DNA from: a virus
Strand: one strand, 5' to 3'
Length of the DNA: 47,437 nucleotides
Virus record (IMG/VR): IMGVR_UViG_3300018036_000017
Coordinates: 1 to 47,437 of that record
The notes below the pieces were generated by a model that worked only from the letters and a program-made list of their open reading frames with translations, searched no databases and was not told where the DNA came from. The translations under genes and the position numbers were made by a program. Numbering within the stretch: the first letter of the stretch is position 1; every line of letters begins with the position of its first letter. This document shows, one piece after another, positions 1 to 47,437 of this stretch.

Positions 1-114
1 AGCATTGATTATAAACAGCCTTTTGAAAACGGTATAGTGAAAATATGGTTCTCATATCACTCTAAACATTGCCTTATCGGGGAAATCTCTACTGATGCAA
101 ACTCTACTATATGA
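1..114 (+). CDS. 3' end of an unidentified gene (partial)
   Basis: An open frame enters from the left edge and ends at TGA 112-114 after 37 codons. The visible C-terminus is polar with aromatic residues and shows no recognisable motif. It overlaps the next gene by 20 nt, as do many neighbours here, which supports it being a real gene end. Its function cannot be judged from this fragment. Confidence 0.5.
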   Translation, partial: SIDYKQPFENGIVKIWFSYHSKHCLIGEISTDANSTI

Positions 115-667
115 ACAAGCTCTGAATACATACAAAGCCATTCATGGCACAGAACCAGAGCACAAACCATATAAAGATGCATCTCATGCCCCCTTCAGGG
201 GCATTGATCCAGAACTAGTAAAAGAACTCATTGATGAGAGAGAAGTAAACAAATTCCTAAGAGAATGGAGAACCCAAAATACTCCAAAAGAAATCTCTAC
301 CTTTTGCTTTGTTAACAAAACTTACTTCGTTACTCTGATCAAAGATAACTTCACTAGAATACAATGCCTCGAAACAGGTGATCTCAAATTACAGAAAACT
401 GATACATTGAAACCTGTTATACCAGCACCTGGTCAAGCTGACCTGCTAAAGAATGCTGTTTCTATTACCCACTCAGACTCGATAAACCTATATACAAAAG
501 ATGCCTTAGTACAACATACAGATGTACCAAACTCAATAGGCCATATTATGAGACCTTTTCAACAAGAGAAGACTAACCCTAATGGTATCGCAATGGGATT
601 TATTTATTGGGCTGATGACTATGGTTTGTCTAGTATAGTACCCATTTCAAAGGTAACACTCATATAG
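95..667 (+). CDS. hypothetical protein, 190 aa
   Basis: I do not recognise this protein. It is soluble-looking, with no signal peptide or membrane segment, and has a polar Glu/Lys-rich first third and a more hydrophobic C-terminal third. The start ATG at 95 follows a purine-rich GGGGAA (79-84) and lies inside the end of the preceding gene, so the two are probably translated from one message. A strong terminator begins 7 nt after its stop, making it the last gene of the unit that enters from the left. Confidence 0.7.
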   Translation: MQTLLYEQALNTYKAIHGTEPEHKPYKDASHAPFRGIDPELVKELIDEREVNKFLREWRTQNTPKEISTFCFVNKTYFVTLIKDNFTRIQCLETGDLKLQKTDTLKPVIPAPGQADLLKNAVSITHSDSINLYTKDALVQHTDVPNSIGHIMRPFQQEKTNPNGIAMGFIYWADDYGLSSIVPISKVTLI

Positions 668-673
668 ACTTAC

Positions 674-698
674 AAGACCCTTCGGGGTCTTTTTTTTT
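674..698 (+). terminator. rho-independent terminator with UUCG loop
   Basis: A 7-bp stem AAGACCC/GGGTCTT (674-680 with 685-691) encloses a TTCG tetraloop and runs into a T-tract to 698. It ends the unit carrying the 95-667 gene and insulates it from the virion-like block that follows. Confidence 0.9.
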
Positions 699-872
699 GC
701 CCTAGCAACTGTTCAAAAATAAAAATCAAAATCCTTGATCATTTTCTCTGTGGGTTTAATATATTTTGTACTTTATTTATATTCTGCACTAAGGCTATAA
801 AAAGAACAGTGTCCTGCACTGAGTCTTACAGACAAGGTGCATTGACAACTGAAAAAGTGGTAGGGTATAGCA

Positions 873-1448
873 TTGAAAAGCATATTGGACATAAGCTTGA
901 GTAGCTTTAATGGTTATCCTGTCAAAGGGCTTTCATCTTTTGAATTTCAGAAGATGGTCAGTACAGGAATCTCTCTGGGTTATTCGAGTTGGCTTAAGAC
1001 AGTGGTGTTAGCTACAAAGGGAGAGGGTTTAGTGGGTTTAAGTGGAACTATACAGGGTCAGTTTATAGTACCTTTAAGCCTAGATGTTGTGATAGGTAGC
1101 TTTGTGAGTAATGGTATACAGGGAGTATTGGCCAAGGACTTAGCTTTATCTTTAACAATGGGTATAAAGGGTTCTTATAGTCTTGGTGGTATATCTTCAG
1201 GTTTGGGAGTAGGGGCATTTACAGGAACGGGTTTAAACTTAGTTTGCGACTTAGGGAGTTTGCAAGTTTTGTTAAATAGTTCGTTAAAGGGAGAGGGTAT
1301 AATTTTCTCTGAGAAGATTTGTTTTGGTATAGCTCAAGGTATCTACAGCTTACTGAAGCTTGGTCAGGTATTATCGGGAGTGGTAATAGGAGTACCGAGT
1401 CAGCCATCTTCTCCAGCTTCTTTACCGATACAGGCTTTACTTTATTAG
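873..1448 (+). CDS. Gly/Ser/Leu-rich protein, 191 aa, probable virion component
   Basis: The only plausible start is TTG at 873, placed 6 nt after TAGGGT (861-866); an in-frame stop at 861 excludes longer forms. The protein is almost free of charge and rich in Gly, Ser, Leu and Val. It appears to contain three loosely repeated units of about 50 residues in which a short helix-like stretch is followed by a Gly-rich turn and strand (around residues 20-65, 68-112 and 118-170). The stop codon overlaps the ribosome-binding site of the 3007-aa gene 9 nt downstream, so the two are likely coupled. Its DNA has the same extreme G-over-C skew as the start of that gene. A structural role is inferred from position and composition only. 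Confidence 0.6.
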   Translation: MKSILDISLSSFNGYPVKGLSSFEFQKMVSTGISLGYSSWLKTVVLATKGEGLVGLSGTIQGQFIVPLSLDVVIGSFVSNGIQGVLAKDLALSLTMGIKGSYSLGGISSGLGVGAFTGTGLNLVCDLGSLQVLLNSSLKGEGIIFSEKICFGIAQGIYSLLKLGQVLSGVVIGVPSQPSSPASLPIQALLY

Positions 1449-1457
1449 GAAAACATA

Positions 1458-4400
1458 ATGAGCAAGATCATATTAGATGTACGCAGTGGTGACGACAATA
1501 GTCCTTCAACTTCTCTGGCTTTAAGGAGTTTAGACAATTCATATAAGGATGGTTTATTAAAGGGTCGAGAGGATTATTTCATAGGTGGAGATTTAGGAGA
1601 CATTTTATATATAAGTGCAGGAGATGGGGAGATAGGGGTAGAGAGTCGGGATATATCTTTTACATATCTTTATGCAGTTGGAGAGAAGCATTATTATGGT
1701 ACGGGTTTGAGGGATGGTCTTGTATCGGAAGTGTTTGATGATTTGGGTAGTAGTTTAAGGTTATTGTATAGGGGTACAGTAGTAGAGAGTGACAGATCAG
1801 ATTTAGATGTTGGTTTAGGTTTAGTGGGTTTAGGTTTTTGGTGGACTAGAAATGACATAGAGCGTTCTAGGTATTATTGGTCAGGGAGTAGTTGGTCATT
1901 ATTGATGGGAACAGAGGGAGAGAGTATAGGAGTAGTTGGTGATGATTTGGGGGTTGTGGGCTTAGAGGGTCGATTAATTTTAGGTGGAGAGAGTTATGAG
2001 ATAGGTGGTTTAGAGATCCCTTTAATAAGTGATGGTGGTGAGATTCCAGAGGGAGTAGAGGGGGTGGTATATACACCCTCTGGAGAGTTGGGAGTAGTGG
2101 GTCATTTAGGAGAGGAAGTGATTTACTTAAGGCAAGAGGGTTTAGAGGAAAAGGGTAGTTTGGTAAGTCGAGGTTCATATTTATCTCCTTGTCCTTCGGT
2201 GATAGAGACACCTTTATTGAGAGATGGTGATAGGGGTTATATGGAGGTTATTCGGGTTTTAGATTTTAGTGAGGAGATAGAGAGGGGAGTTGTGGAGTTA
2301 TTGGAAGATGGTCGAATAAGCTATGGTGCAATAGAATCAGAGGGTTTATCTTATGATGGTTTAGTATTGGGTCACAGTGGTTTGGACTTAGTGGGTTATG
2401 ATTTAGGTCAGGTGGTAGGTTCAGTGGATATACCATTAGATTTTGTACCTGATGGTAGTGGTGTAGAGCCTAGTGGTGTAGAGCCTAGTGGTTTTGAGAG
2501 TGATGGTAGTAGGTTAGTTTTATCTTACAGTGAGAAGCGTTATTGGGTGGGTATAGGCTCTGAGTTATTGGAGTGTTTATTTGTTAAAGATTTGCCTAAG
2601 GTGTTGGATAGGAATGTGGGTTATATATTAGGCAGTCGGGTATATTTAGCGAGTAGTTGGTCTAAGTTAGTCTCGACAGAGGGTCATAAGTTATATGGTG
2701 GTCGTGTAGGTTGTTTAGGTGGAGTTTATGCCAGCCAATTAAGTGAGAAGAATTGGTTAGTGGAGAGTGGTAGTTTTAGGCTAACAAATGGTGATGTTTG
2801 TGATTTCACTAGGTCAGGTGTTGTTGGTAGTGATGGGGTTGATTTCATAGGTGGTCATATTTTAATCAAAGAGGGTTATGAGGTATCTTATCCATCTACA
2901 GAGTCAGAGCGTATTTTGTTAAAGGGATTGGGTTTAATGCCAGGTGGCCATAATGGTTTATATATGAACCTGCTAGGCAGTACAGTTAAGGGTTATGAGA
3001 GATATGATTCAGAGTCTATTGGTGTTGTGAATGATGTATCTACGCAGCAGTTTTTGAATTTCCGACCTAGACAAGACTTAGGTGGTTATAGTGATGGTGG
3101 TTATTACAAGGCTGGTGAGAACAAGTTAATAGAGGGAGAGGACTATCGAGTAAACAGTTTAGGTTTTGATTGGATAGGTTCAGGTTCTTTGAGAGGTTCA
3201 GTAAGAGAGCCTTTATCTACAATCAACTTGGACTATGGTGTAATTGAGGGCAGTACGAGTTTAAAAGTAAAGAGTGACTTTGGAGATGCAGGGTTTACAG
3301 AAGATACTTTTACAGAGGGTGTTGACTATGACATAAGGCAAGGAGTTCTGAGATTAAAGAAAGATCTTGGTTCAGAGGTAGCTCGAGGTTATTCATTAAC
3401 AAACTTAGGCTCTGGCCTTTATTCTCTTTTAGGTGATTCTTCTTTAATTAGGGCAGGTGACTTTATATCTTGGGGCAGCTTTTATGTAAAAGTAGAAAGT
3501 GTGATGGGTGGTGGTCAGTTTACTTTAAGTTCATCAGACTTAGTGAGTGGAGAGGGTATATGGTCTTGTTTGAGAGGTTATAGGGAAGGTTTAGTTGAGG
3601 GAGAGACACCAGACTTGACTAGGTTATCGGGAGAGGTCTTGAAGTCCTATTCAGCGAGTGATGATGTTGAGGTTTATAAGGTTTACTCTACTTTGAGACT
3701 AGACGAGGTGAGAGACTTTAAATCTAAGCTGTTAATAAGGAGTGGAGAGCAAGATTGTCCTTTAGTGGTTTTGCGAGAGGAGAATGTGGAAAAGACACCT
3801 TACTACAATTATGATGTAGAAGACGTTCATATATTGTCAGACTCTTATAGGCTTAGGGTAGATGGTGTTGATTATAGAGATGGAGTTTCTGTAGACAATC
3901 TTAGGTTTATTACTAGCTCTGGCAGGTTTGTTTTTCAGGAGTGGGATGGCGAGACTTGGTTTGAATCAGATTGGGTGACATCAGATGTAATCTTAATAAG
4001 AGAGCCTAGAGAAAACTTAGAGGATATTGCAGAGGTCAGTTTATCTGGAGATGATCTTAGTTCACCTTTTGCAAGTCTTGATTCTTTCTTGGTTCAGACT
4101 TTGGGTGTGAGCTTTAATCCAACGAGTGGTTCTATAAGTTTCAGTGAGCCTTTGGATTCTGGTATTGGTCTTGAGGTTTTGTATACAAGTCTTGATGGTG
4201 AAGATTTGATTGAGACATTGGTTTTTTATGTTTCGGGAGAGGAAGCCGTTAGGCAATCAGACAAGAGATACACATTCAATTCTGAGGGTCGAGATGTAGA
4301 GTTTGATCTAAGTCCATCTATTTATATAGACAGTCGTAAGCTTAGAAGTTTTGAATACACCTTTACAGGCTCTCAGATTACCTTTAGAGAGCCTGTAAGT

Positions 4401-7400
4401 CTTGAGTCTAAGGTCAAGGTGTCTTATGGTGTAAAAAGTTCGATAGGGGGCGAACAGGCGGTTCGTCTTTCGGGTTCGATTTTATCATCTAAGTTTAAGA
4501 TTGACCAAGGCACAAATACAATCCTAACACCTGTGGACTTAACAGGAGAGATTGAGTCAGGGGATTTGATCAAAGTAGGTCTTGAGTGGTTTGAGGTTTC
4601 ATCAGTTTCATCATCCGAGATCACAACAACTTTGCCTTGTAGGTCTAATACAGAGGCAGGCAAGCTTTATAAGTTTATAGTACCTCTATTGACCTATGAC
4701 TCTGTGGACAGACAAAACGCATTTATTTCCTTAGTGGGCTGTGAGCTTCGCTCTAAGCCTAAGAGTCCAGAGTTTACAATCAAAGGAGACTTTGTTTCTT
4801 ACTTTAAGCCTCAAACTCTGATGAGAGTAGAGGGTGTTTTGTATGAGGTGCTACAATCAACACTGACCGAAGATGGTTATACCTTGATCACTATACAAGG
4901 ATTTAGTTTTGGTCACAGTTTTACTTCTGACGCATCTTCTTTGATTGTATCATACAGACCTATATTGGAAGAGGGAGAGAAGAATTTGCCTGTTTCAACA
5001 GGTGTTATCTCTGAATACCCTTATGTCCTCATTAAATATGATCATTTGAAGGGTTATGGTTACGAGTTATCAGAGGGCAAGGACTACAAGATAGACTTAG
5101 AGACAGGTTTAGTGATTCTCGTAGGCTTAGGGGTTTCAGAGTCTACAAGCTATTATTTCTTACATACTGCTTTAACAAGTTTGAACCCTATCTATTTAGC
5201 TGGTGGTCGTGCAAGTTACCCAAGTTATGAGATTAGCTACAAGGCTTCTAAGCAGCCTTCTGAGTATAAAGGTTTAAACTTAGAGACTAGTTGTTTTGTA
5301 TATGCACCAGACACCTTTAACATAAGGGTTGTTGATGAGGATGTTTATGCAGGTGAAGTTGCAGGCAATTTAATCAAGAGAGTTCAATCCTCTAATGGGA
5401 ATGGTGCAAAGAGAACATTAAATGGTGCAGTGACCTATGGTAGTTCATTGAGTTTCTATGACATTCTTGCAGAAGATGTGGTGGCTCGATCTAGGGTACT
5501 GCTTTATGATGGATATGTCTCACCTCTTGAAGATATAATGTCTACGGCAACAGGAGATGTTGTAGGAGACAGAGATGGTCGATTTAAGTTTGACTTAATG
5601 AAAGCAGGTCATTGGGGCGGTGCTGGTTTAGAAGATCCTTTAACAAGGGAGATTCAGCCTAGATATGTCCTACAAGAGCTTCTTTATCCTTTAAACTCTG
5701 ATCTATATCCTAGTGCATTTGACTTAATTAAAGTTGATGATAAGACACCAGATGTTTCTACTCTTAAGAGTCTAATGGAGGATCAGAAGAAGCTTATCAT
5801 GAATGAGATGGATGATTATGTAATGACCTCTTGGGCTAGAAGCTTAGAGACAGACATTACTTTGCCTTATCCTCATTTGAGGTATGGTCATTTGCCTCAA
5901 TACCAGCAATCTTATGAGCCATCTATTTTCAGTAGGCTATTTCCCACTGAAACAGAAATTCAAACAGTGACTGTTCCAGGTGATCTTTATTCTGACAGAG
6001 ATGCCAAGACCACGAATGGTAGTGTAATAGCTTTTGCAGAGAACTTGTCTCTAGGCCAGATAACAAACTTGAGTTCTTTAACATTAAAGAAAAGACCTTC
6101 TCGCTTTAGGGTTATTTCATACTCTGCATATGGCTTTCCCGAGATTGATTTACAATCTAAGGGTCAGCCAACTTTTCTTGTATCAGCAGTAAGTCTTGAT
6201 GATTTTCCTTATTTGAATGGGCTTCCAGATACAGCTAGATTTATTTCAGAGGGTGGTTCTGTACCAGACATTACCACAGGAAACCCAGACTTTGTTTTTC
6301 AAGGTTTGAGTATAGGCACACATCTTTCTTTAAGTGTAGGAGATTTTATGCAGCCTATACTTGATGTTAGTGATATTTCAAGGCTAGATTCTGTGTTTGG
6401 TCTTGATGTACCACCTAAGCCTAGATTAGCTAAAGTCTCAAAGCTTCTTTCGGGGTGTTTGGTTGTTTTAGATGGCAATTCAGGAACTTTAGAGGTGGCT
6501 GGTGTTAGTCTTTCAGATGCAGAGATAGTTCTTGGAGACACTTTATCTGAAAACATAGATCAAGACTTGGATAGTGAGGAGAATCTGAATGTTTACAGAG
6601 TCGGTTCAGATGTGGGCTTGAAGTATAACACAGGTGAAATCATAGACATCTCTCTACCTAGCTTTGAAGACCCTAGCTTTCCTTGGAAAGAGATAGAAGA
6701 TCAGAATGTACCAAAGGGTCTTACAGCTTTAGAGGGCAAGGCTAGCTTTGTATATAATTCAGTAGACCCTTTTATATATCCAGCTTTACAAGGATTGCCT
6801 GTAAATGATGCAGGGGATTATAGCTTGCCTTATCTCAAGAGTCTTTCCGAGAGAGATGTACTAGCTGAAAACCAAAAGTTAATCCCTAGAGTTCTCCTTG
6901 AAGCAAGTAATAATGGAGTTTTAGAGTCAGTTTACCCAGATGATTTAAGAGATAACAGTGCTCTGATTGCATCTGGCTACCTAACTACAAGTGAAGATTT
7001 CTCTGTTGTTTCAGGAGATGCATTACAAAGTCCAAGACAGGGTGATTTGATCTTAATCAAGCCAGAGTCTTTGGGTGCAGGTAGTTCTGCTACAGGGATC
7101 TCTGAGTTGGCTTTGGTACAAGGTACGGATTTACTAATGCCTCATTTCCAATCTCCCACAGATGCAAACTCTTTTTCTTTAACAAATGTTTCAGTAGAGC
7201 TTGCATCAGATTTAGATAGAGGTGTGACAGTAAGAGAAAGGTTGATCTACAATAATTCAATATCTGCTTGGGATAGCTCAATTACAGATATTTTATTTGC
7301 AGGCTATGACAATATAGATTCAATACTCGATAAGATAACAACTGATGGTGGTACTTTAACAATCAAGATCCATGACTATTATGGTCCAGACTCTGTTTTT

Positions 7401-10400
7401 CAGATTGTTTTAACTTACGATGCTGGTTGGTTTATTAAAACAGTCAACAATGATGGTGTAGAAGTTTTTGCACAGAACATATCAGTGACAGGCTATACAG
7501 CTAACAGCATAGAGATAACACAATCTCAGATACCAAACATCTTGACTGTGGCAGAGGAAGTTAATTGGCCATCTAATGCTGCTTGGGAAACTTGGCTTTA
7601 CAACTCAGTAGCTTTATCTCATTTTTGGGGTGCAGTGATTGCATATAGATTCTTTACTCGACAAGGGTCTGAAAGAGTTGCAGAGATGGGCTTAGGCAAT
7701 AATTACCCTATAATCTACTTAGACTACAGGCTTGATGTTGAGTTTGGCTTAAGTAATTCTGACTATATTGATTCTAACAGGCTTGATTTTATATCTGATT
7801 TCGATTTCAACTCCTTACATTCAAACACAAATGAACAAACCTTGTTAGATGCAGGAGGTGGTCAGACATCTCTGAAAGTCACCTCTGTTTTTGAGATCCT
7901 TTCTTCTGGTGTTTTTGTTAAAGAAGAGTCGGGTGGTGGTTTTACTTTAATAGAGTCAGACATTAATACAAACACTAAGATGGGCTATGATCCTTACCTG
8001 TTTGATTCTGGGCTTATTGAGGTCATTGACTTAAATAGACTTAGGTTTAAATCTTTACACAACATATCTAGGTCTGACCTTCCTTTATCTTTATTTGTAG
8101 GCTCAGAGGTACAAGAGTCTGGTGAGATTTTATCAGGTACAGGTAGGTATGGTAAATACACATCAGTTTTAGCTCCATTTTCTTCTTTTAGAGGTTTCAT
8201 TCGAGAGATTTCTGAAGATTTAGGTAGCCTTGAGAATGTTCAGATAGGAGACTTAATTTATCTAGATAAAGGTCATGCCTCAGGAACACATAGAATAAGT
8301 TCAGTGGAGTTGGTAGATAACTCATCAACTTTTGCTGAATCTTTAACAAACAGTTCTATATTAGGTGCTGTATTCCCTACCATAACAAGTGTGTCTTATG
8401 ACTTAGGTGTAGCCAGAATAGAGACAGATATGGAAGACCTAAGTTTGCATTTCAATGATGCAGGCTATCGAGAGATTGTAATCTTATTGAATGACAATTA
8501 CCTTGTTGCCCCAAGTTCAGAGGTTCTAGGTGCTTATGACCAGACTTTCTCAACTTCTGCATTGAGATTGGAATATGATAGCCTAGATGGAAGCTCTTTC
8601 TTGGTAAGTTCTGACCCAGAGTATTTAGATGGGCAATCTTTGCTTCTTAGTTCGCTTCCAGCACTTTTAGACAGTGCTGGTCAGACCATTGCTGGTATTC
8701 ATAAGTTTTCATTTGATACCCTTAAGACTTCTTTAGTCAGCTCTTTGCATATTGTTGATGTAGAGGGTTCTTTTGACTACTCTTTACAAGTAGCTGGTGG
8801 TTTAACAGGTACTTCAAGTTCTCTTTCAAGCATATATGATGGTTTTATAGTTTCAGGTCTTTATACTTTGAGGGTTCTTTTTGGGGGTTCATGGTCTGCT
8901 TCTTTTGCTTCCATCTTAGATGGTGCAGGGAATGACTATGGTGAAGCCTTTATAACACCAGAGGACATTATAACATTCACAGTGAATAGTTATAGGGGTA
9001 TTTACTTAGACAATTCTTTCCCAGAATTATGGAGAGATTACAGAGGTACAGAGCCTGTTTTATTGGGTGACCCTACTTCACAAGTTAAGACTTTTTCTGA
9101 TTACACAGTGAGTGGCACTACAGGTTGGGTAGGTTATGAAGAAGTAGGTTTTGTAGTTCGTAGGCTTAGAAGATTTAGTGAATTATTTACAAGGCTTCAT
9201 ACTACTTTAACAGGCTTTAGATTCCTTTATGATGAAAGATATGGGATTGTTAGCCAGATAGACAGAGTGGGAGATTTAATAAGGTTAGCTTCTGTTGAGG
9301 ACTACTTTGATTATAGTGGTCAGGGTACTAACATAGGTCTCTTTACAGACACAGTATCTATCGGAGATATAGTAAGGTGTTTTGATGAAGAGGACAATGA
9401 AACTCTTAAGTTTAGAGTTTCAGAGGTAGACGACACCTACTTATTAGGTAAGGTCGTTTCGGGTTCTCTTTCAGACCTGCATTCTTACTTTAAAGTAGAG
9501 GTTAGGGATAGTTTAGTACCTGAAATACAGTCTTTTGAGAAGTTCATCTCACATGGCTTTGAAGAGGTGTATTCATCAGAGCCTGTAGATGGGATAAGTG
9601 TAGACCAAGTAAATGAGCTAACAGACACCAATGTAGATTTCAATCTTCTCTTAAATGCAGATGATCAAGAGTTATATTACTTGATCATAGATCCTCAAGG
9701 TTTGCTTCCGAACACTTTAGATGAGTATGGTCAGCCACCTTTAGGTGATGACTCACAGGGGGTGTTTGGTAGCCCTAGTCCTTTGGATGACAATAGAGGT
9801 GTTTATAAGATCACTTCATTTACAGCTAACTCTATATCTGTTGAGTTTTATGCAGGAGATGATAATCCAGAAGATTATTTCTTACCATTGGTTAATGGTG
9901 TGAGTTCAAATGAACTAAGGGTGACATCTGGTATTGAAAATGGAACTTACACAGCTAACCCTAATTCAATTCATCCATTCTCTTACAAGATATACAAGAG
10001 GAAGACCTATCTTAATGATTCTTTAGCAGCTCTTGTTTTCTTCTTTAGAGAGAGAACCTTATCTTGGGCTGATAAGATTAGGCAATTTAACTCTATACCT
10101 TTAGAAAGACAAACTTGGGCTTTATATGAAGCAGAAGATTTGATTGATAAGGTAGGGGTTAATGATAACACCCACCCTTCAAATGATTTGTTGATTTCGA
10201 CAATACTTGGAGATGGTTCATTCCCATTCAGTGATGATATGTTGTCTGTTCCAGACAGAAGATTGCTAGTAGAAGACCCTCAAATGCTTAATGAGGGTCA
10301 TACTTTAGTGACAGGTATGCCTTCACTGTTTAATTCTGGTCTTTCTATTATGGAAGCTAGAGAGAAGAGAAACAGGTGGATTAAGGTAAGGACTAATACT

Positions 10401-10481
10401 GTAGAGGGTACTTTACAAAAGCTCTCTCGAATAGATCTGGCAAGCCCAGACATAAAAGCTTTGGAGGACATAGATGAGTGA
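1458..10481 (+). CDS. giant 3007-aa protein, probable tail/baseplate-type virion protein
   Basis: The ATG at 1458 follows AGGA (1447-1450) at 7-nt spacing. The frame stays open for 9 kb. The protein is strongly acidic and beta-rich, with many Ser, Gly, Asp, Val and Leu, few Cys, no signal peptide and no clear membrane helix. Repeated short strand-turn-strand units fill most of the length, with patterns such as hydrophobic-x-hydrophobic-x-Tyr and GED/GxDY turns. The last 120 residues are more helical. No enzymatic motif was found. Length, composition and the overlapping small genes downstream fit a large virion structural protein of a tailed phage, probably tail or baseplate, but I recognise no named family. 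Its first third is extremely G-skewed and uses AGT/TTA/GGT codons, whereas the last third uses TCT/CTT more. Confidence 0.65.
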   Translation: MSKIILDVRSGDDNSPSTSLALRSLDNSYKDGLLKGREDYFIGGDLGDILYISAGDGEIGVESRDISFTYLYAVGEKHYYGTGLRDGLVSEVFDDLGSSLRLLYRGTVVESDRSDLDVGLGLVGLGFWWTRNDIERSRYYWSGSSWSLLMGTEGESIGVVGDDLGVVGLEGRLILGGESYEIGGLEIPLISDGGEIPEGVEGVVYTPSGELGVVGHLGEEVIYLRQEGLEEKGSLVSRGSYLSPCPSVIETPLLRDGDRGYMEVIRVLDFSEEIERGVVELLEDGRISYGAIESEGLSYDGLVLGHSGLDLVGYDLGQVVGSVDIPLDFVPDGSGVEPSGVEPSGFESDGSRLVLSYSEKRYWVGIGSELLECLFVKDLPKVLDRNVGYILGSRVYLASSWSKLVSTEGHKLYGGRVGCLGGVYASQLSEKNWLVESGSFRLTNGDVCDFTRSGVVGSDGVDFIGGHILIKEGYEVSYPSTESERILLKGLGLMPGGHNGLYMNLLGSTVKGYERYDSESIGVVNDVSTQQFLNFRPRQDLGGYSDGGYYKAGENKLIEGEDYRVNSLGFDWIGSGSLRGSVREPLSTINLDYGVIEGSTSLKVKSDFGDAGFTEDTFTEGVDYDIRQGVLRLKKDLGSEVARGYSLTNLGSGLYSLLGDSSLIRAGDFISWGSFYVKVESVMGGGQFTLSSSDLVSGEGIWSCLRGYREGLVEGETPDLTRLSGEVLKSYSASDDVEVYKVYSTLRLDEVRDFKSKLLIRSGEQDCPLVVLREENVEKTPYYNYDVEDVHILSDSYRLRVDGVDYRDGVSVDNLRFITSSGRFVFQEWDGETWFESDWVTSDVILIREPRENLEDIAEVSLSGDDLSSPFASLDSFLVQTLGVSFNPTSGSISFSEPLDSGIGLEVLYTSLDGEDLIETLVFYVSGEEAVRQSDKRYTFNSEGRDVEFDLSPSIYIDSRKLRSFEYTFTGSQITFREPVSLESKVKVSYGVKSSIGGEQAVRLSGSILSSKFKIDQGTNTILTPVDLTGEIESGDLIKVGLEWFEVSSVSSSEITTTLPCRSNTEAGKLYKFIVPLLTYDSVDRQNAFISLVGCELRSKPKSPEFTIKGDFVSYFKPQTLMRVEGVLYEVLQSTLTEDGYTLITIQGFSFGHSFTSDASSLIVSYRPILEEGEKNLPVSTGVISEYPYVLIKYDHLKGYGYELSEGKDYKIDLETGLVILVGLGVSESTSYYFLHTALTSLNPIYLAGGRASYPSYEISYKASKQPSEYKGLNLETSCFVYAPDTFNIRVVDEDVYAGEVAGNLIKRVQSSNGNGAKRTLNGAVTYGSSLSFYDILAEDVVARSRVLLYDGYVSPLEDIMSTATGDVVGDRDGRFKFDLMKAGHWGGAGLEDPLTREIQPRYVLQELLYPLNSDLYPSAFDLIKVDDKTPDVSTLKSLMEDQKKLIMNEMDDYVMTSWARSLETDITLPYPHLRYGHLPQYQQSYEPSIFSRLFPTETEIQTVTVPGDLYSDRDAKTTNGSVIAFAENLSLGQITNLSSLTLKKRPSRFRVISYSAYGFPEIDLQSKGQPTFLVSAVSLDDFPYLNGLPDTARFISEGGSVPDITTGNPDFVFQGLSIGTHLSLSVGDFMQPILDVSDISRLDSVFGLDVPPKPRLAKVSKLLSGCLVVLDGNSGTLEVAGVSLSDAEIVLGDTLSENIDQDLDSEENLNVYRVGSDVGLKYNTGEIIDISLPSFEDPSFPWKEIEDQNVPKGLTALEGKASFVYNSVDPFIYPALQGLPVNDAGDYSLPYLKSLSERDVLAENQKLIPRVLLEASNNGVLESVYPDDLRDNSALIASGYLTTSEDFSVVSGDALQSPRQGDLILIKPESLGAGSSATGISELALVQGTDLLMPHFQSPTDANSFSLTNVSVELASDLDRGVTVRERLIYNNSISAWDSSITDILFAGYDNIDSILDKITTDGGTLTIKIHDYYGPDSVFQIVLTYDAGWFIKTVNNDGVEVFAQNISVTGYTANSIEITQSQIPNILTVAEEVNWPSNAAWETWLYNSVALSHFWGAVIAYRFFTRQGSERVAEMGLGNNYPIIYLDYRLDVEFGLSNSDYIDSNRLDFISDFDFNSLHSNTNEQTLLDAGGGQTSLKVTSVFEILSSGVFVKEESGGGFTLIESDINTNTKMGYDPYLFDSGLIEVIDLNRLRFKSLHNISRSDLPLSLFVGSEVQESGEILSGTGRYGKYTSVLAPFSSFRGFIREISEDLGSLENVQIGDLIYLDKGHASGTHRISSVELVDNSSTFAESLTNSSILGAVFPTITSVSYDLGVARIETDMEDLSLHFNDAGYREIVILLNDNYLVAPSSEVLGAYDQTFSTSALRLEYDSLDGSSFLVSSDPEYLDGQSLLLSSLPALLDSAGQTIAGIHKFSFDTLKTSLVSSLHIVDVEGSFDYSLQVAGGLTGTSSSLSSIYDGFIVSGLYTLRVLFGGSWSASFASILDGAGNDYGEAFITPEDIITFTVNSYRGIYLDNSFPELWRDYRGTEPVLLGDPTSQVKTFSDYTVSGTTGWVGYEEVGFVVRRLRRFSELFTRLHTTLTGFRFLYDERYGIVSQIDRVGDLIRLASVEDYFDYSGQGTNIGLFTDTVSIGDIVRCFDEEDNETLKFRVSEVDDTYLLGKVVSGSLSDLHSYFKVEVRDSLVPEIQSFEKFISHGFEEVYSSEPVDGISVDQVNELTDTNVDFNLLLNADDQELYYLIIDPQGLLPNTLDEYGQPPLGDDSQGVFGSPSPLDDNRGVYKITSFTANSISVEFYAGDDNPEDYFLPLVNGVSSNELRVTSGIENGTYTANPNSIHPFSYKIYKRKTYLNDSLAALVFFFRERTLSWADKIRQFNSIPLERQTWALYEAEDLIDKVGVNDNTHPSNDLLISTILGDGSFPFSDDMLSVPDRRLLVEDPQMLNEGHTLVTGMPSLFNSGLSIMEAREKRNRWIKVRTNTVEGTLQKLSRIDLASPDIKALEDIDE
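2461..2490 (+). repeat. 15-nt perfect tandem duplication inside the giant gene
   Basis: The 15-mer GTGTAGAGCCTAGTG occurs twice back to back (2461-2475, 2476-2490), followed by a diverged third copy. It encodes GVEPS twice and then GFESD, in frame. This is a small in-frame expansion in the skewed part of the 3007-aa gene. Confidence 0.9.
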
Positions 10482-10686
10482 GAATAAATGGAATCAGACA
10501 GAGGGCACTAAGGTCAACTTTGAGGGTACTCAAGTAGGCGATTTGCTTGAAAACCTAATTAAACTCAAAGATCATTTTTCAGAGGAGCTTGAAAAGAACA
10601 TTGAGAACTTAGAGTATCTTGAGAAGAAGAAAGACTTACTTTTACTTCAAAAGAAAAAAAGGAAAGTGAGGAATAGAGATGCCTGA
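10474..10686 (+). CDS. small coiled-coil protein, 70 aa
   Basis: The ATG at 10474 lies inside the end of the 3007-aa gene (8-nt overlap) after a strong GGAGG (10463-10467). Residues about 20-62 are Leu/Glu/Lys-rich with heptad spacing typical of a coiled coil, ending in a Lys/Arg-rich tail. It overlaps the next gene by 8 nt, so three successive genes are coupled. A chaperone or linker role in virion assembly is possible but is inferred only from position. Confidence 0.75.
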   Translation: MSENKWNQTEGTKVNFEGTQVGDLLENLIKLKDHFSEELEKNIENLEYLEKKKDLLLLQKKKRKVRNRDA

Positions 10687-13099
10687 TTCAGATAAAGCTT
10701 TTAAAAAACCATCAAGAGACTCTTGGGGTGTCTTTGACCCTTTTGGGCCAGCTAGAAGTGACCTTGCAAAAGTATCTAAAGAAATAAAGCAGCAGACAGA
10801 TGCTGTCTTTGAAGTAATTTTGTTAGGCTTTGAGTTAGTCAACACAGTCTTAGATTTAATTGCTTCTTTCTTACTAGATATAACAAACCCACTTAAGCCT
10901 GTAATAGAGCTTATACTTTCTATCTTAGAATCTTTAATAAATGACATCAAGAAAGCTGGCTTCTATTATACTTATGATAAGGGTTTTACAGAGGACATTG
11001 CACAATACTTTGGTGGCTATCCAGCATACGAAGATAGAATTATAAAGAAGCTTTTAAATAAGGATGATTACACAAGGCCAGACTTTTCTGCTGATACTAG
11101 CCTTTTTGCAATTAACTTCTTTGCAGGGGTTGGTTTAGAAGGTATTGAAGGCATCTACAAAAATATCATTAAGCCTATTAGCCAGCTCTTAGCTCTTTTG
11201 AAAAAAGGTGGTAATGAGGATAAAGCATCCTCTCCGAAAAACTTAGAAACATCTCTCTATAAGGGAGGCTTATTAAAGTACGAAGTAGACTTTAAGAGTA
11301 GCTTTACAGAAGATAGTCTTCCAGATGGTGTTAAGGTTAAATGGCAGTTAAAAGGTCAACCCTCAGATAATCCTTTCTTCCCTAGACCTTATTTAGCTCC
11401 AAAAGAGTTCCTTATAGCGATCTCAACTAGGAACAAGAATGAGAAGATAGGGTATTTAAAGACCAGAACTCTGGATAGCAACGAGGGAGAGAAAGGTCAG
11501 GACTCTAAAACAGAAGTCAAGCTTATTGAAAACCCTAGACAAATACCTGCAAACTTACTTCCTTTGGTTTTAAGTAAGAGTCAGCCTCTTGCAGACGATG
11601 CTGAAGTTGTTGGCTTAGAGGTAAAAAACTCTAATCTTAAGACAGAAGATTACAGGTATGCTGTTCTTGCAGAAGAAGATGTCTATCTAAACAAGGCCGA
11701 GGGAGTCTCTCTTAAAGATGCTTATAGGGTATATTCGCTAGAAGTCCCAGACAATGAGATTTTTGGCTTCTTAAATGACCCAGACTTTGAAGCTTACTTA
11801 CCATTAGAAGAGATGAAGATAGGCAATAAACTTGCAGATGATTATTATGTCTCTGTATACTCATACAATAAGCCAGAGGATCAGACTCTTTTCTATGAGA
11901 CAGTAAGAGATTCAAACCTAAAAAAAGTAAATGGGGTGGAAGAAGATTTAATTGACCCTTATCAATTATCTGGTGTTGAGGTGCTTGGTTTGTCTGAACC
12001 TACAGAGATAAAGCATATAGACATACCAACAATACAAAAGTCTGACTTTCTTAGAGCTTTAAGAGAGTTTTACACAATCTATTACCTTTGTAATCTTGAA
12101 AGTGTAGAAGCTCAAAAGTATTATTTCAATCAAGAGATGATTTATGGCGAGACTGCAAAGTTCCTTAGTTCTATCAAGGCTAAAGTTTATGATGACTCAT
12201 TAAGCACTTTTGGTGATAGAGAGATTACTTTAGAGTTCTTTGAAAGCTTCATTGAAAGATCTTTGTTAAACACAACACTTCCAGCAGCAGATTTTATTTC
12301 TGCAAACCAAAATTTGATTGATGAGATTAACCAACTCCCTTTCTCTTTCTTTGAGGTTTTAGTTCAAAGCCAAGACAGTGGTGGGAATGAGGATGGTTAC
12401 TTCAAAAGTAGTACTCCAGAGTATGAAGGCATATTCACTGAATTTGGTGAGAATATGTTTGAAGGTTATACCTCTTTTGAGGATTTGGAAAAAATTTGGG
12501 ATAACATAGAGATATATGCAGAGTATGAAATCATTGTAGATACATACCCTCAAGGGTTTATTTCTATACTTGAGGGGTCGAACAAAGTACAGAGTTATAT
12601 AGGTTCATTGCCTCAAGCTAGGAAGATAGTAGAGAATGGTGCTATTTTACTTTATGGAGTTCCCGTAGTTGCAGGTTCTTTTGGAGGTCAGTGGTATAAG
12701 TATCGACCTTTTGAGAACACAGACTTGTCTGCTCTTATCTCTGGTTTTGAAGATTTTAAGTCTTTTCTGGATCGCTTTTTTAATGCAACTCAAGGAATAA
12801 TTGATGAGATCTTAAAGTACATAAAGTTGATTCAGATTCGAATTGAGGAGCTAAGGCTCATCATCTTAAAAATTAAAGCTCTGATAGATGCGATATTAAA
12901 CTTCAGTTTACCCACAGGTATCTTTGCAACTTACCACATCACAAATGGCACAAATGCCTTAGTTTCAGCTATTTCTAGATCAGAAAACAAACCTCCTATT
13001 GGAAATGATGGAGTAGGAGTAGGTGCTATGCTTGTAGCTGGTGGCCTACCTAATATTGTGGTAGATCTTCTTAAGCTTATGATTGGAGGAGATGACTAA
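10679..13099 (+). CDS. 806-aa virion-like protein with hydrophobic helices at both ends
   Basis: The start ATG at 10679 is 7 nt after GAGG (10668-10671) and inside the preceding gene. Residues about 35-95 form long Leu/Ile-rich helices, which may be amphipathic or membrane-interacting. The middle (about 120-600) is an acidic mixed alpha/beta region. Residues about 690-760 are another Ile/Leu-rich helical stretch, followed by a Gly-rich hydrophobic tail. No enzymatic motif or signal peptide is visible. Coupling to the genes on both sides and its size suggest a structural or tail-associated protein. The helical ends would also suit a membrane-active or ejected protein, but that is speculation. 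Confidence 0.6.
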   Translation: MPDSDKAFKKPSRDSWGVFDPFGPARSDLAKVSKEIKQQTDAVFEVILLGFELVNTVLDLIASFLLDITNPLKPVIELILSILESLINDIKKAGFYYTYDKGFTEDIAQYFGGYPAYEDRIIKKLLNKDDYTRPDFSADTSLFAINFFAGVGLEGIEGIYKNIIKPISQLLALLKKGGNEDKASSPKNLETSLYKGGLLKYEVDFKSSFTEDSLPDGVKVKWQLKGQPSDNPFFPRPYLAPKEFLIAISTRNKNEKIGYLKTRTLDSNEGEKGQDSKTEVKLIENPRQIPANLLPLVLSKSQPLADDAEVVGLEVKNSNLKTEDYRYAVLAEEDVYLNKAEGVSLKDAYRVYSLEVPDNEIFGFLNDPDFEAYLPLEEMKIGNKLADDYYVSVYSYNKPEDQTLFYETVRDSNLKKVNGVEEDLIDPYQLSGVEVLGLSEPTEIKHIDIPTIQKSDFLRALREFYTIYYLCNLESVEAQKYYFNQEMIYGETAKFLSSIKAKVYDDSLSTFGDREITLEFFESFIERSLLNTTLPAADFISANQNLIDEINQLPFSFFEVLVQSQDSGGNEDGYFKSSTPEYEGIFTEFGENMFEGYTSFEDLEKIWDNIEIYAEYEIIVDTYPQGFISILEGSNKVQSYIGSLPQARKIVENGAILLYGVPVVAGSFGGQWYKYRPFENTDLSALISGFEDFKSFLDRFFNATQGIIDEILKYIKLIQIRIEELRLIILKIKALIDAILNFSLPTGIFATYHITNGTNALVSAISRSENKPPIGNDGVGVGAMLVAGGLPNIVVDLLKLMIGGDD

Positions 13100-13986
13100 T
13101 GAGTTTTGGTTGGACATGTATGTTTAGAAAAGGCTCTTGGCTTGAGTTTAGAAGGTTTGCACTCAACCAAAGACAAAATGTACCAGATAGATTTCTCTAT
13201 ATCCAAAGAGAGCTAGACAAGATAGGTAATATCACCATTACTTACGAAGAAGCTGATGGTAAAAGGACAGAAAAAAGGACAGGCATTAGTGTTAATAGAG
13301 ATACCTCGCTAGGTAAGCTTCTTGTTGCATATATCGCACAAGGTGGAAATCCTTTTGATATCTCAATGTTCCTAATGCCAGACTCCTACAAAATTGTAGA
13401 AGTTGGTGAAGATGACTCTAATGAGGGTTGGACTGTAGGTGATACAAAGGTTTCTTTCACCCAGCCTTATGGTGGAGTTCTTGCACCTCAAGGTCAGGAA
13501 GAAGAAGATTTTAGGGGTGTGGACCAAAGAGGTTGGCTTCCTTTATGGAAGTACTCTCCTCGAAAGTTAGGTAGCGGAGAAGTTAATGTATTTCCAGAAG
13601 CTGATGAAGTTGGTGGTCAAGTTTCAAAAGCCAGAGGTTGGATAAGACAAGAGATTGCACAGCTAAGGAATGACCTAGAAGCTAGGATTCTTAAACTTTG
13701 TGACCTTAGAGAGCAACTTATGAAAGAAAGAGATGTTATCTTGTATAACACCCTTGCAGGTAGCGTAGCTACACTAGAAACTTTCGACAAAAAAGAACTC
13801 TTGGCAGATAACCATTTGAGTTATATCATCACTAACATAGATTTAAACTTCTTCAATGTTAAAGAAGACTACCCTAAAAGAGTTCCCGATTTAAACAACC
13901 CTCTAGCTTTAAAGAATCCACTTAGCCTTTATCAGTGTTTGTTAGATGATGTTCCTAATGGAGAAGAAGATAATACTGCTCTTTAA
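13099..13986 (+). CDS. 295-aa virion-block protein
   Basis: The start overlaps the previous stop as TAATG, behind a strong GGAGGA (13085-13090), so translation is coupled. The N-terminal 165 residues look beta-rich, with scattered Trp and Pro and an acidic loop around residues 130-137. Residues about 175-225 are a charged helix with coiled-coil character. The C-terminal 60 residues are loop-rich with many Asn and Pro. I do not recognise the family. As the last gene of the coupled block from 873 it is probably a structural or assembly protein. Confidence 0.6.
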   Translation: MSFGWTCMFRKGSWLEFRRFALNQRQNVPDRFLYIQRELDKIGNITITYEEADGKRTEKRTGISVNRDTSLGKLLVAYIAQGGNPFDISMFLMPDSYKIVEVGEDDSNEGWTVGDTKVSFTQPYGGVLAPQGQEEEDFRGVDQRGWLPLWKYSPRKLGSGEVNVFPEADEVGGQVSKARGWIRQEIAQLRNDLEARILKLCDLREQLMKERDVILYNTLAGSVATLETFDKKELLADNHLSYIITNIDLNFFNVKEDYPKRVPDLNNPLALKNPLSLYQCLLDDVPNGEEDNTAL

Positions 13987-14002
13987 TTAATAGGGTTCAA
14001 AG

Positions 14003-14039
14003 CCTTTTTCTATAAGTAGAAAATACTTATACAGAAAGG
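14003..14039 (+). promoter_or_regulatory. imperfect hairpin covering the ribosome-binding site of the SANT-repeat gene
   Basis: The arms 14003-14018 and 14024-14039 pair at 14 of 16 positions around a GAAAA loop. The inner 8 bp (TATAAGTA/TACTTATA) pair perfectly. The right arm ends in AGAAAGG, the likely ribosome-binding site for ATG 14048. The left arm contains a TATAAG box. It may therefore act as DNA (operator or promoter dyad), as RNA (translation control), or both. Confidence 0.5.
14011..14016 (+). promoter_or_regulatory. TATAAG promoter-like box
   Basis: TATAAG lies 32-37 nt before ATG 14048, preceded by a T-rich stretch. It is one of a recurring set of similar boxes before transcription-unit starts in this window. 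No -35 element is recognised. Confidence 0.35.
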
Positions 14040-14047
14040 TTTTTAAA

Positions 14048-14641
14048 ATGAAGTGGTCAAGCGAGGATTTGTTAAAGCTAGAAGTTCTTCTTGAAATCTA
14101 CCCTATTCACAAGGTAGCTCAGAGTCTTGGCAGAGGAGAATCTGGGGTAAAGAAGAAAATGTCAGAACTCGGCTTAAAAAGTAAGGTCAGAAAGACACAT
14201 AGAGGCGAGAGAACATGGACTGAGGAAGAGGAAGCAAAGCTAGCTAGAGCTATATATGACAAAAGCTCAACTAAAGGTATTGCAAGATCTCTAGGTAAGT
14301 CAGAAAAAGCTATCCGATTAAAGGCTTCTAGGATGGGCTATAGCCTTGAATACAATGCTTGGACAGAAGATGAAATAGAGATGCTCTCTAAGATGGTTTC
14401 TGAAGGTCAATCTTGGGAAGATATTTCAAAAGCCATAGGCCGACCTGCTAGTGCATGTAGAAATAAAAGAGATAGACTCTGGCTAGATGTTAATAAAAAA
14501 GGTTGGACAGGGAAAGAAGAAAACTATCTCTTAAGAGAGAGAGCTAAAGGTACTTCTTTTGCTGAGATCTCCACTCATTTAAACAAAAGTGTTTTGGCTG
14601 TTCGAAGAAAACATGCAAGATTAAAGAAAGGCTTGCTATGA
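14048..14641 (+). CDS. DNA-binding protein with four SANT/Myb-like helix-turn-helix repeats
   Basis: Four consecutive units of about 45-50 residues (about 1-48, 55-100, 104-150 and 153-197) each begin with a W-S/T-x-E-E/D type motif. Each continues with a leucine helix and an I-x-x-x-L-G/N-[RK]-[SP/G] helix-turn-helix ending in A-x-R-x-[KR]-x-x-[RK]-L/M. This is the pattern of Myb/SANT/trihelix-like and related HTH repeats in phage and bacterial proteins. The protein is basic and should bind DNA, perhaps as a regulator or DNA-organising protein. It is preceded by a hairpin over its ribosome-binding site and is coupled to the next gene by ATGA. Confidence 0.75.
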   Translation: MKWSSEDLLKLEVLLEIYPIHKVAQSLGRGESGVKKKMSELGLKSKVRKTHRGERTWTEEEEAKLARAIYDKSSTKGIARSLGKSEKAIRLKASRMGYSLEYNAWTEDEIEMLSKMVSEGQSWEDISKAIGRPASACRNKRDRLWLDVNKKGWTGKEENYLLRERAKGTSFAEISTHLNKSVLAVRRKHARLKKGLL

Positions 14642-14994
14642 AGTATTTACTATGTTGCATACTTACAATTCTCCCTCTATCTGTTAGTTTAGCCGAGGTT
14701 GGGTGTATTGATGAGAATTATTTATATACTATCCCAGAGGCAGTTCGTGTCTCTGCTGATAAGACTATATCAATCATACTCTCTTTCAATGAGCCTATAG
14801 AGTGGGTCACTTATGAAAAGCAAGGAAACACACTACTGATTAAAGACTGTTTTACTAGCTCTGGCTCAAGCTCTTTTGTAGGAGAGGTGTTCTTAAAGCA
14901 GGAAGCAAAAGGTTTGCGTGTCGTTGCACCAAAAGGCTACACTTTATCATACAAAAAGAAAGGCTCTCTTTTACACCTTACTTTTACGTTATAG
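14638..14994 (+). CDS. secreted or periplasmic protein with Sec signal peptide, 118 aa
   Basis: The N-terminus MKY followed by about 14 hydrophobic residues and S-L-A at 17-19 is a classic Sec signal peptide with predicted cleavage near residue 19. The two early cysteines lie inside the hydrophobic core and do not form a lipobox. The mature part of about 99 residues is predicted beta-rich with two cysteines (C23 and C52) that could form a disulfide. The family is not recognised. It overlaps the SANT-repeat gene by ATGA. An envelope role such as lysis or superinfection exclusion is possible, but nothing in the sequence decides it. Confidence 0.7.
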   Translation: MKYLLCCILTILPLSVSLAEVGCIDENYLYTIPEAVRVSADKTISIILSFNEPIEWVTYEKQGNTLLIKDCFTSSGSSSFVGEVFLKQEAKGLRVVAPKGYTLSYKKKGSLLHLTFTL

Positions 14995-15038
14995 GCTCTT
15001 TATGGTATTCTGAGATATAACTTGAAAGAGAGATCCAG

Positions 15039-15578
15039 ATGAAACCAAGCAAAGATTTTTATATAGAATGCAATGACGGGGCTTCTAAGTTAAGCCCTCA
15101 ACAGTTTGAAGAGATTTTTTGCTCTCAATGCAAGAATAGAGAGTGTGTTCGTGCGAGTTGGGGTTATTCTTCTTGGGATAAGAGAATACTAACTCAGGTA
15201 GATAGGTTGCTAGACAATCCAAATATAGTCAAGCAATCAGAGTCTTCTAGGTGGGAAGGCATTGCAGACTTAGAAGTTTTCCAAGAGCAACAGAGTGAAA
15301 CTTGGGGGTCTAGTTCTCAACCTTTGGTTCATATAGAAGAACCAAAGATAGAAGTTAAGCCTACTATAATAGAGGTTAAACCTACCATAGAAGTACAAGA
15401 TTGTCAGCCCCCAGAGGTTCAGGAAGCAGTGCCTAGAAAAGCAGACAGTAGCTTCAACACACCTGCACAATCCTTTAACTTAGGGGGTCACTTAGAAGAG
15501 GTAAAGCCTGTAGTCCAAGACCCTTGGGCAGTATCTAAAACTGTTGCTGTTGGTGGGAAGTTTAAGATGGGTGGCTAA
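15039..15578 (+). CDS. 179-aa protein with N-terminal Cys cluster and Pro/Val-rich tail
   Basis: The N-terminal 65 residues hold Cys at 12, 28, 31 and 36 in the pattern C-x15-C-x2-C-x4-C, a likely zinc-binding site, followed by conserved-looking Trp residues. Residues about 95-150 are low-complexity, rich in Glu, Val, Lys and Pro, with EVKPT repeated twice. The C-terminal 20 residues are Gly-rich. A small zinc-binding head on a disordered tail suggests an adaptor, but the function is unknown. A 6-bp inverted repeat (14996-15001 with 15025-15030) partly covers its ribosome-binding site. Confidence 0.7.
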   Translation: MKPSKDFYIECNDGASKLSPQQFEEIFCSQCKNRECVRASWGYSSWDKRILTQVDRLLDNPNIVKQSESSRWEGIADLEVFQEQQSETWGSSSQPLVHIEEPKIEVKPTIIEVKPTIEVQDCQPPEVQEAVPRKADSSFNTPAQSFNLGGHLEEVKPVVQDPWAVSKTVAVGGKFKMGG

Positions 15579-15587
15579 TAATTCATT

Positions 15588-15593
15588 TATAAG
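15588..15593 (+). promoter_or_regulatory. TATAAG promoter-like box
   Basis: TATAAG sits 40-45 nt before ATG 15633 in a T-rich context and directly upstream of a small inverted repeat. No good -35 hexamer is seen at the usual distance. Confidence 0.35.
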
Positions 15594-15595
15594 CC

Positions 15596-15612
15596 TTATG
15601 TTATCAACATAA
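15596..15612 (+). promoter_or_regulatory. 7-bp inverted repeat upstream of the membrane-protein pair
   Basis: TTATGTT and AACATAA (15596-15602 and 15606-15612) pair perfectly around a 3-nt centre, giving a 17-bp near-palindrome between the TATAAG box and the start at 15633. It could be an operator. As RNA it would form only a weak AT hairpin and it lacks a T-tract, so it is not a terminator. Confidence 0.4.
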
Positions 15613-15632
15613 CACACTCAAAGGGTAAAGAT

Positions 15633-16697
15633 ATGATTAATTTCCTTGCTTCTCCAGAGCAATTCTCTGCTCAAGTCAAGCTTGCTTCTGTTGACAGGTC
15701 TTCTTTATATAAGATTGCAAACTATCAGTTAAGACAAGCAAACTCAATGCCTAAGGTCTCTAACTGGCTAACTAATGCTATATCTTCAGGTGTGATCTGG
15801 GTTAAAAACCTTTATCAGAAGACAGTCAATGCAATCCATGCTGTGACCAAAAAGTTCTTTTTATCTACACCTGTCATCTCGCACCTTACTAATTTCTTTA
15901 GAAAGGTAGCTTATAAGAGACTTTTAAGTGCAATGTATGATTCATGGCTGTTGGGTGTTAAAGACAAAATAAACAACAAAAAAAGAACAGCAAAGGCTGT
16001 GAGTGTTTATCTAAGCAATCGAATAAAAAAGAGCAAGATGTTCAATGGCAGGCACTTCCGAAGTGCCTATGTTAAATCTCAAGGCACTTTCTATATGGCA
16101 GATCCTTTCTATGAAGAATACTTAATGGGCTATGAGGGTAAAGATGAGAACAGTCTTGCTGCTAGAGCTAAGATGGTTACAGACAGAGATATTGGTACAA
16201 GAACTGTTTCTGAGGTAGCTAAAGCTGCCTTTGACTCTTTGAATATCTTTAATACTATGTTCCAGCTTATGCGAGATATGGTAGACAATGAGGCATATAC
16301 AGGCAAAAAGCTGCAAAGAGGAACAGGACAACAAGTTAAAATAACTAAAAGTAATTATACAAACGATGTTATAAGGAGAATTCTCCCTCAATCAATACTC
16401 TGGATTGTTGTGGTTGAGATGGGCTATGGAATGCTTCTTTTAAAAGGAATGATCCCTCTTGGTATTTTAGGGTTTTTCTATTACAGTGGCTCAGAAGCTT
16501 TCTTCCAAAAAGGCTATGTGGTTAGACATTTCTCTAAACTTTTCAAAGATAAGAAATACTTTGAGTCCAACTTTGAAGAAGTTCTAGGCAAAAAAGTCTT
16601 GAGGAAAGATGTGTTTGTTTCGAACTCTTTAGGTCAGCTTGTAAATCCATCTGAGGAAGAGCTAGAGGATATAAGAAAGGAACTAGATAATGATTAA
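15633..16697 (+). CDS. putative membrane protein, 354 aa, first of a tandem paralogous pair
   Basis: The ATG at 15633 follows AAAGGGTAAAG. It aligns with the next gene along most of its length. Shared features include MINFL at the start, LYxIANYQ near residue 30, TPxISHLT around residue 88, MYDSW near 110, a block PFYEEYLMGYEG around 160 and RDIGTRT-SEVA around 188. A hydrophobic segment at about residues 252-285 is probably one or two membrane helices. The tail is acidic. The family is unknown. Expression as a pair suggests the two proteins form a hetero-complex in the virion or the host membrane. Confidence 0.7.
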   Translation: MINFLASPEQFSAQVKLASVDRSSLYKIANYQLRQANSMPKVSNWLTNAISSGVIWVKNLYQKTVNAIHAVTKKFFLSTPVISHLTNFFRKVAYKRLLSAMYDSWLLGVKDKINNKKRTAKAVSVYLSNRIKKSKMFNGRHFRSAYVKSQGTFYMADPFYEEYLMGYEGKDENSLAARAKMVTDRDIGTRTVSEVAKAAFDSLNIFNTMFQLMRDMVDNEAYTGKKLQRGTGQQVKITKSNYTNDVIRRILPQSILWIVVVEMGYGMLLLKGMIPLGILGFFYYSGSEAFFQKGYVVRHFSKLFKDKKYFESNFEEVLGKKVLRKDVFVSNSLGQLVNPSEEELEDIRKELDND

Positions 16698-17658
16698 TTT
16701 TCTAGATGACCCTAGTGTTTTCAAGGCAAATCTAAGGTTTGCTTCGGAAGATAAAAGAACCCTTTATAGGATTGCTAACTATCAGTTCAAAGAAGCAACT
16801 ACTATAAAGGAAGCTAAAAACTTTATAACAAATCTTATAGACTCAGGTGTGGCTAAGATTGTCGGTGTTAGGACTTTCTTTGCTAACATTCTCCATAAGA
16901 TTACAAAGTTTATATTCATATACACACCTATCATTTCACACCTAACTAAGTTCTTTAGAGCGATTGCTTTTGAAAGACTCCTTGAGGGTATGTATGACTC
17001 TTGGAGAAGAGGTGCTTTAGATAGGAAGAATGAAAAACCTAAAAGAGATGAGGAACAGTTGCTTTCTTATCTTGCATGGAAAGTTAAGAATAAAAAGTTT
17101 GCAAAGCTCACAACTCAAGTTTCTGGCTCTTTCTACCAGACAGCTCCTTTCTATGAAGAATACTTAATGGGATATGAGGGTCAGCCTTCTTCAGAGTTAA
17201 AAGCTAGAGCTATTTCTGTTGCAAGAAGAGATATCGGTACAAGAACTATTTCTGAAGTAGCTAATGCAGCTTTGAATACTATTAACCCTGTTAAAGATGC
17301 TCTTATTGCAAAAAAATATTGGGGCAGTGAGTCAAAAGGCTTAGGTCCTTTTATATCTGCTGCTGTAAAGACTTTCATGATAGGAATGGTTTTCCCATCT
17401 TTAGCTACCTTCCTCTTTAAATATGGTTTGACACTTGGGGTCATTGGACTTTTCTACTACAATCCAAAAGAAGCATTCCTTAAGAGAGGGAAAGCTTGGG
17501 CTAGGTTTAAGAAAGTACTCTCTGGAACAACAGACATGTTTGTTGATAACCAAGACCTTGATGACTTTATCCCAGATAAGAATGTATTTGTAGAGGATGC
17601 TATGGGTGATTTGAAGGAACTTTCTAAGGTAAACCCTAGAACCTTTCAAAAAGATTAA
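16690..17658 (+). CDS. putative membrane protein, 322 aa, second paralogue
   Basis: It starts inside the end of the preceding paralogue (8-nt overlap) behind AAGGAA, so the two are translated together. It keeps the same blocks: MINFL, LYRIANYQ, the TPIISHLT segment, MYDSW, PFYEEYLMGYEG and RDIGTRTISEVA. A hydrophobic segment at about residues 230-265 matches that of its partner. The middle, between RDIGTRT and the hydrophobic segment, and the C-terminus have diverged most. It arose by tandem duplication. Confidence 0.7.
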   Translation: MINFLDDPSVFKANLRFASEDKRTLYRIANYQFKEATTIKEAKNFITNLIDSGVAKIVGVRTFFANILHKITKFIFIYTPIISHLTKFFRAIAFERLLEGMYDSWRRGALDRKNEKPKRDEEQLLSYLAWKVKNKKFAKLTTQVSGSFYQTAPFYEEYLMGYEGQPSSELKARAISVARRDIGTRTISEVANAALNTINPVKDALIAKKYWGSESKGLGPFISAAVKTFMIGMVFPSLATFLFKYGLTLGVIGLFYYNPKEAFLKRGKAWARFKKVLSGTTDMFVDNQDLDDFIPDKNVFVEDAMGDLKELSKVNPRTFQKD

Positions 17659-18011
17659 TGAAGCCAATAAAGTATAAGCGTAGAGTCAAGCCTTCTTGCA
17701 TACTACCCTCTTCTTATATACGAGGGTTCTATGATAAAGACCCCGAAACTTTAGAGAAGTCTAAAGCTTGGGTAGAGAAGAATGGCTTGGTTATACTTTT
17801 TACTAATCGAAAAGCTTTAGGGCATGAGAGAGTTTGGCTTGATGAAGATGGTTTAATCTATATCGGTTGGACTAAGCTACCTCATAAACCTGACTTGCTA
17901 CTTTGGGTGTCACAAATTAATCCTTTGTTGGTAAAAGAATACAGTTCCAAGACTAAAAAAGAAACGTTCAAATTTTTAGAGGGACATGAGATCTTTTTCT
18001 ATAAAGATTGA
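17658..18011 (+). CDS. hypothetical protein, 117 aa
   Basis: The start overlaps the previous stop as TAATG, so it is coupled to the paralogous membrane-protein pair. The protein is basic at the N-terminus, with alternating Trp-rich strands in the middle and no membrane segment or recognisable motif. It is the last gene before the Hc1-like gene, which has its own promoter-like box. Confidence 0.65.
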   Translation: MKPIKYKRRVKPSCILPSSYIRGFYDKDPETLEKSKAWVEKNGLVILFTNRKALGHERVWLDEDGLIYIGWTKLPHKPDLLLWVSQINPLLVKEYSSKTKKETFKFLEGHEIFFYKD

Positions 18012-18023
18012 GTACACAATCGG

Positions 18024-18029
18024 TATAAT
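18024..18029 (+). promoter_or_regulatory. TATAAT -10-like box of the Hc1-like gene
   Basis: A perfect TATAAT lies 32-37 nt before ATG 18061. No TTGACA-like element is found 16-18 nt upstream. With the terminator at 18320 it defines a short separate transcription unit. Confidence 0.45.
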
Positions 18030-18060
18030 CAAATATAAACCATAAATTAGGAGGTTCACA

Positions 18061-18249
18061 ATGAGTGACATTACAACAAAGATTGCACAACTACAAAGTA
18101 CCCTAGCAGCCCTTAATGAGGATGCACAAAAGACAGACAATGGAAACAAGTCTGCTGGAACAAGAGTTCGTAAGGCTATGCAAGAGGTCATTGCTTCTTG
18201 TAAGGAAGTACGAAAAGATGTTCTGGAGGCTCGCAAGAACGAAGAGTAA
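18061..18249 (+). CDS. histone H1-like DNA-binding protein (Hc1-type)
   Basis: This 62-aa protein carries the signature of bacterial histone H1-like proteins (Chlamydia Hc1 and Bacteroidetes relatives). An N-terminal helix is followed by GNKSAGTRVRK at residues 28-38, then a helix with E-x2-K/R-x2-R-K-D/E spacing. In the known family this core (GNKAAGTRxR or GNKAAAQRVR) forms the helical DNA-binding part and the Lys/Ala-rich C-terminal tail is variable; here that tail is missing. The expected role is compaction or organisation of DNA. It has a strong AGGAGG ribosome-binding site, a TATAAT box in front and a terminator 70 nt behind, an arrangement suited to high separate expression. The family assignment is from recalled motif similarity. 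Confidence 0.75.
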   Translation: MSDITTKIAQLQSTLAALNEDAQKTDNGNKSAGTRVRKAMQEVIASCKEVRKDVLEARKNEE

Positions 18250-18320
18250 TGTGGGAATGCATTTACTCTGAGGAGCTTCTGATGTGCTTCTGCTATTGGG
18301 TAGAAGTAGCTGTCTCTTAA
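18249..18320 (+). CDS. possible 23-aa hydrophobic Cys-rich peptide coupled to the Hc1-like gene
   Basis: The TAA of the Hc1-like gene overlaps an ATG as TAATG at 18247-18251. The frame runs 23 codons with three Cys, two Trp and a Val/Ala-rich end, and stops at 18318-18320 just as the terminator stem begins. TAATG coupling is used elsewhere in this window (13099, 17658, 30991, 32511). An internal ATG at 18282 also has GAGGAG before it. The peptide is too short for coding statistics, so it may be fortuitous. Confidence 0.35.
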   Translation: MWECIYSEELLMCFCYWVEVAVS

Positions 18321-18357
18321 AGCCCTGTTTCTCTTAATGAGAGCAGGGCTTTTTTTA
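18320..18357 (+). terminator. rho-independent terminator after the Hc1-like unit
   Basis: AAGCCCTG (18320-18327) pairs with CAGGGCTT (18344-18351). An inner CTCT/GAGA helix gives a long hairpin, followed by a T-tract to 18357. The same outer stem sequence appears in the terminator near 22750. Confidence 0.9.
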
Positions 18358-18395
18358 TTTTGTTTATCGAAGACCCTTTTCATATAGGGGGCTGT

Positions 18396-18899
18396 ATGAA
18401 AAAACAACTTATAAAGAGAATTGCAATGAAGCACATGGCTAAACAAAAACTAACATTTATGAAGCAGTATCAAAAAGACCCTCCATTTGGAGAGTTGGCT
18501 TCTGTTAGTCTCATGTCTGGTGATGGCAATCGTTTAGGGATTGTTGAAGGGTATCATAACATATACCCTGACATCACAAGGTTTGCTTGCTATGACGACA
18601 TAATGGTTCTTGTAAACAAGTACCCTCAAATGAAAAGCTCTAAAGGAATTCGTATTGTTGAAGTCGATAGAAGTAGGATAGAGCAAGAGCTTAAGGGTCA
18701 AGGGTATGGCACTAAGATGTATCTCATGTATGCAAAACTCCAATGGGATAGAAATGGTAGTAATCCTTTTATCTTCATTCCACAGGAATGTAATGATGAG
18801 GGTGGGAGCACTAGTGTAGATGCTAAAAGAGTGTGGAGTTCCCTCGCTAAAAACCACCCTTCCTCTGGTGACTGTATTGCTATCTTAAAAAGACCTTAA
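18396..18899 (+). CDS. GNAT-like acyltransferase-fold protein, 167 aa
   Basis: I place the start at ATG 18396, behind AGGGGG (18386-18391), rather than at the TTG within the terminator T-tract. The N-terminus is a basic amphipathic helix (KKQLIKRIAMKHMAKQK). The rest has mixed alpha/beta character. Q-G-Y-G-T-K-M-Y near residue 107 resembles the acetyl-CoA-binding QxxGxG/A loop of GNAT proteins, and the end reads A-x-R-V-W-x-S-L-A then P-S-S-G-D. The gene at 20602 is a paralogue sharing this C-terminal block. The substrate is unknown. Confidence 0.55.
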   Translation: MKKQLIKRIAMKHMAKQKLTFMKQYQKDPPFGELASVSLMSGDGNRLGIVEGYHNIYPDITRFACYDDIMVLVNKYPQMKSSKGIRIVEVDRSRIEQELKGQGYGTKMYLMYAKLQWDRNGSNPFIFIPQECNDEGGSTSVDAKRVWSSLAKNHPSSGDCIAILKRP

Positions 18900-18911
18900 G
18901 GATTATCTGTA

Positions 18912-19796
18912 ATGAGTAAAGAAATAGCTCTAGCTGCCTCTTATCTGGCTATCAAGTCTTCTTCATATTGTAAAACATCAAGCCTTGTGACAAGAGAGTT
19001 AGATGTTAGGTCTTTGAGCGTCTTTGGAGAGGGTATTTTAAGATTTGGCAGTCACACCAAAAAAGGTCTTCTTGTTAAGAAACTTAAAGAGATCTATCAA
19101 GGCTTTCAAAAAGCCCCTAACCTGTGGCAGATTTTCAAAGACAAGTTGGGAATCACTGCTGGTATTGATATGTATTGGCAACTCTCCAAAAAGTTTCAAG
19201 TTTTGCTTGATAGGGGCAAAGATTGGTGGAGAGCTACAGCTAATAAGCTAAAGAAAAAGAGTAAGCTAATACACTTCTTGTTCTTATATGCATCTGATGC
19301 CCCTACGTTCACCTCGATAGTTCAGTCTATTATCAACAAGTATGGTGGATATACAGGAAAGCTTGGGAAGTGGGTGGCTTCTTTTGTTAAACCTATTACA
19401 GGTAAGTCTCGTAATATAGGGGAGTGGCTTGATAACTTTGCAAAAAAACATCCTTTGTTAAAGCTAATTACTTGGCCTGCTAAAGCATATATTTTCTGGT
19501 TTATCTGGATCAATGTTTCAGAGATAAGTTGGAAGATAACTGACATATTGACAGGGCTTTTAGGGATGATTGATTGGGTAGATTTGATAGATAGCTTACC
19601 AGAGTCTGGTTTAGGTCTTGTCTTCGGCATTCTATTCCCTTCTGTTCCATCTGGCTGGATTCTTAAGTCATTAAGTATAGGTTGGAATGCTATCTTAGTC
19701 CCTGCATTTGCTTTTCAATTATATGCTCTCTACACAAAGAATCTTGTAGATGAATATGGTAAACCAAAAGTACATTTAGATGGGGGTCTTGTATGA
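18912..19796 (+). CDS. putative membrane protein, 294 aa
   Basis: The start follows AAGGA (18898-18902) at 9 nt. The first 60 residues include a short Ala-rich helix. The middle is basic with Trp-rich helices (about 70-110). Residues about 178-205 and 230-280 contain hydrophobic segments likely to cross the membrane (for example the AYIFWFIWINV stretch). The protein ends in a short polar tail and overlaps the holin-like gene by ATGA, which suggests joint expression and possibly joint action at the membrane. Confidence 0.6.
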   Translation: MSKEIALAASYLAIKSSSYCKTSSLVTRELDVRSLSVFGEGILRFGSHTKKGLLVKKLKEIYQGFQKAPNLWQIFKDKLGITAGIDMYWQLSKKFQVLLDRGKDWWRATANKLKKKSKLIHFLFLYASDAPTFTSIVQSIINKYGGYTGKLGKWVASFVKPITGKSRNIGEWLDNFAKKHPLLKLITWPAKAYIFWFIWINVSEISWKITDILTGLLGMIDWVDLIDSLPESGLGLVFGILFPSVPSGWILKSLSIGWNAILVPAFAFQLYALYTKNLVDEYGKPKVHLDGGLV

Positions 19797-20185
19797 GCAA
19801 TAAACATTTTGTACCTGGTCACCAGATACATACAGCAAAAGAAGTAAACCCAAATGAACCTAACTCCTTAGAACCTCATATGGGTCATCTTTATCTTGTT
19901 CTCATTGCAGCTATCATCAGCTTTGCAGTCACTCAAATTGTGAAGCCTTTTTTGTGGAAGTTTTGCAATGGTATGGCAGACTCTTTTATAAGGTCCTTTG
20001 CAGTTTTAACAGGTGCTTTTGTGGCATACACTCTATCTGACCCACTCCAAATGGTAGATATATGGATGGGTGCTTGTGCAGGTGTTTTAAATGCATATAT
20101 TGTTAAAGCCTTCAAGCAAAAGATTAAAAGCACTCTTACATTAGAAGAAACACCTAAGCCAGAAGAACCCAAAAAAGAAGATTAG
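19793..20185 (+). CDS. holin-like small membrane protein, 130 aa
   Basis: A polar N-terminus of 31 residues is followed by three hydrophobic segments at about 32-54, 66-82 and 88-106, and then by a charged Lys/Glu/Pro-rich C-terminal tail. Size, three membrane helices and a charged tail resemble class I holins, which form the inner-membrane lesion at lysis. No endolysin gene is visible next to it, so the role is inferred from topology alone. It could equally be an accessory membrane protein of the upstream 294-aa protein, to which it is coupled. Confidence 0.45.
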   Translation: MSNKHFVPGHQIHTAKEVNPNEPNSLEPHMGHLYLVLIAAIISFAVTQIVKPFLWKFCNGMADSFIRSFAVLTGAFVAYTLSDPLQMVDIWMGACAGVLNAYIVKAFKQKIKSTLTLEETPKPEEPKKED

Positions 20186-20197
20186 TCATAGTCTATT

Positions 20198-20231
20198 TAT
20201 ATCTCCAATTGAAAAACATTTAGGAGATATA
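20198..20231 (+). promoter_or_regulatory. 9-bp perfect hairpin hiding the Shine-Dalgarno of the thermonuclease gene
   Basis: TATATCTCC (20198-20206) pairs perfectly with GGAGATATA (20223-20231) around a 16-nt loop. The right arm carries GGAG, the ribosome-binding site for ATG 20234, so a transcript starting upstream would have a closed translation start. A TATATC promoter-like box overlaps the left arm; a transcript starting just downstream of it would lack that arm and be open. Confidence 0.55.
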
Positions 20232-20233
20232 GA

Positions 20234-20605
20234 ATGGCTCTCAACTTATATCATTACAAAGCAGAGGTACTTTCGGTCTATGACGGAGATACCATCACAG
20301 TCATGATTGACCAAGGCATGAAGCACTTTGCTAGAGTCAAAGTTCGCATGATTGGCATCAACACACCTGAAATAAGAACTAAAGACCTTGAAGAAAAAGA
20401 GAGAGGGTATGCTGCTAAGGACTACCTGAAATCTCGTATCGAGGGTAAGACCATTGTCATTAACACTGTTAAGAAAGGCAAATTTGGTCGCTGGTTAGGT
20501 GTTATATGGATTTACGAAGATGGTATGGAAGAACTAGGTGAGTCTTTAAATGATGAAATGATTCGTGTAGGCCATGCTGTATCATACGATGGGGGTAAAC
20601 GATGA
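20234..20605 (+). CDS. thermonuclease-like (SNase) nuclease, 123 aa
   Basis: Staphylococcal nuclease-type OB fold. Y-D-G-D-T (D17, D19) corresponds to the calcium-binding D21 region. R38-M-I-G-I-N43-T-P-E46 matches R35...D40-T-P-E43, with Asn in place of D40. G85-R86-W-L-G corresponds to the R87 region. The catalytic Arg and Glu are kept, so activity as a calcium-dependent phosphodiesterase is likely. No signal peptide is present, so it acts in the cytoplasm or from within the virion. It overlaps the next gene by ATGA and has a hairpin over its ribosome-binding site. Confidence 0.85.
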   Translation: MALNLYHYKAEVLSVYDGDTITVMIDQGMKHFARVKVRMIGINTPEIRTKDLEEKERGYAAKDYLKSRIEGKTIVINTVKKGKFGRWLGVIWIYEDGMEELGESLNDEMIRVGHAVSYDGGKR

Positions 20606-21108
20606 GATTAGCAAAGAAAGTAGCTCTCAGGTACGCTAAGAAAAACAGGTACACTATTGAAGAAACAGATTGGACAAGATATGACGCAACACATGGTTTT
20701 GATTTGATCCATAATGATGAAATAGTAGGCTCTATCGAGGGTGCTCTCCACTATATAGAGGTATCTGATTTCGATAACTTTGTATGCAAAGAGGACATGG
20801 AAATCTTATGGGAACTGTGGAGCGATTCTTTCCCTGCAAGCACATGGGAAAATGGTATTCCTGTTTTTGAGATAACAGAATCTAACCTAGATGAAGAGCA
20901 TCGAAATAAAAAATGTGGCATATTGATGTATAAAACCATTGCAAATAAAGTAAGAGAGGATGTTGGAATCCCTATCTTCTTTATTCCTAACTATTGTCAT
21001 ACTAGAACTACTTCAGATAAAGCTATTAGAGTCTGGAAGTCTCTAGCTAGAAAAAACCCCAGCAGTGGAGATGTTATATTTCTACATGAGCGTAGAATTA
21101 GAGGCTAA
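20602..21108 (+). CDS. GNAT-like protein, paralogue of the 18396 gene, 168 aa
   Basis: The start overlaps the nuclease stop (ATGA) behind GGGGG. The N-terminus MRLAKKVALRYAKK is a basic amphipathic helix similar in nature to that of the 18396 protein. The C-terminal half shares N-K-K-C-G-I-L-M-Y-K (GNAT CoA-loop position, with the glycine pattern degraded), a block of hydrophobic residues plus IPxxC/H, then I-R-V-W-K-S-L-A-x-K-N-P-S-S-G-D. The loss of loop glycines makes acetyl-CoA use less certain here than in the paralogue. Confidence 0.5.
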   Translation: MRLAKKVALRYAKKNRYTIEETDWTRYDATHGFDLIHNDEIVGSIEGALHYIEVSDFDNFVCKEDMEILWELWSDSFPASTWENGIPVFEITESNLDEEHRNKKCGILMYKTIANKVREDVGIPIFFIPNYCHTRTTSDKAIRVWKSLARKNPSSGDVIFLHERRIRG

Positions 21109-21111
21109 GAT

Positions 21112-22737
21112 ATGAATATTAACAAAGAGATAGAATTTGATGAATACTTGAAAAGACTACCTTACCAGCCTAGTGGTGAAGCTTTAGAGAGACATAGGGC
21201 TGACTTTGATAAGAAGTGGCCTAGTCTCAAGAAGCTAATAGAGGATGGTCATAAAGTTGAGAAGATATGGTCAGAACTTAACTACAAAGTTTTGTCTTAT
21301 GGTAAAGGTATGTTTTCTAGCACTTATAGTCCAGAAGACCTATCAACTAAAGATATGAAGAACATATTTTATACCATGAAGAAGATAGATCTTAAGGCTA
21401 TAAACAATTCTTTACACCACCACTATTATAGTCGAGTTCAAAATAAAGCAAAGGACTTGTATAAGATTAAGACTACCATAGATGATATTGTCAAAGAGCG
21501 TACTAAAAAGCTAAAGAGAGTAAGGGATTTAATCAAAGGCTGGACTGAAGAAGCAGAGACAGCTTCTTCTTTTGATGCTCTTGATAAGATAAAACAAGGC
21601 ATATATCGAGAAAAAAACAATTTAGGAAGACTAGAGCTTCCCATATTTAGAGAGCTTGAGCCAGAATTTGATAGGCTATGTAAAGTCGTTGAAGAGAATG
21701 ACAGCCTTGCAAATATAGCTGGTAATAAATGGAATCGTTTTAAAAGAGACATAGGTGGCTTCTTCGGAATTAAAAAAGCACATAATGAAAGAGTTGCAAT
21801 TTTTGGCAAAGACAAAAAGAAACCGAAAAGCAAGCCTGAATCTAAGCCAAAAAAAGTTGAAAGAGTTCAATTTGAAGGTAAAGACTTAGCTCTTTCTACT
21901 GTTAGGTCTTATGCATCAAAGAAAGACCATCCTCTGAATAGTAAAGCTGTTGCGTTTATGAAAAAACACAACAAAACAAGGTGGACTGATCAAGTTGTTA
22001 AAAGCTCTGAACATTTACCTACATGGGGGCCAGCTCTCGCTACTCCTATCCAAGCAGCCTTTGGTAAAGCACCGAAAGCTATTGGTAAAGCTATGCTAGA
22101 TGGCACTAGAGACCCTCGAGATTCGTTCTCTGAGGGTTTTAGTCAAGCTGCTCAAGTTGACACCAAGAAAATCTCAAACTCTGTTAAGAAAGCAATCTCC
22201 GCAGTTTTTGGAAATAGTGTCAATAAAGAAAGCCAGACTAAGATTAGTGAAGAAATCACAAAAGGTAGGCAAAGTGCTATGTCAGCTATAGCTGAAGCTA
22301 CAAAAGAGCTTGCCATTGGAGCTAAAGAAGTGTCAGAGGGTCTGCTTTGGGGCACTTTCAACGCAGGCATTTCAGGTATAGGCAAAGTTGTTGGTGGTAG
22401 TGCATTCTTAGTAGGTAATGCAGTAGACAATGCAATGAGAGTTGCTGCTAAAGTCAACTTTGAAGATGCCCTTGCTCAATTTTATGGGAACATAGGTAAA
22501 GATGAGCTACTAGCTGTTTCTCAGTTTATTGATGAAGATGGGAACTTTGATGCAGATGGCTACAGGGCTGAAATGGAAAAAGCTGTTGCTGAAATCAAGG
22601 CACAGGTTCAGAAGTATGTTAAGTCTGTAAACCAGAAACAAAAGGCAGGTAAAGCTGCCTCTGAAAAGATGCATATTGCTTCAAGTGCTCTACAAAATTT
22701 AAAGTCAGAGATTAAGAACCTCAAAAAATTCTTGTAA
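21112..22737 (+). CDS. 541-aa helical protein with basic linker, unknown function
   Basis: The ATG at 21112 follows GAGG at 7 nt. The N-terminal 200 residues are charged helices with coiled-coil character. Residues about 220-250 form a Lys/Pro/Ser linker (KPKSKPESKPKK). Residues about 255-330 may be a small folded unit. Residues 350-541 are Ala-rich helices with a Gly/Ala-rich hydrophobic patch near 405-440 and a final coiled coil. There is no enzymatic motif or signal peptide. Its helical, multi-domain, basic nature would suit a DNA-associated or internal virion protein. It ends the rightward block. Confidence 0.55.
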   Translation: MNINKEIEFDEYLKRLPYQPSGEALERHRADFDKKWPSLKKLIEDGHKVEKIWSELNYKVLSYGKGMFSSTYSPEDLSTKDMKNIFYTMKKIDLKAINNSLHHHYYSRVQNKAKDLYKIKTTIDDIVKERTKKLKRVRDLIKGWTEEAETASSFDALDKIKQGIYREKNNLGRLELPIFRELEPEFDRLCKVVEENDSLANIAGNKWNRFKRDIGGFFGIKKAHNERVAIFGKDKKKPKSKPESKPKKVERVQFEGKDLALSTVRSYASKKDHPLNSKAVAFMKKHNKTRWTDQVVKSSEHLPTWGPALATPIQAAFGKAPKAIGKAMLDGTRDPRDSFSEGFSQAAQVDTKKISNSVKKAISAVFGNSVNKESQTKISEEITKGRQSAMSAIAEATKELAIGAKEVSEGLLWGTFNAGISGIGKVVGGSAFLVGNAVDNAMRVAAKVNFEDALAQFYGNIGKDELLAVSQFIDEDGNFDADGYRAEMEKAVAEIKAQVQKYVKSVNQKQKAGKAASEKMHIASSALQNLKSEIKNLKKFL

Positions 22738-22777
22738 AAAAAAAAGCCCTGCCTTCCATTTCTGGGAAGCAGGGCTT
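22736..22777 (-). terminator. rho-independent terminator for the leftward 22813 gene
   Basis: AAGCCCTGC (22744-22752) pairs with GCAGGGCTT (22769-22777). Four inner pairs follow beyond a bulged C. Reading leftward, the hairpin is followed by a run of Ts (the A-run at 22736-22745). On the plus strand only TTAAAAG follows, so it is mainly a leftward terminator, lying directly after the rightward stop. Confidence 0.85.
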
Positions 22778-22812
22778 AAAAGCAAATTGTTTTAGAGGGC
22801 ATTGGTAAAGAA

Positions 22813-23697
22813 TTAGATCTCGTCTTTGTGCTTACTTAAAAGACTTTCAATGTGAGAGATACGCTTCTTTAGCTTGTTAATAGAAATACCATGAGACTCA
22901 GCCCATTCTTCAAGATTTGAATAACCACCTTTACCTTCAAGGATTTCAAGGAAAAGCTGGTATCTATTCTCTGTCTTTTCAACACTCCCATAAGACCTCA
23001 AAAAAACTTTTTTAACAAAAGCATGCACACTTTGCAGGTGTAGCTTTTGATAAGGGTCTTCATCAACATAATAGTCAGGCTCTCCTGTTGTAGAACCTGT
23101 TTCCTCATTAAACTTGTGGACTACTTTAGCTTCTTGTAGGCCAGAAGCATCTAAGTAAGCAAGATCATGTTCATGAACCTTTTCATGGGTGATTTCACTT
23201 TGAGTCCGAACACCATAAACTCTTGAATGAGCATCTTGTGCAGACTTCATAGAAGCTCTCTGAATAAACTGTCTGTACCACCAATAAAGCACTGAGTTGT
23301 TGATCTTCTCACCGCTATTGATCTTTGTAGCTAAGGTGTTTCTTTTACAGAGGTCTGTGACCCATCCCATGAAGAAATCTTCATAGTTGTCATAGATGAT
23401 GTCACCTGTCTTGATATCCTTAGAGGCTGTCTTGATACAGAAGTTCTTTATCTTCTCAAACCGATTTGACTCAGCATCGAAAATCCACTTCTGGGTTTCA
23501 TTCCAACTATTAAGCTCTTTTGCTTTGGTTGGATTGCCAGATAATCTCTTTCGTGATCTCTTTTTAAAGAGCTTGTATTTAGAGACTTCTCTGTTTAAAG
23601 AATCAAGTTCATAGAGGAAATTGAATGAGGGCTGGATGTTAAGAATAGTCAACTCTTTGAGAATAGGTTGGGTACTCTCTACCGAGATATTAAACAT
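22813..23697 (-). CDS. putative sigma-like transcription factor, 294 aa
   Basis: The N-terminal 90 residues are basic and helical. Residues about 105-165 contain YEDFFMGWVTDL and then VLYWWYRQFIQRA, a hydrophobic/aromatic helix pair resembling sigma-70 region 2. Residues 170-225 are an acidic linker. Residues about 240-290 end in L-E-E-W-A-E-x-H-G-I-S-I-N-K-L-K-K-R-I, a helix-turn-helix like sigma region 4. The similarity is weak and judged by eye, so a generic HTH protein is the alternative. It is transcribed alone, away from the 609-aa gene, across a dyad-containing gap. Confidence 0.4.
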   Translation of the reverse strand: MFNISVESTQPILKELTILNIQPSFNFLYELDSLNREVSKYKLFKKRSRKRLSGNPTKAKELNSWNETQKWIFDAESNRFEKIKNFCIKTASKDIKTGDIIYDNYEDFFMGWVTDLCKRNTLATKINSGEKINNSVLYWWYRQFIQRASMKSAQDAHSRVYGVRTQSEITHEKVHEHDLAYLDASGLQEAKVVHKFNEETGSTTGEPDYYVDEDPYQKLHLQSVHAFVKKVFLRSYGSVEKTENRYQLFLEILEGKGGYSNLEEWAESHGISINKLKKRISHIESLLSKHKDEI

Positions 23698-23714
23698 TTA
23701 CACTCCTTGTTTTT

Positions 23715-23748
23715 ACTTTAACTTTGACTTTGTTCTAACGGAACTTTG
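23715..23748. repeat. ACTTTR short direct repeats in the divergent gap
   Basis: ACTTTA, ACTTTG and ACTTTG stand in tandem at 23715-23732, with a fourth ACTTTG at 23743-23748, just upstream of the leftward sigma-like gene. The spacing is suitable for a multimeric binding site, but six-base repeats in AT-rich DNA can arise by chance. Confidence 0.4.
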
Positions 23749-23758
23749 TCGTGATGTG

Positions 23759-23785
23759 TTATTGATTATATACACTTATCAATAA
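23759..23785. promoter_or_regulatory. 8-bp inverted repeat, operator-like, between divergent genes
   Basis: TTATTGAT (23759-23766) and ATCAATAA (23778-23785) are perfect inverted copies with an 11-nt centre. The centre-to-centre distance of 19 bp would put both half-sites on one DNA face for a dimeric regulator. The dyad overlaps a TATAAT on the minus strand (23770-23765). Confidence 0.45.
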
Positions 23786-23820
23786 AAAGCAAGGGGTACA
23801 GTTATCTTTTGTAAATCTTT

Positions 23821-23826
23821 TATAAG
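23821..23826 (+). promoter_or_regulatory. TATAAG promoter-like box
   Basis: TATAAG lies 28-33 nt before ATG 23854, preceded by TCTTT. It is one of the recurring boxes. Confidence 0.35.
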
Positions 23827-23853
23827 AAAGAGTAGACAAGGGAGGGATTACAC

Positions 23854-25683
23854 ATGAGTCCATATTTAAAGTTAGTTGACATTATAAGCCAGAGAGATAA
23901 GCAAGCTTCAGAGAATCTCATCAAAGCAGCCTCAGAGATGTGGCTTAAAGAAGCTTTTTTGAAAGACCTTAGCGACCCTTTTAATAAAGAGACTTCTCAA
24001 AGGTACTTTTATTACACTGCATGGTCCACTTTATTCGCTCTTGGTCAAACAGAATTAGAACCTACAGACTCTACTTTACCTTCGGACTTTCGAGGGCTAA
24101 GAAGACAATTAAGAAGAAGAGACAGCTCTCTTGATAAGATGATTATGGATGAGTGGAATGGTTCTGGTGGTGCTGAATGGGCTACTATGCTTAGTAAATT
24201 AGCATCTACATTTAGAGGTTCTTTTATGGACTTAGGTACAGACCTTTTCTCTAGATATTTCTTAATACCTCATGGCAGAAATAAGAGCGAACCTGAAGCT
24301 TCTCGCTCTAGTGCTGGTAAGACTCAAATGGAGCTTAATGGTGGTGTCTGGTACAGACTCAACAAAGACCCTAGTAAGTTTACAGACATTGCATCTGCAA
24401 TTAAGTATGTTGGCAATTATATTAGAAGAGTATATGACCCAAAAAGTCCTCACTTCACCAAACGAGAGATCATGCCAGGTGACTTAAAGAGGAAAAGATA
24501 TATTGTAGACTTAAACACAGACGAAAATGCTTATGGTGACCCAATTGAAAATATAGAGGACACCTCATCAAATACAACTGTCTATGACCAAATGGAACTC
24601 TTTGATGGCACAGACCCTTTAGTTGCTCAAAAAGAAGTAGATAATCTTATCACCAGAGCTTTAGAGGGTAAGGCATTTAAAGAGAACGCAACATATAATA
24701 TGTCTGCAAATATGCTACAAAAGAAGAAAGATCTCTTATTCTTGTCTGCGAGTGTATGGAGAATGCTTGATGAAGATTGGGCTATGCTTATCGCTAAGAG
24801 ATGGGATGAAGATATAGTTCAAGATATAGTAATGACTTGTAGTGAGGTGTCTTCGAGGAAGCTTGCACCAATGATCATTAAGAAATACAAGTTTATGAGC
24901 ATTGGACAACTTAGGCTCTTTGCTTCTTTTGTTGATAATTGTATGGATGCAGATGCTAAAATCTTTAACCCTAAGATTAAAACAAAGGTTAAAAAAGGAA
25001 AGTCTGACTTTGCAAAAAGAATGAGGAAGAGAACCAAATCTATTCCTCAGTGGGTCAACTTGTTCTTGGCTGTTAATGGTGGATTCACCTATCAGGGAAT
25101 CAAGATTGAGGGTGATCTGCACAGTAGCTCTAAAAAATGGGGTACTTCAATGGCAAATATTGCAGAGAACAGCACAGAGCCAGAGGATTACATTGCAGCC
25201 TTGTGGGAGTCTTGCAAACTCTGCTTGCCTATAACTACTATGGGAGTTACACCTGCTAACTTCAAATCTACAATGATGAAGTATATTGACATATATTTGA
25301 ACATCAGAGAAAAAGAAATGCAAAGGGGAGATATTCAACTCTCTGTTGTTAATAGGATCTACAAAGATAGGGTAAAGTCTTACTTTAAAGATAGTGACAA
25401 GAGCTACCCTTACTCTCTTGTTGCAATCCCTATGGCAGAGGGTGTTCGTATGAGCTTGATCTTATCTGTTATGCCACATACCTTTGAAGAAGAGTTGACA
25501 ACATCAAACATAGTGACTTGTACAGGTCTGTTAGAAAAACTCTTTAGCATCCCACAAAATGTAGTCAACGCAGTAAGAGATCTCTCTTCAGAGTTGGTTG
25601 TTGATGATATCATCGACATTGTAGAAGAAGAAGTTAAAGCATCTAGTCGTGAAATCTCTGTCGCAAAGACACCTTTATATTAA
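23854..25683 (+). CDS. 609-aa protein, unknown; N-terminal half has faint sigma-like helices
   Basis: The start follows GGGAGGG. Residues about 105-190 (DLGTDLFSRYF followed later by AIKYVGNYIRR) resemble the helix arrangement of sigma region 2. Residues 215-265 are an acidic linker, reminiscent of the 22813 protein. Residues 280-600 are helical with no recognised motif, and a basic patch lies near 390-405 (KxKKGKSDFAKRMRKR). The tail is acidic. It could be a transcription-associated protein or a structural one. It stands between two likely regulatory gaps and opposite the sigma-like gene. Confidence 0.4.
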   Translation: MSPYLKLVDIISQRDKQASENLIKAASEMWLKEAFLKDLSDPFNKETSQRYFYYTAWSTLFALGQTELEPTDSTLPSDFRGLRRQLRRRDSSLDKMIMDEWNGSGGAEWATMLSKLASTFRGSFMDLGTDLFSRYFLIPHGRNKSEPEASRSSAGKTQMELNGGVWYRLNKDPSKFTDIASAIKYVGNYIRRVYDPKSPHFTKREIMPGDLKRKRYIVDLNTDENAYGDPIENIEDTSSNTTVYDQMELFDGTDPLVAQKEVDNLITRALEGKAFKENATYNMSANMLQKKKDLLFLSASVWRMLDEDWAMLIAKRWDEDIVQDIVMTCSEVSSRKLAPMIIKKYKFMSIGQLRLFASFVDNCMDADAKIFNPKIKTKVKKGKSDFAKRMRKRTKSIPQWVNLFLAVNGGFTYQGIKIEGDLHSSSKKWGTSMANIAENSTEPEDYIAALWESCKLCLPITTMGVTPANFKSTMMKYIDIYLNIREKEMQRGDIQLSVVNRIYKDRVKSYFKDSDKSYPYSLVAIPMAEGVRMSLILSVMPHTFEEELTTSNIVTCTGLLEKLFSIPQNVVNAVRDLSSELVVDDIIDIVEEEVKASSREISVAKTPLY

Positions 25684-25737
25684 TATGTCTTTTATGTCCC
25701 ACAAGGAATGAATCTTTATCAGATAGGAAAACGTAAA

Positions 25738-26205
25738 ATGAGAAGAACAGCAGCACAACAAATCAGATCTCTTGAAATGAGAATCGCCAGGCTTGAAAAA
25801 GAAGCTGGACTATTTGACATTTTTGGAGATAAAATTAAAGAAACCCTTAAGGCAATAGCTAACGGAACAGGAGATGCTCTGGTAGACTATGGTCTTGCAA
25901 ACACCAAAGGTGATGATGGCTACATCAAAAAGCCCAATAAAATATACCAATTAGAGGCACGAGGTCATATCAAAAATGATAGACAACAACTTATGTTTAT
26001 TAATGTAGAGCTTGATAAGGAGCAAGACCTACTAAGGGTTTACTTAACAAGTATATACACCAGAGAACAATTTAATTTAGTGGTAGTGCCTAACTTCTCT
26101 TCTGAAAACCCTAAATTCATCATCCAGAACATTAAAACTATCGTCAAAAATAGCGTTAGAACACCTCGCCAGCGTCAAAAGATCATGGCTTTATATCAGT
26201 ACTAA
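25738..26205 (+). CDS. 155-aa protein with the shared N-terminal LExRIARLEKE module
   Basis: I choose ATG 25738, with AGGAAA (25725-25730) at 7 nt, over ATG 25708, whose purine stretch is too close. This start aligns the protein with three leftward genes at 42-44.6 kb: M-R-R-T-A-A-Q-Q-I-R-S-L-E-M-R-I-A-R-L-E and then K-E-A. The remainder is a small alpha/beta body unrelated by eye to those partners. The last 4 nt overlap the convergent pentapeptide gene. Confidence 0.65.
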   Translation: MRRTAAQQIRSLEMRIARLEKEAGLFDIFGDKIKETLKAIANGTGDALVDYGLANTKGDDGYIKKPNKIYQLEARGHIKNDRQQLMFINVELDKEQDLLRVYLTSIYTREQFNLVVVPNFSSENPKFIIQNIKTIVKNSVRTPRQRQKIMALYQY

Positions 26206-27536
26206 CGTTCTCTCCAGATTAAGTCTTCTATCTTCATAACAATAGTACCTAGCTCTCTTTGACCAAATTCTTCAAATTCGGATGAGCAACTCTTTTGAGG
26301 TATGCAGAAGATATAAGACTCTGGTGTATAAAATCTTCTAAGGCCAAAGCCAGAATTTCCAATGTTTACAATTATGTAATAGGGCACTGTTTGAGATAAA
26401 CCTAAAAGATTTCCCCCATAGACTATCTTGCCCTTTAATCTGTTAGTATGGCTGTTAGTATTAACAGGCTCTGTCAGTACATATCTCTTTGAGCCAATCT
26501 TTTGATTAATCTTGCTAACCATATTCTTAACTTGGCTGTCAGTGTTCCTAAAGAACTTCTTTAAGTCTTTAAAAGAATAAGAAAAAGGCAAAAAGGAATC
26601 TGGCAAGCGTTTTCTCCAAGAAAGCTCTTTTTTGTAGTAGTCTAGTACTTTTAATATCCTATCTCCATAGAAGACCTTAAATGTATTTTCATTAAGATAT
26701 TTTTTTAGTTCTTTGACTTTAGACTTATCATATCCAATTTCTTTTCCTTTATTGATTTGGTCTTCTATGTTTTTTAACAGAACATCAAACTTCTCCATGT
26801 AAATAGGCACTTTAGTAATCAGCTTTTTGTTAGTAACATCAAATTTAGTTGTTGGACTAACATAGAAAAGATCTTCCTTACTTTCTCCAGCACCTCTTAG
26901 ATCAACACCTCTAACATCAGCACCAGATAAGTTGGTTTGCTTAATTGTTGCCTTACCAAAGTCCTTGGTGGCTCGAAGATCCACATTTTTGAAGTCCACT
27001 AAGGTGAGGTCTGCACCACCAAAGTCTACTATCTGTAAAGAACAGTTTACAAACTTTGCACCTGTCAGTGTTGTGTTATTAAAACTACAGTTGACTAGAG
27101 TGCTACCCGAGAAGTCTGACCAAGATAGGTCTAAGTCATCAAATATAACATCTTCCAAGTATAAGTCTCTTGCTTTGGTCTGGGTCATATCTTTGATTTT
27201 TGTTCTTCGATCTTTACTAGGACTGAGATCTAATTTCTTGGTTTTGTTTTCTAAAGGCTCTTTAAATTCTTCAAAATCCTTAGATCTTTTTAACAACCAC
27301 CGCAAAGCAAAAAGCTTGCCCTGAAATGCCAGAGCCCTATATCTTTTAATGTCTTTGATTTCTTTGGTAGCTTCAAATTCTTCGTATGCTTTCTCCTTGC
27401 CTTCTTCACTCAGTTCATTAAAAAACCTAACTTTTCTTTCTTCTATAGGATCAAAGAAGCCACCTGCCTCTTCTTCTTCAAGAATCCATGCATTAAACTT
27501 TTCATTCTCTTCTCTTATAGCGTTGTATTTACTCAT
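26202..27536 (-). CDS. pentapeptide-repeat protein, 444 aa
   Basis: Residues about 124-217 form a right-handed quadrilateral beta-helix signature. Repeated A/C/D-[FL]-x-x-[ATV] units with F or L at each fifth position are seen (for example the series around DLSWSDFSGSTL and GADVRGVDLRGA). About 120 charged helical residues precede it, and 225 residues of basic helices and strands follow. Other pentapeptide proteins mimic DNA or act as protein scaffolds; a role against gyrase or host proteins is possible but unsupported here. The gene is convergent with 25738-26205 (4-nt overlap), and a 92-nt divergent gap separates it from the fibre-like gene. Confidence 0.7.
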   Translation of the reverse strand: MSKYNAIREENEKFNAWILEEEEAGGFFDPIEERKVRFFNELSEEGKEKAYEEFEATKEIKDIKRYRALAFQGKLFALRWLLKRSKDFEEFKEPLENKTKKLDLSPSKDRRTKIKDMTQTKARDLYLEDVIFDDLDLSWSDFSGSTLVNCSFNNTTLTGAKFVNCSLQIVDFGGADLTLVDFKNVDLRATKDFGKATIKQTNLSGADVRGVDLRGAGESKEDLFYVSPTTKFDVTNKKLITKVPIYMEKFDVLLKNIEDQINKGKEIGYDKSKVKELKKYLNENTFKVFYGDRILKVLDYYKKELSWRKRLPDSFLPFSYSFKDLKKFFRNTDSQVKNMVSKINQKIGSKRYVLTEPVNTNSHTNRLKGKIVYGGNLLGLSQTVPYYIIVNIGNSGFGLRRFYTPESYIFCIPQKSCSSEFEEFGQRELGTIVMKIEDLIWRER

Positions 27537-27596
27537 AGATGAACTCCTTTATTTAGCAAAAGTGACAAGCAATAGATTAACTATCACTATGTCTTT

Positions 27597-27603
27597 TATT
27601 AAG
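27597..27603 (+). promoter_or_regulatory. TATTAAG promoter-like box
   Basis: The box is 26-32 nt before ATG 27629 in the context TCTTTTATTAAGCC. It shares TTTAT-AAGCC with the box before 15633 and ATGTCTTTTAT with the region before 25738. Confidence 0.3.
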
Positions 27604-27628
27604 CCTATACTAAAAAAGAGAGGTTAAC

Positions 27629-29668
27629 ATGAGTTCAACTAAAGATTCCTTAGAAGTTTCAATCAACCAGTCTCAACAAAGAGGTCGAATTATTAAACCC
27701 TCAATAGATAGTGCTTCTCTTTTCGGAAGCTCTGAAAGAGGTATACTTATAAACTCTGCCTCTGGTTTTGGAGATGGTGGCATTATTACCCTAGAATCTG
27801 GAGACTCTTTTGATGGTGCTGGGGGTGAAATCCTATTGCATGCAGGAGAGTCAAAAACAGGCGGTGTCGGTGGGAAAATAGAGTTGATTTCTGGTACAGG
27901 AGTTAGCTCTGGTCGAATACTTATTAAAAGTGGAGAGTATGCTACTCCTCTTACCCTCTCTGAAAGAGGTCACATATATGTCCAAAGTGAAGAAAGACTA
28001 GAGCTTAGGTCTGGAGATGATATTTTAATCTCCCCTGTACCTAAGCCTACATACACAAGCTTGAATGCAAATGTCTTAATCTATGGTCAAAGTGACAATA
28101 CAGGAGATGATCCAGGCCGTATTGATGTAAGAGGGGGCAATATGGCTCTCGATGGATCTTACTTTAATAGAGCTGGAGATGTTAATATTTTAGGTGGTAA
28201 AGCAAACAATGGTTTGCAAGATTCAGAAACTTGGGGTGGCTACATTAACTTAATAGCCTATGGTTATGGGAATCTTACAATGGATGCCTACTATGTAGAT
28301 ATAAAAGGTAGAGCGTCTGGTGTTAATTTACACACTTCAGATCGAACAGACCCTAGTGAATTTACAGGTGGTATTTCTATCAGTACAGGTAGTTTCACAG
28401 GCTCACTATACGGTTCTTCTAGTAGTGGTGACCTTTCTATCAAAACTAGCAATTCAAATAGTGGAACTGCTGGCTCTATAAATATAGGTACAGGTAAAAC
28501 AGATCAAGGTATTGGTGGAGATATAGATATAAAAGTAGGCGATAACTATTCTGGTGGCACAGCAGGTGGTTTAACCATAGAGGGTGCTTCAGGATTTACA
28601 GATTCAAGTGGTGGTGACATTCATATCTACAGTGGCGATTCAAATCTAAGTGGCACACCTGGAGATGTTGTTATCGGAGCTGGTACTGCTGATGAACCTA
28701 CCTCTAAAGATGCAGCAACTAAAGGAAAGGTTTTTATTCGAGGTGGTGCTGTTGAAGACTTTGATTTCTCTCTTTTGGATAGTGACTTTGCATATGCAGG
28801 AGATGTATTGATTGAGGGTGGTAGCTTCTTAGGTTTAAATAATGGCAATGGTGGTATCTTTGGAGGTTCTGTGACCATTCGAGGTGGTGCTGTTAGTGGC
28901 AACAGTATTTTAGAAAAGAGAGGTTCTGTTGCTATTGATGGTCGCACAGTAGATGTTACTGGAGATGATGAAATAAATATTACAGCACCAAGTGTGACCA
29001 CTACTGCTGCTAGTGGTTTGATTGAATTCTCTGCTGTTAGTGGTTCGATTGAAACTACGGCAGAGAATATAACTACTACAGCCACAGATACTGTATCACT
29101 TTCAGGTCTTGGTGTGGAGATTGATGCTGGTACTAATGTCACAGTATCTTCAAGTGCTATTGTCTCGGATGCACCAAACAAATTAATGGCTCTAGGTGCT
29201 AATAATGTATTGAGAGCTTTAGGTATAAGTATCTTAGGTTCTGGGTCTGTTTCTTTTGACATCAATCTGAACTACCATGTTGATGTGATTCCTTTATTCT
29301 TTCAAGATGTGACTTATAATTCTGGAGGATCTACAGACATTCGTATGGGTCATCTAAATAATAATGAAAACACCCTTTTCTATCCAGAGACTACAGAAGA
29401 TTACACAGGTCTTTACAGCCCCATAGACTCAAGTGGGAATCTGCTATATGATAATGTTAAAGTCTTATCTTTTGTGACTTCCACCAGCTCTTTTATGGAG
29501 ATAGATGGGAGTCCTTATCTTTATGTTGGGGCTTCCTTTGTGTATGCGACAAAACGCTACCTGCAACTGAGGTATAGTGATGCTGCTGGCCATTCTAGTG
29601 TTTTAGGGATTGCAAACTACAGTAATGGCTCAATAAGTATTAAAGTCAATTACATTGTAATCGCTTAA
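27629..29668 (+). CDS. glycine-rich beta-repeat protein, probable fibre/tail adhesin, 679 aa
   Basis: Residues about 35-470 consist of many short strands with the pattern G-G-x-I-x-I-x-x-G or G-D-V-x-I-x-G-G, separated by Ser/Asn/Asp loops, typical of a beta-helical or trimeric fibre shaft. Residues 470-530 are Thr/Val-rich strands. The last 145 residues lose the glycine repeats and form a distinct, more aromatic C-terminal domain, likely the receptor-facing tip. The role as a phage fibre is inferred from this layout; there is no signal peptide or cell-wall anchor. Confidence 0.6.
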   Translation: MSSTKDSLEVSINQSQQRGRIIKPSIDSASLFGSSERGILINSASGFGDGGIITLESGDSFDGAGGEILLHAGESKTGGVGGKIELISGTGVSSGRILIKSGEYATPLTLSERGHIYVQSEERLELRSGDDILISPVPKPTYTSLNANVLIYGQSDNTGDDPGRIDVRGGNMALDGSYFNRAGDVNILGGKANNGLQDSETWGGYINLIAYGYGNLTMDAYYVDIKGRASGVNLHTSDRTDPSEFTGGISISTGSFTGSLYGSSSSGDLSIKTSNSNSGTAGSINIGTGKTDQGIGGDIDIKVGDNYSGGTAGGLTIEGASGFTDSSGGDIHIYSGDSNLSGTPGDVVIGAGTADEPTSKDAATKGKVFIRGGAVEDFDFSLLDSDFAYAGDVLIEGGSFLGLNNGNGGIFGGSVTIRGGAVSGNSILEKRGSVAIDGRTVDVTGDDEINITAPSVTTTAASGLIEFSAVSGSIETTAENITTTATDTVSLSGLGVEIDAGTNVTVSSSAIVSDAPNKLMALGANNVLRALGISILGSGSVSFDINLNYHVDVIPLFFQDVTYNSGGSTDIRMGHLNNNENTLFYPETTEDYTGLYSPIDSSGNLLYDNVKVLSFVTSTSSFMEIDGSPYLYVGASFVYATKRYLQLRYSDAAGHSSVLGIANYSNGSISIKVNYIVIA

Positions 29669-29675
29669 TACTCTT

Positions 29676-29681
29676 TATATG
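29676..29681 (+). promoter_or_regulatory. TATATG promoter-like box
   Basis: The box lies 28-33 nt before ATG 29709, within CTCTTTATATG. It is a weaker member of the recurring set. Confidence 0.25.
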
Positions 29682-29708
29682 ACACTCGATTGAAGAAGGA
29701 GTTCTGTT

Positions 29709-30683
29709 ATGAAGATAAGATATAAAACTTTTAAGACAAGAGAAGGTACTTTTTTAGAGGTCTATGGCTCATCTCTTGATATAATGAAAGTAGACGCTCT
29801 AGCTAAAAAAAAGGGGATTTATGCAGGAGACTACCTTTACAATAACTCTGGTGATGTTATAGGCCGACAGTATTACAAATATGAGAGAAGTCCTTATGGG
29901 GGGCTAACTTCTGTTTATCCTGATGACTTTGTTTCAAACCTGCCTATAAAAATAGCAAAGGTCGTTTCTAAAGAATTAGAAATGTTAAATAAGATTGAAG
30001 AAAAGAAACCAGGTGCTATAAAGAAATCTCTAGGTAGTCGAACTGTGAGAAAGATAATAGAGAAGCTATACAACATTAGTGAACTAGAGAAGATAGAAGA
30101 TCTGAACAAATCATTAAACCCATTAAAAATAAACCCTAAAGATTATAGGATTGCTCTTTACAATAGTTCTAATCTCTATGTGAAAATATCTTCTTACAAG
30201 AGAGACTTTGAAGAGACTTGGATAGGGTTCTTAGAAAGCAATTTCAGCAAGTACACCAATATTAAATATCTGAGTGATGTAATAAAAAAGAAGTTTGGTC
30301 TTGAAATAAGAGCATTCTATGACAAAGTTCTCTATGTCCAAAGAGATATCTTTAAGAAGAAAAACTTCTTGTTTGTTCTTGTTGCTATAAGAGACACAGA
30401 AGAGACTCTCTTAAAAATTGAAGACCAATTTAAGAGCCACCTTTCAAAAGAAAAGGTGGAAAAACGAAATCAAGATATGAAGTTCTATGAAAAGAGCCTA
30501 AAAGATTGGGAGCTTGAGACTCCATATAATGAGCAAAGATATTCTAAAGAAGTGCAGTTAGCTAAGAATAAGCTTATCTCTTCTATAGAGGATTATCTTA
30601 ACAAAAAGTGTATGGGAGTAACCCTAAGCAAGATTGCGGAACAAAAAAGAGATCACCTCTTACAAAAGTTCCAGACTTACTAA
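29709..30683 (+). CDS. hypothetical charged protein, 324 aa
   Basis: AAGGAG precedes the ATG. The protein is Lys/Glu-rich throughout, with an N-terminal alpha/beta part of about 70 residues and then long amphipathic helices with coiled-coil character. No membrane segment or known motif was found. It follows the fibre-like gene in the same direction. Its last 4 nt overlap the convergent GIY-YIG-type gene. Confidence 0.6.
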   Translation: MKIRYKTFKTREGTFLEVYGSSLDIMKVDALAKKKGIYAGDYLYNNSGDVIGRQYYKYERSPYGGLTSVYPDDFVSNLPIKIAKVVSKELEMLNKIEEKKPGAIKKSLGSRTVRKIIEKLYNISELEKIEDLNKSLNPLKINPKDYRIALYNSSNLYVKISSYKRDFEETWIGFLESNFSKYTNIKYLSDVIKKKFGLEIRAFYDKVLYVQRDIFKKKNFLFVLVAIRDTEETLLKIEDQFKSHLSKEKVEKRNQDMKFYEKSLKDWELETPYNEQRYSKEVQLAKNKLISSIEDYLNKKCMGVTLSKIAEQKRDHLLQKFQTY

Positions 30684-30991
30684 GGACTCTCCCACCAATC
30701 ATCAAAAGAGCCCCACTCTATTCTTTCATAGAAGTGCTTGGGTATATTACCTACACAATCATAGGTAAACCATTCTCCATTGCTTCTAACTTTCCACTCT
30801 CTTAAATGCTCATGGAGTTCAGACTCTCTCCAGCCCTCTTCTTTAAAAGAAGCTATAAGCTTAAGCTTATTTGGAGAGCCTGTCTGGAGTTGCTTCAGTC
30901 TTTTTTCTGGGTTCTTAGATCTTCCTATTTTAATCATCCCTGTCTTTGCAGATTGAATGAAATAAAGGTCATCATTTTTCTTTCTTCTCAT
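30680..30991 (-). CDS. GIY-YIG superfamily protein (T5orf172/MUG113 type), 103 aa
   Basis: The sequence DLYFIQSAKTGMIKIGRS, followed by NPEKRLKQLQTGSP, is the hallmark start of the T5orf172/MUG113 branch of GIY-YIG nucleases, where Y-F/V-I and I-K-I-G replace GIY and YIG. The Arg following (R26) and a downstream Glu/His helix (E55, L-H-E-H-L) fit the catalytic arrangement. It is likely a small DNA-nicking or structure-processing enzyme. Its start overlaps the helicase stop (TAATG), so it is part of the replication unit. Confidence 0.75.
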   Translation of the reverse strand: MRRKKNDDLYFIQSAKTGMIKIGRSKNPEKRLKQLQTGSPNKLKLIASFKEEGWRESELHEHLREWKVRSNGEWFTYDCVGNIPKHFYERIEWGSFDDWWESP

Positions 30992-32511
30992 TAAAGTTCC
31001 TCATCTAGTATCTTATCTAAAGCATCTCCCTTAGGGGCAGGCTTGCTTTTGGCTGTACTAGATTGAAACTGTAAAGGCATATCAAGAACTCGACCAGCAG
31101 GCCATGAAATCTGAGCTTCAAAGTTATCGAAAGGAGCTTGATCTCTAGACTTTAGGCATTGATACTTAACCTGTGAGTTCTGCTTCATGTCTTCACCAAA
31201 CCAACTTGAGATAACCACATCCGCAGAACGCTCTGCTTCATTTGCATAACTCAAGTGAGTTAGGTTATAAGAGCCACCATTCTTTTCTGCTGACTTGAAG
31301 CCCTCACGACTAATTTGGAACAAGCAAAGAATAGGAATACCCTCACCTCTATTGAAGCCCAGAGCAGTCTTTTTAAGGTCACGAATAACCTCATTAAGCC
31401 TGTCTGTTGTACTAGCTACCCATCTTCTAGGAGATACCAAGAGAGCGTGGTCTACTACAATCATCTTTACTGACTCAGATTGTGCAATCGCTTCTGCTCT
31501 TGCTCTTAAATCTTCAACTGTAAAGTCCATCAAATTAGGGTCAGCTACTTCAAATCGAAGTGAGCCATATTGACCAGACTTAACACCATCATTGAGATCT
31601 TTAACAACCTCTTTCATAAATGCCTCTTCGTCTTTGGTCAGTGTACCCTCTTTAATCTTCTTAGGGTCTATACAGACATCTGTCTGACCTGTTTGAAGTC
31701 CTAAAGCAATACGCTTCTTTCTAAACTTAGGGTGCATTGAGTGGTAGGTGTAGATAATCCTTCGACACTGTGGGTAGTGCATCTCTAATGAGAAGTAAAT
31801 GGTGTTAGTGCCACCATAGATTGCTTGATTATAAACCCAATTTAAAGAGCTAGTTGATTTCAAGTGACCTGTAAAAGCTGCTAAGATATAAAGCTCTTTC
31901 TTTTTGAAACCACCAATAGCATTGTCAATGACAGATAATCCTGTCATTGGTCTGATGTCTAACTCACTGTTCTTAGCTTTCTCATAAGCATCCCAGAAGT
32001 CATCACCATCACTAAGTGCTTCTCCACCAATACGACTACCAAAAGTAGGTGTGTTGATTTTTGAGATCTGGTTCAAGAGGTGATTACTAGCATCCCTTGC
32101 ACCTTTTAGAGTTCTCTTAGTCTTACCCTCTTTAATTTCAAGACCTGACTTAGCTATCATCTTAGCATCAGCAAGCATAGAAGCTAGATTAGTAAGCCTA
32201 CCCTCTTCAACAGACTTTTCTATTAGAGAGATAAAGTCACCTCGATAAGCAACACTTTGTGTACTTATCTGCTGTATCCTATCCGCTTCATCAAAGCTCT
32301 GGTTTTGCTCAAAGTAATCTCGAATACTTTTAGCATTAGGTAAGTGACCATGCTTTTGACTAAAGTCTTTGATGTACTCATAAATATTTACATCAGAGGG
32401 CATATCGAATCTTAAGACAGACTCCCTCAAAGTAATAAAGTTTTGGTACATTAGTTTTTCATTATCACCAGAACTTGGTGATGGAACAATACTTCTTAAA
32501 ATATTACTCAT
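30991..32511 (-). CDS. DnaB-like replicative helicase, 506 aa
   Basis: RecA-fold SF4 helicase. It has G-L-S-V-I-D-N-A-I-G-G-F at 191-202, a Walker A at 212-221 (F-T-G-H-L-K-S-T), the catalytic Glu in F-S-L-E-M at 240-244, Walker B V-V-D354, and the late motif E-A-E-R-S-A-D. The P-loop has Leu where a Gly usually precedes Lys. The N-terminal 150 residues are helical, like the DnaB primase-binding region. It unwinds DNA 5' to 3' at the fork. It is coupled through TAATG to the zinc-finger gene before it and to the GIY-YIG-type gene after it. Confidence 0.85.
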   Translation of the reverse strand: MSNILRSIVPSPSSGDNEKLMYQNFITLRESVLRFDMPSDVNIYEYIKDFSQKHGHLPNAKSIRDYFEQNQSFDEADRIQQISTQSVAYRGDFISLIEKSVEEGRLTNLASMLADAKMIAKSGLEIKEGKTKRTLKGARDASNHLLNQISKINTPTFGSRIGGEALSDGDDFWDAYEKAKNSELDIRPMTGLSVIDNAIGGFKKKELYILAAFTGHLKSTSSLNWVYNQAIYGGTNTIYFSLEMHYPQCRRIIYTYHSMHPKFRKKRIALGLQTGQTDVCIDPKKIKEGTLTKDEEAFMKEVVKDLNDGVKSGQYGSLRFEVADPNLMDFTVEDLRARAEAIAQSESVKMIVVDHALLVSPRRWVASTTDRLNEVIRDLKKTALGFNRGEGIPILCLFQISREGFKSAEKNGGSYNLTHLSYANEAERSADVVISSWFGEDMKQNSQVKYQCLKSRDQAPFDNFEAQISWPAGRVLDMPLQFQSSTAKSKPAPKGDALDKILDEEL

Positions 32512-33212
32512 TACAGCTTAACCCTCTTATGGCTTCCTAAAGATGTAGTTGTTCTACCACTACCTGTTTTTTGCTTTGTCTTTTTCCCCTCTGGGGTGGT
32601 TAGGATAACCTTCTCCCAAGTCTCAATCATATCCTCTAAAGTTGGACTCCATGAAAGATGTCCTTCTTCAAGAGGTTTATATGGTTCTTCTACCAACCAA
32701 GTAGGCTTGTTTAAGTGTTCTCTAATTTCAATGGCCTCTACCAAGACTTCTGGCATAGCAGAATTTCTTGCCATCTTAGTACCAAGTCTTACAACTAATA
32801 ATTGTGGAGACTCTGCTAGGTCTTCAAGAGAATAAACTTTTAACTCTCTTTGGAAATCTGGGTCAGCAACTGCAATCCCTTGCACATGCATACTTCCTAG
32901 CCAAGCTGACATTAGAGTGTGGTCACCAATGACTTTGTAAAAGTGAGAGGGTCTATTCTGCTTTGCAAAGCAGGTTCTCAAATGCATCCTCAAAATATCT
33001 TTCTCTGAAGATATAACAAGGTTCTTAGAGAACAACTTACTCAGTGGAGAGCTTTTCTTTACAGGGACTAGACTTAAATTTGCCCATGCTCTTTCAGCTT
33101 GGTCTGCTAGGGCTTTTTTAATCTTACATTCACATTGAATTGCTCGTGGGATTCCCATATGACCATCGTCACTTTGAATGTACCCAAAGCCATTGCACTT
33201 TTTACATACCAT
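32511..33212 (-). CDS. zinc-finger protein in helicase-loader position, 233 aa
   Basis: The N-terminal C3-x-x-C6-x-G-x-G and C27-x-C29 form a zinc-finger of the type found in some DnaC/DnaJ-like proteins. The C-terminal half has strand-helix units with LLVVRLGTK, A-R-N-S-A-M-P-E-V-L and then K-P-T-W-L-V-E-E-P and S-W-S-P, reminiscent of an ATPase-fold core. No Walker A is present. Its place directly before the DnaB-like gene, with TAATG coupling, suggests a helicase loader or partner. It could instead be an adaptor that binds DNA through the zinc finger. Confidence 0.45.
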   Translation of the reverse strand: MVCKKCNGFGYIQSDDGHMGIPRAIQCECKIKKALADQAERAWANLSLVPVKKSSPLSKLFSKNLVISSEKDILRMHLRTCFAKQNRPSHFYKVIGDHTLMSAWLGSMHVQGIAVADPDFQRELKVYSLEDLAESPQLLVVRLGTKMARNSAMPEVLVEAIEIREHLNKPTWLVEEPYKPLEEGHLSWSPTLEDMIETWEKVILTTPEGKKTKQKTGSGRTTTSLGSHKRVKL

Positions 33213-33241
33213 GTTTAATTTATCTCCTTGTTAAGTTTCCT

Positions 33242-33253
33242 ATCTTATAAGAT
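33242..33253. promoter_or_regulatory. 12-bp palindrome with TATAAG on both strands
   Basis: ATCTTATAAGAT is a perfect palindrome in the gap between divergent genes. It places TATAAG 38-43 nt before TTG 33289 on the plus strand and 32-37 nt before ATG 33212 on the minus strand. It is therefore a candidate shared or mutually exclusive promoter core. Confidence 0.5.
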
Positions 33254-33288
33254 TAGGGATTAAAGCACACACTTTTTAAGGACAATAA

Positions 33289-33789
33289 TTGTATATGCTA
33301 TTCACTAAAAACTCTGGGGGTCTTAAAGAGGCCATCCCAATCTTAATGGAAGATGGGTTTGTAAACCATACTAATGGGATATTACCTATAGAAAAAGCCA
33401 TTGCTTCTACTATGGAAGAATTAAATTTCATCCGAGAAGAAAAATCGCCCTCTTTATCGCCCCCTCTCAATAGCATAAATGATATTGATGAGACTTGGAT
33501 TCGAAACCTTTATTTAGATAAAAGATGGGAAGAAAAGATTGCAAGCTACAAAAGATGGCAACTAGATAGGTTCTGTCTAAAAGAAAATAAAAAGATAAAG
33601 GTTGAAGTCTTAACAGTCGTACCTCAAGAATCCTGTTATAGTTTTGCATGGAGGGTCTTTGAGGACATATATCCATTTGAGTACCTTATAGATTGTCTTG
33701 ATGTAGGTTGTCTTGATGAATTATTTAATCCCTTTATAAATGGCTTTAGAAGTTGGTGGAAGGAGAACCAAGATGTATTATGCCAGTAA
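33289..33789 (+). CDS. hypothetical protein, 166 aa
   Basis: Two starts compete: TTG 33289, 6 nt after AAGGA (33278-33282), and ATG 33295, 12 nt after it. Spacing favours TTG; the protein changes by only two residues. The protein has a mixed N-terminus, an acidic middle and a Trp/Phe-rich C-terminal helical part. I recognise no family. The end overlaps the start of the RecD2-like gene by 17 nt, so the two are probably co-translated and may act together. Confidence 0.6.
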   Translation: MYMLFTKNSGGLKEAIPILMEDGFVNHTNGILPIEKAIASTMEELNFIREEKSPSLSPPLNSINDIDETWIRNLYLDKRWEEKIASYKRWQLDRFCLKENKKIKVEVLTVVPQESCYSFAWRVFEDIYPFEYLIDCLDVGCLDELFNPFINGFRSWWKENQDVLCQ

Positions 33790-35857
33790 AGTTTTAAGCC
33801 AAATATTTGCAAACCCACCTTATTATATTCTTAGGTGTATTGTAGCTTCAGAAATAGGAACAGAACCTATTGTTGTTAAAGGAAATGTTGTAGGACCTGT
33901 TTCTAGTGGCTCTGTCTTTACTTTTTCAGGCAAACGAAAGCTAGATAAAAACAATAAGCCTGTTCTTGAGATCTCTCGAAACCCTATTAACCCAAAGTTT
34001 CTAAAAGGAACTGCTCTCACCCAATGGGCTGAGTGGTCTAACCCAGAAATGGAATCCTCATTAGAACTTATTAGCTCTCTTGTAGATTCTGGCATACCTG
34101 TTAGTATCATCAATAGCTTGTGGAGAGAAATCAAAAGCAATCCTGATATGATTAAAGAAAATCCTTGGTATCTTGTTTACAAAGGTGTTTCTTTTCAAGG
34201 TGCTGATGCTATTGCTAAAACTCTTATGGAAGATAAGTATAACATCACTAACCCATATAGAGTTCAAGCCTGCATCTTCTGGTCTATGGCTCAAGGAGTA
34301 CAACAAGGCAACTGTTTCTTAGATAGTAATACTGTTTTTAGAGATGCTTCTCTACTTACAGGAATCACTGAACCTACTGAAATTGCAAAGTGCATAAAAG
34401 AAATGGTCGAGTGTGACCCTCCAAAGATGATTATTGATAGGAATGAGAGCAAGAAATGCCTTTATTTGCCCGCTTATCATCAAATGGAAGAAGAAGTAGC
34501 AAGCTTAGTCACTTCTCCTGTTAGAAAGCAATCTGGAATCGAAATCTCTGATGAAGAAATAAAGAGCTATACTAGATACAATCTTACAGACACTCAAGTT
34601 AATGCAATAAGACAAGGAATCACTGAACCTTTCTCTATAGTCACAGGTTTGCCTGGTACAGGTAAAACAACTATCTTGTCTACTATCTGCAAAATCCTAA
34701 TTGATTACCAAGAACAAATCTTACTTGTCGCACCCACAGGAATCGCTGCAAAAAGAGCTACCATACTCTCAGGTGTTAAAGCTGTAACTATACATAGAGC
34801 TTTTGGTGCAGGTCAGCCCTCTGAATCTGATGAAAAGAAGTCAGACTATGAGGGAATTAAAAAAGAAGAAGAATCAGAAAACCTAAAACCTATCCTAACA
34901 AAAGTAAACCCTAGAGCTGAAATCTGGAAACATCACATTAATAACCCTAGAACAGAAACTGTTCTGATTATTGATGAGTCCTCTATGGTAGATCTTCACC
35001 TCATGTGGAGAATGATGAGAGGGATAGCACCTAAGTGTAGAGTTATTATGGTTGGAGACATTGCACAGCTACCACCTGTAGGTGCTGGCTTTGTTCTTTC
35101 CGATATTATTGAAAGTCAAAGTGTACCAAGAACACACCTTGTGGAAGTCTTTAGACAAGGTGAAGGCTCTGGAGTCACACAAGCAGCACATGATGTTCAT
35201 AATGGAATCACTCCCCAAAGTAATACTGAGTTTCACTTTTTAGAGAAAGAGTCAGAACAAAAAGCACTAGAAGCTATCATCTCTCTTTGTAGAGACTTCC
35301 ATATAGATGATGTGGACTTTCATGTTATAAGCCCTACACATCATGGCCTGTTAGGTGTGACCAACTTAAACAAAGAGTTGAGGTCTGTTCTCAATCCTGA
35401 CATTGGAGGCTCTCGTTTAAAAATTGGAAAAGACACCTTGAGAGAGGGTGACCGAGTAATGATCACCAAGAATGAATATGACTTAGAGGTCTTTAATGGA
35501 GATGTTGGTCGTATTTGTGGCATTAACAAAAGCTCTGTTGATGTTCTGATTAAAGGTGTGCAAGATCAAATAGTTTCTATCCCTAGAGACCAAGTATCGA
35601 AAATCTTAAGACTTGCTTATGCTACCACTGTACATAAAAGCCAAGGTCTGGAGTATGACCTTATTATCATGCCTTTAGTCAGTAGCTGTAGCTCTAACTT
35701 ATTGCAAAGGTCTTTACTATATACTGCTATAACAAGAGCGAAAGATGAAGTATACCTTGTGGGTGATTCTGGTGCTTTAGCTACTTGTGTTTACAATCAA
35801 AAAAAGAATCACGGGTTCTCTGGACTAAGTAGAAGATTTAAGAACAATACTCTCTAA
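33773..35857 (+). CDS. RecD2-like SF1B DNA helicase, 694 aa
   Basis: I choose ATG 33773, with GGAGAA at 7 nt, rather than ATG 33740. The N-terminal part has the helix-hairpin-helix-like N-P-W-Y-L-V segment near residue 130 seen in RecD2. Walker A G-L-P-G-T-G-K-T-T is at about 292-300, motif II is I-I-D-E-S-S-M, and G-D-x-x-Q-L-P-P-V-G and V-F-R-Q follow. The C-terminal UvrD_C_2 part carries T-V-H-K-S-Q-G and Y-T-A-I-T-R-A-K. It should be a 5'-3' DNA helicase in recombination or repair, comparable to T4 Dda in role. No RecB/RecC is present, as expected for RecD2. Confidence 0.9.
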   Translation: MYYASKVLSQIFANPPYYILRCIVASEIGTEPIVVKGNVVGPVSSGSVFTFSGKRKLDKNNKPVLEISRNPINPKFLKGTALTQWAEWSNPEMESSLELISSLVDSGIPVSIINSLWREIKSNPDMIKENPWYLVYKGVSFQGADAIAKTLMEDKYNITNPYRVQACIFWSMAQGVQQGNCFLDSNTVFRDASLLTGITEPTEIAKCIKEMVECDPPKMIIDRNESKKCLYLPAYHQMEEEVASLVTSPVRKQSGIEISDEEIKSYTRYNLTDTQVNAIRQGITEPFSIVTGLPGTGKTTILSTICKILIDYQEQILLVAPTGIAAKRATILSGVKAVTIHRAFGAGQPSESDEKKSDYEGIKKEEESENLKPILTKVNPRAEIWKHHINNPRTETVLIIDESSMVDLHLMWRMMRGIAPKCRVIMVGDIAQLPPVGAGFVLSDIIESQSVPRTHLVEVFRQGEGSGVTQAAHDVHNGITPQSNTEFHFLEKESEQKALEAIISLCRDFHIDDVDFHVISPTHHGLLGVTNLNKELRSVLNPDIGGSRLKIGKDTLREGDRVMITKNEYDLEVFNGDVGRICGINKSSVDVLIKGVQDQIVSIPRDQVSKILRLAYATTVHKSQGLEYDLIIMPLVSSCSSNLLQRSLLYTAITRAKDEVYLVGDSGALATCVYNQKKNHGFSGLSRRFKNNTL

Positions 35858-36434
35858 GATCTTCAAGGCTAAAGTCATGCTTCAATAGATCAAACCTATA
35901 GAAGCAGGCTTTATGTCTAACAGAAGGGCTTCTTACAAGAAGCGAAGAATAGTTTTTTGGGTTGTTCAAAACTTCTCGAGAACCAAGACCACAAATCAAA
36001 TAATTAAGATCATCTCTTTTCATCACAAAGATCTCAGTATTGATTTGACTAGATACACTAGGCTTTTTTAATAAAGGGAAGTCTCCCTCATTACAGGTTT
36101 TAACACCTACATCATACCCTGCTTCTTTTAAGTCAGAGTAAGCATAGTTGTATGCTTTGCCAATAGTGAAGTCTGCAACTTTCAAGCCCAGATACTTTTC
36201 AACAGCAAGTTCTCCACCCCAACCTGTCATCCATCTCTTTTCCATAGACCCTGAATCAAACCAGTATTCTTTTTCTTTTACTTTCTTGATCGCTTCTACC
36301 TTGTCTTTTAGTTTTTTAACATCTTCATTTGTTAAAGAAACTGACTTAAACTTAGAAAGGTATGGCTTAACGAAAGTCTCATAAACTCGGTCACTTCCTT
36401 CTAAAACAACTAAACGAGGCTCAATTTCTGACAT
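35838..36434 (-). CDS. possible PD-(D/E)XK-fold nuclease-like protein, 198 aa
   Basis: The central part W-G-G-E-L-A-V-E-K-Y-L-G-L, followed by S-D-L-K-E-A-G-Y-D-V-G-V-K-T, resembles the restriction-endonuclease-like fold, where an early Glu helix precedes Asp and then x-x-K strands. The acidic residue normally before V-K is Gly here, so the active site may be altered or my reading wrong. The N-terminal 70 residues are a basic helical stretch. It is convergent with the RecD2-like gene (20-nt overlap). Its role is otherwise unknown. Confidence 0.4.
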   Translation of the reverse strand: MSEIEPRLVVLEGSDRVYETFVKPYLSKFKSVSLTNEDVKKLKDKVEAIKKVKEKEYWFDSGSMEKRWMTGWGGELAVEKYLGLKVADFTIGKAYNYAYSDLKEAGYDVGVKTCNEGDFPLLKKPSVSSQINTEIFVMKRDDLNYLICGLGSREVLNNPKNYSSLLVRSPSVRHKACFYRFDLLKHDFSLEDLREYCS

Positions 36435-36483
36435 TAATAATCCTTAAATCTTGTCTGTTAATTAAAATAAGGGGGTTGCATCT

Positions 36484-36906
36484 ATGACTTATAGAAGAGA
36501 TGGCATTATATTCAGCAGATTTTTTGATCCTACATGGGGTGAGGTTCGGATTGCTAGAATTATACCCACAGAAAACAACTGGGGGGCATACTATGAAATC
36601 TCGGAGCTTGAAATGTCCTCATTGATTCCAGAAATCGAAATAGAGACAATAGACAGAGCCTCTAGGGGTGATTGTACTCCTTTGTTAAACTCTGGGCTTA
36701 GAGAGCCAAATGGGTGCTTAAAAATGCTAAAAGTACCTAAAGATTGTGATGAGCAAAACGTCTGCCTCTCATTCGATAAGAAAAAGTGTCAAATGGGAAA
36801 TAGAAAGATGCCTGATTGCTTCTCCCCAATAACAAACCCATTACTCAGACCTTTAGTCATTGCTTGGCTAGAAGGTTACCACATCATAAGAGAGGTGACT
36901 GTATGA
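36484..36906 (+). CDS. hypothetical Cys-containing protein, 140 aa
   Basis: AAGGGGG precedes the ATG. The protein contains five Cys (about residues 64, 78, 88, 93 and 102) plus C112 between them and a hydrophobic C-terminal helix, so a metal site is possible. No family is recognised. It overlaps the ClpP-like gene by ATGA, so the two are made together; it could be a partner or inhibitor of the protease, but that is inference from position. Confidence 0.6.
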   Translation: MTYRRDGIIFSRFFDPTWGEVRIARIIPTENNWGAYYEISELEMSSLIPEIEIETIDRASRGDCTPLLNSGLREPNGCLKMLKVPKDCDEQNVCLSFDKKKCQMGNRKMPDCFSPITNPLLRPLVIAWLEGYHIIREVTV

Positions 36907-37547
36907 ATAAGTATCTAAACAGACCAACAAACCGCAGAGTTTATGAAAACTCAGAGGGACAAGTATATGCAGGTTCTCAAGAGGGTAATTACCAAGGTGA
37001 CATCACTATCTCTGATAACCACATTTACCTCTATGCAGACATCACCCCAAAGTCTGTAATGGAAGTTGGGATTGCTATCAGGAGTGTAGGTCAACAGATT
37101 GTTAATCTTATGACTGACCTAAGCCTACCCTCTATCCCACCTATCCACTTACACATAAACTCTGGTGGTGGGTGTGCATTCTCAGGACTTGCTGGTGCTA
37201 GTCATATCCTAGAATCAGAAGTTCCTGTCTTCACTTATGTAGAAGGATCTGCTGCGAGTGCTGCAACTATCATGTCTTGTGTTGGTGCTCAAAGACACAT
37301 CACAGAACACAGCTTTATGCTTATTCACCAAGTAAGTACAGGTGTCTGGGGTACTTATGGGAATCTTGTAGATGAGAAAGAATCTATGGACTCACTCATG
37401 GAAATGTTAGAGTCTATCTACTTGAAGCACACCAAGCTCAAAAAGAAAAAGCTCAAAGAACTTCTTAAAAGGGATCTGTGGATGAACCCAGAGAAGTGCC
37501 TTGAGCTTGGCCTTGTAGATGAAATTATAAAGTATGAGAGAACTTAA
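36903..37547 (+). CDS. ClpP-like serine protease, 214 aa
   Basis: I choose ATG 36903 (ATGA overlap, AGAGGTG in front), which gives a ClpP-sized protein. The oxyanion segment I-N-S-G-G-G is at 85-90. Ser119 lies in G-S-A-A-S-A-A, His142 in M-L-I-H-Q and Asp191 in R-D-L-W-M. The Ser-His-Asp spacing of 23 and 49 is close to the E. coli enzyme. It ends with L-G-L-V-D-E-I-I, typical of the family. Phage ClpP-type proteases commonly serve in capsid maturation or as host-like proteolysis components. No portal or capsid gene lies nearby, and a prohead role is therefore open. Confidence 0.85.
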   Translation: MNKYLNRPTNRRVYENSEGQVYAGSQEGNYQGDITISDNHIYLYADITPKSVMEVGIAIRSVGQQIVNLMTDLSLPSIPPIHLHINSGGGCAFSGLAGASHILESEVPVFTYVEGSAASAATIMSCVGAQRHITEHSFMLIHQVSTGVWGTYGNLVDEKESMDSLMEMLESIYLKHTKLKKKKLKELLKRDLWMNPEKCLELGLVDEIIKYERT

Positions 37548-37852
37548 TTTGCTCTTTTAGCGTTCATGTAAAGACTTCTCATTGAACTTTGACTAATAGT
37601 CCTATTATATCTTGCAGGCTTAACATATTTAGCCAGAATGAGATTATTAAAAGCTAAAGAAAAAGACCTAAAGTCAGACCATGTATTGTATATCAGGTGA
37701 GACATTGCTTTATGAGTGCTGAAACCCACAGCAATTACTCTGTCTTTACTCATCATGTTTTCTTTAGCTACCAAATCCAAGATTGCATCATGGTATGAAA
37801 GCCCATTTTCTTCCGCATGAAGTTCTATCTCATCTTTAAAACTATCTGTCAT
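37544..37852 (-). CDS. hypothetical protein, 102 aa
   Basis: The first 45 residues (I-E-L-H-A-E-E-N-G-L-S-Y-H-D-A-I-L and following) resemble the helical start of phage late-transcription coactivators, where a Y-x-D-A-I motif is typical. The C-terminal half is basic and lacks the rest of that family. The likeness is weak and by eye. It overlaps the convergent ClpP-like gene by 4 nt and is the last gene of the leftward unit that may begin at the methyltransferase or polymerase. Confidence 0.5.
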   Translation of the reverse strand: MTDSFKDEIELHAEENGLSYHDAILDLVAKENMMSKDRVIAVGFSTHKAMSHLIYNTWSDFRSFSLAFNNLILAKYVKPARYNRTISQSSMRSLYMNAKRAN

Positions 37853-37854
37853 GT

Positions 37855-38112
37855 CTATTTTCCAAAGTTGCTTTTAGGTTCTTTACAGTGCTGAAATAGC
37901 TTTCTCCACTCATCTTTCGATATAGAAGAGTTATTAAAATAAGATTTCCTCACCATCTCATAAGATGACTCTGGGAAATCCCTTTCTCTGGCTCTGTCTC
38001 CCTGTGACTTTTTCAAGAGTTGCTCGAACTCTGAAAAAGGAATCCCTGCCATAGTACAAATTACTTCTAAAGCCCTCTCTGCTGGGGTTTTATTTCTACC
38101 ACCTCTACCCAT
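37855..38112 (-). CDS. hypothetical protein, 85 aa
   Basis: It is a small charged protein with a strong AAGGAGG ribosome-binding site. The N-terminus is basic (G-R-G-G-R-N-K-T), then a helix with an Asp/Arg-rich middle and aromatic residues. No motif is recognised. It ends 2 nt before the start of the 102-aa gene, so the two are co-transcribed. Confidence 0.6.
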   Translation of the reverse strand: MGRGGRNKTPAERALEVICTMAGIPFSEFEQLLKKSQGDRARERDFPESSYEMVRKSYFNNSSISKDEWRKLFQHCKEPKSNFGK

Positions 38113-38162
38113 AATACTTTCCTCCTTAAATTTTATTCTTTTTTAGATAACTTCTTTCTTTA

Positions 38163-38936
38163 TTAGCCCTCATAGAAGAACAGAGATGAATCTCTTTTCT
38201 TAATCTCGTCCTCTATGTTTTTTAGAGCTAATTCAAAAAACTTTTCATTTTTCTCTATCCCGATGAATTTACGACCTCTTTGAACAGCGACTACCCCAGT
38301 AGTACCAGACCCCAGAAAAGGATCTATCACTATGTCACCTTTTTCTGTCGTAGGTAATATGCAGTTGTCCACCAGCTTTTCTGGGAAGGTACACACATGA
38401 CCTTTATTCTTTGATGGAGGGATCTTCCAAATGTTGGTCAGACCATCTTTGTTATCCCATTTACAAGGTTTGCCTATCTGATAGATCTTTTCGGTCTGGA
38501 TGTGATACCGACCACAGGGGTGACCTATACCACACCTATCCCAGATGATTTCGCACCAGATAGGAAACTTGTTCAGCCAATCCATAGGGTGGTATATGTT
38601 TGTAAGGTTTCTTTCTTTGTTGCGAGGATGGTATGCATATCTGATCTTGTGGTTGTAGAATACGCTACTTCTACAAACTCTCACCAGTTCATGCACTACG
38701 CTTTGTTGCCACCCTTGATACATCCACTCTGACATATTGTCATCATACCAATCTTCATACTTCTTATTCCATGCCATAGCGGTTTTAGATTTGGAGTATT
38801 CAGCACCCTCAAGGTGAAGATTATAAGGAGGTGATGTAACTGCAACCTCTACGCTGTTTGGAGATAGGGACTTCAATACTTCGGTGCAGTCTCCATGATA
38901 AAGTGTGATATTTCCACCATCTAATTCAACTTTCAT
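38163..38936 (-). CDS. DNA methyltransferase, N4-cytosine/N6-adenine type, 257 aa
   Basis: I choose ATG 38936, with a near-perfect AAGGAGG 6 nt away, over the TTG 18 nt upstream. Motif IV T-S-P-P-Y is at 34-38 and motif I D-P-F-L-G-S-G-T-T at 205-213, an order typical of beta-class amino-methyltransferases. S-P-P-Y is commoner in N4-cytosine enzymes, though some N6-adenine enzymes carry it too. It probably protects phage DNA from host restriction or marks it. No matching endonuclease gene is adjacent. It lies directly after the polymerase gene, starting 11 nt beyond its stop. Confidence 0.85.
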   Translation of the reverse strand: MKVELDGGNITLYHGDCTEVLKSLSPNSVEVAVTSPPYNLHLEGAEYSKSKTAMAWNKKYEDWYDDNMSEWMYQGWQQSVVHELVRVCRSSVFYNHKIRYAYHPRNKERNLTNIYHPMDWLNKFPIWCEIIWDRCGIGHPCGRYHIQTEKIYQIGKPCKWDNKDGLTNIWKIPPSKNKGHVCTFPEKLVDNCILPTTEKGDIVIDPFLGSGTTGVVAVQRGRKFIGIEKNEKFFELALKNIEDEIKKRDSSLFFYEG

Positions 38937-38946
38937 TTGTCCCTCC

Positions 38947-41547
38947 TTATTCAAATAATACTTTTACTGATCTGCCCTCGTAGGACACATCCCACTCATC
39001 ATTGAGTAGTTTTCTTTCTTTAATCCACTCAGCAATTTTATCTGCTGTTTCTTCATCAAGGCTCAATACCTCAAATGTTAAAATAGTAGGTACTTCCACA
39101 GCTTCTACTGTCTCGACAACCTCTTCAGGCTTCTCTCCCTCAAATATTTTAACAAGCTCTGGGTCTCCATCTGCTTGCATAATGTCCTTCAAGTCATAAG
39201 GAACAGTCCAATCCTTACCTAACTCAACGTCTACAAGTAATGGAATAGGCCAATTCATTTTTTGAACCACATTGTTCTTAGTCATAAGGTCTGAAATCAT
39301 TTCAATAGCCTCTTTAAGAATGTCTTTGTGGATCTCAAATACAATTTCGTCATGGACTGTTAAAACCATTAACAGCTTATCTTCCCAACCTCGCTTTTGG
39401 ACATTCTCATAAATGAGAGCCATAGCTAACTTGGTAACATCTGCACTTGTTCCTTGAATCGGTCCGTTCAATGCCTTTCGTTCATCTTTACTCTTAAACC
39501 TAAACTGATCAGAGTTGATGTCTGGTAAAGGCTGTACTCTGCCCATAGCAGTTTTCACATAACCTGCCTTTCGAGCAAACTTATGTTGTTGAGACCACCA
39601 ACCTGTAAGTCCAGAGTAAGTCTTGGTAAAGACTCTGTACTTTTCATCACCCTCTTTAGCGTCACAGCCAATAGACCTTTGAACAGCCTTGCCTGTACCA
39701 CCATAACAAAGGGCAAAATTACAAGCCTTACCATTACCACGAAGGACTTTCCAATTGTCTTGCTTCTTTGAACCCTCTCCATAGAAAGCAACAGCAGTAC
39801 CTGTGTGAAGATCACCAATCTTATCTGAACCACATGAACAAAGACTTGGTGGTGCAATAACAAAGCCATCGTCACCAAGCTCTTGCTGATATTTCTTTCC
39901 ACATTCAGAACAAGAGAAGAAAGCATCAATCCACTTAGGCTCTTTAGATAGGTTAGTCACCAACCTTAATTCCACACCTGCATAGTCAATGGCCGCTAAC
40001 CAATAGTTGTCATCCCTTACAGAGATACACTGTCTCATTTTAGATATGCATTTAGGCTTGTTCTTGTCATAGGTGGCTGGAATACCTTGAAATGGTACAC
40101 GACAACCACCATCTTTGACTTTCCAAGGTCTACTGTTTGTCTTGCAAGAAAAGCGACCTGTGTCAGCAGAAAACTGATCAAACTTAGGTTTGAGTGTGCC
40201 ATCTGGACCTACATCTTCTACGAATGGAATAAGGTACTGACCCAATGCTTTACCAAGCTCTCGGAAGGTTTTAATCTTTGCCATGAATGGGAATCCCTCA
40301 GAGGCTTCCTCAATCACAGAATCAATAGCATCTTTCCCTGTCGCTACTTGACCAGACTTCTCCGTGACCATCAGACCTGGAACATCTAACTCTCTAAACA
40401 ACAGACCTAACTGTTGAGGTGAAAGAATATCATAGGTTAAAGGGAAGTCTACATCTTCAAAGCCTTCTGCCTTTTTAAACTTATCGCTACTTAACCTCTT
40501 AACAGGCTTAGTGATAGTTTCTTTTGTGTCTGGGTGTAGTCTGTTTGCTTCCTTACGAGCTTCATCCACTCGAGTCTTATAGCTTGCACCCTCTACTTCC
40601 ATGTGGTTGAAAAGATTCAGACCTTTAATGTCACCTTTTAAGATACGAACATAGTTTGGAGTAATGTCTCGACCAAGTATGTCTTTAGCACCCTCATATA
40701 CTTCAAGCAATGCATTGAACCAAAGCTCTTGACCCTCTTGACAAAACTTGAGTGCTGTTTTCCTGTCTACATGAACCCTATTCCTCATCATCCAACGAGT
40801 ACATAACAAAGTTTTCTTCTCAAGGTTGTAGATGAACTTAGTGTGAGCTGTATCTTCTTCATACTCTTTGTTCAGAATGTTGAAGATTCCAACTGTGTTC
40901 ATGGCATCTGCTGATGCATATAAAACACAGGGATCCCAGCTAGGGTCTAAAGTAGAATAGTTTTTATCCACAGCATCTGGCATTAGGTCTTCAAGCTCAA
41001 TCATCTCTCTTTCAAGCAATACTTTAGAAAGATGCTTTAAACCACGACCACCCTTTTCTCTTGGGTTGAGAAGATACTTGATAATAAGCGTATCATGCCA
41101 CCTCTTTTGATTGTCCCATCTCTCTTTGCCTAGCCTGTCTACATACCCATTGAACTCAAGAAACTCTTGGTCAAAAGAAGCATTATGGAACACAGGGTCT
41201 GACTTTACTTCAAGATCAAACAAACGCTTGAGGGCATCCCCCATAACTCTCCATGAGATATTGTGTTTTGACCCCTCCGCATGGGCAAGAGGGAAGTAGT
41301 AGCCTTTATCTTTATGAGGGGCAAGACAGACACCCACAATCTTGTCTCTGGTGACACCATTAAATACACGATTGTCTAACCCTGTTGTTTCAAGGTCTAA
41401 GCCATACACACCATCAGGTGCATTCATACATTCTTGAATACATTCTTCAAGATTACTTTCAGTTCCTAGTAGTAGCTCACAGTCCTTCATCCAACCTTTT
41501 GGGTTGATTGTAGGTCTGAGTAGCTCTGCAAGCATATCATTAAACAT
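38947..41547 (-). CDS. family A DNA polymerase with proofreading domain and zinc-ribbon insertion, 866 aa
   Basis: 3'-5' exonuclease: D51-L-E53, N122/D126 and Y210-x3-D214, all present. Polymerase: motif A D521-Y-A-G-V-E526-L-R (usual Gln replaced by Val), motif B R603-x3-K607-x3-F611-x3-Y615-G, motif C V731-H-D733-E734. Between motifs A and B, C546-x2-C549 and C570-x-C572 form a putative zinc ribbon in an insertion of about 30 residues. A Glu/Val-rich C-terminal extension (about 785-866) follows the palm. No 5'-3' exonuclease domain is present. It is the likely replicative enzyme. A TATAAT lies 37-42 nt before the start. Confidence 0.92.
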   Translation of the reverse strand: MFNDMLAELLRPTINPKGWMKDCELLLGTESNLEECIQECMNAPDGVYGLDLETTGLDNRVFNGVTRDKIVGVCLAPHKDKGYYFPLAHAEGSKHNISWRVMGDALKRLFDLEVKSDPVFHNASFDQEFLEFNGYVDRLGKERWDNQKRWHDTLIIKYLLNPREKGGRGLKHLSKVLLEREMIELEDLMPDAVDKNYSTLDPSWDPCVLYASADAMNTVGIFNILNKEYEEDTAHTKFIYNLEKKTLLCTRWMMRNRVHVDRKTALKFCQEGQELWFNALLEVYEGAKDILGRDITPNYVRILKGDIKGLNLFNHMEVEGASYKTRVDEARKEANRLHPDTKETITKPVKRLSSDKFKKAEGFEDVDFPLTYDILSPQQLGLLFRELDVPGLMVTEKSGQVATGKDAIDSVIEEASEGFPFMAKIKTFRELGKALGQYLIPFVEDVGPDGTLKPKFDQFSADTGRFSCKTNSRPWKVKDGGCRVPFQGIPATYDKNKPKCISKMRQCISVRDDNYWLAAIDYAGVELRLVTNLSKEPKWIDAFFSCSECGKKYQQELGDDGFVIAPPSLCSCGSDKIGDLHTGTAVAFYGEGSKKQDNWKVLRGNGKACNFALCYGGTGKAVQRSIGCDAKEGDEKYRVFTKTYSGLTGWWSQQHKFARKAGYVKTAMGRVQPLPDINSDQFRFKSKDERKALNGPIQGTSADVTKLAMALIYENVQKRGWEDKLLMVLTVHDEIVFEIHKDILKEAIEMISDLMTKNNVVQKMNWPIPLLVDVELGKDWTVPYDLKDIMQADGDPELVKIFEGEKPEEVVETVEAVEVPTILTFEVLSLDEETADKIAEWIKERKLLNDEWDVSYEGRSVKVLFE

Positions 41548-41583
41548 ATCTCTCCTTGTCTCAAATCTTAATAGTTACTTTCT

Positions 41584-41589
41584 ATTATA
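41584..41589 (-). promoter_or_regulatory. TATAAT -10-like box of the polymerase unit
   Basis: On the minus strand the box reads TATAAT in the context ATCTTATAATAG, 37-42 nt before ATG 41547. It shares ATCTTATAA with the palindrome at 33242. No matching -35 sequence is seen. Confidence 0.4.
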
Positions 41590-41612
41590 AGATAAGAGGC
41601 AAGCAAAGAGTG

Positions 41613-42239
41613 TTATTTTTTGAGGTGTCTACTAGCCACTCTTATACTAGCTTGTTGGTCTGCTAACCTAAACCACTTTCTAAGCTTATTTTTAACTTTA
41701 GGTAGGAACTCTTGAGCCCTCTCTAAGTCTCTTTTTAACTCGCTCATTTCTTCAGTGACATCTTTAAATACTGGTTTGAGTCTTGTTATCTTCTTAGTGA
41801 GTCTTTCAAGACTTAATCTAACCAAAGGATCACTGTCGCTTTCGTATGATTTAGCAACAAGCTCTCTTACATCTTTGATGTCCTCAAGAACTTCATCTCT
41901 ATCTCGCTCTCTTTTTTTAATAAGTTCAGGGAGATATTCTTTGATCATCAAAACCTTATTTGTTTTGTAAATAAGGTCATGCCATCCAAAGTTAAGTTGA
42001 TCAATCCCAAAGCTACCTGGAGTAGATATTCTATTAAGCTCTATATTAGCCCAAGACTGTGCTTTTTGAAGATCTGCTTTATGGAAAGAATCAACCTCTT
42101 TAAGGATGTCTTTAAGATCTTCAATTGAATAGAAGTTCCAACTGTACTTAGGGTTGTTCATAGCACTCCCTAAGACTTGGTATTTACTTTCAATTCGATC
42201 AAGATCTTCTCTGATATTCTTTATGTCTCTCTGGTTCAT
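41613..42239 (-). CDS. 208-aa helical protein ending in a basic RVASRHLKK tail
   Basis: I choose ATG 42239, one base beyond the preceding stop, with GGAG about 7 nt upstream, rather than the upstream in-frame TTG. The protein is almost wholly helical and charged, with coiled-coil segments (about 85-190). It ends in A-S-I-R-V-A-S-R-H-L-K-K, a basic amphipathic motif similar to the N-termini of the 18396 and 20602 proteins but at the opposite end. The function is unknown. It is the last gene of the leftward 41.6-44.6 kb block. Confidence 0.6.
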   Translation of the reverse strand: MNQRDIKNIREDLDRIESKYQVLGSAMNNPKYSWNFYSIEDLKDILKEVDSFHKADLQKAQSWANIELNRISTPGSFGIDQLNFGWHDLIYKTNKVLMIKEYLPELIKKRERDRDEVLEDIKDVRELVAKSYESDSDPLVRLSLERLTKKITRLKPVFKDVTEEMSELKRDLERAQEFLPKVKNKLRKWFRLADQQASIRVASRHLKK

Positions 42240-42240
42240 A

Positions 42241-43119
42241 TTAGACTCCAGCACCCTCAAGTCTTAATAACATAGAATATGTGTGTGGGTATTTACTTGC
42301 ATACTTATTCACAGATGCTTGTTTGCCAATTATTTCATTGAACTTATCAATGTTTACTTTTCTTCTTCTGAAAGCACCCTCAATCATCTTAAGAATCATG
42401 TCTACAACTTTTGGTAGTGTCATTAACCCAATTTGGTTCATAGCTACAGTACTACCAACAACTAGGCCGAGAGGTCCACAAAGGCAAACTATTAAAGATG
42501 CTACTAAAGTAGGGATCAGGGTTAGGGTTCTTATTTTTGTTCCAAATTTAACTAGTGCAGAAAGCAATCTCCCAAGGAACTTAAACTTCCTAGAGAAAAA
42601 ATCAATTACGCTCTGAACCATACTTTTTGATGGAGATTTGCCATTGATTACAATATCCAGAGAATCACCCCAATCTTTCCACCATGAAACATATGCTCCC
42701 ATAATGTCTTTTTGGGTTTTACTGTCAATCTCTCTAATTTTCTGTACAGAACTCAGAGTGAAATCAAGAAACCTGGGTTCTCCATTTACAGAATAGGAGA
42801 CTTTCAAAACAGAGTTTACTGGGTTTTTAGCATCAAATTTTTCAACACTTATTGATGTGGTTTTCCCAAAAAACATATTTCTTTGGAGAGCTTCGGTCAG
42901 TCTCGCCTGTAAGTTCATTTCAGCAGCAGAAGCAAAAGTATCTCTATTACTTATAATTGACCCCTTGAAAGTGGACACAAGGTCTTGAGCTGCTGCAATT
43001 AGAGGTTTAAACCAGTTCATTCCCAGATTCTTAATCATTTGAATGATTGCTTGCTTTTCAAGTTGAGCCACTCTGTTCTCAAGAATAGCGATTTTTTGTG
43101 ATGCTGTTAGTTGTCTCAT
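42241..43119 (-). CDS. 292-aa protein with shared N-terminal module; membrane-like segment
   Basis: The first 24 residues are identical to those of the next upstream gene in the block (43172-43801). After that it matches the 43798 gene: F-D-x-x-N-P-x-N-S around residue 105, the D-I-x-G-A-Y-x-S-W-W-K-D block near 140, and R-R-R-K-V-N-x-D near 255. A hydrophobic segment at about 200-240 (TLIPTLVASLIVCLCGPLGL) is probably membrane-spanning. It has a TATAGT box 38-43 nt upstream. The protein may be a virion or membrane component carrying a targeting peptide. Confidence 0.6.
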   Translation of the reverse strand: MRQLTASQKIAILENRVAQLEKQAIIQMIKNLGMNWFKPLIAAAQDLVSTFKGSIISNRDTFASAAEMNLQARLTEALQRNMFFGKTTSISVEKFDAKNPVNSVLKVSYSVNGEPRFLDFTLSSVQKIREIDSKTQKDIMGAYVSWWKDWGDSLDIVINGKSPSKSMVQSVIDFFSRKFKFLGRLLSALVKFGTKIRTLTLIPTLVASLIVCLCGPLGLVVGSTVAMNQIGLMTLPKVVDMILKMIEGAFRRRKVNIDKFNEIIGKQASVNKYASKYPHTYSMLLRLEGAGV

Positions 43120-43156
43120 GGTTTATTCTTTCTTCGATTTGTCTAAAGTGGTGTGG

Positions 43157-43162
43157 ACTATA
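43157..43162 (-). promoter_or_regulatory. TATAGT promoter-like box
   Basis: On the minus strand GTTTTATAGT lies 38-43 nt before ATG 43119, in the 52-nt gap after the 43172 gene. It is another member of the recurring TATA-box set. Confidence 0.3.
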
Positions 43163-43171
43163 AAACAGTTA

Positions 43172-43801
43172 TTAAAAAAACGCAAAAGGGTTCATTGCTT
43201 TCAGCCCTTCTTTGATCCCAGAAAGTAGTATGTGTAATCCCATAGTAGGTGCTAAGATCAAGTAGAGGCAAGCACGTTTAAGTTTCCTGAATACATTGTC
43301 TGATTTCTCGAGATCTTCAGCTATCAGTTCAAGGAGATAGTCAAATAAAAGCTCAACAACGAAATCACAAATAAAAAAGGCTATGATACTACCAAAATAG
43401 AGAGCAAAGTCAGGCAGACTGTTGAGCTGAACTAGCTTCCTTGCATTCTTTGTTCTTTCTTGAGACTCAAGATCTATCCCATATACACTTTTCAAATAGA
43501 TTGCATTTTCTTTATTATTGTAAATGTCTAATAGCTTTAAAATAGAGGTTTGAGGATTAGAAGACCTCACAGCTTTCTTTAACTCTTTAAGTTCCTTTGG
43601 ATTCGCTTTTGCTAAGGCTTCAAACTTCCCCACTGTCATTTTAGAGTCTTTGGCCACATGTTGAGCTACCTTAAGGGGCTTGAATCGGGACAACTTGCTT
43701 TTTATCTTAGCTAAGATGCTTTCAAGCATTGCTTGTTTTTCAAGTTGAGCTACTCTGTTCTCAAGGATAGCGATTTTCTGTGATGCTGTTAGTTGCCTCA
43801 C
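43172..43801 (-). CDS. 209-aa protein with shared N-terminal module; hydrophobic C-terminus
   Basis: I choose GTG 43801, which overlaps the previous stop as GTGA behind AAAGGG, because it makes the N-terminus align exactly with the 43119 gene for 24 residues. The body is different: a basic helix to about residue 50, a helical middle, and hydrophobic segments near 135-165 and 180-200. The likely location is membrane or virion. Only the tag is shared with the next gene, so the tag appears to be a separate module placed in front of unrelated bodies. Confidence 0.6.
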   Translation of the reverse strand: MRQLTASQKIAILENRVAQLEKQAMLESILAKIKSKLSRFKPLKVAQHVAKDSKMTVGKFEALAKANPKELKELKKAVRSSNPQTSILKLLDIYNNKENAIYLKSVYGIDLESQERTKNARKLVQLNSLPDFALYFGSIIAFFICDFVVELLFDYLLELIAEDLEKSDNVFRKLKRACLYLILAPTMGLHILLSGIKEGLKAMNPFAFF

Positions 43802-44646
43802 TTGCAAACCCTTTCGTAATGAGAGACTAAGCTATTACAATATGGGTAAGGGTGAGAAGATGCTTTTTTAGCTGCAAGCTCATCAAAGAGATCCATATTT
43901 ACTTTTCTTCTGCGAAGAACCTTTTCAAATATGTTTAAGATCATCTTACCAACACCTAGATAAGTGAGGGTCTTCCCTCTTTCTGGTGCAACTTCTGCCA
44001 AAGGCATTAGGGTTGTAAACATCACAACTAAAGAGAACACTTCATAAGCCCATTTAAAGCTGTAGACAACTCTCAAGAACCTGTAAAGAAACTTACTTGC
44101 ACCTTTGATTCTGTTCCAGAAAGATTTCAAATCCGTAGACCTACTCATCCTTCCTTCACGAAGCATTTTTAGTTCTTCTTCAAAGTCTTTCCACCATGAA
44201 ATATATGCACCTTTAATATCTTTATCTATGCTAGGGGGTAGACCCTCAACATCTTTAAGCATTGATGGCATATCTCGGATAGTAGCTTCATAAGATTTTA
44301 ACTCACCACCTACTTCTTTAACCATAAGCTGGGCTTCAGAGTTCATAGGATTGTTTGGGTCAAAATTAGTGATATAAAACCTAATAGGGTATCCAGACAT
44401 AAGAGATTTATCTAATGCACTGCTGACTCTAACTTCTAAGAACTTAACTAAGCCCTCTAAGATACTTTCCTTATTCTTTTTTAAGGTAAGCTTTAAAAGA
44501 GAAGAAATTTCTCCAAAGGAGTCTTGAATCTTAGAGAGTAGGTTTATAGGGATAGACTTCAACCAATCAAGAATCTTGGACTCCTTCTCTAACCTTGCTA
44601 TCCTAATTTCAAGCTTTCTAATTTCTTGTGTTGATATTTTATTCAT
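43798..44646 (-). CDS. 282-aa protein, paralogue of the 42241 gene
   Basis: The start has AGAGG 7 nt upstream. The N-terminus M-N-K-I-S-T-Q-E-I-R-K-L-E-I-R-I-A-R-L-E (then K-E-S) is a diverged copy of the shared module. The body follows the 42241 protein: N-F-D-P-N-N-P-M-N-S, D-I-K-G-A-Y-I-S-W-W-K-D, a hydrophobic stretch near 200-225 and R-R-R-K-V-N-M-D. Bodies and tags have diverged to different extents, as expected if tags were exchanged or conserved separately. It is divergent from the 44691 gene across 44 nt. Confidence 0.6.
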   Translation of the reverse strand: MNKISTQEIRKLEIRIARLEKESKILDWLKSIPINLLSKIQDSFGEISSLLKLTLKKNKESILEGLVKFLEVRVSSALDKSLMSGYPIRFYITNFDPNNPMNSEAQLMVKEVGGELKSYEATIRDMPSMLKDVEGLPPSIDKDIKGAYISWWKDFEEELKMLREGRMSRSTDLKSFWNRIKGASKFLYRFLRVVYSFKWAYEVFSLVVMFTTLMPLAEVAPERGKTLTYLGVGKMILNIFEKVLRRRKVNMDLFDELAAKKASSHPYPYCNSLVSHYERVCK

Positions 44647-44690
44647 TATATACCTCTTTTTTAATGATGCCTAAGACAAAGGACAATAAA

Positions 44691-45755
44691 ATGGATATTA
44701 AAATAGCAGCATATATAGCTTCAGGTCTGCTCACACTCTCTCTTGCTAACAATGCATGGATGACCTATAAGATAAGTCAGTTAGACAACACTATTCAGAA
44801 ACAAATGAATGGAGAGTTAAGTAAGACTGCTAGAATCTTGTCAGAGACCAGAGATGAGATTAATGTTGTTAAATCTCAAATGGTTTCAAGGAAAGAGCTA
44901 GAAGAACAATCTTCAAAGATTATTTCGAATCTAGACCAAAGAACACAAGATGCTATTTACAAATACACAAAAGAAACAGGTGCTAGGGTAGATAGTATCT
45001 CTCAAAGAGTTTTAGGTATGGAGGGTAGGATTAAAAAAGGGATTGGGAAAATAGGTAGGACTGTAAAAGAAAAAACAGCACCACCCCCGTCTTGGAAAGG
45101 TGTAGACGGACTAGATATAACTAGATGCTCTGACCACCCAGATAAATGTACCCCATTCACTTTTGAATGGGAGTCTCCTTATCAAGTAAATGGCAAACCA
45201 CTAGCTAGATTCTCTTCTCTGAATCTATGGAAAGGTCTTGGAAGCATTGACCTTAACTTAGCCTTTAAAGTTGTAGCCATCACATATGGTGAAGATCAAT
45301 CAAGATTGGGTTCTGGTGCTGTTCAGAATCAAGGGATTCATGTATTAGGTGGCTATGTTCAAGAAGGCAATTTTGTTCCAATACCAGGTCTTGAAAGCAA
45401 GCTCATAAAAGGCGACCCTAACCTTGACAGTAAGCTCATATATGTACCTAAAAAAGATGCTCAGAACTCTACTTTGTTAAAACTTTTTGAACCTAGTCTT
45501 TTGGTAGGCAGTACTTATCAAGCGAATGAATTTGGGCTTTCCATCGGAGCAAGTTTACTTAACTTCCAGAAAGGCCAATACAGAATAGGTGCTAATGGTG
45601 TTATCACTCCCTCAAATGTTTTCTTGGGGGCAAAAGCAACATGGCATCCTTATTTGCTAGGTAAGAACCTAAACCTAGCACCTGGTCTCGGTTGGGTAGC
45701 AGGATCTGATGGAACTAACACTTGGTCTTTAGGAGTTCACTTCCAAGTCTGGTAG
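44691..45755 (+). CDS. membrane-anchored coiled-coil protein with beta-rich C-terminal domain, 354 aa
   Basis: I choose ATG 44691 (AAAGGA at 44678-44683) over upstream starts. Residues about 4-21 form a hydrophobic anchor, residues 25-120 are a Ser/Gln/Glu-rich coiled coil, and residues 130-140 are a Pro-containing hinge. The rest is a beta-rich domain with alternating strands ending in S-L-G-V-H-F-Q-V-W, an aromatic C-terminus like that of outer-membrane barrels. This layout could link the inner to the outer membrane, for instance in lysis or envelope remodelling, but no known spanin family matches. It is followed immediately by the convergent Nudix gene. Confidence 0.55.
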   Translation: MDIKIAAYIASGLLTLSLANNAWMTYKISQLDNTIQKQMNGELSKTARILSETRDEINVVKSQMVSRKELEEQSSKIISNLDQRTQDAIYKYTKETGARVDSISQRVLGMEGRIKKGIGKIGRTVKEKTAPPPSWKGVDGLDITRCSDHPDKCTPFTFEWESPYQVNGKPLARFSSLNLWKGLGSIDLNLAFKVVAITYGEDQSRLGSGAVQNQGIHVLGGYVQEGNFVPIPGLESKLIKGDPNLDSKLIYVPKKDAQNSTLLKLFEPSLLVGSTYQANEFGLSIGASLLNFQKGQYRIGANGVITPSNVFLGAKATWHPYLLGKNLNLAPGLGWVAGSDGTNTWSLGVHFQVW

Positions 45756-46166
45756 TTATTTCTTCTTGCTAGCAAGATACTTCTTGAAGCACCTTTCATC
45801 TTTTGGGTGTAAGATATAGTTTCTTACTTCTTCAATATCTACCCATTTGTAGTCTGTGTGTTCTTCATCAAGAACAGGCATATACTCTTCATCAAGAACA
45901 CCTATAAACATTGTGTAGCCTCTGCTTTCTACATGTTTATAGATCTTAATGTCTCTTTCTTCAAAGCCTGTTTCTTCAAAGGTTTCTCGAAGGGCTGTTT
46001 CATATGCAGATTCAGTGTTATCTGTTTTACCACCTGGAAAGTTCCAATATCCTGCAAAAGGATCTTTCTTGTAGTTAGCCCTTTTGAGTATTAAAACTTT
46101 TTTCTTGCAAGTAAGCATAATACCAGCACCCATATCATGCTCCTGTCTTTGGTTTGAGTGTCTCAT
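45756..46166 (-). CDS. Nudix hydrolase, 136 aa
   Basis: I choose ATG 46166, with GAGG about 9 nt upstream; longer in-frame starts would add unrelated residues. The Nudix box is complete: G46-x5-E52-x7-R60-E61-x2-E64-E65-x-G67. The fold before and after it (ILKRAN, FPGGK, Y-K-W-V-D) is typical of MutT/NUDT1-like enzymes, with the late W near 108. It hydrolyses a nucleoside diphosphate linked to another moiety, possibly oxidised dNTPs or dNTP pool members. It is divergent from the Ntn-hydrolase gene. Confidence 0.9.
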   Translation of the reverse strand: MRHSNQRQEHDMGAGIMLTCKKKVLILKRANYKKDPFAGYWNFPGGKTDNTESAYETALRETFEETGFEERDIKIYKHVESRGYTMFIGVLDEEYMPVLDEEHTDYKWVDIEEVRNYILHPKDERCFKKYLASKKK

Positions 46167-46187
46167 TTCTCGCCTCGTATTGTAATT

Positions 46188-46193
46188 GTTATA
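46188..46193 (-). promoter_or_regulatory. TATAAC promoter-like box of the Nudix gene
   Basis: The box lies 22-27 nt before ATG 46166 on the minus strand and faces the plus-strand TATAGA box (46205-46210) of the divergent gene. Confidence 0.3.
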
Positions 46194-46204
46194 TACCTTT
46201 ATCC

Positions 46205-46210
46205 TATAGA
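46205..46210 (+). promoter_or_regulatory. TATAGA promoter-like box
   Basis: The box lies 26-31 nt before ATG 46236, in the context TATCCTATAGAG. It belongs to the recurring set. Confidence 0.3.
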
Positions 46211-46235
46211 GATATAAAAACAAAGGATTCCCACT

Positions 46236-47437
46236 ATGGATAAAAACGCTTGTGTGATTGCACTCACTGAAGTAGGAAATAGAAAGATAGTGTTCAAAAA
46301 TAGAGATAGGAACTATGTCCCTACTTTTAAGATATACCATGTAAGGGCTGAAAATGGCACTGAAATACTTTATTTCCAAGATACTATATCGGGCTGGGTA
46401 GAGGGCATTAATGAGCATGGTATTGCAATAACAAATGCTGCTCTTGCTGTAATCTCTGATGAAAAAGAGGGTAAGAAAAAAAGACCTGGAGATAGAAACA
46501 GATTCTCAGGAGATGCTTGGAGGTTTCTAAAGGCTTTAGAGTGTAATTCTCTTTTAGAAGCACTTCATGTAATGACACACCATAGGAATGGTGTTAGAGG
46601 TCATAATATTATCACGGATGGTAAGAACACTTTTATTGTAGAACAAACAAGCTTGCATTCTCCAAAGGTTGAGGAGATTACAGATAAACACTTTGTTAGA
46701 ACTAATCACGGTATTAGACACCCAGACGCAGGCTACCTTGAGGGTGAAGATAGGGAATCTTCTGAAACGAGATACAATACTGCATTGAAAGCAATGCAAT
46801 CCTACAAAAGATCTCCAATGGATCTAGTCAAAAAGCTTTATACTCAAAGAATAAAGGACATACATAATCCTTTTAATGTGGTTAGAAAGACAGACAATAT
46901 GTTCACTTCTAATCAGATCATATTAGACCCTGTGTATAAAAGAATGACTGTAATCCTAATAGATGAAGATAGTATTTATGAGGGCTATGAGAAACACTTC
47001 AAGGGCAAAGAGAAATGTAAGTTTTGTGTTAAGCGTATTTATCTAAATGATGAGGGTGAAGTCACTCTGTCAAACCTAGAAAAAAATAAGTTAGACATTC
47101 CTCTAATGGCCCCACATGAAAACACTCTAAAGGTTTTCGTCTATGGCTCTCTTATGTATGAACCTATCTTTCCAGAGCTAATCACAAAAAAGAGAAGAGG
47201 CCATGTTAATAACCTATCAAGGTCTTTCAACATATATAGCACAGGAAGAAAACATCTTGTACTTGGAACTAAGCCATATGGGTATATGGAAGGTATGCTT
47301 TTAGAGTACCCTATTGAACATGCTCAAAAAGTCTTAGAGGAAATTGATAAGAGAGAGGGCTACAAACCATCAGACCCTAGCTCCTCAACCTATATCAGAG
47401 ATAAATGTTATGTTTTCACAAAGGAAAACCCTCAAGG
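46236..47437 (+). CDS. Ntn-type hydrolase fused to a GGCT/ChaC-like cyclotransferase (partial at right edge)
   Basis: The ATG at 46236 has AAAGGA about 9 nt in front; 400 codons are open to the edge. Residues 6-290: C6-V-I-A-L with N22-R-D-R near the start and G-W-V-E-G-I-N-E-H-G-I-A-I-T-N at 53-67 match C45/choloylglycine-type Ntn hydrolases, in which an N-terminal Cys is the nucleophile after removal of preceding residues. Residues 298-400: V-Y-G-S-L at 302-306 and R-E-G-Y at 373-376 match the substrate loop and catalytic Glu of GGCT/ChaC enzymes. The substrates are unknown. A five-residue leader (MDKNA) would have to be removed for Cys6 to act. Confidence 0.7.
   Translation, partial: MDKNACVIALTEVGNRKIVFKNRDRNYVPTFKIYHVRAENGTEILYFQDTISGWVEGINEHGIAITNAALAVISDEKEGKKKRPGDRNRFSGDAWRFLKALECNSLLEALHVMTHHRNGVRGHNIITDGKNTFIVEQTSLHSPKVEEITDKHFVRTNHGIRHPDAGYLEGEDRESSETRYNTALKAMQSYKRSPMDLVKKLYTQRIKDIHNPFNVVRKTDNMFTSNQIILDPVYKRMTVILIDEDSIYEGYEKHFKGKEKCKFCVKRIYLNDEGEVTLSNLEKNKLDIPLMAPHENTLKVFVYGSLMYEPIFPELITKKRRGHVNNLSRSFNIYSTGRKHLVLGTKPYGYMEGMLLEYPIEHAQKVLEEIDKREGYKPSDPSSSTYIRDKCYVFTKENPQ

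Follow-up and report, generated by a model that had tools for sequence, protein, structure and literature searches.

Why do two neighboring genes of a phage begin with the same peptide when the rest of the two proteins is unrelated? We analyzed a stretch of 47,437 nucleotides (the window; IMG/VR virus record IMGVR_UViG_3300018036_000017) in which genes A and B pose this question (Table 1). Direct comparison bore out what a preliminary description had claimed for them. Codons 2-24 of both genes encode the same 23 residues, and the DNA differs at five positions, all of them synonymous third-base transitions (AGA/AGG, CAA/CAG, ATT/ATC, GTG/GTA, AAG/AAA). The start codons differ as well (ATG vs GTG). 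Peptide identity stops at codon 25, and with the tag removed the best blastp match between the two bodies has an E value of 5.6. A duplication of the whole gene was rejected as the bodies are unrelated. A 64/69-base match is expected by chance about 7e-22 times in the window, and the probability that five random transitions in this tag would all be synonymous is 0.005. An in-frame TTG is found at 43807, ahead of the GTG from which gene B is counted.

The description of two adjacent tagged genes was right as far as it went but incomplete: gene C, beside B, and a gene on the opposite strand also have diverged copies. The body of gene C is homologous to that of gene A (28.6% over 224 aa, E 6e-24, blastp). 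No relative of the gene B body was detected among the tagged proteins by blastp body clustering. Genes A, B, and C are on the same strand as a DNA polymerase gene and immediately upstream of it. Related-locus searches with gene A and with the paralog at 155740 returned only contigs with 100% matches; those with gene B returned two such contigs and one 42% relative. Gene A had no match in the PDB at E 0.001. In its predicted model (pLDDT 68) the tag lies within a helix at residues 6-57, with pLDDT below 50 at 28-35, and the family of gene A has a hydrophobic stretch by eye. A tRNA search of the window found none.

Table 1. Tagged genes of the window and head genes of the 312-kb contig G001 that contains it
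Feature	Sequence	Position	Strand	Remarks
Gene A	window	42241..43119	-	292 aa; ATG start at 43119; in a 15-protein paralog family
Tag of gene A	window	43048..43119	-	codons 1-24
Gene B	window	43172..43801	-	209 aa counted from GTG at 43801
Tag of gene B	window	43730..43801	-	codons 1-24
Gene C	window	43798..44646	-	282 aa; paralog of A; adjoins B
Diverged tag of gene C	window	44578..44646	-	codons 1-23; MNKISTQEIRKLEIRIARLEKES
Fourth tagged gene	window	25708..26205	+	165 aa from first ATG
Diverged tag of fourth gene	window	25738..25806	+	23 codons; own Met at 25738; MRRTAAQQIRSLEMRIARLEKEA
Head maturation protease	G001	176592-178133		phrog_18299, E 1.6e-16
Acidic scaffold-like protein	G001	178152-179819		coil-like stretches; between protease and MCP
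MCP	G001	180564-181442		phrog_2522, E 8.5e-51

The preliminary description had proposed searching the rest of this genome and related phages for the start of the peptide. The window corresponds, at 99.98-100% identity and on the reverse strand, to positions 87,229-134,665 of an IMG/VR contig of 312,136 bases, which we named G001. About 28 copies are present in this phage contig, and related huge-phage contigs hold up to 32. Searching G001 with a profile made from the four window copies gave 29 matches at E 10, of which 26 reached 1e-3 or better; a 40-row profile, one row of which was composed by hand, found 28 copies at E 0.01. The latter counted 32 copies in a contig of 376 kb, 20 in one of 297 kb, and 11-15 in each of several more. 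These contigs were picked by the core pattern, so that all 25 being positive is by construction. Five of them (G012, G013, G015, G016, and G026) have only weak matches and represent a second tag group. Fourteen of the 25 were read as sequence (G004 to 153 kb only) and the others were searched with the profile only. Gene calls were made by a crude longest-ORF method. In a wider survey, a degenerate DNA pattern for LExRIARLEK matched 112 IMG/VR stretches. The 80 examined, some of which are the same virus or near-duplicates, have 85 core matches. Of these, 72 have a Met no more than 15 residues before the core and 48 an S-A-S-like triplet, a feature that was no part of the search pattern.

A sample chosen independently of the tag gives a better prevalence figure. 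Ten of 15 contigs selected for a near-identical MCP have profile matches, one of the ten with a single weak match, while the profile found no tag in the other five. The 15 were taken from 80 listed contigs, and 517 stretches encode an MCP relative. There are 17 copies in a 290-kb contig of this sample, eight in a 316-kb contig, and one weak copy in a 196-kb contig. The profile found no tag in T4, phiKZ, G, Atu_ph07, RaK2, LR745208, LR745206, LR756502, LR756504, or a tenth phage record, Tunturi_5. A tblastn search of the phage collection with short tags also gave no match, a weak result because of the short queries and the low-complexity filter. The MCP is 97-99% identical among G001, G003, G005, and G010, and the nearest MCPs in the phage collection are those of LR745208 (89%, uncultured), Tunturi_5 (47%), and G (38%). 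An MCP search of genome contigs gave two loci, both in MAGs. Judged by their head genes, the tag carriers are one group of uncultured huge tailed phages. In contigs of 227-376 kb whose MCPs (G001 180564-181442 and relatives) are 97-99% identical, the DnaB-like helicases are only about 72% identical. We found no earlier description of the tag in the open-licence PMC literature, judged by title and the start of the abstract, and in the portion of PMC11924767 (Tunturi_5) at hand the terms 'mass spectrometry' and 'N-terminal' do not occur.

The tag consensus is M-[RK]-R-[ST]-A-S-E-[IV]-I-x-x-L-E-x-R-[IV]-A-x-L-E-[KR]-[QE]-[AST], with a net charge of +3. It was derived from single representatives of the 103 body clusters, of which 98 could be anchored and five could not, and its core positions are partly fixed by the patterns used in the search. 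Residues A5, I9, L12, I16, L19, and A23 are spaced 4-3-4-3-4, as heptad positions d-a-d-a-d-a. The tag is predicted to form a short amphipathic helix, basic in charge and three heptads long. Conservation extends beyond the coil core to R2-R3, the S-A-S-E before the core, and A17. The best sequence match in the PDB is the GCN4 variant 2o7h (E 0.002 over 11 positions), which we take to be a trimer; it has LENRVARLEK where gene A has LENRVAQLEK. With R15 at heptad g and E20 at heptad e, positions partly fixed by the pattern, the tag has the R(g)-h(a)-x-x-h(d)-E(e) arrangement of a parallel trimeric coiled coil, the R-h-x-x-h-E trimer motif as defined in the available excerpt of PMC3653964. The tag resembles engineered trimeric GCN4 in both respects. 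Unlike it, the tag is natural, about three heptads long, flanked by fixed residues, and found on many proteins. We rejected a Pfam or PHROG family for the tag, the matches, to coiled-coil families among others, being weak (best E 0.006). Position +3 beyond the core is A, S, or T in 87% of 98 tags, and no common processing motif was found. A proteome-wide [KR]-[ST]-A-S processing site in G001 was considered and rejected, as enrichment of this sequence is confined to the C-termini of tagged proteins.

The proteins that carry the tag are diverse. Clustering at blastp E 1e-3 sorted the 151 tagged ORFs (E < 0.01) of 11 contigs into 103 body clusters, and 84 of these are singletons. The largest cluster, with 15 proteins, is the A/C family; of its 12 invariant columns, seven belong to the tag and two to an A-S pair close to the C-terminus. 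Only about six of the 103 representatives have a Pfam match at E 1e-3. The carriers include a JmjC/Cupin_8 protein (2.8e-22), pentapeptide proteins, a WGR protein, and a HAD-like protein. The representatives match 18 PHROGs, two of them described (polynucleotide kinase and polymerase). No head or tail part is among the 18 descriptions, most being undescribed, and this is what cargo would predict. The tag is N-terminal in 137 of the 151 ORFs, internal in 11, and C-terminal in three. A tag was counted as internal if the open frame extended more than 60 codons ahead of it; translation may begin inside that frame, which makes 11 an upper limit. One of the three C-terminal cases is a 44-codon frame and probably a fragment; another, in G011, has an HExxH motif by eye. 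The WGR protein has about 300 aa, the tag, and then about 270 aa, an arrangement kept in three contigs.

The preliminary description took the peptide for a selected module rather than the trace of a whole-gene duplication. With the A and B bodies unrelated and the module on 103 body clusters, this is supported. Its suggested dN/dS comparison, run here as pN/pS, agreed only in part. Among four within-genome pairs with homologous bodies, three have pN/pS values of 0.04-0.13 in the tag and 0.48-0.60 in the bodies (0.06 vs 0.48 for 154632/155740, 0.04 vs 0.60 for 151847/152951, and 0.13 vs 0.55 for a G003 pair). The fourth, G005_145300/145940, shows no contrast (0.63 vs 0.68). The A/B tag has a pN/pS of 0. 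In six comparisons between phages the tag gives 0.15-0.45 and the body 0.18-0.53, with the tag lower in only two. Within a phage, then, the tag is plainly constrained, while between phages its drift is comparable to that of the bodies. The gene B body had appeared related to that of the gene at 228613 in G001 (40% over 104 aa with the tag). We rejected this relation, as it vanishes without the tag (E 0.76), and for that reason the body figures of this pair are left out of the pN/pS comparison.

Tags on unrelated bodies are more alike within genomes (0.610, 1085 pairs) than between them (0.546, 8771 pairs); in this comparison of 142 tags none of 1000 label shuffles reached the within-genome value. 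This likeness would be expected if each phage has its own partner for the tag or copies tags inside its genome. At the DNA level the A and B tags differ at five codons where 13.5 are expected (P 5e-5), and a pair of unrelated genes in G003 has 15 of 15 tag codons in common, with 6.1 expected. The likeness of the A and B tags thus reflects recent copying as well. Between genomes, too, codons agree more often than expected (0.456 vs 0.324), so the P value of 5e-5 overstates how recent the copying was.

We also examined the DNA upstream of tagged genes. A block, TAGTTTnTTTAT, derived from tagged genes and afterwards scored on all genes, occurs 20-110 bases upstream of 19/29 tagged and 40/466 untagged genes in G005 (p 1e-12). 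The corresponding counts are 8/10 and 21/277 in G010 (p 2e-7), 3/17 and 16/349 in G003 (p 0.05), and 4/25 and 22/309 in G001, the phage of the window (p 0.12). A control stretch farther upstream was flat. Before the head operon (173365) the block scores 10, 11, 7, and 10 of 11 in G001, G005, G010, and G003, thus heading this operon in three of the four genomes. It scores 11 in all four before the conserved gene 71798 and 9, 11, 11, and 10 before the conserved gene 260176. Neither gene has a PHROG family; their neighbors are baseplate-like and terminase genes. Replication and nucleotide genes score no more than 8 in 24 of 24 cases, and a MetRS-like gene in G001 scores 10 (the names DnaB, RecD, DnaX, PurA, MetRS, TK, and dNK were assigned by eye). 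The block is absent from most capsid and large tail genes tested, MCP and terminase included. From these few genes we read it as a putative virion-type promoter. Promoter-bearing tagged starts in G005 have a leader element in 14 of 18 cases, compared with two of 38 among untagged ones.

The head genes of G001 are in the order head protease, acidic scaffold-like protein, small protein, MCP. Their Tunturi_5 counterparts are in the same order: protease gp331, gp332 (also acidic), gp333, and MCP gp334. Two coil-like stretches of the scaffold-like protein are kept among G001, G003, and G005, and G007 has a relative. None was found in G004 (half read), G008, G010, or G011. The window also codes for a ClpP-like protease (36816..37547, + strand) that matches a PHROG of head maturation proteases (2.5e-39). 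The model for this protease matches 12 of 14 control genomes too, and the protease beside the MCP is a separate one.

Several known systems are comparable. In T4, internal proteins enter the prohead core by means of a CTS of 10-20 residues that is cleaved later, and the identical N-termini of SPN3US gp53 and gp54 have been likened to it, according to the parts of PMC5694885 consulted. As with the CTS of T4 internal proteins and Alt, a short N-terminal peptide is found here on different bodies (103 clusters, 137 of 151 ORFs N-terminal), and a tagged phage encodes a head protease and a scaffold-like protein. Unlike the CTS, the tag consists of 20-odd residues in perfect heptads, has up to 32 carriers, and is sometimes internal or C-terminal; the two are unrelated in sequence, the tag profile giving no match in T4. 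The case of gp53 and gp54 is similar in that near-identical N-termini stand on diverged giant-phage proteins, but these two are paralogs and most giant-phage propeptides have 111-254 residues, as the accessible text of PMC10052503 states, while the tag is short and its bodies are unrelated. We do not class the tag as a CTS, given the lack of sequence kinship, the other placements, and no established cleavage site. Microcompartment encapsulation peptides and encapsulin cargo peptides are short, terminal, often helical addresses on unrelated cargo, and no sequence relation to them is claimed. Unlike in microcompartment encapsulation, the shell BMC domain PF00936 was found in none of the four phages searched (2/14 control genomes have it), and a microcompartment was rejected as the partner. 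A phiKZ-type nucleus was also rejected: phiKZ gp054 was found in phiKZ itself and in none of the four phages, in a single-sequence search that a distant relative could escape.

Our preferred reading, in which we place about half of our confidence, is that the tag is a portable docking helix, most probably a prohead cargo tag that acts like the T4 CTS. It would bind a common partner, for which the acidic coiled-coil scaffold-like protein between head protease and MCP is the likeliest candidate. Binding would load some 10-30 accessory proteins into the prohead, as the CTS does in T4. Another gene would join the cargo when a tag-bearing stretch of DNA, accompanied in some phages by its 5' leader, is copied in front of it. 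The adjacent genes for head protease, scaffold-like protein, and MCP are hints in this direction, as is the promoter block. Counting against a cargo role, the tag is no more conserved than the bodies between phages, and the promoter link is weak or absent in G001 and G003, with the block missing from most capsid and tail genes as well. Similarly, LR745208, with a near-identical MCP (89%), has no tag, nor do five of the 15 MCP-selected contigs, and G010 has the MCP and 13 tags but no scaffold-like relative that we could find. Nor is late expression suggested by where A, B, and C lie, immediately upstream of the gene for DNA polymerase. More tentatively, and with the chances somewhat against it, the phages may have an open cargo system in which one interchangeable coiled-coil address, at either end of a protein, brings dozens of unrelated proteins onto the prohead core. 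It is similarly doubtful, though conceivable, that the cargo of such a system would be enzymes and membrane-type proteins and that a tag-bearing DNA segment in front would suffice to make a gene payload.

Four other explanations were weighed against prohead cargo. The tag might only oligomerize each carrier as a parallel trimer, without a shared receptor. The R-h-x-x-h-E motif and the GCN4-like best PDB match favor this, but residues outside the coil core (R2-R3, S-A-S-E, and A17) are conserved too, and dozens of near-identical coils in one cell would mix, although chains might sort by their bodies. We consider simple oligomerization unlikely. Decidedly unlikely in our view is an address elsewhere in the infected cell, be it the inner membrane, the replication site, or a phage compartment. 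Such a destination would suit the location of A, B, and C beside the DNA polymerase gene, the hydrophobic stretch of the A/C family, and an enzyme-like carrier such as the JmjC/Cupin_8 protein. Against it, sequence searches that picked up phiKZ itself detected in the four phages neither a nuclear shell protein nor an RNA polymerase subunit related to those of phiKZ. A microcompartment shell domain was likewise not found in the four, though distant relatives could escape searches by sequence alone.

The two remaining alternatives would deny the peptide a role. If the tag were an expression cassette (leader, ribosome site, and favorable first codons) with the peptide hitchhiking, the leader that accompanies it in G005 would be explained. 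However, it is the protein that is conserved, with synonymous changes in its DNA, the heptads run over 23 residues, some copies are internal or C-terminal, and no leader common to A and B is visible by eye, making a cassette very improbable. Simple common descent of the genes with a functionless module, which the paralogy of A and C and the A/B codons, closer than independent descent predicts, would favor, is already contradicted by the unrelated A and B bodies. With 84 of 103 body clusters singletons as well, we find it scarcely credible.

What huge-phage heads contain is largely unknown, as most such phages are uncultured. Should the tag prove to direct proteins into the head, sequence alone would reveal which accessory cargo a tagged phage carries, with about 28 candidates in the G001 phage, the majority lacking a known domain. 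A natural and compact tag would then be available for the loading of proteins into phage shells, and the shuffling of N-termini among phage genes would have a clear example.

Other terminal motifs are found in these phages. A related N-terminal tag, M-x-K-x-LExRIxRLEKLL, is present in other phages (L265-L283; G012, G015, and G026). It is followed by N-E within about 20 residues in 15 of 17 N-terminal ORFs (by eye), which gives it the look of a propeptide with cleavage at a Glu. A second terminal motif, approximately R-V-A-x-R-[YH]-[LM], is at N- or C-termini in the window (41613..42260, - strand; 20602..21108 and 18360..18899, + strand) and also in G001, G003, G005, and G010, with a few false matches. 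It occurs 3.1-6.4 times per 10,000 residues in the first 35 residues and 0.3-0.9 times in mid-protein. The gene beside A terminates in a motif of this type, QASIRVASRHLKK. Adjacent paralogs in the window (15633..16697 and 16690..17658, + strand) have in common an N-terminus ending in LYxIANYQ, unlike the tag. About ten small ORFs in G001 (at about 141.5-144.8, 161, 209, and 224.9-225.8 kb) have an N-terminal motif like T-E-I-V-N-G-K-R, and three ORFs at 301.1-304.7 kb of the same contig start with a stretch like MIITILRKPLEGSVADNVLKHGCGALNIDA.
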